Of a DNA stretch of 64,000 bases, positions 1 to 64,000 are shown in pieces; the first letter of the stretch is position 1; each line of letters opens with the position of its first letter. Position numbers and translations under genes: made by a program. The notes beneath the pieces were generated by a model. The model was not told where the DNA came from, did not search any database, and saw only the letters and a list, made by a program, of their open reading frames with translations. Source of the stretch: Gemmatimonadaceae bacterium (GTDB taxonomy: Bacteria; Gemmatimonadota; Gemmatimonadetes; Gemmatimonadales; Gemmatimonadaceae); contig JBBEBQ010000025.1 of assembly GCA_040882285.1 (NCBI GenBank), positions 62,001-126,000 of the forward strand. Reading direction: 5' to 3'.

Positions 1-500
1 ACGTGCTCCGGCCGGATCGGGCGCGAACGGATATCGTTCAGTCGGCCGTCGTTCGTCTCGCCCACCAGCGGATTTATCGATCGCACGGTCTCCATCCCCG
101 GCTGCGCCAGCAGGTGCTCGACGAGCCCGTCGGCGGCGCGCCACACGCACAGCGTGCACGTCAGCAGGATCGGCGTCTCCAGCTCGCCCAGCTCCCGCAC
201 CTGCGCGATGCCGAGCATCTTGCCGAATCCGTTGAGCACGTGAACGGCGGCCGGCACGCGATCGCGATAGAGATTCCCCGCGTGCGGAAGAATCGCAGTG
301 AGCCCCGTAGCCACGGTGTCTCCCTCGCGCAGCGTCAAACTTCCGACGAGCACGCCCGGCACGTCGGTGATCGCATTGTGCGCGCCCGGCGGGAAGATCC
401 CTACGCGAAGGCCAATGTCGCGCGCGCGTGGGCGGTCCTGGGCCTCGGCCGGTGGAACCGCGCCGCCCAGCAGAACACAGATAAACAAGAAGTTCCGCAT
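1..500 (-). CDS. P1 family (S58, DmpA-type) aminopeptidase, 5' part only
   Basis: The gene starts at 500 on the minus strand and runs off the left edge, so only about 166 residues are visible. The N-terminus MRNFLFICVLLGGAVPPAEA reads as a signal peptide with probable cleavage before QDRP, so the enzyme should be exported. After it comes a GLRVGIFPPGAHNAITDVPGV-like block, which is the characteristic opening of DmpA/BapA N-terminal nucleophile peptidases: an arginine- and glycine-rich start, then NAITDVPGV and VG. These enzymes self-cleave and release N-terminal D- or beta-amino acids from peptides. The catalytic Ser is beyond the edge. A GGAGG ribosome site lies at 510-514, nine bases before the ATG. 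The leader abuts one end of a repeated element at 519-603. Confidence 0.8.
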   Translation of the reverse strand, partial: MRNFLFICVLLGGAVPPAEAQDRPRARDIGLRVGIFPPGAHNAITDVPGVLVGSLTLREGDTVATGLTAILPHAGNLYRDRVPAAVHVLNGFGKMLGIAQVRELGELETPILLTCTLCVWRAADGLVEHLLAQPGMETVRSINPLVGETNDGRLNDIRSRPIRPEH

Positions 501-518
501 GATGGTCAACCTCCAGGG

Positions 519-603
519 TCGTCCAAATATCCCTATTCTCAAAGCTCAGCGCTGATGGCTGACTGCTCACAGCCCGGATTCCCCGTCCGCATTCCTGGAG
601 CCA
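519..603. repeat. Half copy of the TGGCTAC-ended interspersed element
   Basis: Read on the minus strand, this begins TGGCTCCAGGAATGCGGAC, continues with GGGGAATCCGGGCTGTGAGC, and ends in a GATATTTGGACG stretch. That stretch matches the centre of the full element at 32803-32973. Only one arm is present. The other arm is missing where the leader of the minus-strand aminopeptidase gene begins. No open reading frame is carried. Confidence 0.65.
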
Positions 604-675
604 CCGAGCCGCGAGACCAAGCACGAAGTTACCTTTGAGGGTATCCCGCACGACGACGCACAAGAGGCAACCGAC

Positions 676-1809
676 ATGACTACCAACCGCCTGCAGCAAC
701 TCCACGACGCCGGCGTGTCCATCTGGCTCGACTTCATCGATCGCGAGCTCCTCTCGAGCGGCCGCCTGCGCCGCATGATCGAAGAGGACTTCGTGACGGG
801 CGAGACCACCAATCCGACGATCTTCGAGAAAGCGCTGGCCGAAGGACACGAGTACGACGACCAGCTCACCGCAGCGCCGCGCGAGCTCACGCCCGCCCAG
901 CTGTTCGAGCTGGTCGAGACGGAGGACGTGCGCACGGCGTGCGACATATTCACCGACGTGTACGCGCGGACCAGCGGGGGCGACGGCTACGTCTCGATAG
1001 AGGTCTCGCCCGCCGCGGCCAACGATGCCGAGGCGACGGTCCGCGAGGCCCGGCGACTGTGGCGCGCGGTCGACCGTCCCAACCTCATGGTGAAAGTGCC
1101 GGGGACCGCCGAGGGCACGACCGCGGTGCGGCAGCTCATTAGCGAGGGAATCAACGTCAACATCACCCTGCTCTTCGCGATCAACGCGCACGCGCGCGTC
1201 ATCGACGCGTATATCGCGGGGCTCGAGGACCGCTTGCGCGCGGGCAATACGATCGACGGGGTCGCCTCGGTGGCGAGCTTCTTCGTTAGCCGCGTGGACA
1301 GCGAGGTCGACAAGCGTCTCGAGCAGATCGCGGCCACGAAGCCGGAGACCGAGAAGGAGCACATTCTGCGTCTGCGTGGGAAGGCCGCGATCGTGAACGC
1401 GAAGCTCGCGTACCGGCTGTTCGAGGCGAAGTTCTCGGGCGAGCGCTGGGAGCGCCTCGCGGCGAAGGGCGCGCGGCTGCAGCGCCCGCTCTGGGCCAGC
1501 ACCAGCACCAAGAACCCGGCGTACAGAGACACGCTGTACGTCGAGGAGCTGATCGGTCCCAACACGGTCAACACGCTCCCGCCGGCCACGCTCGAGGCGT
1601 TCCGCGATCATGGCGTGGTGAAGCAGTGCCTGACCGAGGGGCTGGATCAGGCGCAGCTGTGTCTCGCGGAGCTGGAGGCGGCGGGCGTCTCGATGGAAGA
1701 GGTGACCGACAAGCTGCTCGTCGACGGGCTCGCGAGCTTCCAGAAATCCTTCGATCAGCTGACGGCGGGACTCGCGAAGAAGATGAGCCTGCTCGTCCAC
1801 GCTACGTGA
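676..1809 (+). CDS. tal: Transaldolase
   Basis: The 377-residue product matches the longer bacterial transaldolases of the non-oxidative pentose phosphate pathway, which move dihydroxyacetone units between sedoheptulose-7-phosphate and glyceraldehyde-3-phosphate. TTNPTIF is near residue 45, and the Schiff-base lysine sits in NLMVKVPGT at about residue 140. A later block, RPLWASTSTKNP, is the expected phosphate-binding region. A GAGG-type ribosome site precedes the ATG. The stop codon overlaps the GTG start of pyruvate kinase, so the two are probably cotranslated at the head of a sugar-phosphate operon. Confidence 0.95.
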   Translation: MTTNRLQQLHDAGVSIWLDFIDRELLSSGRLRRMIEEDFVTGETTNPTIFEKALAEGHEYDDQLTAAPRELTPAQLFELVETEDVRTACDIFTDVYARTSGGDGYVSIEVSPAAANDAEATVREARRLWRAVDRPNLMVKVPGTAEGTTAVRQLISEGINVNITLLFAINAHARVIDAYIAGLEDRLRAGNTIDGVASVASFFVSRVDSEVDKRLEQIAATKPETEKEHILRLRGKAAIVNAKLAYRLFEAKFSGERWERLAAKGARLQRPLWASTSTKNPAYRDTLYVEELIGPNTVNTLPPATLEAFRDHGVVKQCLTEGLDQAQLCLAELEAAGVSMEEVTDKLLVDGLASFQKSFDQLTAGLAKKMSLLVHAT

Positions 1810-3221
1810 CAACGAAACACACTCTCCGCACGAAAATCGTCTGCACGCTGGGCCCCGCGACGGCGACTCCTGACGCCATTCGGGGCCTGATTCAGGCGGG
1901 GATGAACGTGGCCCGCATCAACTTCTCCCACGGGACGGCCGCCGAGCATATAGATACGATCGGGTTCATCCGGGCCGCGGCGGCGGCGCTGGGACAGCCC
2001 GTCGCGATTCTCGGCGACCTGCAGGGCCCGCGCATCCGGATCGGCGACCTGCGCCAGACCGTCGTGCTGAACCAGGGTGACGACATCGTGCTCGTGCACG
2101 AGGGAGAAGAGGCGCCGGACGAGTTTCCCGTCACGTACGAGCACCTCGCGACCGACGTGCACGTCGGCGACCGGATCCTGGTGGACGACGGGTTGATCGA
2201 GCTGGTCGTCCTCGACATCGAAGGGATCCGCGTGCGCGCGCGGGTGATCCACGGCGGCGAGCTGCGGAGCCACAAGGGGCTGAACCTCCCCGGGATTCAC
2301 GTGTCCGCGCCGTCGATCACCGCGAAGGACGCGATCGACATCGACTTCGCCGTGGAGCACGATCTCGACTACCTGGCCCTCAGCTTCGTGCGGCGCGCGG
2401 AGGACATCGAGTCGCTGCGGGTGCGACTGCCGCGGCACGTGCTCATCGTAGCGAAGATCGAGAAGGAAGTAGCGCTCGAGAACATCGACAGCATCATCCG
2501 CGCGGCGGACGCGGTGATGGTCGCGCGCGGCGACCTCGGCGTGGAGCTGCCGTACGAGGAGGTCCCGATGGCGCAGAAGCGGATCATCGCGCTGGCCAAC
2601 CGCATCGGCCGGCCCGTGATTACCGCGACGCAGATGCTGGAATCGATGATCGAGCATCCGCGTCCGACCCGCGCCGAGGCGAGCGACGTCGCCAACGCGA
2701 TCCTCGACGGCACCGACGCGGTGATGCTCTCCGCGGAGACCGCGGCCGGCGCGTACCCGAGGCTCGCCGCCGAGGCGATGCGGCGCATCATCACCGAGAC
2801 GGAGCAGCATCCGCAGGAGAGGGCCGCCAGAGAAGGTCCGCTCGGACTCGAGGGCGTGGTGCCCACCGAGCTCGCCATCGCCGCGTCCACCGTCGTCGCT
2901 GTGCAGCTGCTCGCGACTCCGCTCGTGGTCGTCTTCACCAAGAGCGGGTTCTCCGCGCGGGTCGTCGCGGCCTACCGTCCCGGCGTGCCGATACTCGCGC
3001 TGACCGATCAGCCGCGGACGTACCGCCAGCTGGCGCTGGTCTGGGGCGTCATTCCGGAGCTCGTTCCGCACTGCGATACGTACGAGGACATGATGAAGCT
3101 CGCGCGCGACGTGGTGATCCGCCGGCAGCTCGCCGCGGAAGGCGACCGCCTGGTGGTCACCGCGGGCGTGCCGTTCGACGTTCCCGGCACCACCAACCTG
3201 CTCAAGGTGGAGCGCGTGTGA
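1806..3221 (+). CDS. pyk: Pyruvate kinase
   Basis: This enzyme makes pyruvate and ATP from phosphoenolpyruvate. A longer in-frame reading exists upstream, but the family N-terminus (TKIVCTLGPAT) begins right after a GTG at 1806 that overlaps the tal stop as GTGA, so that start is chosen (471 residues). RINFSHG is near residue 40, the metal-site MVARGDLGVE is in the middle, and the signature ITATQMLESM is at about residue 272, followed by an intact C-terminal regulatory domain. It overlaps the next gene in the same GTGA way. Confidence 0.96.
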   Translation: MTTKHTLRTKIVCTLGPATATPDAIRGLIQAGMNVARINFSHGTAAEHIDTIGFIRAAAAALGQPVAILGDLQGPRIRIGDLRQTVVLNQGDDIVLVHEGEEAPDEFPVTYEHLATDVHVGDRILVDDGLIELVVLDIEGIRVRARVIHGGELRSHKGLNLPGIHVSAPSITAKDAIDIDFAVEHDLDYLALSFVRRAEDIESLRVRLPRHVLIVAKIEKEVALENIDSIIRAADAVMVARGDLGVELPYEEVPMAQKRIIALANRIGRPVITATQMLESMIEHPRPTRAEASDVANAILDGTDAVMLSAETAAGAYPRLAAEAMRRIITETEQHPQERAAREGPLGLEGVVPTELAIAASTVVAVQLLATPLVVVFTKSGFSARVVAAYRPGVPILALTDQPRTYRQLALVWGVIPELVPHCDTYEDMMKLARDVVIRRQLAAEGDRLVVTAGVPFDVPGTTNLLKVERV

Positions 3222-3997
3222 AGCTCACCTTTCTCGGCACCGGCACCAGCTTCGGCGTGCCGCAGGTCGGCTGCCACTGCGCGGTGTGCCGCTCCACCGA
3301 TCCGCGCGACAAGCGGACCAGGGTGGGCGCCGTGATCGAGACCGACGGCGGGACGCGATTGCTCGTGGACACGCCGCCCGAGCTGCGCATGCAGCTCATC
3401 GCGGCCGCGATCGACCGCGTGGACGCGGTGCTGTTCACCCACGACCACGCGGATCATACGCACGGGCTGGACGACGTCCGCGCCATCACCGTGCGACGGG
3501 ACGGGCCGATCACGATGTACGGTCCCGCTGACTCGCTCGAGCGGCTGTCGCGCAGATTCGCGTACATCTTCGACGCCGGCGTGCGGGCGCTGCCGGGGAC
3601 GTCGAAGCCGGAGGGCGTGCTGCGGCCGCTGGCCGACGGCGAGACCGCCACGATCGGTGACGTGGAAGTTCGCGCGGTCGCGCTGCCGCACGGGCCCGTC
3701 ACCGTGTTCGGTTATCGCGTCGGCAACCTCGGCTACATCACCGACGCGCAGGTCGTGCCGGAGTCGGCACTGGAGATATTTCGCGGCGTGAAGGTGCTCG
3801 TGCTCAACGCGCTGTTCAGGACGGAGCACCCCACGCACCTGAGCCTGCCCGAAGCCGTGCGCGCCGCGCGCGCGATCGGCGCCGAGCGGACGTACCTCAC
3901 GCACCTCACGCACGACAACTTGCACGCGGACCTCGAGGCCGAGCTGCCGCGGGGAATCAGCCCGGCCTTCGACGGCCTCACGGTCAGGATCGACTGA
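3218..3997 (+). CDS. MBL-fold metallo-hydrolase (PhnP-like)
   Basis: This 259-residue metallo-beta-lactamase-fold protein starts at a GTG overlapping the pyruvate kinase stop. The N-terminus MKLTFLGTGTSFGVPQ is followed by a Cys cluster (GCHCAVC), as in PhnP-type phosphodiesterases. The metal motif THDHADH (His75, His77, Asp79, His80) is intact, with later His residues at LPHGP and LTHLTHDN. PhnP relatives hydrolyse cyclic phosphodiesters. The true substrate here cannot be read from sequence, and placement between pyk and pgi suggests only co-expression. Confidence 0.85.
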   Translation: MKLTFLGTGTSFGVPQVGCHCAVCRSTDPRDKRTRVGAVIETDGGTRLLVDTPPELRMQLIAAAIDRVDAVLFTHDHADHTHGLDDVRAITVRRDGPITMYGPADSLERLSRRFAYIFDAGVRALPGTSKPEGVLRPLADGETATIGDVEVRAVALPHGPVTVFGYRVGNLGYITDAQVVPESALEIFRGVKVLVLNALFRTEHPTHLSLPEAVRAARAIGAERTYLTHLTHDNLHADLEAELPRGISPAFDGLTVRID

Positions 3998-5379
3998 TGG
4001 CGCTCACGATCGACTACACCAACATGATGGCGACCGCCGTGACGGGCGGAATATCCGCGAGCGAGTGGGCGGCGTCGGCCGCCGCGTTCGAAGCGGCGCA
4101 CGCGCGCTTTCGCGAGCTGGCGGCGAGCGGGGTGGTCGGGTTCGTGGACGTCGCCACCGACGAGAAGCTACTGGGGCAGTCGCTGGCGTTCGCCGAATCG
4201 GCCCGGGGCAAGTTCGACGACGTCGTGGTTCTCGGGATCGGGGGCTCCGCGCTCGGGACGATCGCGCTCCGGACGGCGCTGCTCAAGCCCGGCTGGAACG
4301 CGCTGGGGGCGGCGGAGCGGGGCGGGCGGCCTCGCCTGCACGTGCTCGACAACGTCGATCCGGTGACCATCGCGGCGCTGCTGGACCGGCTCGATCTCGC
4401 GCGGACGCTGTGGATCGTGATCTCGAAATCGGGCGGCACCGCGGAGACGATGTCGCAGTTCCTGATCGTGCACGCGCGGTACGGCGCGGCCGGCCTGGCG
4501 CCGGCCGGCAATTTCGCGTTCGTGACCGACCCGGAGCAGGGCGCGCTCCGGCCGCTGGCGCGGACGCTCGGCGTGCACGCGCTGGACATTCCACCGAACG
4601 TCGGCGGGCGCTTCAGCGTCATGACGCCGGTCGGCATCCTCCCCGCGGCGCTCGCGGGGATAGACGTGCGCGCGCTGCTCGCCGGAGCGGCCGACATGGC
4701 GCGCCGCTGCGAGACGGCGGATCTGCGCCGGAATCCGGCGGGAGTGTACGCCGTGTTGCAGTGGCTGAGCGACACGGCGCACGGCAAGGCGATCAACGTC
4801 TTCATGCCGTACTCTGACCAGCTGCGTGACCTGGCGGACTGGTTCGTGCAGCTCTGGGCGGAGAGTCTCGGCAAGGCGCGGCGCGACGGCTCGTTCGTCG
4901 GCCAGACGCCGCTCGCCGCGCTCGGCGCGACGGACCAGCACAGCCAGGTGCAGCTGTTCATGGAAGGTCCGGAGAACAAGACGGTGACGTTCGTCGGCGT
5001 GCGGGAGCGCGACGTGGATCTGGCTATGTCCGGCGCCTTCCCGGACGTGACCGGGGTGGCGTATCTCGCGGGCCACTCGCTGGCCGAGCTGATGGGCGTG
5101 GAGCTGCGGGCGACGGCGGGCGCTCTGGCCAAACGCGGGAGGCGGAACCTCACGATCGAGCTGGAGCGGGTGGACGCGTGGCACCTCGGCGGGCTGATGC
5201 TGCTGCTGGAGCTCGCCACCGCGTACGGAGGACAACTGTACGGGGTCGACGCCTTCGACCAGCCCGGCGTGGAGTTGGGCAAGCAGTTTGCTTACGCAAT
5301 GCTCGGGCGGCCCGGCTCCGAGGCGGCGATCAAGGAGTGGGAAACGCTGCCGAAGCCGGATGAGAGATGGCAGGTTTAA
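3997..5379 (+). CDS. pgi: Glucose-6-phosphate isomerase
   Basis: The 460-residue product interconverts glucose-6-phosphate and fructose-6-phosphate. Sugar-phosphate-binding SIS motifs are visible: LGIGGSALG near residue 77, and ISKSGGTAET near residue 143. GGRFSVMTPVGILPAA and the catalytic block LGATDQHSQVQLF follow. It is the shorter form of the family (about 450 residues) rather than the 550-residue enterobacterial form. Its ATG overlaps the previous stop (TGATG). A heptamer-repeat hairpin follows at 5393. Confidence 0.95.
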   Translation: MALTIDYTNMMATAVTGGISASEWAASAAAFEAAHARFRELAASGVVGFVDVATDEKLLGQSLAFAESARGKFDDVVVLGIGGSALGTIALRTALLKPGWNALGAAERGGRPRLHVLDNVDPVTIAALLDRLDLARTLWIVISKSGGTAETMSQFLIVHARYGAAGLAPAGNFAFVTDPEQGALRPLARTLGVHALDIPPNVGGRFSVMTPVGILPAALAGIDVRALLAGAADMARRCETADLRRNPAGVYAVLQWLSDTAHGKAINVFMPYSDQLRDLADWFVQLWAESLGKARRDGSFVGQTPLAALGATDQHSQVQLFMEGPENKTVTFVGVRERDVDLAMSGAFPDVTGVAYLAGHSLAELMGVELRATAGALAKRGRRNLTIELERVDAWHLGGLMLLLELATAYGGQLYGVDAFDQPGVELGKQFAYAMLGRPGSEAAIKEWETLPKPDERWQV

Positions 5380-5392
5380 CAGGAACGGCGCT

Positions 5393-5471
5393 CTTGGCTG
5401 TTGGCTCTTGGCTGTTGGTCACTCCAACTGCCAACAATAAGCCAATAGCCAACAGCCAATAGCCAATAGCT
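5393..5471. repeat. Heptamer-built inverted repeat (TTGGCTN)n
   Basis: The left side is made of 7-base units TTGGCTG, TTGGCTC, TTGGCTG, TTGGTCA. The right side is made of the complementary units GCCAATA and GCCAACA, repeated. The two sides can pair into a long hairpin around a short ACTCCAACT centre. The repeat fills the gap between pgi and the aldolase gene and ends only about 6 bases before the aldolase ATG, leaving no room for a usual ribosome site. It could act as a terminator or RNA-processing site. A similar unit lies at 57388-57523. Confidence 0.8.
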
Positions 5472-5477
5472 GATTCA

Positions 5478-6896
5478 ATGACTCAAAACGTGAAACAATC
5501 CGGGATTCTCGGCGGCGCGGTGGAGATCGTCAAAGGCTCCGTCGTCGTACGCGACGAAAAGGCGATTGCGTCCGAGCGCTTCGACCAGCTCGCGCGCGCG
5601 GCGGTCTTCGGCGAAGGGCAGGCGAGGGACGACGCGCGCTGGCTCATCTGGGAGATCGGGCAGCAGCTGGGCATACGCTGCTCGTCGATCCACGAGCTGT
5701 ACATCGCCCGCGGACGGGGAGAGGTCTCCGGCTTCACCGTTCCCGCGATGAACGTGCGCGGGCGGGTGTACGACACAGCGCGGTCCATCTTCCGCACCGC
5801 GGTCAAGCTCGACGCGGGCGCGTTCATCTGCGAGATAGCCAGGTCGGAGATCGCGTACACCGATCAGCGGCCGGCGGAGTACGTGGCGGTGATGCTCGCC
5901 GCCGCGCTGCGCGAGGGATTCCGCGGGCCGCTGTTCATTCAGGGCGACCACTTCCAGGTGAACGCCAAGAAGTTCGCCGTGGACCCGGTGACCGAGGTCG
6001 CCGCGGTGAAGCAGCTCATCACCGAAGCGGTGGACGCCGGTTTCTACAACATCGACGTCGACACCTCGACGCTGGTGGATCTGTCCAAGCCGGATCTCGA
6101 CGCGCAGCAGCGCGTCAACTACGAGCAGGCGGTGGAGCTCACGCGCTACGTGCGCGAGAGGGAGCCGGAGGGGATCACGATCTCCGTCGGCGGGGAGATC
6201 GGCGAGGTTGGCACGGAGAACAGCACGGAGCCGGAGCTGCGCGCGTTCATGGACGGCTTCAACCGGCTGCTGCGCGAGCGCGCGCCGGGAGCGCAGGGGT
6301 TGTCCAAGATCAGCGTGCAGTCGGGAACCACGCACGGCGGGGTGGTGCTGGCGGACGGCTCGATTGCCGACGTGAAGATCGATCTCGACACGCTCGCGCG
6401 GCTGTCGAAAGTCGCGCGCGAGGAGTACGGGCTCTCGGGCGCGGTGCAGCACGGAGCCTCGACGCTGCCCGACGGCGCGTTCAACAATTTCCCCAGGACC
6501 GAGACCGCGGAGATCCATCTCGCGACGAACTTCCAGAACATGCTGTACGACCAGCTCCCGGTGGAGCTGCGGCAGGAGGTCTACGCCTGGCTGTCGGCCA
6601 ACGCGAAGGAAGAGCGCAAGCCGTCGGATTCCGACGAGCAGTTCTTCTACAAGACGCGGAAAAAGGCCCTGGGGCCGTTCAAGCGCAGACTGTGGGACCT
6701 CTCCGCGGACACCGGGCAGGCGCTCGCGCGGGCGTACGACGAGAAGTTCGAGTTTCTGTTCCGGCAGCTCGGCGTCGCGGGCACCCGGGGGATCGTGCAG
6801 CGTCACGTCACGATGGTCGAGCGCCATCGTCCGGCTCCGCACGAAGGGATGCCGGTCATCGAGGCGGCACCCGATGACGCCGACCTCAGTGACTAG
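5478..6896 (+). CDS. Class II fructose-bisphosphate aldolase family protein, long form
   Basis: This is a zinc-dependent ketose-bisphosphate aldolase by motif. QGDHFQ (His158) corresponds to the first zinc His region, GGEIGEVG to the conserved acidic loop, SVQSGTTHGG to the phosphate loop, and VQHGAST (His325) to the late zinc His. Expected chemistry is reversible cleavage of fructose-1,6-bisphosphate or a related ketose bisphosphate. At 472 residues it is over 100 residues longer than typical members, with extra N-terminal residues and a charged C-terminal extension. The tal-pyk-pgi context supports a glycolytic role, but tagatose or another substrate is possible. Confidence 0.82.
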   Translation: MTQNVKQSGILGGAVEIVKGSVVVRDEKAIASERFDQLARAAVFGEGQARDDARWLIWEIGQQLGIRCSSIHELYIARGRGEVSGFTVPAMNVRGRVYDTARSIFRTAVKLDAGAFICEIARSEIAYTDQRPAEYVAVMLAAALREGFRGPLFIQGDHFQVNAKKFAVDPVTEVAAVKQLITEAVDAGFYNIDVDTSTLVDLSKPDLDAQQRVNYEQAVELTRYVREREPEGITISVGGEIGEVGTENSTEPELRAFMDGFNRLLRERAPGAQGLSKISVQSGTTHGGVVLADGSIADVKIDLDTLARLSKVAREEYGLSGAVQHGASTLPDGAFNNFPRTETAEIHLATNFQNMLYDQLPVELRQEVYAWLSANAKEERKPSDSDEQFFYKTRKKALGPFKRRLWDLSADTGQALARAYDEKFEFLFRQLGVAGTRGIVQRHVTMVERHRPAPHEGMPVIEAAPDDADLSD

Positions 6897-7323
6897 CACT
6901 TCCGGAGCGACTTCCTGCGCGGCGCTGCTGCGCGACGTGCATCGCCGGCTCATGCACGAGGTGAACAACGCGGCGAACGGTGTCGCTGTGAACCTCGAGG
7001 TCGTGCGGACCCGTACGGCGGGGCTGGAGGGCGCGCACCAAGCGGGCCCGTTCGCGGAGAGGGCGTCGGAGCAGTTCGAGTCCTTGACCGCGCTGCACGA
7101 GATCCTGCGGGCTCTGCTGCAGCTCACGATCGACTGTCTCGAGCAGAAGAGCTGCAGCTGCCGGCTGTCGCCTTCGGGCGGCGCGTTCGAGATTGTGTTC
7201 GAGGGAACCGTCATACCGCGCGCGTTGAGCGCCGAGAGAGGGGGCTCCGCGCAGATCAGCATGAGGAACAGCCCCGACGGCGTTATATTAACCGTCCCGC
7301 GTACCACCCCCAGCAGCGAATAA
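6874..7323 (+). CDS. DHp-like histidine protein without a kinase domain
   Basis: The product is 149 residues and starts at an ATG inside the end of the aldolase gene. Residues about 20-45 read MHEVNNAANGVAVNLEVV, which closely resembles the H-box of histidine kinases (His28 as candidate phosphate acceptor, followed by a typical helix). No N, G1 or G2 ATP-binding boxes are visible. The rest could be a degenerate ATPase-like fold. It ends two bases before a TTG-started response regulator, so a phosphotransfer or kinase-partner role is an inference from position and motif. Confidence 0.6.
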   Translation: MTPTSVTSTSGATSCAALLRDVHRRLMHEVNNAANGVAVNLEVVRTRTAGLEGAHQAGPFAERASEQFESLTALHEILRALLQLTIDCLEQKSCSCRLSPSGGAFEIVFEGTVIPRALSAERGGSAQISMRNSPDGVILTVPRTTPSSE

Positions 7324-7324
7324 C

Positions 7325-8815
7325 TTGGCCACGAAAAAGCCGCGCATTCTGATCGCCGACGACGAGCGATCGATCACCGATGGTCTCAGCGCCATCCTGA
7401 CCGACGAGGGCTACGACGTGGCCGTCGCGGCCGATGGCCAGCAGGCGTTCCAGAAGCTCCAGGCCGACGGGTTCGGCGTAGTCCTGGCCGACCTGATGAT
7501 GCCCAAGCTGGACGGTCTCGCGCTGATGAAGCAGCTCCAGGAGAGCGGCATTCCGACGGAGTGCATCATCATCACCGGCCAGGCGTCGGTCGCTTCGGCG
7601 GTGCAGGCCATGCGCGAGGGCGCATACGACTACATCGAGAAGCCGCTGAACGCGGAGAAGCTGAACCGGCTCAAGGCGCTCATCCCCAAGGCGCTCGAGA
7701 AGTACTCGGTGCAGGAGCAGAACCGCGAGCTGACCTCGCAGCTGCAGGGACTCACGCATTTCGGCGAGCTCACCGGGAAGTCGGAGGAGATGCGCGCCGT
7801 GTACCAGGTGATACACGCCGTGGCGCCGTCGACCGCGAACGTGCTGATCCTCGGCGAATCGGGCACCGGCAAGGAGCTGGTGGCGCGGGCGCTGCACACG
7901 AAGAGCGAGCGGGCGAAGGGCCCGTTCCTGGCGCTGAGTTGCGCCGCGCTGCCGAAGGACATCCTCGAGAACGAGCTGTTCGGCCACGAGAAGGGCGCGT
8001 TCACCGGCTCCACGAACGAGAAGGCGGGCGCGTTTGAGATGGCGGACGGCGGCACGCTCTTTCTCGACGAAGTGGCGGAGATGCCGACCGACATCCAGGT
8101 CAAGATTCTGCGCGCGCTCGAGACGCGCACGATCCGGCGGCTCGGCGGCAAGAAGGAGATCGAGGTCGACATCCGCATTCTCGCCGCGACCAACCGCGAC
8201 CTGCAGAAGGCCCTGGACGAGGGTGACCTACGCGACGACCTGTACTACCGGCTCGCCGTCGTGGAGCTGTTTCTCCCGCCGCTACGCGAGCGGATGGGCG
8301 ACATCAAGCTGCTGGCGGACGAGTTCCTGCTGCGGTTCGCGCAGCAGAACGGGAAGAAGATCAAGGGCTTCTCGGACGAGGCGTGGGACTGGATCGTGTC
8401 GTACAACTGGCCGGGCAACGTCCGCGAGCTCAAGAACGCGGTGGAGCGGGCCGTGATCATGGCGCGCGGCGACATCGTCTCGGCGACGGACATCATGCCG
8501 CGGCATCTGCGGGTCTCGTCGGAATCGTCCATGGTCTCGCTGCCGGCCGGTGCCACGGTGGCGGACGCGCGGCGGCAGCTGGTGCTGCGCACGTTCGCGT
8601 CCACCGGCGGCGATCACCTGCGCACGGCGAAGATCGTTGGACTGCCCCCCGAGGAAGTGCGCTCCGAGCTCGGGGCCATGCTCGCCGGCGGGAACGGCGC
8701 CGACCAGTCGCGTGCCGCGGCCGGCGTGAACAGTGAGACCTCCGCTGCCGCGGGCAGAAGTGGAAAGAGTCAGGCGAAGCCCAAGGCAAAAGCGAAATCC
8801 ACGAAGCGACGTTAG
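7325..8815 (+). CDS. Sigma-54-dependent response regulator (NtrC family)
   Basis: The start is TTG, directly after the previous stop. Residues 7-120 form a receiver domain with phospho-Asp56 in LADLMMP and the late Lys in IEKPL. An AAA+ domain follows: Walker A GESGTGKE at about 177, Walker B LFLDEVAEM, and arginine-finger region LRERMGDI. The loop that contacts sigma-54 reads GAFTGS (224-229) instead of the usual GAFTGA. The C-terminus has a weak Fis-like helix-turn-helix (LRTAKIVGL) and then a Lys/Ala-rich tail, so DNA binding may be atypical. Confidence 0.9.
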   Translation: MATKKPRILIADDERSITDGLSAILTDEGYDVAVAADGQQAFQKLQADGFGVVLADLMMPKLDGLALMKQLQESGIPTECIIITGQASVASAVQAMREGAYDYIEKPLNAEKLNRLKALIPKALEKYSVQEQNRELTSQLQGLTHFGELTGKSEEMRAVYQVIHAVAPSTANVLILGESGTGKELVARALHTKSERAKGPFLALSCAALPKDILENELFGHEKGAFTGSTNEKAGAFEMADGGTLFLDEVAEMPTDIQVKILRALETRTIRRLGGKKEIEVDIRILAATNRDLQKALDEGDLRDDLYYRLAVVELFLPPLRERMGDIKLLADEFLLRFAQQNGKKIKGFSDEAWDWIVSYNWPGNVRELKNAVERAVIMARGDIVSATDIMPRHLRVSSESSMVSLPAGATVADARRQLVLRTFASTGGDHLRTAKIVGLPPEEVRSELGAMLAGGNGADQSRAAAGVNSETSAAAGRSGKSQAKPKAKAKSTKRR

Positions 8816-8824
8816 GAGTCCCAT

Positions 8825-9250
8825 ATGTCACGGTATGAATTCGAAGACGAGCCGTACGTAGTGATCGAGAAGACCGAGTCCGGGATCGGCACGTTCCTGC
8901 TCGGCGCGCTCGCCGGCGCCGCGGTGGCGCTGCTGTTCGCGCCCAGGACCGGCGTGGACACGCGGGCCGAGCTGACGCGGGCCGCCCGCCGCGCGCAGGA
9001 GAGCGCGCGCGACATGGTGGACGACGTCGCGGAATCGCTCGGCGAGACGCTCGAGAGCGCGCGCACCGCCGTCGAGCGGCAGGTAGAGTCCGCGCGCGGC
9101 GCCGTCGAGGTGAAGCGCTCGCAGGTGACGCAGGCGATCGACGCGGGGAGGGAGGCCGCGCGCCAGGCGCGTGAGGATCTCGAGCAGCGCATCGCGGACA
9201 CCAAGTCGCAGAGCGCGCGGGCGAGGAGCGGATCGAGCAACCGGGCGTAG
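8825..9250 (+). CDS. YtxH-domain membrane protein
   Basis: The 141-residue protein has one hydrophobic segment at about residues 19-38 (GTFLLGALAGAAVALLFAP), ending in the APRTG motif of YtxH proteins. A long Ala/Glu/Arg-rich helix follows that should form a coiled coil. An AGGAG ribosome site is placed just before the ATG. YtxH proteins are stress-associated membrane-anchored helices of unknown biochemical role. It sits directly before a YihY-family membrane protein, a frequent partner type. Confidence 0.8.
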   Translation: MSRYEFEDEPYVVIEKTESGIGTFLLGALAGAAVALLFAPRTGVDTRAELTRAARRAQESARDMVDDVAESLGETLESARTAVERQVESARGAVEVKRSQVTQAIDAGREAARQAREDLEQRIADTKSQSARARSGSSNRA

Positions 9251-9267
9251 TTCCGGCGCAGGGCCCG

Positions 9268-10182
9268 ATGTCGCGGAGGAAGCGTGCTTTCCCCCTCCGC
9301 CTCGGGTGGATGCTCCGCGATTACTCCAGGCGCGTGTGGGACAACAGCGCCGAGGACAACATCTTCTTCCTCGCCGGCGGGATCGCCTTCAACCTGCTGC
9401 TGGCGATCGTCCCCTTCGTCCTGCTGCTCGCCGGCGGGCTCGGCTACTTCCTCGAGCACACGCCGGAGGTGCGCGCCCGCGAGATCGCCACGCTCGTGGC
9501 GACCTTGCTCCCGATGGAATCCACCGACGCGAGCCAGCCCGTCGTCCGGCTGCTGATGGAGATTCTCGAGAGTCGCGGCACGGTTCAGCTCGTGAGCGCG
9601 ATCGGCTTCGTGTGGTTCTCCACCCGGCTGTTCGGCTCGGTGCGAAGCGTGCTCGCTTCGATCTTCGACATCGAGTCCGACCGCGGGATCATCGCCGGCA
9701 AGATCTTCGACATCAAGGTCACGATCGTCGCGACGGTCCTGCTGGTCGGTTACATAGTGCTCAGCGCGTACCTCGCGCTGGCCACCACGCAGGGGTCCAC
9801 GCTGCTGGTGGAGCTGGGGCTGCGCCGCGACGTGATGGGTAACGTCGAGTATACGATTGGCCGGATCATCGCTTTTATCTCGATCGCGATTCTCTTCTTC
9901 TCGCTGTACAAATTCCTCCCGAAGCGGAAGATCCGCTGGCAGATGGCGCTGGTCGCGGCGACGTTCAGCAGCGTGATGTTCGAGCTCGCGAAGGGCGTGT
10001 TCGGATTCATGATCGTCTCGTTCTCGGCGCAGACCATGTACACGGGGACCGTCGCGGCCGCGGTGATCACGGTGATCTGGGTCTACTACGGAGCTTTGAT
10101 CTTCATCCTGGGTGGCGAAGTGGGGCAGGTATTCGAGCTCAGGCGTGTGCGGAAGCTGCAACGGGAGGTTTTCGAGGACTGA
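9268..10182 (+). CDS. YihY/BrkB-family inner membrane protein
   Basis: The 304-residue protein has about six hydrophobic segments. The family signature occurs early: DNSAEDNIFFLAGGIAFN, with the conserved AGGIAF stretch. Later GxLLLxxL-type helices and the PKRKIRW segment are also typical. YihY/BrkB proteins were once called ribonuclease BN in error. Their real function is unclear, with transport or envelope roles suggested. It is probably cotranscribed with the YtxH gene 17 bases upstream. Confidence 0.88.
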   Translation: MSRRKRAFPLRLGWMLRDYSRRVWDNSAEDNIFFLAGGIAFNLLLAIVPFVLLLAGGLGYFLEHTPEVRAREIATLVATLLPMESTDASQPVVRLLMEILESRGTVQLVSAIGFVWFSTRLFGSVRSVLASIFDIESDRGIIAGKIFDIKVTIVATVLLVGYIVLSAYLALATTQGSTLLVELGLRRDVMGNVEYTIGRIIAFISIAILFFSLYKFLPKRKIRWQMALVAATFSSVMFELAKGVFGFMIVSFSAQTMYTGTVAAAVITVIWVYYGALIFILGGEVGQVFELRRVRKLQREVFED

Positions 10183-10185
10183 TTT

Positions 10186-10281
10186 TGGCTACTGGGATGC
10201 TCACGGCCTGGATTCCGCCTGGAGTATTCCAGGAGACCGTCTCCTCCACGGCCTGGATTCCCCTTCAGTATCCCAGTAGGC
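10186..10281. repeat. Short internally deleted copy of the TGGCTAC-ended element
   Basis: The left end TGGCTACTGGGATGCT is mirrored by the right end CAGTATCCCAGTAGGC. CACGGCCTGGATTCC occurs twice inside in the same orientation, and GGAGTATTCCAGGAG lies between. Compared with 32803-32973 the centre is missing. It lies between the YihY gene and the lipoprotein gene and carries no ORF. Confidence 0.7.
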
Positions 10282-10384
10282 TGCGCAGAAGGCCGAGCCA
10301 ACAGTTTGCCGGAAGCCGTCCGTTTGGAACGAAGCTTGCCACTAACCTCCGACGAGAGCACACACACACTCCGGGAGGATTTCC

Positions 10385-10615
10385 GTGCGCAAGGTGGTAT
10401 TAGCTGCGGCCCTATTGGCGGTCGCGACGGTTGCTGGATGCAAGAAGACGGGCGAAGGCGAGTTCGAGGTCGAGCGGCCGGTCATTGGCACGGTGACCGA
10501 CACGATCAACACGCCATCCATCGGAATGGATACCGCTACGGTTACAGTCCCGACCATTGGGACCGACACGCAGCAGATCCGCGTTCCGACCATCAATCCG
10601 CCCGGCAACAACTAG
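10385..10615 (+). CDS. Small lipoprotein of unknown function
   Basis: The 76-residue product starts at a GTG with a strong GGGAGG site. A type II signal peptide ends in the lipobox VAGC at residues 16-19, followed by KK. The mature part is a short repetitive acidic stretch rich in Thr, Ile and Pro, in which PxIGTxTxTI-like segments recur about every 14-16 residues (PVIGTVTDTI, PSIGMDTATV, PTIGTDTQQI). No domain is recognised. A strong terminator follows at once, so it is probably a single-gene transcript. Confidence 0.7.
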   Translation: MRKVVLAAALLAVATVAGCKKTGEGEFEVERPVIGTVTDTINTPSIGMDTATVTVPTIGTDTQQIRVPTINPPGNN

Positions 10616-10633
10616 TCGCAGCCGGTCGAAGAA

Positions 10634-10667
10634 AAGGCCGCTCCGGTTTCCGGAGCGGCCTTTTTTT
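10634..10667 (+). terminator. Rho-independent terminator
   Basis: A 12-base stem, AAGGCCGCTCCG with CGGAGCGGCC, closes over a TTTC-type loop and is followed by seven T residues. It ends the lipoprotein transcript and isolates it from the SRP RNA promoter. Confidence 0.93.
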
Positions 10668-10715
10668 GGGCTCCTGTCCGGGTTCTTCGAGGGCGGAAAA
10701 AGCGGTATATTTCGG

Positions 10716-10823
10716 GTGGTGCTCCAGGTCCCGGAGGGCGTAGGCCCGCTAACTCCGTCAGGACCCCGAAGGTAGCAGCGGCATGCGGTGTTCGACGTTG
10801 CTCCGTCAGGCCTGGAGTGCCAC
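10716..10823 (+). ncRNA. ffs: Signal recognition particle RNA (small bacterial type)
   Basis: The conserved apical domain is present: GTCAGGACCCCGAAGGTAGC at about 10767-10786, the hallmark of domain IV bound by the Ffh M domain. The ends pair over 13 bases (GTGGTGCTCCAGG with CCTGGAGTGCCAC, two wobble pairs), giving a hairpin RNA of about 108 nt as in 4.5S RNA. A TATATT box at 10706-10711 is well placed as a -10 element. The next gene is dnaX, the same neighbour as the scr gene of Bacillus. The exact ends are estimated from pairing. Confidence 0.92.
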
Positions 10824-10930
10824 TACTGGGGGGCATGGTGAAGGTGGACGGTTGGGTCGGGCGCTCGCGCAGCCCGGATCCGGTTCATCGCCCGGCCCCC
10901 CTTCTTTTTTCCGCCGCTCCGGACACGCCG

Positions 10931-12343
10931 ATGGCTCTCGCACTCGCCCGCAAGTACCGCCCGCGAAAGTTCGCCGAAGTCGCCGTCCAGTCGCACGTGT
11001 CGAACACGCTGCGCGGCGCGATCGCGAGAGGCAGAGTGGCGCACGGCTACCTGTTGTGCGGCCCCCGCGGCGTGGGCAAGACGACCCTCGCCCGGGTGCT
11101 CGCGATGGCGCTCAACTGCGAGGCGCGCTCGCCCGACGGCGAGCCGTGCGGCGAATGTCTCTCCTGCACCAGGATCTGGAGCGGGTCGTCCTGCCTGGAC
11201 GTGGTCGAGATCGACGCGGCGTCGAACCGCGGCGTGGACGACGCCCGCGAGCTGCGCGAGCGCGCGATGTACGCGCCGAGCGGGGATGAGAGCTACAAGG
11301 TGTACATCGTGGACGAGGCGCACATGCTCACCCGCGAGGCCTGGAACGCGCTACTCAAGATCCTCGAAGAGCCGCCGCCCCGCGTCGTGTTCGTGTTCGC
11401 CACTACCGAGCCGCAGAAGATCGCGCAGTCCGCCGCGCCCGTGCTGAGCCGGCTGCAGCGGTTCGATCTCAAGCGAATCGGCCAGGGCGAGATCTCCGAG
11501 CGCCTCCGCCACGTGCTGGCGAGCGAGGGAATCGAGGGCACTCCCGACGCGATCGCGATGATCGCGCGCGCCGCGGACGGCTCCATGCGCGACGCGCTCA
11601 GCTTCGCCGATCAGGTCGTCGCCACCAGCGACGCGGGAATCACGGCCGATTCCGTGCGCGAGGCGCTCGGCCTGGTGGCGGAAGACGAGTACATCGCGGT
11701 CCTCGACCTCGTCGCCGAGAAGCGCGCCGCGGACGTATTTCCGACGGTGCAGCGGCTGGCCGACGCCGGGATCGACTTCGGGGTCTTCCTCGCCGGGCTC
11801 GCCGACGTGCTCCGTGCGCAGCTGGCCGTCGCGCTCGGCGGTGAGGCGCCCGGCGTCGCCGCGCGCACCAGGGACGCGCTGGCGAAACACGCGCGCACGT
11901 TCGCGCCCGGCGATCTCCTGCGGATGCTCGGCGCGCTCAGCGAGATGGAGCCGCGCTTCAGGAAAAGCGGACAGCAGCAGCTCCTGGTGGAGATGCTGCT
12001 GGTGAGATTCGCGCTCATCGATCGGTCGGTGCGGATCGAGGAGCTGCTCGACGAGATTCGCGGCGGCGGCGCGCCGCAAGCGCCGCCGCGCGGACCGGCC
12101 CCGCGGACCAATGCGGCGAAGTCGCCGGCTCCGCGGCAGGCGACGCCCGCCCCTGCCGCGCCCACGATCGCGGTGGAACGGAGCGCCGCGATCAATCCCG
12201 CGGTGGAAGCCGGCTTTCTCGAGGCGGCGAAGGGACGCATGACCAACGAATCCGTAACACAGCAGCGGCTCGCCTCGCTGCGGCAGAAGGATCCGGTGCT
12301 CGGCGCGACCATCGACGCGCTCGACCTCGAGCTGATCGATTGA
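10931..12343 (+). CDS. dnaX: DNA polymerase III subunit gamma/tau
   Basis: This is the clamp-loader ATPase of the replicative polymerase. The ATG at 10931 is chosen because ALARKYRPRKFAEV is the family N-terminus. In-frame sequence before it belongs to the SRP RNA region. Walker A GPRGVGKTT is at about residue 44, a four-Cys zinc knuckle (C-x8-CGECLSC) lies near 64-78, the sensor/DEAH-like VDEAHML follows, and a Pro/Ala-rich linker leads to the C-terminus. At 470 residues it is a short tau. No slippery frameshift signal for a separate gamma was noticed. SRP RNA-dnaX-ybaB-recR is a widely conserved order. Confidence 0.95.
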   Translation: MALALARKYRPRKFAEVAVQSHVSNTLRGAIARGRVAHGYLLCGPRGVGKTTLARVLAMALNCEARSPDGEPCGECLSCTRIWSGSSCLDVVEIDAASNRGVDDARELRERAMYAPSGDESYKVYIVDEAHMLTREAWNALLKILEEPPPRVVFVFATTEPQKIAQSAAPVLSRLQRFDLKRIGQGEISERLRHVLASEGIEGTPDAIAMIARAADGSMRDALSFADQVVATSDAGITADSVREALGLVAEDEYIAVLDLVAEKRAADVFPTVQRLADAGIDFGVFLAGLADVLRAQLAVALGGEAPGVAARTRDALAKHARTFAPGDLLRMLGALSEMEPRFRKSGQQQLLVEMLLVRFALIDRSVRIEELLDEIRGGGAPQAPPRGPAPRTNAAKSPAPRQATPAPAAPTIAVERSAAINPAVEAGFLEAAKGRMTNESVTQQRLASLRQKDPVLGATIDALDLELID

Positions 12344-12415
12344 TTTTTCGCGCTCGCGCGGGTGCGTCTTCGGCGCGACGCCGGTAGATTAACCCGCACT
12401 CAACCAGGGTCGGAA

Positions 12416-12733
12416 ATGGCGGATTTCATGAAGATCATGCAGCAGGCCCAGCAGATGCAGGGCAAGCTGCAGCAGATCCAGGAGGAGCTGGCTCTGCGGA
12501 CCGTGTCCGCGAGCTCGGGCGGAGGCATGGTTACCGTCGACGCCGACGGCAAAGGCCAGATCACCCGCGTCAAGATCGATCCCTCCATCGTCGACGCCAA
12601 AGAGGTCGAGATGCTCGAGGATCTCATCACCGTCGCGGTAAGCGAGGCCCAGACCAAGGCCGCGGAGATGGCCAAGGAAGAGATGGGCAAGCTTGCGGGC
12701 GGGCTCAACCTGCCGTTCGGCTTCCCGGGCTGA
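12416..12733 (+). CDS. YbaB/EbfC-family nucleoid-associated protein
   Basis: The 105-residue protein starts at MADFMKIMQQAQQMQ, the usual YbaB opening. The longer in-frame extension is ignored because it lacks similarity. A central SSGGGMVTVDADGKGQ strand region and an acidic C-terminal helix follow. YbaB dimers bind DNA and are almost always encoded between dnaX and recR, as here. The recR ATG overlaps its stop (TGATG). Confidence 0.93.
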   Translation: MADFMKIMQQAQQMQGKLQQIQEELALRTVSASSGGGMVTVDADGKGQITRVKIDPSIVDAKEVEMLEDLITVAVSEAQTKAAEMAKEEMGKLAGGLNLPFGFPG

Positions 12734-13323
12734 TGTCGGTCATCGACGATCTCACGACCGAGCTGGCCAGGCTGCCCGGCATAGGTCGGAAGACTGCGCA
12801 GCGACTGACGTACCACCTGCTCAAGCAGCCGCCCGACCAGAGCCGGAAGCTTGCGAGCGCGCTCACGACGCTGGCGGAGAAGGTTCGCCGGTGCGACCGC
12901 TGCTTCAATCTTACCGAAGACGCCATCTGCACCATCTGCGCGGACGCGCGCCGTGACGCCGCGATCATATGCGCCGTCGAGGAAGCCTCCGACATCGGCG
13001 CCATCGAGCGCGCCGGCGAGTATCGCGGAACGTACCACGTGCTCGGCGGGCGGCTCTCCCCGCTCGACGGCATCGGCCCCGACGACCTCACCATTCCGCA
13101 GCTGGAACAGCGCGTGTCGGGCGGCGTGGTGCGCGAAGTGATCATCGCCACCAACCCGAGCATGGAAGGCGAAGCCACGGCGCTGTACGTGCAGCGGCGG
13201 CTGGCCGGCTACCCGCTGACGGTGTCGCGCATAGCGCGCGGCCTGCCCGTGGGCGGCGACCTCGAGTACGCCGACGGCGTGACGATCGCGCAGGCGCTCA
13301 CCGCGCGGCGGGCGATGCTGTGA
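12733..13323 (+). CDS. recR: Recombination mediator RecR
   Basis: The 196-residue protein works with RecO (and RecF) to load RecA at gaps. The N-terminal helix-hairpin-helix (LPGIGRKTAQRL) is followed by the four-Cys zinc finger (CDRCFNLTEDAICTIC) at about residues 55-70. A Toprim domain with the GGRLSPLDGIGPDDL block comes next, and it ends with the conserved arginine-glycine region. Length and order are normal for the family. Confidence 0.96.
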   Translation: MSVIDDLTTELARLPGIGRKTAQRLTYHLLKQPPDQSRKLASALTTLAEKVRRCDRCFNLTEDAICTICADARRDAAIICAVEEASDIGAIERAGEYRGTYHVLGGRLSPLDGIGPDDLTIPQLEQRVSGGVVREVIIATNPSMEGEATALYVQRRLAGYPLTVSRIARGLPVGGDLEYADGVTIAQALTARRAML

Positions 13324-13589
13324 CGAAGCGCGCAAGGATGACCGCCGCGGGATTCCTCGGCGGCGCGGCGCTCGGCACGTTTCTCTGGAGCATGATCCAG
13401 CACAACTGCAGGCGCGAGCTGTTCAGCGGCCGGCCGTTCCGGCGCTACATGGCGCTGTCGTACCTGCGGACGCGCGGCGACGTCGAGACCGCGCGGCTGC
13501 TGCGCGAATATGTGGGCTGGGAGAGCAACGCGGTCCTGCGGAAGCGCGCGCAGCGGATCCTGCGCGGCGTCGAAGGGCGGGTGGCGTGA
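13320..13589 (+). CDS. Small conserved-looking membrane-associated protein
   Basis: The GTG start overlaps the recR stop (GTGA). The 89-residue product has a Gly/Ala-rich hydrophobic stretch near the N-terminus (GFLGGAALGTFLWSMI). A basic, Arg-rich part with helical character follows (YLRTRGDVETARLLREYV). No known domain is recognised. Tight coupling to recR indicates a real gene, but its function is unknown. An internal ATG at 13338 is an alternative start. Confidence 0.6.
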   Translation: MTKRARMTAAGFLGGAALGTFLWSMIQHNCRRELFSGRPFRRYMALSYLRTRGDVETARLLREYVGWESNAVLRKRAQRILRGVEGRVA

Positions 13590-13618
13590 TCGCCGGAATA
13601 CCGAGTTAGGAGCGCGCG

Positions 13619-14296
13619 ATGTCGATGATCAACTACGCCTCGCGCGAGATCAACTGCAAGATCGTGTACTACGGTCCCGGACTCGGCGGCAAGACCACGA
13701 ACCTCGAGCACGTGTACGGCAAGGTGAAGCCGGAGACGCGCGGGAAGCTGATCTCGCTCGCCACCGAGACCGAGCGCACGCTCTTCTTCGACTTCCTGCC
13801 GGTGGACCTCGGCACCATCCGCGGCTTCAAGACGCGCTTCCACCTGTACACCGTCCCCGGACAGGTCTACTACAACGCGAGCCGCAAGCTGATCCTCAAG
13901 AACGTGGACGGCATCGTGTTCGTCGCCGACTCGCAGCGGGAGCGCCTCGAGGCCAACCAGGAATCGATGCAGAACCTGTACGACAACATGGCCGAGTACG
14001 GCTACGACATCACCAAGATGCCGTTCGTCGTGCAGTACAACAAACGGGACCTGCCCAACATCTCGACCGTGGAGGAGATGCAGGCGTCGCTCAACCCGGG
14101 CTGGGAGGTCACCGATCCCGGCCGGCAGCGCGTCGCGCCGGATCCGTATCACGCGGGCCAGAACCTCGTGGACCAGACGCCCGACGGACAGTGGATCGAG
14201 CGCGCGCCGCACTTCGAGGGGATCGCCATCCGGGGCGACGGCGTGTTCGAGACCCTGAAGGCGGTCAGCAAGCTGGTCCTCAAGGCGCTGGCGTGA
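13619..14296 (+). CDS. MglA-like small Ras-family GTPase
   Basis: The 225-residue protein opens with [18 protein letters not shown], with a P-loop at about residues 20-28. It continues with the bacterial MglA features FDFLPVDLG and [12 protein letters not shown] (switch II with the unusual PGQV) and the base-recognition motif NKRD. MglA sets cell polarity and gliding in Myxococcus, but in many non-gliding bacteria its role is unknown. Compared with short MglA proteins it has an extra C-terminal stretch (about residues 160-200, NPGWEV to DGQWIE). No mglB neighbour is present here. A GGAG site precedes the ATG. Confidence 0.9.
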
Positions 14297-14309
14297 GCGA
14301 GGCCGCGCG

Positions 14310-14999
14310 ATGAACCTGCCGAACTCCCTGTCCGCCGCGCGCATCGCCACGGCGCCGTTCCTCCTCATACTCCCCTTCATCCCGTCCGTCGCGATGCGAT
14401 TGACCGGCTTCGCGCTGTACATCGGCGCGGCGGTGACGGATTACTGGGACGGCAGGCTCGCGCGGACCCGCAAGCTCGAGACGGACCTGGGTCGCATGCT
14501 GGATCCGCTGGCCGACAAGATCCTGCTCGTCGCCACGCTGGTCCCGATCTACCTGATGATGCAGCCGCGCTACCACTGGCTGGCTCGCTTCCTCGGCGTC
14601 GAAGCGGATCCGCGCGCGTACCCCTTCGAGACTTTTTTCGGTCCCGTCGGACTGCCCTGGTGGATACTCGCGGCGGTGCTCGGGCGGGAGCTGTTCATGA
14701 CGCTGTTCCGCGCGGCCGCCGCGCGCCGCGGCGTCATCATCTCGGCCATCGGACCGGCCAAGCTAAAAACCGGCTTTCAGGCGACGTGGATCGGCGCGGC
14801 TTACTTCTGGCTGTTCGCGGCGACGCTGGCGGCGGAAGCCCAGTGGGGCGGCTCTGTGTGGCACGCGTTCGCGCTGTTCAACGGCATGGTCGGGCTCGGC
14901 TCGATGACGGGCGCCGTCATTCTCACCATGTACTCGCTCGCGCTGTACATGCGCCGCTACTCCTACGTGTTCGCCCGGCAGACCACGACGACGCGGTGA
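14310..14999 (+). CDS. pgsA: CDP-alcohol phosphatidyltransferase (PgsA-like)
   Basis: This integral membrane enzyme has 229 residues. The CDP-alcohol signature D-x2-DG-x2-AR-x8-G-x3-D-x3-D reads as TDYWDGRLARTRKLETDLG followed by RMLDPLADK. NLPNSLSAARI at the N-terminus is typical of phosphatidylglycerophosphate synthase, which joins CDP-diacylglycerol to glycerol-3-phosphate. The central region holds a longer insertion (around residues 90-115, RYHWLARFLGVEADPRAY) than in the short E. coli enzyme. The head-group substrate is inferred from the N-terminus. Confidence 0.87.
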   Translation: MNLPNSLSAARIATAPFLLILPFIPSVAMRLTGFALYIGAAVTDYWDGRLARTRKLETDLGRMLDPLADKILLVATLVPIYLMMQPRYHWLARFLGVEADPRAYPFETFFGPVGLPWWILAAVLGRELFMTLFRAAAARRGVIISAIGPAKLKTGFQATWIGAAYFWLFAATLAAEAQWGGSVWHAFALFNGMVGLGSMTGAVILTMYSLALYMRRYSYVFARQTTTTR

Positions 15000-15000
15000 C

Positions 15001-16248
15001 ATGCGGGTAGAGCTGATCACCATCGGTGACGAGCTCCTGCTTGGCTTCACGATCGACACCAACTCCGCGTTTCTGGGCGGCGAGCTGGCAGCGCTGGGCG
15101 TGGAGGTAGCGCGACGCGCAACGGTCGGAGACGACCGCGACGCCATCGCCGCGGCGGTGCGGGACGCGCTGGCTCGCGCCGATGGCGTGATCACCACCGG
15201 CGGACTCGGTCCCACCAGCGACGACGTCACGATGGGCGCCGTGGCCGCCGCTCTCGGAGTCGAGCTCGAGCGCAATGCCGCCGTCGTCGCGCGGCTGGAG
15301 GAGATCTGGCGCTCCCGCGGAAGATCGGAGCCGTTGCCGCCCGCCAATCTCTCGCAGGCCATGCTGCCGCGCGGCGCGCGGGTGTTGCCGAACAATCACG
15401 GAACCGCGCCCGGCGTGTTCGTCGAGCGCGCCGACAAGCGTTGGGTCGCCGTGCTGCCGGGCGTGCCCCGCGAGATGCGCGAGATGTTCAACGGCAGCGT
15501 GCGCGATCTGGTCCGCGCGGCCGCGCCGGGCGACAGTGTGGTTTTATCGCTCGCCGTGCGGACGACCGGCGTTCCGGAATCGCGGCTGCCCGCGCTGCTC
15601 GGCGATTACGCGGAGGGCGTGGACGGCTTGTCGCTGGCGTACCTCCCGGGCGTCGAGGGCGTCGACCTCAGGCTCACGGCGCGCGGACTGCCCGCCGCCG
15701 AGGCTGACGAGAAGCTCCGCGGGGCGGCGCGGAAACTTTCCACGCGTCTCGCGCCGTATGCATACGCGGAGGGCACGACCGATCTCGCGGAGGTCGTGCT
15801 CGCGGGCTGCCGGAGCGCGGGGCGGCGGCTCGCCGTAGCGGAGAGCTGCACCGGCGGCATGCTCGGCCAGCGACTCACGGCGATCGCGGGATCCAGCGAC
15901 GTGTTCGCGGGTGGTGTGATCGCCTACGACAACGAGGTCAAGATCGAGCTGCTCGGCGTGGAGCGGGAGGCGATCGAGCGGCATGGCGCGGTTAGTGAAG
16001 AGATCGTGACCGCGATGGCGTCGGCCGCGCGCCGCCGGTTCGGCGTCGATCTCGGGGTGGGGATCACGGGCGTCGCCGGGCCGGGCGGTAGCTCCGTGGA
16101 GAAGCCGGTCGGAACGGTGTGGATCGCGCTCGCCACGCCGGACGAAATGGTCGCGAAGCAGCTGCGACTGCTCGGGGATCGGGACGAAGTTCGCCGGCGC
16201 GCGGCGCAGGCCGCGCTCGACTTGGTACGACGTTATTTCGCTGGTTAA
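15001..16248 (+). CDS. cinA: CinA-family nicotinamide-nucleotide amidase
   Basis: The 415-residue two-domain protein begins with a molybdopterin-binding-like domain (ITIGDELLLGFTIDTNS, then TTGGLGPTSDDVT). It ends with the CinA amidase domain (AVAESCTGGMLGQRLTAI, then GITGVAGPGGSS). CinA deamidates nicotinamide mononucleotide in NAD recycling and also has ADP-ribose pyrophosphatase activity in some species. It follows pgsA with one base between stop and start, an order common in bacteria. Confidence 0.95.
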   Translation: MRVELITIGDELLLGFTIDTNSAFLGGELAALGVEVARRATVGDDRDAIAAAVRDALARADGVITTGGLGPTSDDVTMGAVAAALGVELERNAAVVARLEEIWRSRGRSEPLPPANLSQAMLPRGARVLPNNHGTAPGVFVERADKRWVAVLPGVPREMREMFNGSVRDLVRAAAPGDSVVLSLAVRTTGVPESRLPALLGDYAEGVDGLSLAYLPGVEGVDLRLTARGLPAAEADEKLRGAARKLSTRLAPYAYAEGTTDLAEVVLAGCRSAGRRLAVAESCTGGMLGQRLTAIAGSSDVFAGGVIAYDNEVKIELLGVEREAIERHGAVSEEIVTAMASAARRRFGVDLGVGITGVAGPGGSSVEKPVGTVWIALATPDEMVAKQLRLLGDRDEVRRRAAQAALDLVRRYFAG

Positions 16249-16257
16249 CTTGACGCC

Positions 16258-16881
16258 ATGACACGGAAACACTCTCGCAGGAAGCAGGAAGAAGCGGAAG
16301 CCGAGATGCTGGAGCAGGAGCCGTTCGGCGAAGCGCCGCCTCCTTCGGCGTCACCGGCCCCGGACGACGAAGCGGCGCCGAACGAATGGCGGTCGGGCGG
16401 CGGCGCCGTGGACGTGGAGCCGCCGGGCGCGGCCAGCCGGCCCGCTCCCGTCGACGAGCACCGCGAGAAGTACCTGCGCCTCGCGGCCGAGTACGACAAC
16501 TACAGGAAGCGCAGCCTCAAGGAGCGCGAGGAGGCCGAGTCGCGGGGACAGCGCGACCTGGTCAAGCAGCTCATCGAAGCGCTGGACGATCTCGCCCGCT
16601 TCGCGCACGTGGACCCCGCCGTCACCGATCCCACCACGATCGTCGAGGGCGTGCAGATGGTGGAGCGAAAGGTGATGAAGACGCTCAACGCCGCCGGGCT
16701 CGAGATCGTGAACCCCGTGGACGAGCAGTTCGATCCCGCGCGGCACGAGGCGGTGTCGACCGAGCCGGCGGTGGCGGAGGAGGACGATCACACGGTAGCG
16801 CGCGTGTATCAGCCGGGCTACGTGTTCAACGGCCAGCTCCTGCGTCCCGCGCGCGTGGTCGTGCGGCAGTGGAACGGCTGA
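16258..16881 (+). CDS. grpE: Nucleotide exchange factor GrpE
   Basis: The 207-residue partner of DnaK has an acidic, Pro-rich disordered N-terminus of about 65 residues. A long helix follows containing KYLRLAAEYDNYRKR, then the beta-domain ending in VYQPGYVFNGQLLRPARVVV, the standard GrpE C-terminus. dnaJ follows after 18 bases. dnaK is not in the window, and no CIRCE operator (TTAGCACTC-N9-GAGTGCTAA) was seen upstream. Confidence 0.95.
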   Translation: MTRKHSRRKQEEAEAEMLEQEPFGEAPPPSASPAPDDEAAPNEWRSGGGAVDVEPPGAASRPAPVDEHREKYLRLAAEYDNYRKRSLKEREEAESRGQRDLVKQLIEALDDLARFAHVDPAVTDPTTIVEGVQMVERKVMKTLNAAGLEIVNPVDEQFDPARHEAVSTEPAVAEEDDHTVARVYQPGYVFNGQLLRPARVVVRQWNG

Positions 16882-16899
16882 CGCAACCAGCTCCCTGAC

Positions 16900-18000
16900 A
16901 TGGCGCAGAAGGATTTCTACGCGGTCCTGGGACTGACCTCGAAGGCGACCGCCGACGAGATCAAGAAGGCGTACCGCAAGCTCGCTAAGCAGTACCACCC
17001 GGACGCGAACAGCAGCGATCCGAAGGCCGCCGAGCGGTTCAAGGAGATCTCGGAGGCGCACAACGTCCTCGGCGATCCGGAGAAGCGGAAGAAGTACGAC
17101 GAGATGCGCAGTCTCGGCGCATTCGACGGCTTCACCCGCGGGCGGCGCGGCGCGTCGCAGCCGCGCGGCGGCTCGTCGATCAACTTCGAGGACTTCGACA
17201 TCGGCGGTCTGGGCGGGCTCGGTGACCTGTTCGGCTCGATGTTCGGCGGCGGGGCGAAGCAGCGGTCGCGCGCCCCCGAGCAGGGGCAGTCGGTGGAGAC
17301 GATGCTCGACGTCCCGTTCCGGACAGCCGTACTCGGCGGCAAGGTGCCGGTGGAGATGGAGGTGAGCGAGCAGTGCGCGACCTGCGGCGGCACGGGCGGC
17401 GCGCCGGGCAGCTCCGCGAAGGTTTGCGCCGAGTGCAATGGACGCGGGGTGTTGTCGTTCGCGCAGGGCGGGTTCGCGGTGAACCGGCCCTGCCCAGTGT
17501 GTCTCGGCAAGGGACAGGTCCCGTCGGAGCCGTGCAGGACGTGCGCGGGCCGCGGCGAGATCAGCAGCCGGAAGAAGGTGCTCATCACCGTTCCGCCGGG
17601 AACCGACACCGGCTCGAAGATCCGGATGAAAGGGCAGGGCGGGCGCGGACGGAACGGCGGTCCGGCCGGCGACCTCGTCATCGTGTTCAAGGTGAAGCCC
17701 GACAGGTTCTACACGCGCGAAGGGCTCGATCTCGTGGCCAAGGTGCCGATCAACATCGCGCAGGCGACGCTGGGCTCGAAGATCAACGTGAAGTCGATCG
17801 ACGGAAAGAAGGTGAGTCTGCGGATCCCCGCCGGCACGCCGGCCGGCAAGCGGTTCCGGGTGCGGGGACTGGGAGTGCAGAAGGACACCGCGCGCGGGGA
17901 TCTGATGGTCGAGGTGAGCGTGTCGGTGCCGGAGGAGCTGTCAGCGGAGCAGAAGAAGGCGATGGAGGATTTCGCGGCGGCGGGAGGGTTGAAGTACTAG
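16900..18000 (+). CDS. dnaJ: Chaperone protein DnaJ
   Basis: The 366-residue class I J-protein has a J domain with the HPD motif near residues 33-35 (YHPDANSSD). A short Gly/Phe region follows (GGLGGLGDLFGSMFGGG). The zinc domain has four CxxCxGxG-type repeats (CATCGG, CAECNG, CPVCLG, CRTCAG) between about residues 155 and 220. The substrate-binding C-terminal domains are complete. It stimulates DnaK ATPase and delivers clients. An inverted repeat begins 20 bases downstream. Confidence 0.95.
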   Translation: MAQKDFYAVLGLTSKATADEIKKAYRKLAKQYHPDANSSDPKAAERFKEISEAHNVLGDPEKRKKYDEMRSLGAFDGFTRGRRGASQPRGGSSINFEDFDIGGLGGLGDLFGSMFGGGAKQRSRAPEQGQSVETMLDVPFRTAVLGGKVPVEMEVSEQCATCGGTGGAPGSSAKVCAECNGRGVLSFAQGGFAVNRPCPVCLGKGQVPSEPCRTCAGRGEISSRKKVLITVPPGTDTGSKIRMKGQGGRGRNGGPAGDLVIVFKVKPDRFYTREGLDLVAKVPINIAQATLGSKINVKSIDGKKVSLRIPAGTPAGKRFRVRGLGVQKDTARGDLMVEVSVSVPEELSAEQKKAMEDFAAAGGLKY

Positions 18001-18019
18001 CGCGAGATTCCGAAAAGCA

Positions 18020-18071
18020 GGGTTCGGGCAACAGGTTTCTGGTTCTGGGTTTTCGGTTAACTGACCGGTTG
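18020..18071 (+). repeat. Left inverted repeat of the four-helix-bundle unit
   Basis: About 52 bases beginning GGGTTCGGGCAACAGG and ending GACCGGTTG are repeated in inverted form at 18581-18632, with about 80 percent identity by eye and one gap. GGTTNNN-type units recur about every 7 bases. It starts 20 bases after the dnaJ stop. Confidence 0.75.
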
Positions 18072-18174
18072 CAAGGTGACCCGGTCAAGGGTTCATGGTG
18101 TCGGTCGGAATGCTCCGGTTGTGTGCAGGATTGATTGGTTAGATACGGAGCGGTGCGTTCCGAGACTTTTCGGA

Positions 18175-18591
18175 ATGCAGGATCACCGTAAGCTGCGCGT
18201 CTGGAAACACGCCCACGAGCTTGCACTCGTGGTGCGCGCAGCTACGAAAAGTTTTCCTTCGACCGGATACGGGTCGCTTCAGTCGCAGACGGTGCGGGCT
18301 GCGGAATCGATCGTGTTCAACATCGCCGAAGGTTGCGGCGCGGGGTCCCAGCGGGAATTTGCGCGCTTCCTTGGCATCGGCATCAAGTCCACTTTTGAGC
18401 TTGAAGCTGAGTGCGAGCTCGCCAAGGACTATGGCGTGTTGAGCGCGCCGGCCTGGGAAGATCTCTCGCAGCAAATCGGCAGCGCGCGGCGCATGCTCTT
18501 CGCCTTGAGAAACAAAGTCCTCCTTTCCCCCCACGCGGCACGCATGAACCTCAAACCTTCAACCGCTAACCGTGAACCGTCCACCAATTAG
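18175..18591 (+). CDS. Four-helix-bundle protein (S23/IVS type)
   Basis: The 138-residue product has the typical opening DHRKLRVWKHAHELALVV, then SLQSQTVRAAESIVFNIAEG and the conserved EFARFLGIGIKSTFELE. This family occurs inside 23S rRNA intervening sequences and also as stand-alone genes, and is related in fold to the Avd accessory proteins of diversity-generating retroelements. No 23S sequence or reverse transcriptase is nearby. Start ATG 18175 is chosen by family alignment. The last residues (NLKPSTANREPSTN) are encoded by the heptamer repeats of the right arm. The flanking inverted repeats suggest a mobile unit. Confidence 0.88.
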   Translation: MQDHRKLRVWKHAHELALVVRAATKSFPSTGYGSLQSQTVRAAESIVFNIAEGCGAGSQREFARFLGIGIKSTFELEAECELAKDYGVLSAPAWEDLSQQIGSARRMLFALRNKVLLSPHAARMNLKPSTANREPSTN

Positions 18592-18632
18592 TTAACCGGA
18601 CACCTGGAACCAAGAACCTGTTGCCCGGACCC
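18581..18632 (-). repeat. Right inverted repeat of the four-helix-bundle unit
   Basis: This is the reverse complement of the left arm: on the minus strand it reads GGGTCCGGGCAACAGG and ends near GGTTAACTAATTGGTGG. Further minus-strand heptamers (ACGGTTC, ACGGTTA, GCGGTTG, AAGGTTT) continue inside the unit to about 18545, so this arm overlaps the end of the coding region. Confidence 0.75.
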
Positions 18633-18639
18633 GTTTTTA

Positions 18640-19731
18640 TCAGGGCTCGACGACAACGGTTGCTTTCATCTGCGGGTGCGGCTCGCAATGGTAGGGAAAC
18701 GACCCAGCCTGGGTGAACCGGTACGTGAACCTCCCGCCCTGATTGACGAACCCGCTCCCCCAGCTCTTGTCGTCCGCGGTCACCGTGTGCGCCAGCGGAT
18801 CGCCGTTCACCCATTCGACCGTCTGCCCGACCTTGATGCGCAGCGTAGCCGGCGAGAACGCGAGGTCCTTGATGTTCACCCGCACTGTCGCACCTTCGGC
18901 CAGCTCCGCGGCCGGCTGGGGTGTGGGCGCGCTTCTGCGGAATATCCGCGACCACTGGGAAGCGGTGCCGAGGGGCGCGACGAAGGCGAAGCCGTACCGG
19001 ACCGGCTCCGGTCCGTACGCCTTCTTCCGCGACGTTCCCTGGAGGGTCACCGCTCCTCCGTTCGTGGCGTGGAACGAGAAGTGGTGGCGGGTGCCGGGAA
19101 ACGCGAACGCGATCGCGCCGCTCCACACGGTTCCCATCGTGTCCGGAGTGAAAGCGCGGCCGACGTCGCCGGCGAGCGCGAGATATTCGGTGAGATGGAA
19201 GACGGCGCCGGCGGCGCCGGCGAATCCGCCGTCGCCGGTACCGAACGCGTCGGAGAACGCGCGCGCCTCGCCCACGAGCGAGACGAACCCCGCGCGCGCC
19301 CGCGTGGTGATCGCGCCGTCGAAGCTGTTGGCCGCGGTATTGTAGGCGAATAGAGCGCTGATCGCGCCGCGGTTGCCCGACGGCCCGCGATACGCTGCCC
19401 ACCATTGCGTCTCGTTGCCGCCGATGCTTTCGGCGCTCACCTCGCTGTTCGACGTGTAGTCGAGCCCGAGCGCGAGCCGGCTGCCGAGCGCGGTGCCGAA
19501 GGTCATCGTCGGAATGCTGATCAGCTCGTCGCCCCCTTCGACCAGCTCGAAGCGGTGCGACAGGATCAGGGCCGGCTGCCACCTGTCCAGGGTCCAGGCC
19601 GGGCGCGTATTGGGGGTGTAATCAATGAGTCGCTGGCCGGCGAGCGACGCCGGCGCCGCGGCCAGCAGTGCCAGCGCGGCGACGCGGACGCCGCGCGCTG
19701 CGCGGCGTCCGCCTGAGTGGATTTCCGTCAT
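18640..19731 (-). CDS. Exported protein with C-terminal cupredoxin domain
   Basis: The 363-residue protein starts at an ATG overlapping the upstream cupredoxin stop (ATGA), so the two are translationally coupled. A signal peptide ending near PASLAGQ is followed by about 250 residues of alternating aromatic and small residues that look like an outer-membrane beta-barrel or a large beta-domain. The last 85 residues form a plastocyanin-like domain (FSPATLRIKVGQTVEW). Its copper ligands are visible: His in LAHTVT, then Cys, His and Met in YHCEPHPQM. It may receive electrons from, or pass copper to, the lipoprotein encoded just upstream. Confidence 0.78.
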   Translation of the reverse strand: MTEIHSGGRRAARGVRVAALALLAAAPASLAGQRLIDYTPNTRPAWTLDRWQPALILSHRFELVEGGDELISIPTMTFGTALGSRLALGLDYTSNSEVSAESIGGNETQWWAAYRGPSGNRGAISALFAYNTAANSFDGAITTRARAGFVSLVGEARAFSDAFGTGDGGFAGAAGAVFHLTEYLALAGDVGRAFTPDTMGTVWSGAIAFAFPGTRHHFSFHATNGGAVTLQGTSRKKAYGPEPVRYGFAFVAPLGTASQWSRIFRRSAPTPQPAAELAEGATVRVNIKDLAFSPATLRIKVGQTVEWVNGDPLAHTVTADDKSWGSGFVNQGGRFTYRFTQAGSFPYHCEPHPQMKATVVVEP

Positions 19732-20111
19732 TGGACTACGACTGATCCGTTCATTCCCCCGTGCAGCGTGCAGCTGAAGTTGAACGTGCCGGCCGTGCCG
19801 AACGTGCGCTGGTTGCTTCCGGAGCTGTGATCGCCGATGTTGGCCGGCGCGCCCGTAGTCGCCGCGAAGGTGACGTTGTGCGTGATCCCACTGGTGTTGT
19901 TCCATGTGACCGTGCCGTTGACCGCGATCGTCACGCTGGCCGGGGCGAAGGAAGCCGCGCCCATGGTAAACGTCGATCCGGACGGCGGTGGCGGTGGTGG
20001 AGGAGGTGGAGGGGGTGGGGGAGTTATGTCGCCGCCCCCTCCACCGCCGCACGCAAGAACCGCGCTGAAGACCATTGCTCTCAACGACCACGGACGAAGT
20101 GCTGACATCAT
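19728..20111 (-). CDS. Cupredoxin (plastocyanin-like) lipoprotein
   Basis: The 127-residue protein starts at the first of two ATG codons after a GGAGG site. A type II signal peptide ends in a lipobox (VLAC, residues 19-22), followed by a poly-Gly and then a long poly-Pro linker. The blue-copper domain follows (FAPASVTIAVNGTVTWNN), with ligands His in ITHNVTF, then Cys, His and Met in FSCTLHGGM. Such proteins carry electrons or copper at the membrane surface. It is the first gene of a two-gene operon and is divergent from an AraC-type regulator. Confidence 0.85.
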   Translation of the reverse strand: MMSALRPWSLRAMVFSAVLACGGGGGGDITPPPPPPPPPPPPPSGSTFTMGAASFAPASVTIAVNGTVTWNNTSGITHNVTFAATTGAPANIGDHSSGSNQRTFGTAGTFNFSCTLHGGMNGSVVVQ

Positions 20112-20146
20112 GGATGTTCCTCCTGTGTGGTTTACCGGAGCAGAAT

Positions 20147-20168
20147 ACCGCCGCAGGCCCGCGGCGGT
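20147..20168. promoter_or_regulatory. Inverted repeat in the divergent cupredoxin/araC interval
   Basis: A perfect 8-base palindrome, ACCGCCGC and GCGGCGGT, is separated by 6 bases. It lies about 36 bases upstream of the cupredoxin start and about 90 bases upstream of the AraC-type start. It could be an operator or a transcript hairpin. The role is inferred only from position. Confidence 0.4.
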
Positions 20169-20257
20169 CTTGTAGGACACGCCGGACGTTGGACGCGCGT
20201 GACCCTCGGCCAATTCGGCTGTTGCGCGGGCACGAGCGATGCTGCGATGTTGCAGAC

Positions 20258-21088
20258 GTGAGCACCAACGGCTCGGACCTGGATCGCGCTGCGCGCTACC
20301 GCTCGCGGATGATGAGCGTGCCCGGCTTCTCGCTGTACCGGGGCGTCCATCCGCAGGGGACGGAGCTGCCCAGGCACATGCACGACGACCCCACGTTGTG
20401 TTACGTGCTGCGCGGCCGCTTCACGGAATACGTGGGCGGGCAGGCGGTGGACTGCCTGTCGGACTCGCTCAAGGTGACGCCCGCCGGCGAGACCCACTGG
20501 AACCGGTTCGGCGCGAGCGAAACGCACGGGCTTCGAATCGACGTGGACCGCCGCCGCTTCGTTGACTCCCGTCCCATTCACCAGCTGCTCGACGAGCGCA
20601 TTCACGTATCCGGCGCGCACGCCGGCAGCATCGTCAACCGGCTGCTCGCCGAGCTCGATGCCGGCGACGAGTCCGCGGCGATCGCGATCGAGGGGCTGCT
20701 GCTCGAGCTACTCGCGACGCTCGCGCGGGAACCCATGCCCGTGAGCCCGGCGGACATGCCGCGCTGGCTGCACGAGGCGGACGAGATGATTCGCGAGCTC
20801 TACCCGTCCAAGATCGCGCTCAGCGGAGTGGCACGGGCAGTCGGTGTGGCACCGGCGACGCTAGCGAGAAGCTACCGGTCGGCTTTCCGGATCACGGTAG
20901 GGGAGCGCATCCGGCAGCTGCGGATCGAGCGCGCCGTGCGCGACCTGCTGGAGAGCGAAGAGCCGCTGTCCTCGGTTGCGCTGCGCGCCGGGTTCTACGA
21001 CCAGAGTCATTTCACGAATCTTTTCAAGCGGCGCTTCGGGGTGACTCCGGCGCAGTACCGGCTCGCCGCGAATCGCCGGGTGGGCTGA
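20258..21088 (+). CDS. AraC-family transcriptional regulator
   Basis: The 276-residue protein has an N-terminal cupin-like sensor (PRHMHDDPTLCYVLRG, then VTPAGETHWNRFG). Its C-terminal AraC DNA-binding domain has two helix-turn-helix motifs (ALSGVARAVGVAPATLARSYR, and LSSVALRAGFYDQSHFTNLFKRRFGVTP). The GTG at 20258 is the most likely start, though the ribosome site is weak and ATG at about 20309 is possible. It is divergent from the cupredoxin operon, so control of that operon is plausible but unproven. The clustered His and Cys residues in the sensor could bind metal. Confidence 0.85.
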   Translation: MSTNGSDLDRAARYRSRMMSVPGFSLYRGVHPQGTELPRHMHDDPTLCYVLRGRFTEYVGGQAVDCLSDSLKVTPAGETHWNRFGASETHGLRIDVDRRRFVDSRPIHQLLDERIHVSGAHAGSIVNRLLAELDAGDESAAIAIEGLLLELLATLAREPMPVSPADMPRWLHEADEMIRELYPSKIALSGVARAVGVAPATLARSYRSAFRITVGERIRQLRIERAVRDLLESEEPLSSVALRAGFYDQSHFTNLFKRRFGVTPAQYRLAANRRVG

Positions 21089-21103
21089 CGCGGTTGTTTC
21101 CAG

Positions 21104-21142
21104 AAAAAAAGGCCGGCAAGACTTTCGTCTTGCCGGCCTTTG
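21104..21142. terminator. Bidirectional terminator between convergent genes
   Basis: A perfect 12-base stem, GGCCGGCAAGAC with GTCTTGCCGGCC, closes a TTTC loop. It has an A-run on the left and a T-rich right side. It separates the AraC gene from the convergent SusD gene. Confidence 0.88.
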
Positions 21143-21162
21143 TCATTTCCGAAGCTCGCTAG

Positions 21163-22614
21163 CTACGGCGCGCACGGAACCGACAGTCCGCGCGCATCGC
21201 ACTCCGATGCCGGGACCAACATGTTCGGATGGATGACGTCGCCCGCCCTGTCCAGCGGCAACGTGGCCGTTCGGCCGTACCGTCGGGCGTCGATCCAGCG
21301 CGTGCCCTGCTGCCACAGCAGCGAGTACAGCCGGTTGTAGAGCAGCTCCGTCACGAACGCCGCATCGCTACTGACGATGGTGAGGCTCGACGCTGGCAAC
21401 CCGCCGGCGTGCTGCCGGACGAGGTTTATGTCGTCGATTGCGCCGAGCTTGTTGGCGGTGTTCCACCGGATCTCAGCGCGGAGCAGCAGCAGCTCCTCGT
21501 TGGTGATCCAGGGAATGTCGGCGCCGGTGTTGGCCGCCGCTGGATCCGACGTGCTGTTGTACATGACCGGCTTGTGTGTGCCGGTCAGCTCGTTCAACGT
21601 GCGCGACCGCCCCGCGTCCATCGTCTTCGTGGTGAGGCGCAGGTCGGGCGGGCCGTCGCTACGGAGCTGCGCTCCGGTCACGACGGATGGATGGATCCAG
21701 TACGTGTTCGAGCTGAGCGCGGCCGTGACGGGGTTGGACAGTTCTCCCGCCGAGCCGGTGTAACCGAAGTACACTCCGTTCGCGAGCGAGCCCGGGAGCC
21801 CGGCCGTCGTCACGAACGATGCTCCGATCGCGGTGTTGGCCTCGGCCCAGCATGCCGAGCAGCTGTTGAACGTCGCCCGATGAACGAGTACGTCCGCCGC
21901 CAGCGCACGGTTGAACTGCAGGAACGTGGCGGGCGTCGTGAACCCGGTGTAACCGGGCACGAAGGTGAACGGGAATGCAGCTCCGCTGGCCTGGAGCTCC
22001 GCCGCGGCCTCATTCAGCAGCGTGGTGGCTGCCGCCATCGCGTCGGCGAACGGGACGAACGGTGCGGGATCGTCCGAGATGGCCCGGTCCACGTCGATCG
22101 GAATCCCCGTGGCGCCGCTGCGCACGGCCAGCCGGAAGAGGTGGTACGCCTTATACGTCTTGGCGAAGCCGGATGAGGCGCTCAGCTCGGCGGCGCTCAG
22201 ACCGGTCGAATTGGCGAGAGCCGCGAGGTACGTGTTGATCGTTCGGATCGCCTGGTACTTGCCGAGCCAGGCGCCGCCTGATCGGCCGCCCGCGTCCTGC
22301 GGGCCGCGGATCTGCTCGCCCGTCTCGCGGGGGTCGTTGCCCAGGAGATTGTAGCCCTCGCGTCCGTAGATCGAATAGAACTCGAGCTCCGTGGGGAGGT
22401 CGTTGAAGGCCTGGATCTGAACGCCGGTCGCGTTCCGCGCCAGCACCGCGCGCGTCGGCGCCGCGGTCAACGCGTCCTGCGTGGGCGCGTTCGTGTCCTG
22501 TACGTTGAAGTCACGGCAGGAGGCGAGCGAGATGGCTCCCACCAGCACGACGCCTGCGCTGCGGGCGCGCATACCCACGCGCGCGCCCTGTATCCGTCGA
22601 AGTATGGAAGTCAT
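21163..22614 (-). CDS. SusD/RagB-family outer-membrane lipoprotein
   Basis: The 483-residue protein has a type II signal peptide ending at SLASC (lipobox Cys near residue 33) and then the SusD-like helical fold. Typical features are FNDLPTELEFYSIYGREGYN early, TYKAYHLFRLAV in the middle, and the C-terminal block ELLYNRLYSLLWQQGTRWIDARRYGR. SusD lipoproteins cap the SusC channel and capture glycans, peptides or other ligands. The ATG overlaps the SusC stop (ATGA). No glycosidase gene is adjacent, so the substrate is unknown. Confidence 0.92.
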   Translation of the reverse strand: MTSILRRIQGARVGMRARSAGVVLVGAISLASCRDFNVQDTNAPTQDALTAAPTRAVLARNATGVQIQAFNDLPTELEFYSIYGREGYNLLGNDPRETGEQIRGPQDAGGRSGGAWLGKYQAIRTINTYLAALANSTGLSAAELSASSGFAKTYKAYHLFRLAVRSGATGIPIDVDRAISDDPAPFVPFADAMAAATTLLNEAAAELQASGAAFPFTFVPGYTGFTTPATFLQFNRALAADVLVHRATFNSCSACWAEANTAIGASFVTTAGLPGSLANGVYFGYTGSAGELSNPVTAALSSNTYWIHPSVVTGAQLRSDGPPDLRLTTKTMDAGRSRTLNELTGTHKPVMYNSTSDPAAANTGADIPWITNEELLLLRAEIRWNTANKLGAIDDINLVRQHAGGLPASSLTIVSSDAAFVTELLYNRLYSLLWQQGTRWIDARRYGRTATLPLDRAGDVIHPNMLVPASECDARGLSVPCAP

Positions 22615-25574
22615 CAGAACCCCAAGGTGATGTTGAGGAAAATGGCCCGGCTGGGCGGGTATGGCGCGACGTCGAGATTGTTGCGGATCGCCGCGGATCC
22701 GAGGTTTGCGACCTCCGGATCGAGCCCGCTGTAGTCCGACCAGGTGAACAGGTTGCGACCCGTGAGACTGACGCGCGCGTCGTCCACGCCCCATCTCATC
22801 CCGCGGAACATCGAAGGCGGAATGTCGACCCCGAGGCTCAGCTCGCGCAGCTTCACGAACGTCGCGTCCTCGATGTACGGGACGATCACGCCGTTGTTGT
22901 AGCCGTTCATGCGCTCGGCGTGCGCCTCACTTCCGAAATCCGCGGGAGTGCCCGCGTCGTCGTACAGGAACTGCGTGAGGTTGATGATGTCGCCGCCCTT
23001 CTGGTAGTCGAGCACTGCGTTGAGGCTCCAGCGGCCGAACGAGAAGTCGTTGACGAAGCCCATGCGGAAGTCCGGCGCGGTGTTTCCTATCGTGATGTCC
23101 GTCGCCGTCGTGCGCGTGCCGTCCGGGTTGAAGGCCCGGCCGATCAGCTGCGTCAGCGGGTCGCCGACTCGGATGAACGTGACGCCGAGTCCGCCGAAGC
23201 CGGAGAGGTTCGGGCGGAAGGGCGGCAGCCCCGCGAGGTCGAGAACTTCACTGTCGTACTTCGTGAACGTGCCGCGGGAAACCCACTGCATGTTCTCCCG
23301 CTGGATCGGCGTGAACCCGAGCCCGATCTCGACTCCCGTGTTCTTGATCTTGCCGCCGTTGAACACGCGGCTGGTGAAGCCGGTGGACGGCGCGGGCACA
23401 CGCAGCAGCAGGAGGTTGGTGGTGTTCCGGTTGAATGTCGTGAGCTCCCATGTGAGCCTTCCGTTCATCGCGAACCCATCGAGCCCGAGCTCGATCTCCT
23501 TGACGCGCTCCGGCTCGACTCCCGGGAAGCCGGATGCACCGGCAATCGTGAATCCCTGCTGCCCGCCGAGCAGCGGCGTTCCCAGCAGAGTGAACTTCTG
23601 GCCGAACAGCGGCTGGTTGCCCGTCTCGCCGTAGGCGAAGCGCGGCTTGACCTCGCTGCCCATTCCCAGCAGGTTCAGGAACCGGAAGGAAGCCGACAGC
23701 TTGGGAAAGATGAAGTACTTGTCGATATCGCCGTTCACGCTGCTCTTCTCGGCGCGGAGTCCGCCCTGAACGAGCAGCCGGTCAGCGAACATGCGCAGCT
23801 CTTCCTGCGCGTACCAGGCGAAGGTCCTCTCCTGGCTCAGGTTCTCCGTTCCGGTCGTGATCGTTCCCTGGCCGACGTTTCGCTGGCCGGGCACGAGGTC
23901 CTGCGATCTGATTCTGCTCGTGTTGAGCTGGCGGTCCTCGTACTGAATACCGGCCGACGTCGTCGCGGACCAGAACCCGCCGGGGCTTAGCGCGTGGATC
24001 AGGTTGGCGTTCCAGTTGAAGGACTGGCTCCGGCCTGCCTGCTCGATCGCCTCACCGGGCAGCGACTGCGGTATCTCCGAGAACAGCTCGTTGGGCGTCC
24101 AGACGTCGTTGCTCTGCTGGAACGCGTCGAGCCCGCCACCGAGGACGAAGCGAAGCGACTGCCGGTCGCCGGCGATCGCGTTGTAGTTCAGCGTCGCGCC
24201 GCCGGTGAACCGGTTGGTCTCCTCGTGGTTGACCGCGAGGTTGGCGAGCTGAATGGTGTTCGACTGGATTCCCCAATCGGGGGTTACGAAGTTCCCGTTC
24301 GCGTCGCGACGCGAAAGGTCGACGAAGCTGGGCGTGTACGGAAAAGCGTAGCCGTGACACGCGTAGTTGTTACAGTTGTTGTTCCAGCCGCGGTCGTGCT
24401 CGGCGCGGTTGAACACAGTCGACAGCTTGACGTCGAACCGCGAATTCACGATCTGGTCGAGGTTTACGCGCAATCCCTGGCGTCGGAAGCCCGTGTTGGG
24501 CTCGATGCCGCCGTCGCGCTTGAACGTGGCTCCCACCAGGTAGCGGGTGTTCTCCGTTCCTCCGCTGACGTCAGCGGCGGTCTCCCAGGAAACCTCGCGG
24601 CCCGTGAACACCTTGTCGTAGTGGTTGAAGTACGGGTTCGGATCGGGAGTGAACCACTGGGCCACGCTCGTGCCGTACTTATCGACCGCCTCCGCCTGCG
24701 TGAACCGGCGGCTCTCGAGCGTCTTGAGCGGCGTGAACTGGCCGAGCCGCTGAGTGAGACGGACGCGCGGGCGTCCCTGCTGCCCGCGTCGGGTCGTGAT
24801 GATGACCACGCCGTTCGCGGCCTTGGATCCGTAAATGGAAGACGCGGCCGCGCCTTTCAGGATCTCGATGCTGGCGATATCGGACGGGTTGATGTCGGCG
24901 ACGCGGTTGACCGCGTCGTCTTCGGCCGTCGCGAAAGCCGCGTTAGTGACGACGCCTCGTCCGCTGGCGATCCGCGCGTTCGAGTAGATGACGCCGTCAA
25001 TCACGTACAGCGGGTCGTACGCGCCGAGGATGGTGTTGTTGCCGCGGATCTGCATCTGGATTCCGCCGCCGGGGGCGCCGGAATTCGACTGGAGGTTGAC
25101 TCCGCTGACTTTACCAGTGAGCGCGTTCTCGAACGTCGGCGCGGTCACCCGGGAGAGCTCTTCGCCGCTGACGTACGCGATCGCGGTCGTCGCGCTCCGC
25201 CGCTCGACAGTCGTCGCCTGTCCGGTGACGACCACTTCGCTGAGTCGGAAGAAGTCCTGGACGAGCACGATGTCGAGCGTGGACGTGCCGGCCGGTACCA
25301 GAATCTCCCGGCGCGTGTAACCGATGGCGCGGACCTGCAGCCGCACGTCGCCCGCCGGCGCGGTAATCGAGTAACGTCCGTCGGCGTTGGTGCGCGTCGT
25401 CCGGCCTTCGGCGACGTTGAGCACCGAGATCTGAACGTCCGGGACGGGATCGATCGAGCCGGAGCGGGTCACGCGACCCGATATCTGCCGTTCCTGTGCA
25501 GCGAGAAACGTCGGGACTACCAGCAGCAAGAGCATTGCTGCCAGGCTCGTTCGCAACAACGTGCGAGTGCCCAT
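22614..25574 (-). CDS. SusC/RagA-family TonB-linked outer-membrane protein
   Basis: This is the 986-residue TonB-dependent channel of the SusCD pair. ATG 25574 is chosen because it starts a clean signal peptide (MGTRTLLRTSL to FLAAQ) behind a GGAG site. A CarboxypepD-like beta-sandwich follows (ISGRVTRSGSIDPVPDVQIS), then the plug with the SusC signature GGGIQMQIRGNN, YVIDGVIYSNA and GAAASSIYGSKAANGVV, and finally the barrel ending in an aromatic residue (NITLGF). It imports large ligands using proton motive force through TonB. Confidence 0.95.
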   Translation of the reverse strand: MGTRTLLRTSLAAMLLLLVVPTFLAAQERQISGRVTRSGSIDPVPDVQISVLNVAEGRTTRTNADGRYSITAPAGDVRLQVRAIGYTRREILVPAGTSTLDIVLVQDFFRLSEVVVTGQATTVERRSATTAIAYVSGEELSRVTAPTFENALTGKVSGVNLQSNSGAPGGGIQMQIRGNNTILGAYDPLYVIDGVIYSNARIASGRGVVTNAAFATAEDDAVNRVADINPSDIASIEILKGAAASSIYGSKAANGVVIITTRRGQQGRPRVRLTQRLGQFTPLKTLESRRFTQAEAVDKYGTSVAQWFTPDPNPYFNHYDKVFTGREVSWETAADVSGGTENTRYLVGATFKRDGGIEPNTGFRRQGLRVNLDQIVNSRFDVKLSTVFNRAEHDRGWNNNCNNYACHGYAFPYTPSFVDLSRRDANGNFVTPDWGIQSNTIQLANLAVNHEETNRFTGGATLNYNAIAGDRQSLRFVLGGGLDAFQQSNDVWTPNELFSEIPQSLPGEAIEQAGRSQSFNWNANLIHALSPGGFWSATTSAGIQYEDRQLNTSRIRSQDLVPGQRNVGQGTITTGTENLSQERTFAWYAQEELRMFADRLLVQGGLRAEKSSVNGDIDKYFIFPKLSASFRFLNLLGMGSEVKPRFAYGETGNQPLFGQKFTLLGTPLLGGQQGFTIAGASGFPGVEPERVKEIELGLDGFAMNGRLTWELTTFNRNTTNLLLLRVPAPSTGFTSRVFNGGKIKNTGVEIGLGFTPIQRENMQWVSRGTFTKYDSEVLDLAGLPPFRPNLSGFGGLGVTFIRVGDPLTQLIGRAFNPDGTRTTATDITIGNTAPDFRMGFVNDFSFGRWSLNAVLDYQKGGDIINLTQFLYDDAGTPADFGSEAHAERMNGYNNGVIVPYIEDATFVKLRELSLGVDIPPSMFRGMRWGVDDARVSLTGRNLFTWSDYSGLDPEVANLGSAAIRNNLDVAPYPPSRAIFLNITLGF

Positions 25575-25611
25575 GGGTTCTCCAGGGATGTGGTGGGACC
25601 GCAAACGCGAT

Positions 25612-25642
25612 CGCATCACGCCTTTGGGAGGGGCGTGATGCG
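25612..25642 (-). promoter_or_regulatory. Hairpin in the susC leader
   Basis: A perfect 11-base inverted repeat, CGCATCACGCC and GGCGTGATGCG, is separated by 9 bases and lies about 38 bases before the SusC start codon on the minus strand. An AT-rich GCATTATC stretch just upstream could be a promoter -10. The hairpin may be a transcribed 5'-UTR structure or an operator. No riboswitch family is recognised. The rest of the 25643-25837 interval shows no gene. Confidence 0.5.
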
Positions 25643-25837
25643 ACGGGCAGATAATGCGGGTCGCTGTTGCGCGTGTCAAGACGCCGAGGGTAGGACTCGG
25701 TGGGGTTAAGGCTCTTTGCGCTGGCGTTACCACCTGTTGTTTTGGGTTCCGCCGGCGGTCAGGCGCTGCGCTTTCGGCAGTGCCCCCGCTCGCTGAGGCC
25801 GCTCCTTCCGTTGATCACCCTCGACCAATGAACGGGG

Positions 25838-26236
25838 TCACTGGACGGTGACGGAACCGGTCATCCCCGAATGATTCGTGCACTGATAGCTGAAGGTGCC
25901 CGCGTTGGCGAACGTTCGCGCGGTAGAGCCCGAGCTGTGGTTGGCGATGTTCGCCGGCGCGCCGCTCCCGGCAAAGCTGACGTTGTGAGCGGTGCCGGTC
26001 GTGTTGGTCCAGGTGACCGTGCCGCTCCGGGCGATCGTCACGGACGTCGGCGAGAACGTGTTGCTCTCGCCATAGATATCGGACGTGGTGCTCATCGCCA
26101 CGGAAGCGGTCGAAGCGGGGGCGCCTGGATTGTTGGGGCTGGTCGGGCTGGTCGGTTCCCCGCTCCCTCCGCCTCCGCAGGCCGCGATGGCGACGAATGC
26201 CGCAAGCAACGGCCACGAACGATGCGCTGGAATCAT
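25838..26236 (-). CDS. Cupredoxin lipoprotein, paralog
   Basis: The 132-residue protein has a lipobox IAAC at about residues 17-20, a Gly-rich then Ser/Pro/Thr-rich linker, and a plastocyanin-like domain (FSPTSVTIARSGTVTWTN). The copper ligands are His in TAHNVSF and Cys, His and Met in YQCTNHSGM. It is clearly related to the lipoprotein at 19728-20111, sharing the SSGSxxRTF-AGTFxxxC block. It lies upstream of the SusC gene on the same strand but is separated by about 260 bases, so it probably has its own transcript. Confidence 0.85.
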   Translation of the reverse strand: MIPAHRSWPLLAAFVAIAACGGGGSGEPTSPTSPNNPGAPASTASVAMSTTSDIYGESNTFSPTSVTIARSGTVTWTNTTGTAHNVSFAGSGAPANIANHSSGSTARTFANAGTFSYQCTNHSGMTGSVTVQ

Positions 26237-26344
26237 CCTTCCTCCTCGAGGTGGTTTCGAGAAGGATGCCGCACACGGTGGATTCGTGTCTTGGACGCCC
26301 GCGCGGCGGTTGGAAGGAGATGATACCGGTGACTCTCCGCCAGG

Positions 26345-28237
26345 TCAGGGTCGCGGAGCGAGCACGATCCTGTCGATAGTCCCGGTCGACACCGCGTGGT
26401 ACGTCGGCCGCGCACGGCGATAGATGTCGCGCGCCATCGTCGCGCCCCACGGCGTCTTCATCATCTCGGTGTACAGCGGCGTCAGGAATTTCCGCCTTCC
26501 CTGTGAAGTCAGGAAGCGCGCGAGCGCGGGGAACGCGGGCTCATACCGGTTCTTGATCGCGAGCAGCAGCCACTGGCCGAGTATCTCCGCGTTGCCGCTG
26601 GACGACAGGCGGAACCGCGCGTCGAGCTCGGCGAGGCGGGCGGTCGGGATGGTGTCGGGGAGCGCGCGCAGGAAGTGCAGCCACTCGTGCGTGGACCACT
26701 GCGCCGTCTGCAGCGCGGACGCGGCCGCGCCGCCATTCCAGCGCGCCACCTGGCTGTCCACCGCGGCGAGAGCGTCCGATCTGACCGCCACCGCGCTCGC
26801 GGGAATGCCGGGACGATTGATCCAGGCTTCGAGGTCGACGCGCGCGGCTTCACCGGGAGTCAGCAGGTTCCTTCGCAGATCCTCGACGAGCCACTCGGAC
26901 GTCATCGGCTGGAACGCGTTGCGGTCGAAGTAGCCGCGCAGCCATTGATCGAGCCGCTGGCGGCCGACCACCGACTCGATGGTTTGGAGAAACGTCGAGC
27001 CCTTCTCGTACGCGACGTCGCTGAATCCCTCGTCGGGGTCGCGGCCCGCGAGATCCAGGTGCAGCCGCGTGTCGGCGCTGTCGAGATCGGCCATCGCGTT
27101 CTCGAGATCCTGCCTGCCGAGCACGCGCAGCATGTCGGCGTACGGCCGGCCGCGCAGCTCTTCCATGATGCGCGCTTCTATATATGAAGTGAACCCTTCG
27201 TTGATCCAGAAGTCGTCCCACGTCGCGTTGGTGACGAGGTTGCCGGACCATGAGTGTGCCAGCTCGTGCGCGACGAGGCTCACGAGCGAGCGGTCGCCGG
27301 CAAGGATGGTCGGCGTCGCGAACGTGAGCATCGGGTTCTCCATTCCGCCGAAGGGGAAGGAGGGCGGCAGCACCAGAATGTCGTACCGGCCCCAGCGATA
27401 CGGGCCGTACAGCTTCTCGGCGGCGGCGACCATCGCGTCCACCTCGGAGAATTCCGACGCCGCCTGCTCGACGACGGACGGCTCCGCGTACACGCCCGTG
27501 TTGGTCCCGATCGCGCGGAACGCGATGTCGCCCACCGCGAGCGCGAACAGGTACGGCGGGACCGGTTGCTTCAGGTGGAAGCGGTAGACGGAAAGTCCGG
27601 CGGAGTCGGTCTCGCTGGCGGCGCCGATGTTCTCGGCGCTCATGACCGCGCGCATCCCGGTAGGCACGTGGATCGTGGCGTCGTACGTCTGGCGGATGCC
27701 GGGGCTGTCCTGCGTGGGCACCCACGTGCGGGTGAGGATCGCCTGACCCTGGGTGAAGAGGAACGGAAGCTTCTTGCCCGCGGTCTGCTCCGGCGACAGC
27801 CACTGCACCGCCGCGGCCGTGGGCGCGGTCTCGTACTCGATGACGATCGTGTCGGCCCGCGCCTGCGCGGATGTGTCGCGTGCGGGGAGGGCGACGGCGA
27901 GCGGAGCGCCGAGGAATTCCTTGGAGGCGCCGATGCTGAAGCCGAGGGAGTCGCCGCCGGCGGTCGCCACTCGCTTGATGGTGAGGTCGCGCATGTCCAG
28001 GATCACGCTGTCCGCGTTGCCGGTGCGAACGACGGCGAGGCGAGCCGTGCCGCGAAGACGCTTGGCGGTGAAGTCGGGTGTCAGATCGAGCGACACGTGC
28101 GTGACGCGAGCGCTGTCGGGCTGCGCGTAGGAGTGCGGGTCGTGCGGAAGCGGCCGCTGTTTGGTGGCGTCCGTCACCGTGTCATCGGTGGAGGAGCAGG
28201 CCAGCACGGCGAAGGCGAGAAGCGCGGCGCGGTTCAT
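26345..28237 (-). CDS. M1-family zinc aminopeptidase, predicted lipoprotein
   Basis: The 630-residue protein begins MNRAALLAFAVLACSS, with a lipobox-like LAC near residue 14, so it is probably lipid-anchored. The exopeptidase motif GGMEN is followed by the zinc site HELAHSWSGN (His324, His328), and 18 residues further by the third ligand Glu in NEGFTSYIE. The fold matches leukotriene A4 hydrolase/aminopeptidase N relatives. It should trim peptides outside the inner membrane. The gene stands alone, with mnmA 38 bases upstream on the same strand. Confidence 0.93.
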   Translation of the reverse strand: MNRAALLAFAVLACSSTDDTVTDATKQRPLPHDPHSYAQPDSARVTHVSLDLTPDFTAKRLRGTARLAVVRTGNADSVILDMRDLTIKRVATAGGDSLGFSIGASKEFLGAPLAVALPARDTSAQARADTIVIEYETAPTAAAVQWLSPEQTAGKKLPFLFTQGQAILTRTWVPTQDSPGIRQTYDATIHVPTGMRAVMSAENIGAASETDSAGLSVYRFHLKQPVPPYLFALAVGDIAFRAIGTNTGVYAEPSVVEQAASEFSEVDAMVAAAEKLYGPYRWGRYDILVLPPSFPFGGMENPMLTFATPTILAGDRSLVSLVAHELAHSWSGNLVTNATWDDFWINEGFTSYIEARIMEELRGRPYADMLRVLGRQDLENAMADLDSADTRLHLDLAGRDPDEGFSDVAYEKGSTFLQTIESVVGRQRLDQWLRGYFDRNAFQPMTSEWLVEDLRRNLLTPGEAARVDLEAWINRPGIPASAVAVRSDALAAVDSQVARWNGGAAASALQTAQWSTHEWLHFLRALPDTIPTARLAELDARFRLSSSGNAEILGQWLLLAIKNRYEPAFPALARFLTSQGRRKFLTPLYTEMMKTPWGATMARDIYRRARPTYHAVSTGTIDRIVLAPRP

Positions 28238-28275
28238 TGCGACTGTTGGTTGAGGTCAGGCCAATCGGCCCTGAA

Positions 28276-29400
28276 TCATGCAGCGATCGTCCGAAGAGCG
28301 CGAGTCGAGTGAGGCACGCCTTCAATGAATCCCCCGCCGAGGAGCCTACCGGCGTCGTCGTACACAGCCAGGCTCTGGCCGGCGGTGATGGCCGCCACCG
28401 GCTCATCCAGCGCGATCTCGATCTCGTCGCCATCCACGCGCAATAGTTCACCCGCCGCCAGCGAAGCCCGGTGGCGCACGCGCACCTGCACGCTCGTACC
28501 AACTGCCGGCGGGTCCGTGAGCCAGTTCACCTCGCGCGCGATCACGCCGCGACCGAGCAGCTCCTCACGCGGGCCTACCACAACCGCTCGATCGCGCGGC
28601 CGGATCGCGACGACGTAGATCGGCTCCGCGAACCCGCCCGGCAAACCCCGCCGCTGGCCGATCGTGTACCGCGCGTATCCGTCGTGCTCGCCGATCACGC
28701 GGCCGTCGCTCGTCACGATCGGACCCTTCGACAGCGCCGGCGCGTCCACGGGCAGCCGCTCGCGCAGGATCTTCATGTAGTCGCCGTCCGGCACGAAGCA
28801 GATCTCCTGGCTCTCCGGCTTGTCCGCGACCACCTCGAGCCCGAGCTCGTGCGCCAGCGCGCGCGTCTCGGCCTTGGTCATCTCTCCGACGGGCAGCAGC
28901 ATCCGCGACAGCACGGCGCGGTCGATCCCCCACAGGAAGTAGGTCTGGTCCTTGTTCTCGTCCACGCCGCGGTGCAGCTCGCCGTTAACCATCCGCGCAT
29001 AATGGCCCGTGGCGACGTACCGCGCGTCGATCGCGTCGGCCTTCTTCACGAGATCGCGGAACTTGGTGAACGTGTTGCACCGCACGCACGGGATGGGCGT
29101 ACGCCCGCGCGAGTACTCGTCCACGAAGTTGTCGATGACGTCGGACCCGAACTGATCCTCGAGATTGATCACGTAGTGCGGGATCCCGAGCCGCTCGCAC
29201 ACGCGCCGCGCGTCGTTCACCGAATCGAGCGAGCAGCACGGACGGTCGGGCACGTCCGTGCCGTGGCAGAACAGCTTCATCGTCGCGCCGACTACGTCGT
29301 AGCCCTGCTCGACGAGCATGGCCGCGGCCACGGAGGAGTCCACTCCGCCGGACATGGCGCAGAGGACTCTCGTTCCCGGGATCGGACGCGTGGGGGACAT
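28276..29400 (-). CDS. mnmA: tRNA-specific 2-thiouridylase MnmA
   Basis: The 374-residue enzyme puts sulfur on U34 of Lys, Glu and Gln tRNAs. The ATP-pyrophosphatase P-loop [13 protein letters not shown] is near residues 14-26. The two catalytic cysteines lie in IPCVRCN and in SQEICFVP. The tRNA-recognition block KDQTYFLWG is present, as is the C-terminal beta-barrel. ATG 29400 is chosen by alignment, since the longer reading upstream is not conserved-looking. The sulfur donor is probably the desulfurase encoded at 30458-31636. Confidence 0.95.
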
Positions 29401-29515
29401 GCTGAAATCTATCGCGTCCGGCCGTCCCGAACGAGCGTACGCGAGAGCCGTCCGGCCATGCCCGCAAAAACGCGGCACCGGCGTTTGTCGCCGGCGCCGC
29501 GCACAGTCTGCTGTC

Positions 29516-29719
29516 TTACGGGTTCGGCGCGGGCGCTGTCGTTGCGGGAGCCGTTGCCGGAGCAGGTGTCGTGACCTCGATGTTGAGATCAGCGTCGTCA
29601 CCACCCCGCGCGAACAGGAACCAGGCGATGACGCCGATCAGCAGCACCACTACGATCACCCACGCCCATGTCGCGCCGCCGCCACTGTCAGGCTGCTGTT
29701 GAATGTTCACGTCCGTCAT
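29516..29719 (-). CDS. Small single-pass membrane protein
   Basis: The 67-residue protein has a polar N-terminus ([13 protein letters not shown]), one strong transmembrane helix at about residues 17-37 ([21 protein letters not shown]), and a Pro/Ala/Thr-rich tail. No domain is recognised. The organisation is typical of small envelope proteins of unknown role. A purine-rich site (GGAGACGC) precedes the ATG. Confidence 0.6.
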
Positions 29720-29799
29720 GATGCGTCTCCGTCGTTGGGGGAGTCAGATCGACCGATCGCCAATCAGGTTAGGCTGCTGCACAAATCCCGCCACAATGT

Positions 29800-30000
29800 C
29801 TAGTTCGCCCCGGTCAGCGTGAGCCATTCACCCTTGTAGAAATAGAGAATGGCCGACGCCTTCCCCTCGAACGCGTCCTCGATTCCATCGTGGTCGATTG
29901 GTGGAAACCTCGGCCCACCGTAGCCCGCGGTCGGGCATACCCGGCATTACGTCAATCCAGCTTGCAGTTCGGCATCGCTCTCCTCCATCTTGAAGAACAT
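29800..30000 (-). pseudogene. Possible small gene interrupted by one stop codon
   Basis: On the minus strand a 66-codon frame starts MFFKMEESDAELQAGLT, meets TAA, then continues CRVCPTAGYGG to a plausible C-terminus (EGKASAILYFYKGEWLTLTGAN). The second half looks protein-like, but no ribosome site or family is recognised. It may be a remnant, a sequencing artefact or chance. The wider 29720-30026 interval holds nothing else clear. Confidence 0.25.
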
Positions 30001-30026
30001 ATCATTTCAGGGTCGGAGGCACACTC

Positions 30027-30461
30027 ATGCACTCGTTCACTCGCACCGTCGTCGCGGTTTTCCTTGCGCTCGCGGGCCTTCAGGCAACCGCGGAAGCGCA
30101 GGACAGTCGCAAGTCGGACCGCAATCAGCTGACTTCGGAAGAGATCCGCGCGCGGCCCGTGGGCAGCGTATACGACCTGATCAGATCGCGACGGTCGAAC
30201 TGGCTTTCCACCCGGGGCTCGGCCACGCTCCGGACCCGCGCCGCGGCCGACCCGCTCGGCGGGACGCCCGTAACCGTCGGGATCGAGCCGGTGATAATCG
30301 TGTACGTCGACAACGTGCGGCAGGGAACGCATGAAATACTTCGGTCGATGTCCACCGACGACGTCGAGTCGATCGAGCGGCTTGACTCGATGAACGCGAC
30401 GCAGCGGTTCGGGACCGGCCACGAGCACGGCGCGATCCTGATACGCCGCCGGGTGCGCTAG
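30027..30461 (+). CDS. Exported stand-alone TonB-plug-like protein
   Basis: The 144-residue protein has a signal peptide ending near AEAQ (residue 25) and a GGAGG site before the ATG. The C-terminal half (VIIVYVDNVRQG, then STDDVESIERLDSMNATQRFGTGHEHGAILIRRR) follows the end of a TonB-dependent receptor plug, where the usual wording is ESIEVLKG, YG, NGVI and TT. There is no barrel. The protein would therefore be a secreted plug-fold domain alone, of unknown role. It converges on the cysteine desulfurase gene with a 4-base overlap. Confidence 0.65.
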   Translation: MHSFTRTVVAVFLALAGLQATAEAQDSRKSDRNQLTSEEIRARPVGSVYDLIRSRRSNWLSTRGSATLRTRAAADPLGGTPVTVGIEPVIIVYVDNVRQGTHEILRSMSTDDVESIERLDSMNATQRFGTGHEHGAILIRRRVR

Positions 30462-31636
30462 CTCGCGGCGGAATCCGCCATTGAGCGCGCCTTGGCAACG
30501 AGGGCGGGGAACACTTCCGCGACCCGCCGCACGCAATCGTCCGTGGTGAGACAGCCGAGACTCATCCGGATCGCGGCGGAGGCCAGCTCGGGACGCACAC
30601 CCATCGCCTTGAGCACGTGCGAGCCCGACACGCTGCCGCTCTGACACGCCGAGCCGCCTGACGCGGCGACGCCGTTCAGATCGAGCGCCATCAACAGCGA
30701 CTCGCTGTCGGTCCCAGGCACCGAGATGCTGAGAATGTGCGGCGCGCGCGCCGCGCCGCGGCCGTGAACGACGGCGTCGGGCACTCGCGCGACGATCGCG
30801 CGCTCGAGCTCGTCCCGCAGCTTGCGCAGCCGCGCGTCTTCCTGATCGCGCTCCGCCACGACCAGCTCCGCCGCGCAGGCGAGCCCGACGGCAGCGGCGA
30901 CGTTCTCCGTGCCGGGACGCCGCCCGCGGTCCTGCGTGCCGCCGTGCATGATCGGTTCGAGCGGAGTGCCACGGCGAATGAAAAGCGCGCCGATTCCCTT
31001 GGGCGCGCAGATCTTGTGGCCGGAGATGGAGAGCACGTCGAACTGCTGCTTCGACGCGTCGATGTCCACCTTGCCGAACGCCTGCACCGCGTCGGTGTGA
31101 AAGATCGCGCCGGCCGCTTTCGCCAGCGCGGCGATCTCGGGAACCGGCTGGATCACGCCGGTCTCGTTGTTCACCCATATCACCGAGCACACGCCGACGT
31201 CGTCGCGCAGTTTGTCGTGCGCGGATTCCGTCTGAACGCGTCCGTCGCCTGAGACTTCGAGCATCCGCACGTCGCCGCCCTCTGCCTCGACCTGGTGGAC
31301 GGCGCCGAGCACGGCCTTGTGCTCGATCGGCGTGCTGACGCACGCGGGCCGACTCTTCTTCCGCATCGCGCGCCAGATGCCGAGCACGGCCATGTTATCG
31401 GCCTCGGTCCCGCCGGAGGTGAAGCAGATCTCGTCGGTCCTGGCGCCGAGCGTGCGGGCCACGCGCTCGCGCGCCTCGTCGAGCGCGGCGCGCGCCTCGC
31501 GGCCCCAGCGGTGCGTGCTCGACGGGTTGCCGAAGCTCGCGCCGAGGAAGGGGCCCATCGCTTCGCGGACCTCCTCGCGGACGGGAGTGGTGGCGGCGTG
31601 GTCGAGGTAAATGGGCTCGAGGCCGTTCACGGACAT
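30458..31636 (-). CDS. Cysteine desulfurase (NifS/IscS family)
   Basis: The 392-residue PLP enzyme takes sulfur from cysteine for Fe-S clusters and tRNA thiolation. YLDHAATTPV opens the protein, TSGGTEADN binds cofactor phosphate, Lys208 in SGHKICAPKG forms the Schiff base, and Cys331 in GSACQSGS is the persulfide residue. The short active-site loop with GSxCxSG is that of class I (NifS/IscS) enzymes. No iscU or iscR is adjacent. MnmA is the likely local acceptor, about 1.1 kb further along the same strand. Confidence 0.95.
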   Translation of the reverse strand: MSVNGLEPIYLDHAATTPVREEVREAMGPFLGASFGNPSSTHRWGREARAALDEARERVARTLGARTDEICFTSGGTEADNMAVLGIWRAMRKKSRPACVSTPIEHKAVLGAVHQVEAEGGDVRMLEVSGDGRVQTESAHDKLRDDVGVCSVIWVNNETGVIQPVPEIAALAKAAGAIFHTDAVQAFGKVDIDASKQQFDVLSISGHKICAPKGIGALFIRRGTPLEPIMHGGTQDRGRRPGTENVAAAVGLACAAELVVAERDQEDARLRKLRDELERAIVARVPDAVVHGRGAARAPHILSISVPGTDSESLLMALDLNGVAASGGSACQSGSVSGSHVLKAMGVRPELASAAIRMSLGCLTTDDCVRRVAEVFPALVAKARSMADSAAS

Positions 31637-31702
31637 CGGTAAAACTTACCATATTTGGGCGATTCCCACCCCTGCGGACCCGCTTCGGCGGGCGCTCCTT
31701 TC

Positions 31703-32076
31703 TTATCCGCTAACGAACATCTCACCGCGCGCTTCCCACAGCTTCGGGAAGAACCGCTGGCTCACGGTCTTCGCGAGATAGCGCGCGCCCAGGGTTCCGC
31801 CGGTGCCGCCCGTTCCCGGCCCGATCACCCGCTCGACCAGCTGTACGTGCTTGAACCGCCACTCGGCGAACCCCTGCTCGTACTCGAGGAAAGCCTCGGC
31901 GAGAAAGAACAGCGTGGTCGGGCCCGGCCCCACGTACAGCTGCTTCACGTCGGTGCCTTCGTGCTCGATCAGGCTCCCAGCAGATCCTGCAGCGTCGGCT
32001 GGTCGAGGTACCTCTGCACCTGCGGTGGGATCGGACCGTGCGCTTCCAGGGCGGCGATGAAGTGCGGCTCGCTCAA
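31703..32076 (-). pseudogene. Tryptophan 2,3-dioxygenase remnant, C-terminal part, frameshifted
   Basis: Two minus-strand pieces in different frames make up the C-terminal part of a tryptophan 2,3-dioxygenase. The first (32076 to 31969) reads SEPHFIAALEAHGPIPPQV to TLQDLLGA and stops. The second, shifted by one base near 31972, reads LIEHEGTDVKQLY and ends at 31703. It contains FKHVQLVERVIG, where the His matches the heme ligand, then GTGGTGG and RFFPKLWEAR, all family hallmarks. The N-terminal half is absent: the piece begins with a TTG overlapping the bshB1 stop. Decay is the simplest reading, and an assembly indel could explain the shift but not the missing half. Confidence 0.75.
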
Positions 32077-32792
32077 AACGTCGGCACTTCGAGCGCGCCG
32101 ATGTCGTCGGCGCGCATGGTCTCCGTGGTGTAATACGCTTCGCCGTACCGGCAGCGGATCATGGACCCGTAATGGGCCGCGTGATGCCGCACGACGTCGA
32201 GCAGGGGATCGCCGTTGGGATACACCTCGCCCGCCTGCGTCACGCCTTCGAACTGGGAGGAGTAGCAGCGGATCGCGTCGAGCTTCCGCTCGAATTCTTC
32301 CGTTATGTCCACGACGAAGGTCGGCTTCGAAAAATCTTCCCGGTGCGTGACGGCATGGACGACCTTGCGCGGACGATGCACGGGCGTGCCCGGCTCGACT
32401 TTGGCGAGCCCGGCGACGAAGCACGCGTCGCGGATGAGCTGCGCGCTGACGTGGTGATCCGGGTGCCGGCCGCCGAGGGCGGGCGCGATCACGATCGTCG
32501 GCCGGAACCGGCGGATGAGCACCGCGAGCCGCGTGCGCGTCTCGGGAGTGTTCACGACCCCCGCGTCGGGGAGGCCAAGGTTCTCGCGCGCCGACAGCGC
32601 CATGACTTCCGCGGCCTTGTCGGCTTCGCGCGCGCGCGTCTCGGCGGAGCCGCGGGTGCCGAGCTCGCCCGCGGTGAGGTCGATCACCGCGGTGGTGCGG
32701 CCGAAGGATCGGGCCTTGATGAGGGCGCCGGCGCAGGAAAGCTCGACATCGTCCCTGTGGGCGGCAATTGCGAGAATGTCGACGGGAGTCAC
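32073..32792 (-). CDS. bshB1: Bacillithiol biosynthesis deacetylase BshB1-type (PIG-L fold)
   Basis: The 239-residue PIG-L/LmbE zinc deacetylase has the metal motif AHRDDVE at residues 11-17 (most relatives have AHPDD) and the later GRHPDHH. The CYSSQF and KLDAIRCY region is typical of BshB1, which removes acetate from GlcNAc-malate during bacillithiol synthesis. bshA and bshC are not in the window, so the pathway assignment is by family resemblance. A repeated element lies directly upstream of its start. Confidence 0.85.
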   Translation of the reverse strand: MTPVDILAIAAHRDDVELSCAGALIKARSFGRTTAVIDLTAGELGTRGSAETRAREADKAAEVMALSARENLGLPDAGVVNTPETRTRLAVLIRRFRPTIVIAPALGGRHPDHHVSAQLIRDACFVAGLAKVEPGTPVHRPRKVVHAVTHREDFSKPTFVVDITEEFERKLDAIRCYSSQFEGVTQAGEVYPNGDPLLDVVRHHAAHYGSMIRCRYGEAYYTTETMRADDIGALEVPTF

Positions 32793-32802
32793 GGGGGGAA
32801 TC

Positions 32803-32973
32803 TGGCTACCGGAATGCTGAAGGGGAATCCAGGCCGTGAGCAGCGAGCTGTTAGCGTTGAGCTTTCAGCAACGGCGATATGGGACGTTACGTCCGAATCG
32901 CAGTTGCCTGACGGCTCAGTGCTCATGGCTCGTTGCTCACGGCCTGGATTCCCTTTCAGCATTTTCGTAGCCA
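32803..32973. repeat. Full-length copy of the TGGCTAC-ended interspersed element
   Basis: The ends are TGGCTAC and GTAGCCA. The arms are inverted copies for about 50 bases (GGAATGCTGAAGGGGAATCC, then AGGCCGTGAGC, against AATGCTGAAAGGGAATCC on the other strand). Inside the arms GCT/AGC units recur with about 7-base spacing. The centre holds a GGACGTTACGTCC palindrome and the CCGAATCGCAGTTG motif. No ORF or clear target-site duplication was seen. It lies between bshB1 and an ABC permease gene. Confidence 0.8.
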
Positions 32974-32980
32974 CCACAAC

Positions 32981-34251
32981 TCACTCGTAGCGCAGCGCCT
33001 CGATCGGGTCCAGCCGCGCCGCCCGGCGCGCGGGCAGCAGGCCAAATACGATTCCGATTCCGACCGATACCGCCACCGCGATCATGGTAATCCCGAGCGG
33101 CACGTTCGACTCGACCTTGAGTATCGCCGTCACCAGCTGCGCGAGTCCCAGTCCCATGAGGATCCCTATCGCGCCGCCGACGCCCGTGAGCGTGGCCGCC
33201 TCGATCAGGAACTGCAGCATGATCTCGCGCCGCGTCGCGCCGATGGCCTTGCGCACTCCGATCTCGCGCGTGCGGTTGGTCACGGAGACCATCATGATCG
33301 CCATCACTCCGATACCGCCGACCAGCAGCGCGACGCTCGACAGCACGATCATCACGAGAAAGAACGCGCCGGTGAGCTTATTGAAGACGTCGAGCACCTG
33401 CTCCTGTGTGATGACGTCGAACGAGTTCGGCGTGCCCGGCCGCAGCGCGCGCAGCTCGCGCATCGTCACTATCACCTCTTCCTGCACGATCGCGACGTCG
33501 GCGTCGTCGCGTGGCTTCACCGGGATGAACAGCGCGTTGGTCTTGTCGTAGGTGAACTGGCGATCGAGCATCCGGAAGGGGATGATCGCCACGTTCTCCG
33601 AGCCGGGCGGGGCGAAGATGTTGCCCGGCGGATGGTAGATGCCGATCACTTCCGCCGGCCGGCTGCTCAGCCGCACCGTTCGTCCGAGCGGATCGATCTG
33701 GCCGAAGACCTTCGCCGCGTAATCCTCGTGCAGCACCACCACGGCCGAGCCGCGCGTGAGCTCGCTGCGCGCGAACCAGCGGCCCGCCGTCAGCTCGCCC
33801 CCCTGGATCTCGGTGAACCCGTCGTCCGCGCCGGTGATCACGCCCGGCTGCGTGCGCACTCCCTGATACTCGATCCGGCCGAAAGCCTGCCCCCAGATCG
33901 ACGCGTACTGCACGCCCGGTATCTGCTTGATGCGCGTGGCCTCGCGCTCGGAGAGGTCCGGCCGGATCCGGATCCACGCCGGCAGCCGGTCGGGGTTGAC
34001 CGGCGTCTGCGAGAAGACCTTGACCACGTAGAAGGTGGACGGCCCGGCGATCTCGATGGTGCGCACGATCTGGTCGCCGATCCCTTTGACGATCGTGGCC
34101 ATCGCCATCACGGTGCCCACTCCGATGACGACGCCGAGGATCGTGAGGCTCGACCGCAGCTTGTTGGCGCGCAGCGTATCGAACGCGATCGCGACGTTGT
34201 CCACCACCAGATCGGCGAACCAGCCCTGGACCGGCTCCTTCCGCGGCTGCG

Positions 34252-34255
<4 letters not shown>
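32981..34255 (-). CDS. FtsX/MacB-type ABC transporter permease
   Basis: The 424-residue protein has four predicted membrane helices, one N-terminal (LRSSLTILGVVIGVGTVMAM) and three C-terminal, around a large extracytoplasmic domain. The C-terminal block has NRTREIGVRKAIGATRREIMLQFLIE, the MacB permease signature, and it ends in PARRAARLDPIEALRYE. Its ATG overlaps the stop of the preceding permease gene (ATGA). Neither carries an ATPase domain, and no ATPase gene adjoins this pair. Confidence 0.9.
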
Positions 34256-35493
<1,238 letters not shown>

Positions 35494-35515
35494 TGCTGCA
35501 CAATATGTCCTTCGG

Positions 35516-35608
35516 GGTCGGGTACGGGGTGGGGTCCGGCTCGGCCGCTACGCGAGCCTGCGGCTCGCTAAGACGCGGCCTAGGCCGGACCCCATCCCGT
35601 ACCCGACC
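35516..35608. repeat. Long palindromic element, copy 1
   Basis: The arms GGTCGGGTACGGGGTGGGG and CCCCATCCCGTACCCGACC pair almost perfectly, and the pairing continues inward (TCCGGCTCGGCCGC against GCGGCCTAGGCCGGA). The loop region GCTACGCGAGCC to GGCTCGCTAAGACG is shared with 51877-52010. The remaining bases of the 35494-35816 interval show a T-run near 35768 but no gene. Confidence 0.85.
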
Positions 35609-35816
35609 AGCAACGGCACCACCGGCGTCGGGCTTCAGCCATTCCCGCCGCGCACGACCTACAACCACTCATTTTCAGGTTGGAGCCGCATCCGCGGACG
35701 TTCGCCCGATCAGCCGGCTCTACCAGTGCATCGAACGAGTCGGGCCCGAATCGACATCCGCCCCGGTTTTTTTTCGATTTTTTTTGCTGCGAGCCGCCAC
35801 GCGTTTGCCGGATACC

Positions 35817-37889
35817 TTAAAAGAGGACCGCCAACGAAGCGATGACGGTGCGCCGGGGCGCGGGCTCGAAGTACCTGCCGCCGGCGGCGTTGACGCTGAC
35901 GGCGCCCACGTACTCCCGTCCAAACAGGTTGTCGATGCCCAGGCCGGGGGCCAGCGACGCGCGGCCGGCCGCGATGGATCCGCGAGCGCGGAGGTTGAGA
36001 ATCTCGTAGCCCGGCGCGCGCGCCGTGTTCGCATCGTCCACGAAGATGGACGACGCGAATCTCCCAGACAGGGCGATCTCCACGGGCAGACCGGTCCAGG
36101 TGGCGGACATCTCGGCGAATCGCGCGGGAACTCCGGGAATCGTCTTGCCGGCGAAATTCGCGGCAGCGGTCTCGAACTCCACGAACTCGAAGTCGGAATA
36201 TGTCGCGGCCGACCGGAGCTCAAAGGGCCCCGCTTGCGTCGCGAGCGACAGCTCGGCGCCGCGCCTGCGCGTGCGGCCCGCGTTTCTGAAGAATCTCCGG
36301 CCCGCGCCGCCCGCGATCTCGAACGGGACCAGCTCGTCGCGCACCGCGGTGCTGAACCCCGCGAGGTCGTACGCCAAGCCCGCGAATCTCCCTTTCGCTC
36401 CCGCCTCCAGCGTGCGCGATCGCTGGGGCTCCAGCGTGGTGTTGATTCCGGCTGACCCGTCGGGCTTGTTTCCCAGCTCCGTCGCGGTCGGAGTCTCGAA
36501 CGCCGAAGCAACGTTCGCGTAAATCGAGGCGCGCGGCCCGATCGGCACGAGAACGCCGGCGTGCGGACTGAACGCGCGCATTGTTCGACTGCCGGATTCG
36601 TCGGGATCCGTGGGCGTGACCAGCCGATCACGCACATCGAACGTTATCGCGTCCGCGCGGACGCCGGCGGAGACGCGATACGATCGCGCGAGCACGATCT
36701 CGCCGCTGACGTACGGACCGACGCTCGACACCAGCTCCCGCTGCGATCGCCGCAAGGCGCCCTGCTCCGCCGGCACGATCGGACAGCGGGCCGACGACGC
36801 GGCGGCGTCGCGGCAGTTCTCGAACTCGCGCCGGTCGTCGTGCTGGCTCTGCACGTCGAGCCCGACGGTGAAGCGCGACGATCGCGCACCGCGCCGCGAC
36901 GCCCGCAGCAGCAGCCCGCCGCTCTTCCTGTCGAGCTCGATCTCGGCGAAGGTGAGCGGGTTGTCCAGATCGCGCCGGCCGGCGAAGACCACGGCCGACA
37001 GATCGCCGCCGGCCAGATCGCGGCCGTACGTGACGCCGGCCTGCACCTGGCGAACCTGCTTGCCCGCTTCGCGCGTGACCGCGAGCGGCTCCGCCATCCG
37101 CCGGTCGATCGCCAGCTGCGCGGCGGTGAGGGCGCCCGGATTTTCCGCCAATGGCATGTCGAACGCGAGCAGCTGCGCACTGACGCTGGATCCGCCGAAG
37201 GCGCGCCGCATTCGCGCGCTGCCGCGCGTCACCCGCTGGCGCGCGTGCTCGCGAAAGCCGGCTTCGGAAGCGTGGCTCACACCGGCCGAGTACTGCAACA
37301 TCGCGCTGCCGCCCGTGACGCGCGCGCCCGAGCGGCGCATTCCGTACGATCCCGCCAGCGCCTCGCCCTCGACGCCCAAACTGTCGAGGGGGGGCGAAGA
37401 GAACGCGACCACTCCGCCCGACGCGTTGCCGTACAGCGACGACGCGCTGCCGCGGATGACTTCGATCCTGCCGACGGACTCGGTGTCGAGATAGTCGAGC
37501 GGAGTCTGCCCGTCGGCCACCGTCAGCGGAATGCCGTCGTGCAGGACGCGCACGCCCCGCACACCGAACGCCGTGCGCGCGCCGACGCCGCGGATCACGA
37601 TCCTGGGATCCTGCGTCGGGTTGTTGCGGTTGGCGACGAACAGCCCCGGTATCCCGGCGAGCACGTCCTGCATTTGCCCGCGCGCGTCGAGCGCGTTGCG
37701 ACGGCTCACGGAGACCGCGTACGGAGCGGTGAGAATCGCGGCCCGCGGGTCGCGCGTCACCGCTATCTCGACAGCCGGCAGAACGGTCGTACGCGCCGAG
37801 TCGCGCGGCGCCGCCGTGCTGTCTTGCGCGAGTGCCGCCGGCGGCGAGACAAAAATTGCCAGCGCGAGAGCGCGAAGGACGGGACGCAC
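35817..37889 (-). CDS. TonB-dependent outer-membrane receptor
   Basis: The 690-residue protein has a signal peptide ending at AALAQ. Its plug contains NPTQDPRIVIRGVGAR, VRVLHDGIPLTVADGQTP and VGRIEVIRGSASSLYGNASGGVV. The barrel is about 550 residues and ends in aromatic VIASLAVLF. This size class usually takes up iron chelates, cobalamin or other small ligands. The substrate cannot be told from the sequence. It is separate from the SusCD system in the window and lacks an adjacent lipoprotein partner. Confidence 0.92.
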   Translation of the reverse strand: MRPVLRALALAIFVSPPAALAQDSTAAPRDSARTTVLPAVEIAVTRDPRAAILTAPYAVSVSRRNALDARGQMQDVLAGIPGLFVANRNNPTQDPRIVIRGVGARTAFGVRGVRVLHDGIPLTVADGQTPLDYLDTESVGRIEVIRGSASSLYGNASGGVVAFSSPPLDSLGVEGEALAGSYGMRRSGARVTGGSAMLQYSAGVSHASEAGFREHARQRVTRGSARMRRAFGGSSVSAQLLAFDMPLAENPGALTAAQLAIDRRMAEPLAVTREAGKQVRQVQAGVTYGRDLAGGDLSAVVFAGRRDLDNPLTFAEIELDRKSGGLLLRASRRGARSSRFTVGLDVQSQHDDRREFENCRDAAASSARCPIVPAEQGALRRSQRELVSSVGPYVSGEIVLARSYRVSAGVRADAITFDVRDRLVTPTDPDESGSRTMRAFSPHAGVLVPIGPRASIYANVASAFETPTATELGNKPDGSAGINTTLEPQRSRTLEAGAKGRFAGLAYDLAGFSTAVRDELVPFEIAGGAGRRFFRNAGRTRRRGAELSLATQAGPFELRSAATYSDFEFVEFETAAANFAGKTIPGVPARFAEMSATWTGLPVEIALSGRFASSIFVDDANTARAPGYEILNLRARGSIAAGRASLAPGLGIDNLFGREYVGAVSVNAAGGRYFEPAPRRTVIASLAVLF

Positions 37890-37994
37890 TCAGCCGCCTG
37901 TCAGTCGATCCTGATTCTGGGTGCTCATGCGCCAAACAAATCGGCTCCCGCGGAGAGACACAAGCGTGTTGCGCGACTCCGACCGCGGATTGAC

Positions 37995-38018
37995 GACTTT
38001 GCGGCCTCGGTCCGCAAT
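37995..38018 (+). repeat. 24-base dispersed repeat, copy 1
   Basis: GACTTTGCGGCCTCGGTCCG plus CAAT occurs here, and again in the opposite orientation at 53663-53686 with one mismatch. It lies in the interval between the divergent TonB receptor gene and the histidine kinase gene. Confidence 0.6.
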
Positions 38019-38072
38019 TCGCGCTTGAACGCTACAATTGCCGGGTGTCTGCCTCCGCGTCTAGTTTGCAGC

Positions 38073-39419
38073 ATGGCTGAGACCAACAGCTGGCGCGCGC
38101 GGTTCGCGCGGCTCGGCGAGACGGCGGAGCGCAGGCGCCACGCGATTCTAGGCAGCCGCTGGGAGTTTCTGGCGGAAGCCGGCGCGCTCATGGAAGCCTC
38201 GCTCGACTACGAAGAGACTCTGACGAGCGTGGTCGAGCTGTCCGTTCCGACCGTTGCCGACTATTGCGCCATCGGGCTGCTGGACGACCGCGGTGTGGTG
38301 GTGTGGGGCTCGTCCGCGCATCGCAACCCGGACAAGGCGCTGCTCGCGGCGAAGTTGCGGACGTATTCGCCGAATATCGGCGGGATGGATCATCCCGGTG
38401 CCACGGCCATTCTCAGCGGCGAGACCCAGCTGGTCAACACCGTGGATGAGAGCTTTCTCCGGATTCTCGCGGTCGACGAGACGCACCTCGCGCTGCTGCG
38501 CGAGCTGGCGCCGACCGCCTATCTCGGGGTGCCGCTCGTGGCGCGCGGCCACGTTCTCGGCCTGCTGATTTTCGTCGCGACGGCGGAATCCGGCCGCCGG
38601 TACACGGATAGCGACGTAATGTTCGCCGCCGAGATCGGCCGCAGGGCGGCGCTGGCCGTCGACCACGCGGTGCTGTACCGCGCGGCGGAGGAGATGGGAC
38701 GCGATCGCGAGAAGATGATCGCCCTCGTCTCGCACGACCTGAAAAATCCGCTCAGCACCATCCAGATGGCCGTGAGCTTCCTCCTGGAGGACATCGTGCC
38801 GGACGACGAGCCCCACGCGATGGAGCGGCGGCAGCTCAGTGCGGTCAAGCGCGAGGCGGCCCGGATGCACCGGCTGATCCACGATCTGCTGGACGTCAGC
38901 GCGATCGAGGCGGGGAAGCTGCACGTTCACCGCTCCGCCCAGGAGATCGCACCGCTCGTCGACGAGGTCGTCGAGACGCTCCGGCCGCTCGCCGCGGCGA
39001 AGCAGATCGAGCTGACCACGGAGGCGCCGCCCGGGCTGCCGGTACTGCACGCGGACCGCGACCGCCTCTTTCAGGTGTTCTCGAATCTCGGCGGCAACGC
39101 GATCAAGTTCACGCCCGAGGGTGGCCGGGTGCTGATTCGCGCGCGGCACGTAGGCGACGCCGTCGCGTTCGATGTGGTGGATACGGGCCCCGGCATTCCG
39201 CCGGCCGACGTGCCGCGGGTGTTCGACCGCTACTGGCAGGCGAAGAAAACGGCCTCCCTCGGCAGCGGGCTCGGCCTCACGATAGCGAAGGGAATCGTGG
39301 AAGCGCACGGCGGCCGCATCGACGTCACCAGCGTCCAGGGCGAGGGGACCGTCTTCACTTTCAGCATTCCCCTCGGCATGACTTTCACGACAACGCTGGA
39401 AGTTTTCGCGACGCGGTGA
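38073..39419 (+). CDS. GAF-domain sensor histidine kinase
   Basis: The 448-residue soluble kinase starts at MAETNSWRARF, chosen because the long upstream reading is antisense to the TonB receptor. Residues about 30-195 are a GAF domain (TVADYCAIGLLDDRG to YLGVPLVARGHVLGLLIFVA). The H-box is VSHDLKNPLS with His221. The ATPase domain has N, G1 and G2 boxes (NLGGNAIKFTPEGG, DTGPGIP, GSGLGLTIAKG). No response regulator is adjacent. The ligand or light sensitivity of the GAF domain is unknown. Confidence 0.92.
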   Translation: MAETNSWRARFARLGETAERRRHAILGSRWEFLAEAGALMEASLDYEETLTSVVELSVPTVADYCAIGLLDDRGVVVWGSSAHRNPDKALLAAKLRTYSPNIGGMDHPGATAILSGETQLVNTVDESFLRILAVDETHLALLRELAPTAYLGVPLVARGHVLGLLIFVATAESGRRYTDSDVMFAAEIGRRAALAVDHAVLYRAAEEMGRDREKMIALVSHDLKNPLSTIQMAVSFLLEDIVPDDEPHAMERRQLSAVKREAARMHRLIHDLLDVSAIEAGKLHVHRSAQEIAPLVDEVVETLRPLAAAKQIELTTEAPPGLPVLHADRDRLFQVFSNLGGNAIKFTPEGGRVLIRARHVGDAVAFDVVDTGPGIPPADVPRVFDRYWQAKKTASLGSGLGLTIAKGIVEAHGGRIDVTSVQGEGTVFTFSIPLGMTFTTTLEVFATR

Positions 39420-39422
39420 CCC

Positions 39423-40691
39423 CTACTCGAAGCGGAGCGCTTCGACGGGGTCGAGGCGGGACGCTTTCATCGCTGGCCACAGGCCGAACACCATCCCCGT
39501 CAACGCGCTGACCGCCAGCGCCGCCACGATCGCACCGGGCGGCGTCTGCGCCGGGATCGGCGTCAGCTCGCTCACGAGCATCGCGGAGAACGTCCCCGCG
39601 AACAGACCGATCCCCGCTCCTATGCTCGTCAGCGTCGCCGCTTCCACCAGGAACTGCCACAGGATCGTGAGCCGGGTGGCGCCGAGCGCCTTGCGAACGC
39701 CGATCTCGCGGGTGCGCTCGGTGACGCTGATCATCATGATCGCGATCACGCCGACTCCGCCGACGAGCAGCCCCACCGCGGACAGCGCGAGCATGATCAC
39801 GAAGAACACGCCGAAGAAGCCGTTATAGATCTCCATCAACTGCTCCGACGTCACGATCGCGAAATCGCTCGGCTCGGCCGGCCGGAGCCCGCGATTGCCG
39901 CGCAGATATGCCGTCACGTCGTCGATCGCTTCGGCCTGCGTGACACCAGCCACGGGCTTGACGGTGAGGTCGAGCCGGCGCGGCGAGCTGTCCAGATGGC
40001 GCCGCGCCGACTCGAGCGGCACGATGCCCCGCGGGTCGCTGCCCGAGGCCGACGAGTTGGGCTTGCCGAGAAAGCTGCCGACGTTGTGATGCACGCCGAT
40101 GATCGTGAACGGAATGCCGGCCACCAGGATCTGCTTGCCGATGGGATCGGATTCACCGAGCAGCCGTTTCGCCAGCTCCTTGTTGACCACGATCACGCGC
40201 GCGCCGGTCAGCGCCTCGGCGTAAGTGAAGTCGCGGCCCGCGACGACGTCACCGCCGTCCACCTCGATCCAGCCGTGCGAGAACGCGTCGCGGCCGGCGT
40301 TGAGCGCCTTGTCCTTATACCGGTAGCTTCCCCAGTCGCTGATATGCGACGTCACTGCGGCGATCGAGGGCAGCTCTCCGATCCCGCGCGCTTCCGCCAG
40401 CGTGAGCGGCGGATTGCGCCGCCACGGGCAGGTGTCGTCGGTTCCGTCGCAGATGTTGCCGAGGCTCACGGGACGGCGGAAGATCATGAAGCTGGTCGGG
40501 CCGGCGGACTCGAGGTCGCGGGCCACGCTCTGGTTGATGCCGTGCACCGCAGCCGACAGCGCGACGACGACGAACACGCCGACTGCCACGCCCATCATCG
40601 TCAGCGCCGCGCGCACCTTGTTGGAGCGGATCGCGTCGAACGCGATGCCGACGCCTTCGACGATGTTGAACAGCGCGGACGAGAATCGCAT
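39423..40691 (-). CDS. FtsX/MacB-type ABC transporter permease
   Basis: The 422-residue protein has an N-terminal helix (VRAALTMMGVAVGVFVVVAL), an extracytoplasmic domain containing a small Cys pair (NICDGTDDTCPW), and three C-terminal helices with ERTREIGVRKALGATRLTILWQF. It is the last gene of a five-gene efflux operon running from TolC at 45511. It directly adjoins the previous permease gene with no spacing. It most resembles the permease at 32981-34255. Confidence 0.9.
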   Translation of the reverse strand: MRFSSALFNIVEGVGIAFDAIRSNKVRAALTMMGVAVGVFVVVALSAAVHGINQSVARDLESAGPTSFMIFRRPVSLGNICDGTDDTCPWRRNPPLTLAEARGIGELPSIAAVTSHISDWGSYRYKDKALNAGRDAFSHGWIEVDGGDVVAGRDFTYAEALTGARVIVVNKELAKRLLGESDPIGKQILVAGIPFTIIGVHHNVGSFLGKPNSSASGSDPRGIVPLESARRHLDSSPRRLDLTVKPVAGVTQAEAIDDVTAYLRGNRGLRPAEPSDFAIVTSEQLMEIYNGFFGVFFVIMLALSAVGLLVGGVGVIAIMMISVTERTREIGVRKALGATRLTILWQFLVEAATLTSIGAGIGLFAGTFSAMLVSELTPIPAQTPPGAIVAALAVSALTGMVFGLWPAMKASRLDPVEALRFE

Positions 40692-41927
40692 CTACTCGGC
40701 CCTCAGCGCGACTATCGGATCCAGCCGCGCCGCGCGACTCGCGGGGTACACGCCCGCGACGACTCCCACGCCGGCGCCGACGAGAATTCCCGTGACGATC
40801 GACCACGGCGCGACGGACGCGGGCAGGGGCGACAGCGCGGCGATCGCCTGCGACAGGATGATGCCCAGCGCCACGCCGATCGCCGCGCCGATGATGCTGA
40901 GCGTGGTGGCCTCCACGAGGAATTGAGCCAGGATGTCGCGGTACTTCGCGCCGATCGCCTTGCGGATGCCGATCTCGCGCGTGCGCTCGCTCACGGCCAC
41001 GAGCATGATGTTCATGATCACCAGCGCGCCCACGATTAGCGCGATCGCCGGCAGGATGACGCCGGCGATGACGAGATTGCCCTCGATCTTCTTCCAGAAC
41101 TCGAGCGCCGACTCCGACGTCTCCATGACGAAGTTGTCCGGCTGCGACGGGCGGAGCTTGTGCCTGGCCCGCATGACCTGGCGCACGGTTTCACGCACGT
41201 CGAACATCCCCTCGGTCGTCGGCATCTTTACCTTCATGCCGTCGATCAGACCGTGCGGGTTCACCAGGCGCTGCAGCGGACTGGTGGCCGGCGCGATCAC
41301 GAACCGGTCCAGCGAGATTCCGAAAATGGATCCCTGCTTGGCCGCGACGCCGATCACCTCGTAGCTCGTGCCGCCGACCTTGAGAGTCCGGCCGACGGGG
41401 TTGAGGCGGGGGAAAAAGCGCGTCGCTATCTCCTGCCCGATCACCACCACGCGGGTGCCCATCGCCAGCTCCTGCGGGCTGATGAGACGTCCCTGCGCGA
41501 CCTCCATGTTCCGGATGCGGAAGTAGTCGCCGTCCACGGCCGACGCTTCCAGCTCGCGCGGGCGCGAGAACCGGGACTCGATCGCGATATTGTCCGAGCT
41601 CTCGACCGACCACATCGCGCCGGGAGGGAGCGCGGCGGCCACCTCCTTCGCGTCGTCGAAGGTTATCCGCGGCCGGCGCACCCACTCGCGCCACTCCGAT
41701 GCGCTCGCGTCGCTGATGGAAGGGAAGCGGCGCAGCTGAAAGGTGTTGGTGCCGATCAGCTTCGCGACGAAGTCATTCTCCATGTAGCTGCCCATCCCCT
41801 CGACGATCGAGACGACGGCGATCAGGAACATGACTCCGATCGTGACGCCCGCCAGCGTGAAGAAGCTCTTCAGCTTCTGCACGCGGAGAGTCTGAAACGC
41901 GAGCCGGACGGCGTCGAGCAGCCGCAC
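40692..41927 (-). CDS. FtsX/MacB-type ABC transporter permease
   Basis: The 411-residue protein has an N-terminal helix (LKSFFTLAGVTIGVMFLIAVVS), a periplasmic domain, and C-terminal helices with ERTREIGIRKAIGAKYRDILAQF and YPASRAARLDPIVALRAE. It probably forms a heterodimer with the following permease, powered by the ATPase encoded immediately upstream. The arrangement splits the functions that MacB of E. coli carries in one polypeptide. Confidence 0.91.
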   Translation of the reverse strand: MRLLDAVRLAFQTLRVQKLKSFFTLAGVTIGVMFLIAVVSIVEGMGSYMENDFVAKLIGTNTFQLRRFPSISDASASEWREWVRRPRITFDDAKEVAAALPPGAMWSVESSDNIAIESRFSRPRELEASAVDGDYFRIRNMEVAQGRLISPQELAMGTRVVVIGQEIATRFFPRLNPVGRTLKVGGTSYEVIGVAAKQGSIFGISLDRFVIAPATSPLQRLVNPHGLIDGMKVKMPTTEGMFDVRETVRQVMRARHKLRPSQPDNFVMETSESALEFWKKIEGNLVIAGVILPAIALIVGALVIMNIMLVAVSERTREIGIRKAIGAKYRDILAQFLVEATTLSIIGAAIGVALGIILSQAIAALSPLPASVAPWSIVTGILVGAGVGVVAGVYPASRAARLDPIVALRAE

Positions 41928-41931
41928 GTAG

Positions 41932-42741
41932 CTACCCGCTGATTCGCGCCGCGAACTTCTCGCGGCGGTCGTCGCTCTCCACCATCCCGTCGCGCAGCAC
42001 TACCACGCGCTTCGCGTGCGCGGCGATCTCGGCCTCGTGCGTCACCATGATCACGATCTGGCCCGACTCGGCCAGCTGCTCGAACACGTTCATGATCTCG
42101 GCCGACGTCGTCGAATCCAGGTTTCCCGTTGGCTCGTCGGCCAGGAGGATGGACGGGCGGTTGACGAGCGCGCGCGCGATCGCCACGCGCTGCCGCTGCC
42201 CGCCGGACAGCTCGTTGGGCCGGTGGTGCATCCGGTCGGACAATCCCACGCTGTCGAGCGCCTCTTCCGCGCGCTTCCTGCGCTCCGCGGCGGGGACGCC
42301 GCCGTACACCAGTGGCAGCTCCACGTTGTGCAGCGCGCTCGCGCGCGGAAGCAGGTTGAACGTCTGGAAGACGAAGCCGATCTCGCGGTTCCGGATCCGC
42401 GCCAGCTCGTCGTCGTTCATGTCGGACACGAGCATGCCATTCAGCCAGTACTCGCCCGCCGTCGGCGTGTCGAGGCAGCCGATGAGGTTCATGAGGGTGG
42501 ACTTGCCGGAGCCGGACGGCCCCATGATCGCGACGTACTCGTTGCGGCGAATCGCGATGTCCACGCCGCGCAGCGCGCGCACGACCTCGCCGCCCATGTC
42601 GTACTCGCGCGTGAGCCCGCGCGCGACGATCACCCAGTCCTTCCCGGGCGCCTCTCCCGCGCTGGCGGTGACGATCTTCCGCTCGGCGGTGGTGCTGAGG
42701 CCTGGCTCGCCCGCCGATGGCACGTCGGTGATTCCCGGCAT
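41932..42741 (-). CDS. ABC transporter ATP-binding protein (MacB/LolD type)
   Basis: The 269-residue ATPase has Walker [10 protein letters not shown], the Q-loop in [11 protein letters not shown], signature [15 protein letters not shown], Walker [14 protein letters not shown], and the switch His in [15 protein letters not shown] marks the MacB/LolD/FtsE group. A roughly 40-residue N-terminal extension precedes the domain. The ATG overlaps the stop of the adaptor gene, and GTG 42744 is an alternative. It is the only ATPase for four FtsX-type permeases in this window. Confidence 0.94.
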
Positions 42742-44018
42742 CACGCCTTCTTCTCGTCCTTCTTCTCTTCTTCCTTGACCGTGCGGCCATCCTTCAGATC
42801 GCGGATCGCCTGGTACGTGCCGCCCACGATCTTCTCGTTCTCGCGCAGCCCCGACAGCACCTCGAAGTACCGCTCGCCGGCGATGCCGACCCGCACGGCG
42901 CGGAACGTCACCTTGTTGTCGGAGCCAACGACGAACACGCCTTCCACGTCGCGCTTCCCGACCTGCACCTTGGGCTGGGGCCGGCCGAGCGTCGTCACCG
43001 TGTCCGCGGTGCGGTCGGTGGTGTCCTCGCGCACGGTGAGCGCGATGATCGGAATCGAGAGCGCCTTGATCCTGGTCTCAGTGATGATCTTTGCGGTGGC
43101 CGAGAAATCGGGCCGCGTCGTCGGCGGAGCGTTCAGCAGCTCGACGGTGACCTCGTAGTCGATCGCCTGGTCGGCGGAGGCGGCGGTGGCGCCGCCCGGC
43201 GCGCGCAGCGAGCTGTTCGAGATCTCGACCACCCGCCCGCGGAACGTCGTGTCCACGAACGCGTCGATCTGGATCACCGCCGAGTCGCCGATGGAGATCG
43301 TGGACACGTCGGTCTCGTCCACCTTCACCTTCACCTCGAGCACGCTCATATCCGCGATCGTCAGCAGCGTCGCCGCGTCCCTGCTCAGCGTGCCCTGGAT
43401 CGCAGTCTCTCCTTCTTCGACCACCAGCCGGGTGACCTGGCCTGTCATCGGCGCGACGATGGTTGTCTTGGCGAGCCGGCTGCGCGCGTCGCGGAGCGCG
43501 GCCGCGGCCTGCGCCACCGCGTGCGACGAAGCCTGCGCCGAGGCCTCGGAGACCTCCACCTGCGTCCGCAGCTGCTCCACCTGCTCCTCGGAGATGAGCG
43601 TCGGGTTGGCGCGCTTGAGCTCGGCCATCCGCTCGTAGTTGCGCCGGGCTTGCGCCAGGCTGGTGCGCGCCTGCCGCAGGTTGGCCTGACTGCTGGCCAC
43701 GGCCGCCGCCGAGCGCTCGCTTTCCGCGATGTAGTTGGAAGGATCGATCTCGAGAAGGAACTGACCCTTGGTGACACGGTCTCCTTCGCGCACAGCCAGC
43801 CGCACGATGCGGCCGGTGATGTCGGCGCTCACGTCCACTTTCTTGCGCGGCTGCACCTGCCCGCTCGCCGTCACCGAGGCCACGAGATCGCGGCGCTCGA
43901 CGGGCTCGATGCGGACTTCGGTGGCCTTGTCACCACCCTTGACGGCCGCAATGCCACCGATCGCGACCACCAGGACACCGGCTCCGGCGAGGATCGACCA
44001 TTTTTTCCTTTTGGACAT
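42741..44018 (-). CDS. Periplasmic adaptor subunit (MacA/HlyD family)
   Basis: The 425-residue membrane fusion protein has an N-terminal anchor ([20 protein letters not shown]), then a lipoyl half-motif ([15 protein letters not shown]). A long alpha-hairpin with Ala/Gln/Arg-rich coiled coil follows at about residues 90-185, then the second lipoyl half ([20 protein letters not shown]) and beta-barrel domains. It should link the inner-membrane ABC complex with the TolC-like channel encoded upstream. The C-terminus is highly charged ([10 protein letters not shown]). Confidence 0.93.
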
Positions 44019-44029
44019 TTATCGCTCCG

Positions 44030-45511
44030 TCAGCGAAGAGGCCGGCCGACCGCGCTTTCCAGCGCGGCGAAGGCTTTGTGATAATCGTAGATCGCGGTGA
44101 TGCGCGCGCTCTCGGCGCGCTCGAACGCATCGCGCGCCTGCGTGAGATCGATGAAGCCCGCCATGCCGAGGCGATAACGGTCCCGCGACAGCTTCATCTC
44201 GTCCCGCGCCATCGCGGCGTTGCGCTCCTGCAGCGTCACGGTGCGCAGCGCAGTCTGCAGCGTGAGGTACGCGGCGGTGACGTCGGTCGTCACGGCCAGC
44301 TCGCGGGCACGTACCGCGTGGCGCGCGTCGTCGCTCGCCGCCACCGCTTCCTGCCGGCGGAGGGCGCGCGCGAAGCCGTCGAACAGCGGCAGCGACAAGG
44401 TGGCCGAGATCGAGCGCGGGCTGCTGTTGAAGCCGAACGGGAACTGGTTGTTCTGCTGTCTGAGCGCCGCCGCCTGCGCCGGCGTGAACGTGATCGACGA
44501 GCAGCCGGCGAGCTGGTGGGAAAGGCCGGCCGCGGCGAACCGCTGCTCGCGTTCCACGCACGCCGCCTGCTGCCCCGTGATCTGCCCCTGCGCCTGCTGC
44601 ACGAGGAAGTTGGGGTTGGTGTACTCGAAGGTGTATCCGGCCAGACCCGTGCTCATCGTCAGCGTCGGCATGTATTCCCCGCGCTGCCGCCTGACGCCGA
44701 GCTCGGCCACGCGCTCGCGCTGCCGGGTAGCCAGCAACACGGGATTTTGCTCCCGGGCCAGGGCGAGCAGCTCGCCGAGCGGACGCTCGAACGGCTCGAC
44801 CGCGAACGTCGTGGTCAGCACCACGTCGGTGCGCGGCTCCACGCCCATCTCCTGGAAGAGTCGCAGCTCCTCGATGTCCACCTGGTTCCGCTCGCGCAGC
44901 TGTTGCACCTGGATCTCGCCGCGCGCGACTTCGGCGCGGCGCACGTCGAGCTCCGTGCCCGCTCCCACGATCTCCCGCGCCCTGGCGAGAACCACCTCCG
45001 CCTCGGCCGCGATCAGCAGCGTGTCCTGCAGGTCCGCGCGCGCCTTAGCCGCGAGCACGTTCAGGTACTGCTGCGTGACGTTGGAGCGCACGACGGATTC
45101 GACGCCGGTGATGTCGGCTTCGACGCCCTCGCGGCTGGCCTTCTGCAGGGAAGGATTGATGAACGTCGCCGCGCTGAGCCGGTAGTTCACCCCGATGCGA
45201 TAGGACGACTGCATGGCGTCGGAGCTGGCGCCGAGGCTGGCGCCGCTGAATATCTGGCGGCCGCCCTGCTGGAACTCCGAGCTGAGCGACGCGTCCGCCG
45301 ACGGCAGGAACGCGCCGTACGCGGCGCGGACCGCCGCGTTCGCGCTCCGAATGTCGTTGCTTACCTGCCTGAGCGTCGGATTGAAGCGCGTGGCCAGCGT
45401 GAGCGCCTCGGACAGCGTCAGGCCCCGGTCGACGGAGTCGGATAGGCTCGGGCCCTGCGCAAGCAGGGGTACGGCGACGAGCTGGAGCGCGAGCAGTAGC
45501 GTCAATCGCAT
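44030..45511 (-). CDS. TolC-family outer-membrane efflux protein
   Basis: The 493-residue protein starts at MRLTLLLALQLVAVPLLAQ, a signal peptide. The longer upstream reading is not plausible. Two OEP repeats follow, each with the TolC hallmark of a start like LTLSEALTLATRFNPTLRQ and long helices. The alpha-barrel QRERVAELGVRRQRGEYMPTL block repeats the pattern. It is the first gene of the efflux operon and the outer exit duct. A Cys pair region near residue 340 (QQAACVEREQRF, then LAGCSS) lies in a predicted extracellular loop. Confidence 0.92.
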   Translation of the reverse strand: MRLTLLLALQLVAVPLLAQGPSLSDSVDRGLTLSEALTLATRFNPTLRQVSNDIRSANAAVRAAYGAFLPSADASLSSEFQQGGRQIFSGASLGASSDAMQSSYRIGVNYRLSAATFINPSLQKASREGVEADITGVESVVRSNVTQQYLNVLAAKARADLQDTLLIAAEAEVVLARAREIVGAGTELDVRRAEVARGEIQVQQLRERNQVDIEELRLFQEMGVEPRTDVVLTTTFAVEPFERPLGELLALAREQNPVLLATRQRERVAELGVRRQRGEYMPTLTMSTGLAGYTFEYTNPNFLVQQAQGQITGQQAACVEREQRFAAAGLSHQLAGCSSITFTPAQAAALRQQNNQFPFGFNSSPRSISATLSLPLFDGFARALRRQEAVAASDDARHAVRARELAVTTDVTAAYLTLQTALRTVTLQERNAAMARDEMKLSRDRYRLGMAGFIDLTQARDAFERAESARITAIYDYHKAFAALESAVGRPLR

Positions 45512-45594
45512 GGATGGGGCGTGAGTGAAGTTGTCGTACCTACGAACGTAATCGCATGAAGTTTCGTCGCCGCGCGCCGGCAAGGCGTTTACGC

Positions 45595-46359
45595 TCAGCT
45601 CTCAAGCGACGGCGCGAGGAATATCCTGTCGCTGATTCGCGCGCGGATCCGCTCGTACAGCAGCCGGCCCTTCTCGGCGGTGGCCAGGGAGGGCCGGCCG
45701 ATCGAGGCCCCGCTGCCCGCCGGCAGCTTCAGGTTGCCGCGCCGGTAACGTCGCAGCCGCTCGCGGTCCATCATATTGTCGCGCACGAGATTCATGTTTA
45801 CGAGCTCGGGCGCCAGATACAGGAGAATCGACGTGTCCACTTCATCGCCGTGCATCGGCTCGATCTGTCCCTCGAGGAGATCGGAGACGTTGACCCCGAA
45901 CGCGTCCACGACCCTTACGCGCGCTTCGGCGGTCACCACCGTGGCGAGCGCTTCCTGGTGCGGGTCGTGCCCGTGAGCGGTCAGCAGGATGAACTCACGC
46001 ACGCCGGAGGCCTCCCACGAATCGAGCAGATCGTTGAGCATCCGATGCAGCGTCTTGCGCCGGAGCGAGCCGTTGCCGGCGAGCCCTCTCTCAGTATCTA
46101 CGTTTACCCCGTACTCGACCGTTGGAGCCCGCAGGACTCCGTATTCCGATGACAGGTCGTCGCAGAGGTGCTCGATGATCAGGGTGGCGACGCCGATCGG
46201 GAGGTGGGCGCCGTGCTGCTCGCACGTCCCGATCGGAATGATGAGGCGGGGATCCTCGCGCAGGACGGCGGCAATCTGCGACGGCAGCATCTCCTTGATG
46301 CGGAGCGGCTTGGGGCCGCCCACCGAATGCACTGCGGTGTGGAACGTCTGAATGGGCAC
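45595..46359 (-). CDS. Creatininase-family amidohydrolase
   Basis: This metal-dependent amidohydrolase is about 250 residues. IPIGTCEQHGAHLPIG matches the family metal motif (Glu and His). TAHGHDPHQEAL stands where most members have HGGN, and GDEVDTS supplies the later Asp/Glu. Related enzymes act on creatinine, formamidopyrimidines or mycofactocin peptides. The start is uncertain: GTG 46359 is used here, but GTG 46323 fits the family length equally well. It is divergent from and slightly overlaps the NtrY-like kinase gene. Confidence 0.8.
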   Translation of the reverse strand: MPIQTFHTAVHSVGGPKPLRIKEMLPSQIAAVLREDPRLIIPIGTCEQHGAHLPIGVATLIIEHLCDDLSSEYGVLRAPTVEYGVNVDTERGLAGNGSLRRKTLHRMLNDLLDSWEASGVREFILLTAHGHDPHQEALATVVTAEARVRVVDAFGVNVSDLLEGQIEPMHGDEVDTSILLYLAPELVNMNLVRDNMMDRERLRRYRRGNLKLPAGSGASIGRPSLATAEKGRLLYERIRARISDRIFLAPSLES

Positions 46360-49300
46360 GGACGACACAGGTAGCTCCGGAGTTCGAGCCCGCCCCGCGG
46401 CGAACGGCCCGCGCACGCGGCTCTGGCTGGTGGTGCTGGGCGTCGGGGGGCTTGCCCTGGCCGCTTGGAGCAGGTTTCCGACAGGGCCCAAGTTAGCGTT
46501 TTCCGCCGGCGAGGGCGAACACTTTGCGTCGGCGGCCGCGATTCAGCAGCGGGCGGTCGCCGATCTGCGCGAAACGCTGGTGCGCGAGATCACGCGCGTC
46601 CAGGCTGCGGCCGCCGCGGCGCTCGACGCGCCGCGCTCCCAGGAGGACGCTTTCGACGCGGTGCCCGCGCGCCGGACCGGCGATCCCGCCTGGGGCGTGA
46701 TGCTTTTCCAGGGCGGAAGACGGCTCGCCTGGAGCGGCCGGCTCAGGATCGCGGCGGAGGACGTCACCGCGCCGCTCAGCGTGACGTCGGACCGGTTCTA
46801 TACGACGATCAACGCGACGGCGGCGCGCGGCGACCGGTTGGCCGTCGCGTCGTTCGTGCTGCACGCCGAGCCGCCCGGCGACAGGCTGTCGACGGCGCTG
46901 GACGAGCAGGTGGTCGCGCGGCACCCGATCGCGGGCTTCACCTACCTGTTCGGCGATTCGGCGGCCCGCGGGGAAGCGCTGCTGCGGGACTCGGCCGGAC
47001 GCGCGCTGGTCGGCGTGCGGGCGGCCGCGCTCTCACCGGGCGAGATCCGGCTCGCGGCCACGTCGCTCGCGCGCACCCGGATAGCGGCGCTGCTCGCTCT
47101 CGTGTTGCTGGCGCTGCTCTGGATCGCGGGGCGGAGTCGCAAGGTCGCGCACCGGGCGATGGCTCTCGCCGTGTGCGCCGCGTGCGTCGCGATCGTGCCG
47201 CTCAACTCGTTCTCGAACGTGGCGCGCTGGTTCAATCCGTCGTACTACTACTCCGCCGCGGGCGGCCGCTGGACCGCGAGCGCGGCGGCGCTGACGTTCA
47301 CGGCGCTGCTGCTGCTCCTGGGCGTGTACACGCTGGTGCGGGCGAGAGTCAGACTCGGGCGGCCCGCGCTCGCCGCGCTCGCGGCGGCCGCCGCAGCGGC
47401 GCTCGGGATCTACTCGGTCGTGGTCCTGGCGGAGGGCATAGGCCAGCCGCCCCGCGGCAGCTCGGTGACGCTCTGGTTGATGTGGCAGGTTCCGCTCTTC
47501 CTGGTGTGCTTCGCTTTTCTCGAGCTGGCGGCGTGGCTCGCGTCGGGGATGTGGCCGCGCCGGCGGAAGCTGCGCGCGTACACCACGGTCGCGGCGGCGG
47601 TAATTGCCGGGGTCCTGTCCGCGGGAATCGTGTGGCGGACGACCACGCAACAGCGCATGACGCTGGCGGAGACCGACGTCGCCTCGCTGAAGGCGGGTGA
47701 CGAGTACGCCGCCGCGCTCCTCGAGCGCCTGCGCGAGCAGCTGGCGGTCGGGCGGCCACCCGTCTCCAGGGCCGACCTGCTCCAGCGGTACGTCGAGAGC
47801 GAGCTGGCGATCGCCGGCTACCCGCTCTCGCTCCGCTCGTGGAGCGCCGGGGGTGCTCCGCTCGCCAGCTTCGACGCCGCGCGCGTGGCGCAGGACACAG
47901 CCGCGATCGCGGCCGCGGTCATCGAGGCGATCGCCACCGGCCAGCCGTTACGGCGGCGCGTATTGTCGGGAGCCGGCGCGCAGGAGCTGCTGGTGCTGCC
48001 GCACGACAGCGGGGCGACGTCCGTCGCCGTGCTGCCGCGCACGCGGCTCATCGCGCCGGATCCATACGGCCCGCTGCTTGGCCTCCCGCCGGCGGTCCCC
48101 GAGCGCGCGCCGTACGTGATGTATCTCGCGGATCGTCCCGCGCCGGGATCGTCGGCCGAGACGGACGGAGTTGCCTGGAGACGGATCGACGACGAGCTGC
48201 ACGCCGACGACGTGATCCAGACAGTGGCCGGGCCCGCGCGCGTGCACCTCGAGGTGGACACGCGGTCGCCGTGGGCGCTCCTGCAGCGGCTGGTGCTGGT
48301 GTTGCTGCTGAACGGGCTGATCGCGTGGGTGGTCTGGATTCTCGCGCTGAGCGCCGAAGGCGGCGCGGCGACGAGGGCGAGCGTGCGGATCCGCCACTGG
48401 GGGCGCAGCTACCGGGCGCGGCTCATACTCGCGCTGTTCGTCTTCTTCCTGGCCCCGGCGGTGGCGTTCTCGTTCTGGTCGTACCGCCGCCTGCGGAGCG
48501 ATTTCAGGCAGACGCGGCAGCTGCTGGTGCGCGAGACCCTCAACGCGGTCATCGCCGCCGGGGCGGAGCGGAACATCGAGCTCGTCGGCGCGCGGTTCGG
48601 CCTGCCTTTGTTTCTGTATCGCGCCGGCGAGCTGTCCGAGACGAACGACTCGCTGTACTGGGCGCTGTCGCCCGTGGGCCGGGCGTTGCACCCGAGCGTG
48701 TACCGAACGCTCGACCTCGGCGACGAGATCTCCGCGAGCGGTGACATGAGCATCGGCGGAGTCGGCGTGCTGTTCGGCTACCGCGCGTCGGTCGGGTTCT
48801 CCGGCGAGCGGTTCGTGATCGCGGCGCCCGCGCGCGGCGACGACGAGGCGCTGGCGCGGAGGCGCAACGACCTCGGCGTGCTGCTGCTGTTCTCGACCGC
48901 GCTCGGCGCCATCGCGGCTCTTTGGCTGAGCGGAATCGCCGCCCGGCAGTTCGCGGCGCCGATCGATGCGCTCCGGCGCTCCGTCCGCGCGATCGCCCGC
49001 GGCGAGGATCAGCTGCCGCTTCCGGTGAAGCCGCCGACGGAATTCTCCCAGGCGTTCACCGCCGTCCGCAGAATGGCGGACGATCTCGACGCCAGCCGCA
49101 GGGAGCTGGCGCGCGCGGAGCGGGTGCTGGCGTGGGGCGAGATGGCGCGGCAGGTCGCGCACGAGATCAAGAACCCGCTCACGCCGATGCGCCTCGGTGT
49201 GCAGCATCTCCAGCGCGCGCGGCACGACCCGCGCGTGGATTTCGACAAGGTGTTCGATGCCAACATGCGCCGCATGCTCGAGGAGATCGACCGACTGGAC

Positions 49301-49795
49301 AACATCGCGCGCGCGTTCAGCAGGTACGGCACCGCGCAACCCGAGCTGCCGCCGGCGGAGATCGTGGACGTGTCCGAGATACTGCACGACGTGATCGAGC
49401 TCGAGCGGATAGCCGGACCGGACGTGCAGTGGAGCGTGGCCGGCGCGGAGGCGGAGACCACCGCCATGGCGCGCCGCGCGGAGCTGCGCGAGGTGCTGCT
49501 CAACGTGCTGGAGAACGCGCGCCACGCGGGCGCGCGCAACGTGTCGGTCGAGGTCACGCGGGACGAGGCGCGGGTGACGATATCGGTCGAGGACGACGGC
49601 TCGGGGATCGCGGCTTCGGCTCTCCCACGCGTATTCGAGCCGCACTTCTCGACGCGAACGACGGGGAGCGGGCTGGGGCTGGCGATCAGCCGCCGGCTGG
49701 TGGAGGCATGGGGTGGGTCAATCGACGTCGAGAGCGCGGCGGCGGCGGGCACGACGGTGACGATCGTGCTGCTGGCGGCACCGATTCAGCGGTGA
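46352..49795 (+). CDS. Large multi-pass sensor histidine kinase (NtrY-like)
   Basis: The 1147-residue protein has an N-terminal helix, a periplasmic domain of about 200 residues, and a cluster of about seven membrane helices (residues 235-430). A second extracytoplasmic part follows, then further helices with a HAMP linker (ARQFAAPIDALRRSVRAIARGED). The kinase core has His937 in VAHEIKNPLTPM, the N-box NVLENARHAGA, and G-boxes DDGSGIA and GSGLGLAISRR. HEIKNPLTPI-like wording is characteristic of NtrY. An NtrX-like regulator is encoded at 54445, a plausible partner although three genes intervene. Confidence 0.9.
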   Translation: MGTDDTGSSGVRARPAANGPRTRLWLVVLGVGGLALAAWSRFPTGPKLAFSAGEGEHFASAAAIQQRAVADLRETLVREITRVQAAAAAALDAPRSQEDAFDAVPARRTGDPAWGVMLFQGGRRLAWSGRLRIAAEDVTAPLSVTSDRFYTTINATAARGDRLAVASFVLHAEPPGDRLSTALDEQVVARHPIAGFTYLFGDSAARGEALLRDSAGRALVGVRAAALSPGEIRLAATSLARTRIAALLALVLLALLWIAGRSRKVAHRAMALAVCAACVAIVPLNSFSNVARWFNPSYYYSAAGGRWTASAAALTFTALLLLLGVYTLVRARVRLGRPALAALAAAAAAALGIYSVVVLAEGIGQPPRGSSVTLWLMWQVPLFLVCFAFLELAAWLASGMWPRRRKLRAYTTVAAAVIAGVLSAGIVWRTTTQQRMTLAETDVASLKAGDEYAAALLERLREQLAVGRPPVSRADLLQRYVESELAIAGYPLSLRSWSAGGAPLASFDAARVAQDTAAIAAAVIEAIATGQPLRRRVLSGAGAQELLVLPHDSGATSVAVLPRTRLIAPDPYGPLLGLPPAVPERAPYVMYLADRPAPGSSAETDGVAWRRIDDELHADDVIQTVAGPARVHLEVDTRSPWALLQRLVLVLLLNGLIAWVVWILALSAEGGAATRASVRIRHWGRSYRARLILALFVFFLAPAVAFSFWSYRRLRSDFRQTRQLLVRETLNAVIAAGAERNIELVGARFGLPLFLYRAGELSETNDSLYWALSPVGRALHPSVYRTLDLGDEISASGDMSIGGVGVLFGYRASVGFSGERFVIAAPARGDDEALARRRNDLGVLLLFSTALGAIAALWLSGIAARQFAAPIDALRRSVRAIARGEDQLPLPVKPPTEFSQAFTAVRRMADDLDASRRELARAERVLAWGEMARQVAHEIKNPLTPMRLGVQHLQRARHDPRVDFDKVFDANMRRMLEEIDRLDNIARAFSRYGTAQPELPPAEIVDVSEILHDVIELERIAGPDVQWSVAGAEAETTAMARRAELREVLLNVLENARHAGARNVSVEVTRDEARVTISVEDDGSGIAASALPRVFEPHFSTRTTGSGLGLAISRRLVEAWGGSIDVESAAAAGTTVTIVLLAAPIQR

Positions 49796-50113
49796 GTCAC
49801 GGCGATCTTTGCCGAGGCGGTGGGAAAGCCGTTGTACGCCCGTGACTGTGGCGCTGAAATTGCACGGCTGCAACCCTGTATGCCCAAGGTGCACCACGCA
49901 ATGCAAATGTAAGCGCGACAGATGTTTACGTGTTGTGGCTGGAGTCTGGTTTTTTTTGCGGTCCGAAGTAAGTTTGCAGGGCGTAAGGCATAGCCGGATA
50001 GGTATTTAGTCGATGATGGTAGAGTTTGATCGGCACATATCCTGCCTGCCGCTGGTCGGAGCGTAGCACGGTTGGGTTCTTTTTTTACCACCCTTTTGAA
50101 AGAGGATGTGCGC
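49796..50113. other. Intergenic region, AT-richer than its surroundings
   Basis: No gene is supported in these 318 bases. The base composition is clearly richer in A and T than the flanking genes, with a run of eight or more T residues near 49950 and another near 50080. This suits a promoter region for the abundant OmpA-type protein that follows. No confident -10/-35 pair or structured RNA was identified. Confidence 0.5.
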
Positions 50114-51811
50114 ATGTTAAGAAGGAGTTGGATCATCTGTTCGATGGCCGCCCTGCTTCTCGCTGCCCCGGCTGTAGCACAACAGCCCGGCACGTTGATT
50201 CTTGGCGGCTTCGGACAATACACGCTCTTCGACGACAACGTGGGCTTCGAAGACGCGTTCGGTTATGGCGGCAGAGTCGGAGCGTTCATCAGCCCGAACA
50301 TCTTCCTCGAGGCTGAGGGCTCGTACACCGCGCCCGACTACGTTGGGCCCGGACCTGACCGTGATGCCAAATACGGCCCGATCTCGGCGCGCCTCATGTT
50401 CGCGTTCCCGTTCTCCGCGATGCCCGGCATCAACGCCGGCTTCCAGGTCGGCGGTGGCGCGGTTCTGAGCAGCTACCGTACGGGCAACACGGGCTACTCC
50501 TACAACTACGGAGCGGAAGGCGCGCTCGGCTTCACGGCTGCCTTCGGCGGGTTCACCGCGCTGCGTCTGCAGGCTCTCGTCGACTACATGCCGACGTCCG
50601 AGCCCGACGCGACGATGAACTTCCGCTTCCAGGCCGGTCTGGATTTCTGGCCCGACCCGGCCAGCCAGTGGATGGGGATGAACCCGACGGCGTCGGGTCC
50701 CGTCGTATGGTGGGACGACACGCCGCAGCCGCTGCCGGGCACGCTCGAGCTCGGCGGGTTCGTGCAGTACTCGTTCATGGATGACAACGCCGGTTACAGC
50801 GGGAACAACCGTCCGGACGACGGCCTCGGCTACGGCGGGCGCGCGGGTGTCTTCCTGACGCCGAACTGGCAGATCGAAGGTGACGGCCAGTGGTCGCCGC
50901 TGGACAACACGATTACCACGCCTGGCGATCCGCCCACGTCGGATGAGATCGACTATTCGACGTTCGCGCTGCGCCTGAACTACAACTTCCCGTTCGCCGG
51001 CTTCCTCGGATCGAACAGCTCGTTCCTCGTCGGTGGCGGTGTTGTGCGCACCAACTACGGTGCCGGCGAAGATTCCAATCCCCGTCCTGCGACGTACAAC
51101 TACGGCGCGTCGGGAATCGCTGGTGTCCGCATCGGCTTTGCGCCGCGCGTAGCGCTGCGTATCGACGGTGTGGTGGACTACATGCCCAACTCGGAGCCGG
51201 AAGCGTCGCTGAACTATGCGGCGCGTGCCGGTCTGAGCCTGCTGCTCGGTGGCGCCTCGCGCGCCGAGCCGGCTCCTCCGCCGGCGGTCTGCCCGTGGAA
51301 CAGCAGCATTCTGCAGTCGGATCCGAACTGCCGCGCGCCGGCTCCGCCGCCGCCGCCGCCGCCGCCTGCGCGCTGCGTGTACGACAACACCATCCTCGCG
51401 ACGGATCCGAATTGCCGCGCACCTGTGGCGATCGATACGAGCGCGATCACTGCTCCGATCTACTTCGACTTCGACAAGTCGGACATCAGGCCGGATGCAG
51501 CGGCAACGCTTGACCGCAAGATCCCGTGGCTGCAGGCCAATCCAGGCATGCGCATCCGGATCGAAGGCAACGCGGACAACCGCGGCTCGGATGAGTACAA
51601 CCTGGCTCTCGGACAGCGCCGTGCGGCTTCCGCGAGACAGTATCTGGCAGATCGTGGGATCGATGCCGGCCGGTTCGACCTCGTCAGCTATGGCGAAGAG
51701 CGCCCGGTTTGCAGCGAGACCCCGATGACGGACGCGTGTCACCAGCTCAACCGTCGCGATGACTTCCGGATCGTCACCGTTGGTGGCGACGGCAGGATTC
51801 GCACGCCGTAA
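50114..51811 (+). CDS. OmpA-family protein with duplicated beta-barrel
   Basis: The 565-residue outer-membrane protein has a signal peptide ending at AVAQQ. Two similar barrel modules follow: residues about 24-205 (PGTLILGGFGQYTLFDDN) and about 223-395 (PGTLELGGFVQYSFMDDN), each ending near a VDYMPxSEP motif. Next come two Cys-containing linker repeats (CPWNSSILQSDPNCRAP and CVYDNTILATDPNCRAP) around a poly-Pro run. The OmpA peptidoglycan-binding domain closes the protein (YFDFDKSDIRPDA, then GNADNRGSDEYNLALGQRRA). A GAGG site precedes the ATG. Confidence 0.93.
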   Translation: MLRRSWIICSMAALLLAAPAVAQQPGTLILGGFGQYTLFDDNVGFEDAFGYGGRVGAFISPNIFLEAEGSYTAPDYVGPGPDRDAKYGPISARLMFAFPFSAMPGINAGFQVGGGAVLSSYRTGNTGYSYNYGAEGALGFTAAFGGFTALRLQALVDYMPTSEPDATMNFRFQAGLDFWPDPASQWMGMNPTASGPVVWWDDTPQPLPGTLELGGFVQYSFMDDNAGYSGNNRPDDGLGYGGRAGVFLTPNWQIEGDGQWSPLDNTITTPGDPPTSDEIDYSTFALRLNYNFPFAGFLGSNSSFLVGGGVVRTNYGAGEDSNPRPATYNYGASGIAGVRIGFAPRVALRIDGVVDYMPNSEPEASLNYAARAGLSLLLGGASRAEPAPPPAVCPWNSSILQSDPNCRAPAPPPPPPPPARCVYDNTILATDPNCRAPVAIDTSAITAPIYFDFDKSDIRPDAAATLDRKIPWLQANPGMRIRIEGNADNRGSDEYNLALGQRRAASARQYLADRGIDAGRFDLVSYGEERPVCSETPMTDACHQLNRRDDFRIVTVGGDGRIRTP

Positions 51812-51835
51812 GCAGCAAGCACCAGGAAGCACAGC

Positions 51836-51869
51836 GGGGCGTCCAGAACCTTGGGCGCCCCGTTTTTTT
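51836..51869 (+). terminator. Rho-independent terminator of the OmpA-type gene
   Basis: The stem GGGGCGTCC with GGGCGCCCC is followed by seven T residues, 24 bases after the stop codon. Confidence 0.9.
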
Positions 51870-51876
51870 GTGCCGT

Positions 51877-52010
51877 GCCGGATGCCGCGGGCCCGGCCGG
51901 TGTCGGCCTCGGCGGCTACGCTCGCGAGGGGACGGCCGGGAGGCTGGACTCCGTTGGTGCGAGCTAAGACGCCGCCTTGGGCCGACCCGGCTGGGCCCGC
52001 GGCATCCAGC
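51877..52010. repeat. Long palindromic element, copy 2
   Basis: The arms CCGGATGCCGCGGGCCCGG and CTGGGCCCGCGGCATCCAG are near-perfect inverted copies and continue inward (TGTCGGCCTCGGCGGC against GCCGCCTTGGGCCGAC). The inner GGCTACGCTCGCGAG and GCGAGCTAAGACGCC segments correspond to those at 35516-35608. No ORF is present. It fills most of the 51812-52119 interval after the terminator. Confidence 0.85.
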
Positions 52011-52119
52011 AAGCTCCTAGTGCACTCCCGAGCGAACAGCGCGAACATCCGCGTTGGTTTGGTGCGAGCTCACGCGTTTTGGTTCGCACTGCACGACGGG
52101 TGTGCGCTACGCTCACGCG

Positions 52120-53649
52120 ATGCTTGCTTCGGTGCAGTCTGCGGCGGTGCAGGGGATCGACGCGTACGGTGTGACCGTCGAGGTGGACGCCGCGCAGGGG
52201 CTGCCGGTGTGGACGATCGTGGGGCTCGCGGTGGGCGGAGTGAAGGAAAGCCGCGAGCGCGTGGCGGCGGCGCTCGTTAACTCGGGCTTCGTCGTACCGC
52301 ACAAGCGGATCACTGTCAATCTCGCGCCGGCCGATCGTCGCAAGGAAGGCACCGCGTTCGACCTGCCGATCGCGATGGGAATTCTCGTTGCCACGGGCCA
52401 GCTGCCCGCCGCGGCGGTGGAGAACGTCGTCGTCGTGGGCGAGCTGGGTCTGGACGCATCGGTGAGGCCGGTGCGCGGCGCGCTGCCGATCGCGCGGTAC
52501 GTCGCGCGGTGCGCACCCAAGTGTACGCTCGTGCTTCCTCCGGCGAACGTCGCCGAGGCGGCGCGAGTCAGCAGGCTCGCGCTCGCGGCGCCGGCTACGC
52601 TGGGACGGCTGGTGAGCGAGCTGCGCGCCGGTGAGCTCGTCGCGCCCGAGCGGCCGGTGGCGAACGTGGCGCCGCGTGACGTGTGCGACTTCAGCGACGT
52701 GGTCGGGCAGGAATCGGCCAAGCGCGCGCTCGAGGTCGCCGCGGCGGGGAGGCACAACGTGCTGATGGTGGGACCGCCGGGCACCGGAAAGACGATGCTG
52801 GCGCGCCGGCTGCCCACGGTTTTGCCGGAGCTAACCGAAGAGGAAGCGCTCGAGGTGGTCGCGATCCATTCAGTCGCCGGCGCGCTCAGCGCTGAGGCGG
52901 CGGTGACTCCACAGCGGCCGTTCAGGGCGCCGCACCACTCCATCTCCGGCGCCGGGTTGATAGGCGGCGGCAGCTCGCCGCGGCCGGGCGAAGTGAGTCT
53001 CGCGCACCACGGCGTGCTGTTCCTGGACGAGCTGCTGGAGTTTCCGCGGCACGTGCTGGAGTCGCTGCGCCAGCCGCTGGAGGACGCGCGCGTCGTCATC
53101 GCCCGGGCGTCGAGCTCGGTAAGCTACCCGGCGCGGTTCACGCTCGTTGGGGCGATGAACCCCTGCCCGTGCGGGCACGCGGGAGATCCCGCGGGCGCGT
53201 GCACCTGTACGCCGGCTGACGTCGCGCGCTATAGGTCGCGGCTGTCCGGACCGTTGCTGGACCGGGTGGACATGCACGTCACCGTGGGCGCCGTGCCGGT
53301 GCGCGAGCTGGGGAACGGCGGGGCGGGAGAATCGTCCGCCGCGATGCGCCACCGGGTCGCGGCGGCGCACGCCAGACAGCGGCGGAGATACGGGAAGATT
53401 TTCGGCGATCGCGCCAACGCGCACGTGCCGGGTCGATGGATGAGTGCAAACACGAAGATCTCGCCGGACGCCCGCGCGCTGCTGGAAACGGCGTCCGAGA
53501 GACTCCCGCTCTCCGCGCGCGGCTATCATCGCGTCATCAAGGTCGCGCGGACGATCGCCGACCTCGACGGCGACGCGGCCGTCCAGGCGCCGCACGTCGC
53601 CGAGGCCCTGCGGTACCGCGCGCCCGCAACTCGGCAGCTGACTGGCTAG
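52120..53649 (+). CDS. YifB/ComM-family AAA+ ATPase (Mg-chelatase-like)
   Basis: The 509-residue protein has an N-terminal LonC/ChlI-like domain (ASVQSAAVQGIDAYGVTVEV, then IVGLAVGGVKESRERV). The AAA+ core has Walker A GPPGTGKTM near residue 218, a Walker B-like LFLDELLEF, and a zinc-type Cys cluster (CPCGHAGDPAGACTC). ComM is a hexameric helicase that extends branch migration during natural transformation. Start ATG 52120 is chosen because the family begins MLASVQS. The preceding palindrome and terminator suggest its own transcript. Confidence 0.94.
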   Translation: MLASVQSAAVQGIDAYGVTVEVDAAQGLPVWTIVGLAVGGVKESRERVAAALVNSGFVVPHKRITVNLAPADRRKEGTAFDLPIAMGILVATGQLPAAAVENVVVVGELGLDASVRPVRGALPIARYVARCAPKCTLVLPPANVAEAARVSRLALAAPATLGRLVSELRAGELVAPERPVANVAPRDVCDFSDVVGQESAKRALEVAAAGRHNVLMVGPPGTGKTMLARRLPTVLPELTEEEALEVVAIHSVAGALSAEAAVTPQRPFRAPHHSISGAGLIGGGSSPRPGEVSLAHHGVLFLDELLEFPRHVLESLRQPLEDARVVIARASSSVSYPARFTLVGAMNPCPCGHAGDPAGACTCTPADVARYRSRLSGPLLDRVDMHVTVGAVPVRELGNGGAGESSAAMRHRVAAAHARQRRRYGKIFGDRANAHVPGRWMSANTKISPDARALLETASERLPLSARGYHRVIKVARTIADLDGDAAVQAPHVAEALRYRAPATRQLTG

Positions 53650-53662
53650 ACCTTCACCTGCG

Positions 53663-53702
53663 ATTGCGGACTGAGGCCGCAAAGTCCTGAGTCCTCAGTC
53701 CG
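53663..53702. repeat. 24-base dispersed repeat copy 2, within a hairpin
   Basis: Bases 53663-53686 are the reverse complement of 37995-38018 with one mismatch. The same stretch also forms one side of a perfect 10-base inverted repeat (CGGACTGAGG at 53667, CCTCAGTCCG at 53693). It lies just after the YifB stop and might serve as an intrinsic stop signal, though no T-run follows. Confidence 0.6.
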
Positions 53703-53809
53703 AGGCAAAACCCACATGGCGTGACTGAGCCCCCACGCGTCTAGGCGCCGCACGGCCGGACGGGGGAATATCTTTCACACGGCTTCTCTCCCTGCACCAG
53801 GAAACCGAC

Positions 53810-54448
53810 ATGCTCGGCTGCGTTCGCAAGCTTGGCTGCCTAGTGATCCTCGCCGTCGCCCTCGCGGCCGCGTACTTCTGGTGGGCGCGCGGGCCCGACG
53901 ACGAGGCCGCCGCGCCCGGCGTCCGGGCAGTCGTCTGGGAGCCGCTCAGTCCCGCGCTCGGCGCGCAGGGCAGGGCCGCCGTCGACGCGCTCGGCGCGGG
54001 CCAGGCCTACGCCGCGCTCTCGGCCGGGCAGGTGGCGTCGTACATCTTCCTCGAGATGGCCAACGGACTCCCGAAGAGCGCGGAGGATCTGGAGGCCGCG
54101 GTGATAGGCGATCGCCTCGCCGTGCGCGGGCTCGTGTCGCTCGCCGACATCGGCGGAGCGAAGATCCTCGGGCCGCTGGCGCGGATTCTCAGCGACCGAG
54201 ACACGCTCCTGCTCAGCGGAACGATGAACGTGCTCGCAACCGGCGAAGGGCAGTTCATCGTCCGGGAGCTGCGGTTCGGCAGCTTTCGCGCCCCGTCCGG
54301 GATCATCCCGCGCATCGTCCGCCAGATCGACAAGACCGAGGACCGCGGCCCGATGGCGCCCAGCGCCATCTCGGTGCCGCTGCCGCCCGGCGTCGCGGAC
54401 GTGCGCGTCGGGGGCGGAGTCGTGACGCTGTACAGACAGTCGCAGTGA
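53810..54448 (+). CDS. Membrane-anchored protein of unknown function
   Basis: The 212-residue protein begins with a Cys-containing basic segment and one hydrophobic helix (residues about 9-25, GCLVILAVALAAAYFWWA), so most of it should lie outside the inner membrane. The remainder has regular alternation suited to a beta/alpha fold, with EDLEAAVIGDRLAVRGLVSL and GTMNVLATGEGQFIVRELRFG. This resembles lipid- or polymer-binding domains only loosely. No family was recognised. The stop overlaps the GTG start of the response regulator gene, so the two are probably coexpressed. Confidence 0.7.
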   Translation: MLGCVRKLGCLVILAVALAAAYFWWARGPDDEAAAPGVRAVVWEPLSPALGAQGRAAVDALGAGQAYAALSAGQVASYIFLEMANGLPKSAEDLEAAVIGDRLAVRGLVSLADIGGAKILGPLARILSDRDTLLLSGTMNVLATGEGQFIVRELRFGSFRAPSGIIPRIVRQIDKTEDRGPMAPSAISVPLPPGVADVRVGGGVVTLYRQSQ

Positions 54449-55869
54449 GCGCCGCGCGCGCGCGGGATGGCGAATCCCGGGGCGCGGCGGACGGGCCGGC
54501 CGCGCGCAGAGTTCTGATCGTGGACGACGAGCAGGGAATTCGCGCGGCGCTCGGCCAGCTGCTCGAGTACGATGGCTACAAGGTGCGCGCGGAGTCGAAT
54601 GCCACCGACGGGCTGACCGCGTTCACGCAGTGGAGGCCGCATCTCGTGTTTCTCGACGTGAAGATGGCCGGGGTCGACGGACTCGAGGCGCTCAAGCGGA
54701 TGCGGGCGCAGGACGACACCGTTCCGATCGTGATGATCAGCGGGCACGCCACCATCCAGACCGCCGTCGAGGCGACGCAGCTCGGCGCGTACGACATCAT
54801 GGAGAAGCCGCTCGACACGGACCGGATTCTCGTCACGCTGCGGAACGCGCTGGCGCACCTCGAACTGAAGGAGGAGAACACCCGCCTGAAGGAGGCGATC
54901 GGCTCCAGCTACGAGATCGTCGGCGAATCGGCCGCGATCCGCGCGCTGCTCGAGAAGATCGAGAAGGTTGCGCCGACGCCCGCGCGGGTCCTGATCACCG
55001 GCGAGAACGGGACGGGGAAGGAGCTGGTCGCGCGTGCACTGCACAAGCGCTCGCCGCGCGCTTCGGCCCCGTTCGTCGAGGTCAACTGCGCGGCGATTCC
55101 GAGCGAGCTGATCGAGAGCGAGCTGTTCGGCCACGTCAAAGGCTCCTTCACCGGAGCGCTCACCGACCGGACCGGCAAGTTCGAGCAGGCGAACCGCGGT
55201 ACGCTCTTCCTCGACGAGATCGGCGACATGAGCCTCGCGGCGCAGGCGAAGGTGCTGCGCGTGCTGCAGGACGGCGTGCTGACGCGCATCGGCGGGTCCA
55301 AGCCGATCTCCGTCGACGTTCGCGTGATCGCCGCGACGAACAAGAACGTCGAAGCGGAGATCTCGGCAGGGCGGTTCCGCGAGGACCTGTACTACCGAGT
55401 CAACGTCGTCCCGATTCACGTCCCGCCCCTGCGCGAGCGCAAGGAAGACATTCCGCTGCTCATCCGGTACTTCGTTGCGGGCATCGCCATGCGGGAGAAC
55501 GCGCCGGCGCGCGAGTTCACCGAGGAAGCGGTAGCCAAGCTCAAGGCGCTGGACTGGCCGGGGAACGTGCGCGAGCTGCGCAACACGGTGGAGCGTCTTT
55601 TGATCCTGGCGCCGGGCCCGGCGATCACGGGCGCGGACGTGGACAGGCTCGTCACCTCACGCACGACCGCCGATGACAAGAGCGGCAGCGCACTGCTCCA
55701 GGCGGACACGTTCGAGTCGTTCAGGGACGCGGCGGAGCGCGCGTACCTGCTCTCGAAGCTGCGCCAGTTCGACTGGAACGTGTCGGAGACCGCGCGCGTG
55801 ATCGACATGCCACGGTCGAACCTGTACAAGAAGATCGAGCGTTACGGGCTCTCGCGCGAAGAAGGCTAG
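54445..55869 (+). CDS. Sigma-54-dependent response regulator (NtrX/NtrC type)
   Basis: The 474-residue protein starts at a GTG overlapping the previous stop. The receiver has phospho-Asp71 in LVFLDVKMAG, with ISGHATIQTAVEATQLGAYD, wording close to NtrX. The AAA+ domain has Walker A GENGTGKE near 186, GSFTGA at about 233 for sigma-54 contact, and LFLDEIGDM. The C-terminal Fis-type helix-turn-helix (NVSETARVIDMPRSNLYKKI) is intact, unlike the regulator at 7325. A partner kinase is probably the NtrY-like protein at 46352. Confidence 0.93.
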   Translation: MSAARARDGESRGAADGPAARRVLIVDDEQGIRAALGQLLEYDGYKVRAESNATDGLTAFTQWRPHLVFLDVKMAGVDGLEALKRMRAQDDTVPIVMISGHATIQTAVEATQLGAYDIMEKPLDTDRILVTLRNALAHLELKEENTRLKEAIGSSYEIVGESAAIRALLEKIEKVAPTPARVLITGENGTGKELVARALHKRSPRASAPFVEVNCAAIPSELIESELFGHVKGSFTGALTDRTGKFEQANRGTLFLDEIGDMSLAAQAKVLRVLQDGVLTRIGGSKPISVDVRVIAATNKNVEAEISAGRFREDLYYRVNVVPIHVPPLRERKEDIPLLIRYFVAGIAMRENAPAREFTEEAVAKLKALDWPGNVRELRNTVERLLILAPGPAITGADVDRLVTSRTTADDKSGSALLQADTFESFRDAAERAYLLSKLRQFDWNVSETARVIDMPRSNLYKKIERYGLSREEG

Positions 55870-55891
55870 AACTCACACGGCGAAGACTCAC

Positions 55892-57385
55892 ATGAAACAG
55901 TTCAACAACTTCATAGCGGGCCGCTGGTCGGCTCCCGACGGCGGCGAGTATTTCGAGAACCGCAACCCTGCCGACCCGGCCGACGTCATAGGCGAGTTTC
56001 CGCTCTCCGGGCGCGCGGAAGTCGCGCGCGCGGTGGAGAGCGCAAGGCGCGGCTTCGACGCCTGGCGCAGGTGGCCGGCGCCGGCGCGCGGGGACGTGCT
56101 CAAGCGCGTGGGCGACAGCATGACGTCGCGCAAGGAAGAGATCGCCGACGCGATGACGCGCGAGATGGGGAAGCCGCTGGTCGAGACGCGCGGCGACGTG
56201 CAGGAAGGGATCGACACCGCGTACTACGCCTCGAGCGAAGGGCGCCGGCTGTTCGGGCACACCGTGCCGAGCGAGCTGCGCAACAAGTGGGCGATGAGCT
56301 TCCGCCGCCCGATCGGCGTGGCCGGGATCATCTGCCCGTTCAACTTCCCGCTCGCGATCCCGACGTGGAAGATGTTCCCCGCGCTGGTGTGCGGGAACGC
56401 GTGCATCTTCAAGCCCGCGGAAGACGTCCCGCACACCGGCACCCTGCTGGTGGAGATCATGCTGGAGGCGGGACTGCCGCCCGAGGCCATCCAGTTGGTG
56501 CACGGCATGGGCGAGACCGCGGGCGCGGCGATCGTCGAGCATCCGGAGATCCCGCTGATCTCGTTCACCGGCTCGACCGAGACCGGGCGCATCGTCGGCG
56601 AGACGTGCGGCCGGATGCACAAGCGCCTGTCGCTGGAGATGGGCGGGAAGAACGCGCAGATCGTGCTGGACGACGCCAACCTCGACCTCGCGCTCGAGGG
56701 CGCGCTGTGGGGCGCGTTCGGCACGACGGGGCAGCGGTGCACCGCGACCAGCCGGCTGATCCTGCAGAGCGGGATCCACGACGAGTTCGTGGGGATGCTC
56801 CTCGCCCGCGCCCGCTCGCTCAAGCTGGGCGACGGCCGCAGGGAAGGGACCGACGTCGGCCCGCTGATCAACGAAGCGGCGCGCGAGAAGGTCGAGCGGT
56901 ACGTGGACGTCGGCGTGGAGGACGGCGCCGACATGCTCTGCGGCGGGCGGCGCGCCGAGGACGCGGGCGACGGCTGGTTCTTCCAGCCTACCATCTTCGC
57001 CCGCGTGGAGCCCGAGCACCGGATCGCGCAGGAGGAGATCTTCGGCCCGGTGCTGTCCGTGATCCGCGTGCGCACGGTGGACGAGGCGTTCACGGTGAAC
57101 AACGGGGTGAAGTACGGGCTGTCTTCGTCGGTGTACACTAACAGCGTCAACGTGGCGTTCCGCGCGCTGAACGAGCTGGACAACGGCATCACCTACGTGA
57201 ACGCGCCGACGATCGGGGCCGAGGCACATCTGCCGTTCGGCGGGGTAAAGCAGACCGGCAACGGGCACCGCGAGGGCGGCTGGGAAGTGTACGAGTTCTA
57301 TTCGGAGACGAAGGTGGGCTACGTGGACTTTTCGGGCACGCTGCAGCGCGCGCAGATCGACAACTATGCGGGGAGTCCGACCTGA
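55892..57385 (+). CDS. NAD(P)-dependent aldehyde dehydrogenase
   Basis: The 497-residue enzyme has nucleotide-binding CPFNFPLAIPTWK and FTGSTETGR, general base Glu249 in LEMGGKNA, and catalytic Cys283 in GQRCTATS. The N-terminal wording (NFIAGRW) and FGTTGQRC resemble ALDH7 and related semialdehyde dehydrogenases. The physiological aldehyde is not evident: aminoadipate semialdehyde, succinate semialdehyde or a sugar-derived aldehyde are all possible. It begins 22 bases after the regulator stop, so shared transcription is likely. A heptamer repeat follows. Confidence 0.93.
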   Translation: MKQFNNFIAGRWSAPDGGEYFENRNPADPADVIGEFPLSGRAEVARAVESARRGFDAWRRWPAPARGDVLKRVGDSMTSRKEEIADAMTREMGKPLVETRGDVQEGIDTAYYASSEGRRLFGHTVPSELRNKWAMSFRRPIGVAGIICPFNFPLAIPTWKMFPALVCGNACIFKPAEDVPHTGTLLVEIMLEAGLPPEAIQLVHGMGETAGAAIVEHPEIPLISFTGSTETGRIVGETCGRMHKRLSLEMGGKNAQIVLDDANLDLALEGALWGAFGTTGQRCTATSRLILQSGIHDEFVGMLLARARSLKLGDGRREGTDVGPLINEAAREKVERYVDVGVEDGADMLCGGRRAEDAGDGWFFQPTIFARVEPEHRIAQEEIFGPVLSVIRVRTVDEAFTVNNGVKYGLSSSVYTNSVNVAFRALNELDNGITYVNAPTIGAEAHLPFGGVKQTGNGHREGGWEVYEFYSETKVGYVDFSGTLQRAQIDNYAGSPT

Positions 57386-57387
57386 CC

Positions 57388-57523
57388 AACAGCTATTGGC
57401 TATTGGCTGTTGGCTCTTAGCCTGTTGCGGAGAACGGGAACTGCAAGTCCATGGGGTAGTTAGTAGTTATCAGTAGCCAATAGCCAATAGCCAATAGCCA
57501 ATAGCCAATAGCCAACAGCTCCC
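57388..57523. repeat. Heptamer-built inverted repeat pair (TTGGCTN)n
   Basis: The left array (57388-57425) is CTATTGG, CTATTGG, CTGTTGG and CTCTTAG. The right array (57473-57523) holds at least six GCCAATA/GCCAACA heptamers in the opposite sense. About 47 bases of non-repetitive sequence lie between. The same heptamers build 5393-5471. It fills the gap between the aldehyde dehydrogenase and lepB genes and carries no ORF. Confidence 0.82.
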
Positions 57524-57565
57524 AGCGCTTGCTTCTATTTCCCAGTTCCGATTAATTCAAGCGAG

Positions 57566-58315
57566 ATGCAACCAGTAATCGACGACCGCCGCCGGAACGA
57601 CGCGCTCCGCAGTCTGAATCACCGCTCTTCGCGCCCGCGCGCCCGGTTCTTCCGCGAGTGGCTGAAGTCGGTCGTCATCGCGATGGCGCTGTTCCTCGTG
57701 CTGCGCTCCACCCTGGTGGAGGCGTACAAGATCGCCAGCGGGAGCATGGAGGGGACGCTGTTCGCGGGCGACTTCCTCATCGTGAACAAGCTCGTCTACG
57801 GCGCGGAGCTGCCGTTCGTCAACGCGCGGATCCCCGGCTTCCGCGAGCCCGAGCGCGGCGACGTGATCATCTTCCAGGCGCCGCAGGACCCGCGGCAGAG
57901 CTTCGTCAAGCGCGTCGTCGGCACGCCCGGCGACACCCTCGCGATGCGGGACGGGCGGCTGTACCGCAACGGGTCGTACGTGCACGAGCCGTACGCGGTG
58001 CACACGCACCGCCGCGTCCGCGCGGCGCGGCACGAGTTCGAGTGGCAGCTCGCGCATCTGGTGGGCGGAGCCTCGCGCGACTACGCGGCGACGCGCGACG
58101 ACTGGGGTCCGCTCGTCGTCAAGTCGAAGAACTACTTCGTGCTCGGCGACAATCGCGACAACTCGCAGGACAGCCGCTACTGGGGATTCGTCCCGGACAC
58201 GCTGGTGCGCGGCCAGCCGGTGTTCGTGTATTACAGCTACGACTCGGAAAGTCCGGCGCGCGAGCAGAACGGCTCCCGCGTGCGCTGGGCACGGGTAGGC
58301 TCACGCGTACACTGA
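57566..58315 (+). CDS. lepB: Signal peptidase I
   Basis: The 249-residue membrane protease removes signal peptides from exported proteins. It has one N-terminal transmembrane helix (VVIAMALFLVLRSTLV), catalytic Ser60 in SGSMEGTL, and catalytic Lys115 in FVKRVVGTPGD. The family box GDNRDNSQDSRYWG is near residue 193. The segment between (HRRVRAARHEFEWQLAHLVGG) is an insertion compared with the shortest enzymes. It supports the many exported products in this window. sigA follows 55 bases later. Confidence 0.95.
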   Translation: MQPVIDDRRRNDALRSLNHRSSRPRARFFREWLKSVVIAMALFLVLRSTLVEAYKIASGSMEGTLFAGDFLIVNKLVYGAELPFVNARIPGFREPERGDVIIFQAPQDPRQSFVKRVVGTPGDTLAMRDGRLYRNGSYVHEPYAVHTHRRVRAARHEFEWQLAHLVGGASRDYAATRDDWGPLVVKSKNYFVLGDNRDNSQDSRYWGFVPDTLVRGQPVFVYYSYDSESPAREQNGSRVRWARVGSRVH

Positions 58316-58370
58316 GGGGCGTGGCGATGCCGACTCCAGTCCGCACGCCGGCCACTCACCGCCACACCGC

Positions 58371-59231
58371 ATGAGCGCGATGCGGCCGCACCGCAAGCCC
58401 TCGTCCGACGAAGGGTCGCTGGACCAGTACCTCCGCGACATCAGCGTGTATCCGCTCATCACGCGCGAGCAGGAGGTGGAGCTCGCCAAGCGGATCCGCA
58501 AGACCGATCAGGAGGCCCTCGACACGCTCGTGCGCTCGAACCTCCGCTTCGTCGTCTCGGTCGCGAAGAAGTACCAGAACCAGGGCGTGTCGCTCCCCGA
58601 CCTGATCAACGAAGGCAACCTCGGCCTCATCCGCGCGGCGCACAAGTTCGACGAGACGAAGGGGATCAAGTTCATCTCGTACGCGGTGTGGTGGATCCGC
58701 CAGGCGATCCTGCAGGCACTGGCCGAGCAGTCGCGCATCGTGCGCGTCCCGCTGAACCGCGCCGGCACGCTGCACCGCATCGGCAAGCGTGCCAGCTCCC
58801 TGCTGCAGGAGCTCGGCCGCGAGCCGACGCACGAGGAGATCGCCGAAGGGATGGACATCACCGAGGAGGAAGTCGCCAAGACGATGTCGATCTCGCAGAC
58901 GCACCTCTCGCTCGACGCGCCGATGACGCCGGGCGAGGACAACAAGCTGCTCGACTACCTTCCCGACACGCTCAACCCCACACCCGACGAGCAAACGCTG
59001 GAGAAGGCGCTGACCGACGCGGTGCAGGAGTCGCTGTCGCAGCTCAAGGAGCGCGAGGCGAAGATCCTCCGGCTGTACTTTGGCTTGGGGGAGTCCGAGC
59101 CGATGACACTGGAGGAGATAGGGGCGGTGCTCGGGATCACTCGTGAGCGGGTAAGGCAGATCAAGGAGAAGGCGCTGTCGCGGCTGCGGCATGCTTCGAG
59201 GAAGCGGGCGCTGGAGTCGTTTCTAGGCTAG
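58371..59231 (+). CDS. RNA polymerase sigma-70 factor, RpoD/SigA family, short form
   Basis: The 286-residue sigma factor has region 1.2 (SLDQYLRDISVYPLITREQEVELA), region 2 (NLRFVVSVAKKYQNQG, LPDLINEGNLGLIRA, and FISYAVWWIRQAI), region 3, and region 4 with TLEEIGAVLGITRERVRQIKEKAL. Region 1.1 and the long non-conserved insert of E. coli RpoD are absent, as in the primary sigma of Bacteroidota. The region 2.4 and 4.2 wording fits a primary factor, but a second SigA-like gene elsewhere cannot be excluded. The ATG at 58380 is an alternative start. Confidence 0.9.
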   Translation: MSAMRPHRKPSSDEGSLDQYLRDISVYPLITREQEVELAKRIRKTDQEALDTLVRSNLRFVVSVAKKYQNQGVSLPDLINEGNLGLIRAAHKFDETKGIKFISYAVWWIRQAILQALAEQSRIVRVPLNRAGTLHRIGKRASSLLQELGREPTHEEIAEGMDITEEEVAKTMSISQTHLSLDAPMTPGEDNKLLDYLPDTLNPTPDEQTLEKALTDAVQESLSQLKEREAKILRLYFGLGESEPMTLEEIGAVLGITRERVRQIKEKALSRLRHASRKRALESFLG

Positions 59232-59242
59232 GCCGCGTGACC

Positions 59243-59440
59243 GGCTCCGAGAGCGGCCCGGCGGAATCCAGGCAGTTAGCTCTGAGCCGTTGGCCGTCAG
59301 CGGTCAGTAACCGACATATCGGACGTTCCATGGATTTGGCCGGCAAAATCCGCTGCACGTCCGAATCGCAGTTGCTGACGGCTAAGAGCTGAATGCTCAA
59401 AGCTCACGGCCTGGATTCCCCATCCAAATTCCTGGACCCA
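59243..59440. repeat. Near full-length, diverged copy of the TGGCTAC-ended element
   Basis: The left end CGGCTCCGAGAGCGG, then GGCGGAATCCAGGCAG, is mirrored by the right end CACGGCCTGGATTCCCC, then ATTCCTGGACCCA. The centre contains CGACATATCGGACGTTCC and ACGTCCGAATCGCAGTTG, the latter shared with 32803-32973. Inner GCT/AGC units again recur at about 7-base steps. It is longer than the other full copy because of a GGATTTGGCCGGCAAAATCC palindrome in the middle. No ORF is present. Confidence 0.75.
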
Positions 59441-59448
59441 CCGTAACG

Positions 59449-60627
59449 ATGCGGAAGCTAGTCGTGCTCATGTTCACAGCTTTTGTGGACATGGTCGGCC
59501 TGGTGATGGTCCTCCCCCTCCTCCCGTTCTACGCCACGGAATTCGGCGCGGACGCGCTGATGGTGGGCCTGCTGGTCTCCGCATTCTCCATCGCGCAGCT
59601 GCTGAGCGCGCCGTTCTGGGGCAGGTTGTCGGACATCCGCGGCCGGCGGCCCGCGATTCTCACCGGGCTGCTCGTCTCCGCGGTCGCGTACGTCATCTTC
59701 GCGTACGCGGGATCGCTCCTGTTGCTGCTGCTGTCGCGGCTCGTGCAGGGTTTCGGCGGCGGGACGATCGGCGTCGTGCAGGCCTACGTCGCCGACGCGA
59801 GCGAGCCGCACGATCGCGCGAAGGCTTTGGGCTGGCTATCGGCCGCCACCAGCCTCGGCGCGGTAGTCGGGCCCGCGCTCGGCTCGTTGCTCGTGCGCTT
59901 CTACGGTCGCAGCGCGCCCGGGCTCGCCGCCGCGGGACTGTGCGTGGCGGTCGCGATCTTCGCCTGGAAGTACCTCGGCGAAGCGCGCGAGTCGCTGACC
60001 GATTCCGACACACACCCGGCAACGCACCCGGCAACCAGCGGCGGCGCGATCACGCGCGTCCTCCGCAGTCCGCTCGAGCCCGCGTCGCGGCTCATCTGGA
60101 TCTACGCGATCGCGATCGGCGCGTTCTACGGAACGGTGCCGGTGCTCCCTCTGCTGCTCGCCGACCGGCTCGCGGTGACCGAGACGACCATCGGGTACTT
60201 GTTCATGTACCTGGGCGGAATGGGGCTCGTCATCCGCTCGACAATCCTCGGGCCGATGGTGGAGCGTCTCGGCGAAATCCGCCTGTGCAGGCTCGGCCTC
60301 GCGCTCCTGGCGACGGGACTGGCGCTGCTATGGGTGACGTTCACGTATCCGGTGCTGTTCGTGTCGCTCACGCTGATGCCGCTCGGGACCGCGTTCACGT
60401 TTCCGTGCGTGACGTCGCTGCTCACGCGCGCGATCCGCAGGCGGGAGCGCGGCCTGTACCTCGGCGTGCAGGCGAGCTTCGGCGGAGTGTCGCGGGTCGC
60501 GTTTCCGATAGCGGTGGGGTTGGCGATGGACCGGCTTGGCGCCGGCGTGGCGTACCTTATGGCTGGACTATTGGTCGGTGCGAGTGTCTGGCTTACAACT
60601 GCGCTGGATCTCCCGAGTGAAGGCTGA
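59449..60627 (+). CDS. MFS transporter, probable drug exporter
   Basis: The 392-residue protein has about 12 hydrophobic segments. Motif A between helices 2 and 3 reads GRLSDIRGRRPAIL, and FVDMVGLVMVLPLLPFYA in helix 1 is typical of TetA/MdtG-like drug:proton antiporters. Motif C-like GAVVGPALGSLL is in helix 5. The substrate is not evident. The repeat element ends only 8 bases before the ATG, so the gene's ribosome site and possibly promoter come from that element. Confidence 0.9.
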   Translation: MRKLVVLMFTAFVDMVGLVMVLPLLPFYATEFGADALMVGLLVSAFSIAQLLSAPFWGRLSDIRGRRPAILTGLLVSAVAYVIFAYAGSLLLLLLSRLVQGFGGGTIGVVQAYVADASEPHDRAKALGWLSAATSLGAVVGPALGSLLVRFYGRSAPGLAAAGLCVAVAIFAWKYLGEARESLTDSDTHPATHPATSGGAITRVLRSPLEPASRLIWIYAIAIGAFYGTVPVLPLLLADRLAVTETTIGYLFMYLGGMGLVIRSTILGPMVERLGEIRLCRLGLALLATGLALLWVTFTYPVLFVSLTLMPLGTAFTFPCVTSLLTRAIRRRERGLYLGVQASFGGVSRVAFPIAVGLAMDRLGAGVAYLMAGLLVGASVWLTTALDLPSEG

Positions 60628-60628
60628 C

Positions 60629-60657
60629 GGGATTCCCCTTGGAATATTCCAGGAGCC
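60629..60657. repeat. Solo end of the TGGCTAC-type element
   Basis: GGGATTCCCCTTGGAATATT then CCAGGAGCC matches the end segment of the copies at 519-603 and 10186-10281. Only this short end is present, between the MFS and YajQ genes. Confidence 0.6.
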
Positions 60658-60682
60658 GGACATCTGAATAACTTTGATGACT

Positions 60683-61183
60683 ATGGCCCAACAAAACTCT
60701 TTTGACGTCACCACCGGCGTCGACCTTCAGGAAGTGGACAACGCCGTCAACCAGGCGCAGAAGGAAATCGCGCAGCGGTACGACTTCAAGGACTCCAAGG
60801 CGTCGATCGACTTCAAGAAAACCGACGCTCTCATCACGCTCGTCGCCGACGACGACTTCAAGATGACGGCGCTGGTGGACGTGCTGCAGACGCGGCTCAT
60901 CCGCCGCGGGATCTCGGTCAAGAACCTCGATCTCGGTGAGAACAGGACCGCCGGCGGGGACACGGTCACGCGTGACGTCAAGCTCAAGACCGCGCTCGAC
61001 GGCGACACCGCCAAGAAGGTCGCGGCCGCGGTGAAGGAGGCGAAGCTCAAGAAAGTGCAGGCCAGCATCCAGGGCGACACGGTCCGTGTCACGTCCCCGT
61101 CGCGCGACGATCTGCAGGCGGCGATGGCGATGCTCCGGCAGAAAGACTTCGGGGTGGAGCTGAAGTTCGGGAATTACAGATGA
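60683..61183 (+). CDS. YajQ-family nucleotide-binding protein
   Basis: The 166-residue protein begins MAQQNSFDVTTGVDLQEV, the family opening. Three possible starts (TTG 60674, ATG 60677, ATG 60683) lie within four codons, and the last is chosen by family length. The conserved blocks EIAQRYDFK and DDDFKMTALVDVLQTRLIRRGI are present. YajQ proteins bind nucleotides, and some bind cyclic di-GMP. The stop overlaps the rimO start (ATGA). Confidence 0.93.
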   Translation: MAQQNSFDVTTGVDLQEVDNAVNQAQKEIAQRYDFKDSKASIDFKKTDALITLVADDDFKMTALVDVLQTRLIRRGISVKNLDLGENRTAGGDTVTRDVKLKTALDGDTAKKVAAAVKEAKLKKVQASIQGDTVRVTSPSRDDLQAAMAMLRQKDFGVELKFGNYR

Positions 61184-62571
61184 AAGTCGGCGTCGTCACC
61201 CTCGGGTGCGACAAGAACACGGTGGACAGCGAGCGGTATCTGGCGAGACTCGGAGCCTACGGCGCGGTGCAGGCGGATAGCCTGGACGAAGCCGAGCTCA
61301 TCGTTGTCAATACGTGCGGCTTCATCGACGCGGCCAAGGCCGAGTCGATCGACGCGATCGTGGACGCCGCGCGATACAAGACCGGCGGCGCGTGCCGCGC
61401 GCTCGTGGCGATCGGCTGCATGATCGAGCGGCACCGCGCGGAGCTGGAGTCGGAGCTGCCCGAGGTCGATCTCTTCCTCGGCACTTCCGACTCCGACCGG
61501 CTGGTTCCGGAGCTGGTTGCGCGCGGCGTGCTCGGCGGCGAGATGCTGGCGCATCCCGGAGTGCGGCAGTACATGGGCGACCTGCCGCACGTGCGCTACC
61601 TCAAGGTGAGCGAAGGGTGCGACCACGGCTGCGCGTTCTGCGCCATCCCGCTGATGCGCGGACGGCATCGCTCGTTTCCCCTGGATGAAGTCGTGCGCGA
61701 AGCGCAGCTGCTGGAGCTGGCCGGCGCGCGCGAGATCAACCTCGTGGCGCAGGACCTGGCGCACTACGGCCGTGACCTCCGCGACGGGGCCAATCTCGCT
61801 CTTCTGCTGGAAGCGCTCGCGCGCGAGACCACGATTCCCTGGATCAGAATGTTGTACCTGTACTCCGCGGGGATCACGCCGCCCTTGCTGGACGTGATCG
61901 CGCGCGAGCCGCGCATCGTGCGCTATCTCGACACGCCGATACAGCACGCGTCCGACGCCGTGCTCGCCCGCATGCGCCGGCCGGAGCGGGACCGGACGAT
62001 CCGCGAAAAGGTCGCGCGCTTCCGCGACGCCATCCCGGACGTGGCCATCCGCACGACGTGCATCGTCGGATTTCCCGGCGAGACGGACGCGGACTTCGAG
62101 CACCTGCTGGATTTCCTGGAGGACGTCCGCTTCAACAGAGTCGGCGCGTTCACGTACTCCGCGCAGGAAGGCACGCGCGCCGCCGAGCTGCCCGACGACG
62201 TACCGGAGGCGTTGAAGCGCGAGCGGCTAGAGCGCCTCACGGAGCTGCAGCGCGCGATCAGCGCGGAGCAGAACGAGGATCGGGTCGGGAGACGCGCCGT
62301 CGCGCTGGTGGATCTGCCGGATCACGCGACCGGCACGTCGCGTGCGCGGCTGCAATGGCAGGCCGACGACATCGACGGAGTGACCTGGATCGATTCGGTG
62401 CAGCGCGCTGGATCGTTCGTGGAGGTCGCGATCACCGAGGTGCGCGACGATTTCGATTATCTCGCTACGGCTGTTCGGGAGCTGCCCGACACTTCCGCCC
62501 CGGCTCGCACCGTGCAGCCGAGCCGTTCGCTCCCGCTCGCTCCGGCAGGAGCGCACAGCTTTGGCCGGTAG
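61180..62571 (+). CDS. rimO: Ribosomal protein S12 methylthiotransferase RimO
   Basis: The 463-residue radical-SAM enzyme adds a methylthio group to an aspartate of ribosomal protein S12. The N-terminal UPF0004 domain has cluster cysteines in TLGCDKN, NTCGFI and IGCM. The radical-SAM motif CDHGCAFC starts at Cys147. A C-terminal TRAM domain follows, and a nonconserved Pro/Ser-rich tail of about 35 residues extends the protein. The wording EGCDHGCAFCAIPLMRGRHRS separates RimO from MiaB. Confidence 0.95.
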   Translation: MKVGVVTLGCDKNTVDSERYLARLGAYGAVQADSLDEAELIVVNTCGFIDAAKAESIDAIVDAARYKTGGACRALVAIGCMIERHRAELESELPEVDLFLGTSDSDRLVPELVARGVLGGEMLAHPGVRQYMGDLPHVRYLKVSEGCDHGCAFCAIPLMRGRHRSFPLDEVVREAQLLELAGAREINLVAQDLAHYGRDLRDGANLALLLEALARETTIPWIRMLYLYSAGITPPLLDVIAREPRIVRYLDTPIQHASDAVLARMRRPERDRTIREKVARFRDAIPDVAIRTTCIVGFPGETDADFEHLLDFLEDVRFNRVGAFTYSAQEGTRAAELPDDVPEALKRERLERLTELQRAISAEQNEDRVGRRAVALVDLPDHATGTSRARLQWQADDIDGVTWIDSVQRAGSFVEVAITEVRDDFDYLATAVRELPDTSAPARTVQPSRSLPLAPAGAHSFGR

Positions 62572-63850
62572 CGACCGCTCGACCGCGCTGATGGACCGCG
62601 GCCGCGCGATCTTCCCCGGCGGCGTCAACTCGCCCGTGCGGGCGTTCGGCGGCGTCGGCGGCACGCCGGTGGTGATGGCGAGCGGGAAGGGCGCGCGCAT
62701 CACAGACGTGGACGGCAACGAGTACGTGGATTACGTGCTGTCGTGGGGGCCGCTGGTGCTCGGGCACGCGCACCCGAACGTCGTCGCGGCGATCGCCGGG
62801 GCGGCGAGCCGCGGAACGAGCTTCGGCGCGCCGACCGAGCTGGAGGTCGAGCTGGGCGAGCTGGTGACCGCGCGAATGCCGCACGTCGAGATGCTGCGGT
62901 TCGTGTCGAGCGGAACGGAAGCGATGATGTCGGCGGTGCGGCTCGCTCGCGCATACACCGGGCGAAGCGCGTTCGTCAAGTTCGACGGCTGCTACCACGG
63001 CCACGCGGACTCGTTTCTCGTGCGGGCGGGCTCCGGCGTCGCGACGCTCGGACTGCCGAACTCGCCGGGCGTCCCGGAGCGGCTCGCCGCGCTGACCCTC
63101 GTCGCGCCGTTCAACGACGCCGACGCCGTCCGCGCGCTCGCGCGCGACTCCGTGGAGCCGATCGCGGCGATCATAGTCGAGCCCGTAGTGGGCAATGCGG
63201 GAATGATCCTGCCGAAGCCGGGTTTTCTCCAGGCGCTTCGGGAAATAGCGGACGAGACCGGCGCGCTGCTCGTATTCGACGAGGTGATGACGGGGTTCCG
63301 CGTCGCTCCGGGCGGAGCGGCCGCGTTGTACGACGTTCGCCCCGATCTCACCGCGCTCGGGAAAGTGATCGGCGGCGGGCTTCCGGTCGCGGCGTACGGC
63401 GGGCGGCGCGACATCATGGAGCGCGTCGCGCCGGCCGGCCCGGTCTACCAGGCGGGCACGCTGTCGGGCAATCCGCTCGCGATGGCCGCCGGCCTCGCGA
63501 CCCTGCGCGCGCTGACGCCCGAAGTGCACCGGCAGATCGAGGCGCGCACCACGATGCTGCTCGACGGGCTCCGGCAAAGCGCGACCCGGCTTGGCGTGAG
63601 CTTCACGTCGAGCCAGGCCGGATCCATGTGGGGCTTCTTCTTTTCGCCGGGTCCGGTGTACGACTTCGACGATGCCAAGCGGTGCGATACGGCGATGTAC
63701 GCCCGATTCTTCCACGCGGCGCTCGCGCGCGGGGTCTATCTCGCGCCGTCCGCGTTCGAGGCGGCGTTCATGTCGGCCGCGCACACCGAAGCCGACGTGA
63801 GCTGGACGATCCAGCGGCTGCACGAAGCGATGCGCGAGGCGCGTGGCTAG
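62561..63850 (+). CDS. hemL: Glutamate-1-semialdehyde 2,1-aminomutase
   Basis: The 429-residue PLP enzyme makes 5-aminolevulinate for heme. It starts at TTG 62561, inside the end of rimO by 11 bases, behind an AGGAG site nine bases upstream. IFPGGVNSPVRAFGGVGG is the standard opening, DEVMTGFRV binds the cofactor ring, and Lys268 in ALGKVIGGGLPVAAYGG is the Schiff-base residue. YQAGTLSGNPLAMAAG is also conserved. It indicates the C5 tRNA-dependent route to heme. Confidence 0.95.
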   Translation: MAGSDRSTALMDRGRAIFPGGVNSPVRAFGGVGGTPVVMASGKGARITDVDGNEYVDYVLSWGPLVLGHAHPNVVAAIAGAASRGTSFGAPTELEVELGELVTARMPHVEMLRFVSSGTEAMMSAVRLARAYTGRSAFVKFDGCYHGHADSFLVRAGSGVATLGLPNSPGVPERLAALTLVAPFNDADAVRALARDSVEPIAAIIVEPVVGNAGMILPKPGFLQALREIADETGALLVFDEVMTGFRVAPGGAAALYDVRPDLTALGKVIGGGLPVAAYGGRRDIMERVAPAGPVYQAGTLSGNPLAMAAGLATLRALTPEVHRQIEARTTMLLDGLRQSATRLGVSFTSSQAGSMWGFFFSPGPVYDFDDAKRCDTAMYARFFHAALARGVYLAPSAFEAAFMSAAHTEADVSWTIQRLHEAMREARG

Positions 63851-64000
63851 AGCGCGCGCCGCGATCGGCGCGCTGGCCGCGCTCGTCGCCTGCGGGGCGA
63901 CGGCGCTGCCGGATCCGGACCGGCGCGCGCAGGCGGAGCAAGATGGTCCCCCGATTCGAGTCGCGCTGTCTCTGTCCGCGCCCACCGCGACGATCGGCGC
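63843..64000 (+). CDS. Lipoprotein N-terminus, probably SpoIID/LytB-domain protein (partial)
   Basis: A GTG start overlaps the hemL stop, and the frame is open to the right edge (52 residues seen). ARARAAIGALAALVAC is a type II signal peptide with a LVAC lipobox at about residue 17. After an acidic linker, PPIRVALSLSAPTATIG begins in the manner of SpoIID/LytB amidase-enhancer domains, which act on peptidoglycan glycan strands. Only the first strand is visible, so the family call is tentative. Confidence 0.5.
   Translation, partial: MARARAAIGALAALVACGATALPDPDRRAQAEQDGPPIRVALSLSAPTATIG

What the first reader, a model, noticed from the sequence alone, without database searches (positions are those of the whole stretch)
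18020..18632. Four-helix-bundle gene bracketed by long inverted repeats: candidate minimal mobile unit
An S23/IVS-type four-helix-bundle gene sits between 52-base inverted repeats (18020-18071 and 18581-18632), about 80 percent identical by eye. The right-arm repeats extend into the coding region, so the repeat encodes the protein's C-terminal tail. The unit lies just after dnaJ with no 23S rRNA, transposase or reverse transcriptase near it. Proteins of this family are known in rRNA intervening sequences, which are themselves insertions. That a stand-alone copy carries its own terminal repeats suggests an inserted cassette whose mobility mechanism is not known to me.
Basis: partly seen in the sequence, partly recalled or inferred. 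Interest (0 to 1): 0.72.

Follow-up and report, generated by a model that had tools for sequence, protein, structure and literature searches.

The report
Four-helix-bundle gene in inverted heptad repeats
A small orphan gene sits between two mirror-image repeat arms, and the same kind of unit, together with many gene-less hairpin copies, is scattered through bacteria of many phyla, pointing to a widespread mobile element that carries no known enzyme for moving.

Summary
A PF05635 (23S rRNA-intervening-sequence protein) gene, 18175-18591, lies between 50-nt inverted repeats, 80% complementary, far above chance. The right arm encodes the protein's C-terminal tail.

It is an insertion. The dnaJ site is occupied in one congener, holds a remnant in a second and is empty in a third; that third species carries the same gene and repeat family elsewhere.

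It is also not unique. The arms are ladders of 7-nt units, and PF05635 genes from many phyla are bracketed by such inverted heptad arrays, each with its own sequence. Gene-less hairpins of the same families are dispersed in the genome. Heptad abundance follows PF05635 copy number across 99 related genomes (rho 0.60), but not RAYT transposases or reverse transcriptases, which are absent here. Related proteins (at least 70% identity) mostly share the heptad even at different sites. Nostocales plasmids give empty sites.

Best reading: an IVS-like, REPtron-like mobile unit whose protein recognises its own heptad array, with gene-less satellites. How it moves is not shown, and no target-site duplication was found. 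The heptads (Xanthomonas, Nostoc, Beggiatoa) and the protein (rRNA IVS, Avd-like) were known separately; I found no paper linking them.

The parts
18020..18069 (+). left arm of the inverted repeat (gapped extension about 18013-18099); degenerate heptads with GGT core
   Evidence: 7-nt phase by inspection
18175..18591 (+). PF05635/TIGR02436 four-helix-bundle gene, 138 aa, ATG 18175, stop TAG 18589-18591
18583..18632 (+). right arm of the inverted repeat (gapped extension about 18555-18638), overlapping the last codons of the gene
16900..18000 (+). dnaJ, left flank of the insertion site (stop codon 20 nt before the left arm)
18640..20268 (-). convergent downstream gene (cupredoxin-like C-terminus by inspection), right flank; orthologous flank in G006, G039, G061
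5390..5463 (.). gene-less hairpin of the GGCTRTT heptad family (same family as the PF05635 unit at G000:C25:172445)
57391..57520 (.). gene-less hairpin of the GGCTRTT heptad family
59263..59419 (.). gene-less hairpin with GGAATCC ends, another family of the same kind
32803..32973 (.). gene-less hairpin, 66-nt arms, containing GGAATCCAGGC...GCCTGGATTCC, same family as 59263-59419

Best explanation
The feature is one copy of a mobile unit consisting of a PF05635 gene inside an inverted pair of heptad-phased repeat arrays. Shown here: gene and arms were inserted as one block; gene-less hairpins with the same arms are dispersed in the genome; each protein lineage tends to keep its own heptad. Inferred: the protein, an oligomeric four-helix bundle related to the DGR accessory protein Avd, recognises the short motif repeated every 7-8 nt in the arms, as RNA or single-stranded DNA, and so promotes copying or insertion of its own unit and of gene-less satellites at gene ends and into existing hairpins. 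The catalytic steps would come from host replication or repair enzymes, since no transposase, RAYT or reverse transcriptase is found. On this reading the 23S rRNA IVS is the same kind of unit landed in an rRNA helix. Steps not shown: nucleic-acid binding, the moving intermediate and the catalyst.
For: Empty or remnant dnaJ sites and the same gene plus repeat family at another site in G061. About 14 gene-less palindromes of 150-175 bp with the same ends in G006. Inverted flanks: 47 of 80 loci above the 95th percentile of 1073 slid controls; periodic flanks are at lag 7 in 46 of 53. Left and right heptads agree. Arms of individual units match hairpins elsewhere in the genome, e.g. 70 places against a control mean of 2.2 for the L006 family. 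GGCTRTT hairpins have four units per arm (74 of 104) and mostly a 38-45 nt spacer, and unit L006 is the same hairpin with a 478-nt spacer holding the gene. Heptad probe versus PF05635 count in 99 genomes: rho 0.60; genus level 0.75; within genus 0.36; RAYT -0.01, RT 0.03. Protein identity of at least 70% gives the same heptad at different sites in 75% of pairs, against about 2-6% below 60%. Plasmid empty sites, with a gene-less hairpin at one of the same sites. Motif invariant but 2-nt spacers unpaired (13 of 54 pairs) in nine hairpins, favouring motif recognition. Fold matches 2gsc and Avd in the DGR RNP 8ub7.
Against: No target-site duplication at three plasmid empty sites. Genus copies mostly sit at orthologous sites and are diverged, so recent movement is not shown. 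Seven genomes with at least 7 PF05635 genes score below 5 with the heptad probe, though the probe misses many heptads. 33 of 80 loci have flanks below the 95th percentile of controls. The domain is not generally basic (median pI 6.8). Nothing here shows that the protein causes the movement; it could be a passenger or regulator.
Confidence: 0.62

Rival explanations
1. The heptad hairpins are an independent dispersed repeat spread by an unknown host or mobile enzyme, and PF05635 genes are passengers or regulators that settled inside some hairpin loops.
For: Gene-less hairpins far outnumber gene-bearing units. Nostoc ATCC 53789 has a gene-less hairpin at a site where two relatives have the gene. 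Sites are reused by unrelated hairpin families.
Against: Heptad abundance follows PF05635 number but not RAYT or RT. Protein lineage predicts the heptad across different sites and species. Several distinct families in one genome each have their own PF05635 copy.
Confidence: 0.22
2. The unit is a regulatory cassette: the hairpins act at 3' ends of genes as terminators or RNA-stability elements, the protein binds them, and presence/absence reflects ordinary gain and loss.
For: Copies lie just after stop codons (20 nt after dnaJ). Xanthomonas heptads lie on average 28 nt after the upstream ORF (PMC4692102). The RNA of the unit folds strongly (z -6.15).
Against: Intercalation between tightly packed ORFs with relatives empty, nested and swapped families at one site, and spacer positions that do not keep pairing look like insertion. 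Regulation and mobility are not exclusive.
Confidence: 0.1
3. The hairpins are REP/RAYT elements or DGR derivatives mobilised by a Y1 transposase or a reverse transcriptase acting in trans.
For: Architecture is like RAYT genes flanked by inverted REPs, and the protein is Avd-like (PMC10053308).
Against: No Y1_Tnp hit in any of the four congeners and no RVT_1 hit in G000, G039 or G061. Heptad load does not correlate with either. Genomes with Y1_Tnp but no PF05635 (G003, G030, G055, G076) show no heptad probe hits.
Confidence: 0.05
4. The heptad arrays are ordinary simple-sequence repeats made by replication slippage, and the inverted repeat around this gene is incidental.
For: Arrays vary in unit number between species, and heptameric repeats are known to be over-represented in bacteria (PMC4692102).
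Against: Inverted order is fixed in 36 of 38 pairs, unit number peaks at four, the spacer is nearly constant, one heptad recurs at many loci in a genome, and empty sites exist.
Confidence: 0.01

Closest known systems
23S rRNA intervening sequence (IVS) with S23p/IVP ORF (Coxiella, Leptospira; PMC4990558)
   Same: Same protein family; ORF enclosed by terminal inverted repeats; unit of roughly 430-600 nt; sporadic distribution; Ralph and McClelland already suggested a mobile element whose ORF serves mobility (as cited in PMC4990558).
   Different: Here outside rRNA, several units per genome, arms built from heptads, gene-less satellites dispersed in intergenic regions; no rRNA context.
REP/REPIN-RAYT (TnpA-REP) systems (PMC3116915, PMC2817692)
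   Same: One coding unit bracketed by inverted palindromic repeats plus many gene-less dispersed palindromes in intergenic regions; each family with its own repeat.
   Different: The protein is a four-helix bundle without HUH/Y1 domain, Y1_Tnp is absent in the genus, and the repeat is a ladder of heptads with lineage-specific sequence.
Heptameric intergenic repeats: GGGAATC in Xanthomonas, GGGGA(T/C)T in Nostoc (PMC4692102), TAACTGA in Beggiatoaceae (PMC4679880)
   Same: Intergenic 7-nt tandem arrays, mostly four units in Xanthomonas, many as inverted pairs, just after ORFs.
   Different: Described without an associated gene and as not generally linked to mobile elements; here tied to PF05635 genes. 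XCC0516 (2gsc) comes from the same Xanthomonas species, but I could not fetch its flanks.
Avd of diversity-generating retroelements (4dwl, 8ub7)
   Same: Same fold (TM about 0.8 on target length).
   Different: No reverse transcriptase detected in this genome.

Membership tests
PF05635 / TIGR02436 (23S rRNA IVP, four helix bundle protein) | match to the family model above cut-off | tested here: met
   90.3 bits vs cut-off 33.8; 86.4 vs 24
PF05635 / TIGR02436 (23S rRNA IVP, four helix bundle protein) | four-helix-bundle fold as in 2gsc / 2rld | tested here: met
   pLDDT 93, TM 0.92 on 2gsc_D
23S rRNA intervening sequence | location inside a 23S rRNA helix | tested here: not met
   no rRNA family match at 16.5-20.5 kb; gene lies between dnaJ and a convergent gene
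23S rRNA intervening sequence | complementary termini enclosing the ORF | tested here: met
23S rRNA intervening sequence | excision by RNase III | not testable with these tools
   needs RNA work
REP/RAYT | Y1 (HUH) transposase gene | tested here: not met
   no PF01797 hit in G000, G006, G039, G061
REP/RAYT | dispersed gene-less palindromes sharing the ends of the coding unit | tested here: met
Diversity-generating retroelement | reverse transcriptase | tested here: not met
   no PF00078 hit in G000 (96.6% complete assembly)
Diversity-generating retroelement | template repeat / variable repeat pair | not tested
   not searched separately
Insertion sequence / transposon | own transposase gene in the unit | tested here: not met
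   the only recognised protein between the arms is PF05635
Insertion sequence / transposon | target-site duplication | tested here: inconclusive
   none clear at three plasmid empty sites (at most TAG/TTAG at one)
MITE-like satellite (gene-less hairpins) | short non-coding element with terminal inverted repeats in many copies | tested here: met
Heptameric intergenic repeats (STRR-like) | tandem 7-nt units | tested here: met
   the window arms are degenerate (GGTnnnn, by inspection); strict for other units

The most novel reading that the evidence does not exclude
A separate class of bacterial mobile element, found across many phyla, that moves without transposase, recombinase or reverse transcriptase of its own: a small oligomeric four-helix-bundle protein recognises a ladder of 7-nt motifs in its own inverted arms and drives the spread and lineage-specific rewriting of a hundred or more gene-less heptad hairpins per genome, and the rRNA intervening sequences are its copies in rRNA genes.
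Probability: 0.4. Interest if true: 0.93.

Novelty: new variant of a known kind. Interest (0 to 1): 0.82.

Why it matters
It would give an agent and a unit of inheritance to two old puzzles: the over-represented heptameric repeats of bacteria and the orphan S23/IVP genes that annotation pipelines list as 'four helix bundle protein'. It makes the 1993 suggestion that the IVS ORF serves mobility testable in culturable hosts such as Nostoc, where occupied, gene-less and empty versions of one site exist. If the protein really drives the hairpins, a mobile element without any recognised catalytic protein would be a new way for DNA to spread. The heptad sequences differ between congeners at the same site, which also needs a copying mechanism that is not known.

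Tried and rejected
Chance or simple inverted repeat: rejected. Unique cassette at dnaJ: rejected, since PF05635 has 9-10 copies in the genome. rRNA IVS in place: no rRNA nearby. RAYT or RT as the driver: not found and not correlated. A stem selected for pairing: the nine hairpins of one family keep their motifs but not the pairing of spacer dinucleotides, so pairing looks secondary; in another family (L006/L020/L040) some heptads do change together in both arms. Caveats: one search picked unsuitable arms for L004, L008 and L009, and L002 and L062like did not exceed its control by count, so those are not used as count evidence; heptad counts for G006, G039 and G061 come from loci selected by similarity to PF05635 or to one G000 region.

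Full report
OBSERVATION. The inverted repeat is real: arms 18020-18069 and 18583-18632, 50 nt, 80% complementary, extending with gaps to about 18013-18099 and 18555-18638. The score of 38 compares with a maximum of 23 in 1000 dinucleotide shuffles and 26 at 393 slid positions in the window. The enclosed gene (ATG 18175, stop 18589-18591, 138 aa) is PF05635 / TIGR02436. Its predicted fold (pLDDT 93.4) matches Xcc0516 (2gsc, TM 0.92), 2rld and, more distantly, the Avd chains of DGR complexes. The last codons lie in the right arm. There is no rRNA at 16.5-20.5 kb.

WHERE IT IS. The genome (G000, 2.89 Mb, 27 contigs, 96.6% complete) belongs to a family that contains G016. The length of a G016 contig (1,106,233) equals that of a Gemmatirosa kalamazoonensis plasmid record, so the family is probably Gemmatimonadaceae (inference). 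PF05635 has 9-10 copies in G000, and 79 of 99 family members have 1-14 copies.

THE ARMS ARE HEPTAD LADDERS. Most G000 copies are bracketed by inverted repeats, but each with its own sequence. In 39 family loci the mean flank score is 35, against 18 for mismatched flanks; 27 exceed the control 95th percentile. In 80 loci from Proteobacteria, Bacteroidota, Cyanobacteria, Planctomycetota, Chloroflexota, Acidobacteriota, Bacillota, Spirochaetota, CPR and others the mean is 27.6 against 14.7 for 1073 slid controls; 47 exceed the 95th and 24 the 99th percentile. Of 53 flanks with clear periodicity, 46 have lag 7 and 5 have lag 8; among controls 18 of 1073 are periodic. Aligned arms show locus-specific units such as GTCGGGA, GGGTGTA, GTCGGCA, GTATTGA, GGGAATA and GTGCATA. 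Left and right heptads agree to within one base in 12 of 16 loci. Six cyanobacterial plasmid copies all have inverted arrays close to the ORF.

GENE-LESS RELATIVES. The arms of the window unit hit G006 at 29 places, mostly forming gene-less palindromes of 150-175 bp. In 1.585 Mb of G000, lag-7 arrays number 105-108, against at most 14 at the other lags from 4 to 13. They fall into few families: GTGACTA, GGCTRTT, ACGCAGC, AGCAGCT. Arms of units L003, L006 and L007 match more places elsewhere (15, 70, 25) than the largest of 20 random segments (8, 17, 19); L005 (16) equals that maximum. The GGCTRTT element is well defined: four units per arm in 74 of 104 arms, inverted order in 36 of 38 neighbouring pairs, and a spacer of about 38-45 nt in most; the PF05635 unit at C25:172445 is the same hairpin with a 478-nt spacer that holds the gene. 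The window itself holds four gene-less hairpins of such families.

INSERTION. At the dnaJ site G006 has the unit, G039 (flanks 90-93% identical) has only a remnant of the right end, and G061 has 33 nt between the genes. G061 has a unit with the same repeat family and a related gene (74% DNA identity) at another site. Three further PF05635 sites occupied in G006 or G061 lack the gene in G000, and two of those G000 sites hold instead a heptad array or a hairpin of another family. Named plasmids confirm insertion. In Calothrix brevissima NIES-22 a unit lies between an integrase gene and the next ORF, which are almost contiguous in Tolypothrix PCC 7601, Aulosira laxa and Nostoc carneum. In Nostoc C052 and N. 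edaphicum a unit follows a TraM-domain gene; the site is empty in Nostoc C057 and carries a gene-less heptad hairpin in Nostoc ATCC 53789. In N. edaphicum a unit lies between nrdB and nrdA, empty in Calothrix NIES-4105. No clear target-site duplication is visible.

GENE AND REPEAT BELONG TOGETHER. Across 99 family genomes a heptad probe correlates with PF05635 count (Spearman 0.60, p 5e-11; 0.75 over 35 genera; 0.36 within genera). None of 20 PF05635-free genomes reaches five hits, against 28 of 79 others. Y1 transposase (-0.01) and reverse transcriptase (0.03) do not correlate. Random 20-kb samples give 0 arrays in 381 kb of PF05635-free genomes. For pairs of units at different sites, heptads agree within one base in 75% (12 pairs) when the proteins are at least 70% identical, 27% (37 pairs) at 60-70%, and about 2-6% below 60%. 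Several of the 12 pairs are cyanobacterial, so they are not all independent.

HOW IT MAY WORK. In nine hairpins of the L003 family the motifs recur every 7-8 nt and are invariant in both arms, but the two-base spacers pair in only 13 of 54 cases, which is chance. This favours recognition of a repeated motif by a protein over selection for a perfect stem (inference). The solved relative Xcc0516 is built of five four-helix bundles (title of a reference in PMC10053308), so an oligomer contacting successive heptads of single-stranded RNA or DNA is plausible (inference). The lack of transposase, RAYT and reverse transcriptase in G000 means the chemistry must come from elsewhere (inference). Hairpins at the same site carry different heptads in different species, and the heptad tends to match the PF05635 unit of that species: G061 GTGATCA at unit L018 and at C189; G006 AGGTATC at unit L023 and at the C25:210126 site. 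Either sites are hit again and again or arrays are rewritten; I cannot tell which.

COMPARISON. The rRNA IVS of Coxiella is a 428-nt element with terminal inverted repeats and this ORF, and mobility of IVS was proposed long ago (PMC4990558). Heptad arrays were described in Xanthomonas (186 arrays, 70 inverted pairs, mostly four units) and Nostoc, without an associated gene and without a general link to mobile elements (PMC4692102), and in Beggiatoaceae (PMC4679880). REP/RAYT systems have the same layout with an unrelated protein. I found no paper that joins PF05635 to heptad repeats in the library searched; subscription papers and preprints are mostly not held. Filed as a new variant of the IVS kind that works like a REPtron; it fails the defining tests of REP/RAYT, DGR and IS elements.

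LIMITS. Draft genomes, one per species; 55% of G000 read; homology-selected loci for the relatives; no experiment. That the protein moves the hairpins is inference from association.

Noticed in passing
window 5390-5463 and 57391-57520: Gene-less hairpins of GGCTRTT heptads, the family of the PF05635 unit at C25:172445 (outside the window).
   Followed up: yes
window 59263-59419 and 32803-32973: Gene-less hairpins with GGAATCCAGGC...GCCTGGATTCC ends; several PF05635 units of the genome (L003, L008, L009) also have GGAATCC or GGATTCC at the outer end.
   Followed up: partly
L369/L376 (G061:C189), orthologue of G000 C25:214503: A CCGCTA-family hairpin is inserted in the loop of a GTGATCA-family hairpin; together with IVS in rRNA helices this hints at a preference for hairpin loops.
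   Followed up: no
G000 C25:210126 and orthologous sites in G039, G006, G061: One intergenic site carries hairpins with four different heptads in four congeners (GTGACTG, GTGATTA, AGGTATC, AGGTATT); how the heptads are replaced is unexplained.
   Followed up: partly
L004 (G000) and L018 (G061), same genomic site: Orthologous PF05635 units whose heptads differ on both arms (GTGACTA vs GTGATCA).
   Followed up: partly
L051 and L063 (G039 contig ends): The assembly of G039 breaks in the inverted repeat of the unit orthologous to L004 (47-nt inverted overlap of the two contig ends).
   Followed up: no
L399, Nostoc edaphicum plasmid pNe_5: PF05635 unit inserted between nrdB and nrdA, opposite to their direction.
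   Followed up: partly
PMC10910872 figure legend: A CRISPR discovery pipeline lists 23S rRNA IVP among its domains; heptad arrays next to PF05635 may have been picked up as repeat arrays.
   Followed up: no
alignment A4 columns Q37, S44, N48, E51, S71, E74: Polar residues are invariant across phyla in helices 2 and 3, unusual for a purely structural bundle.
   Followed up: no
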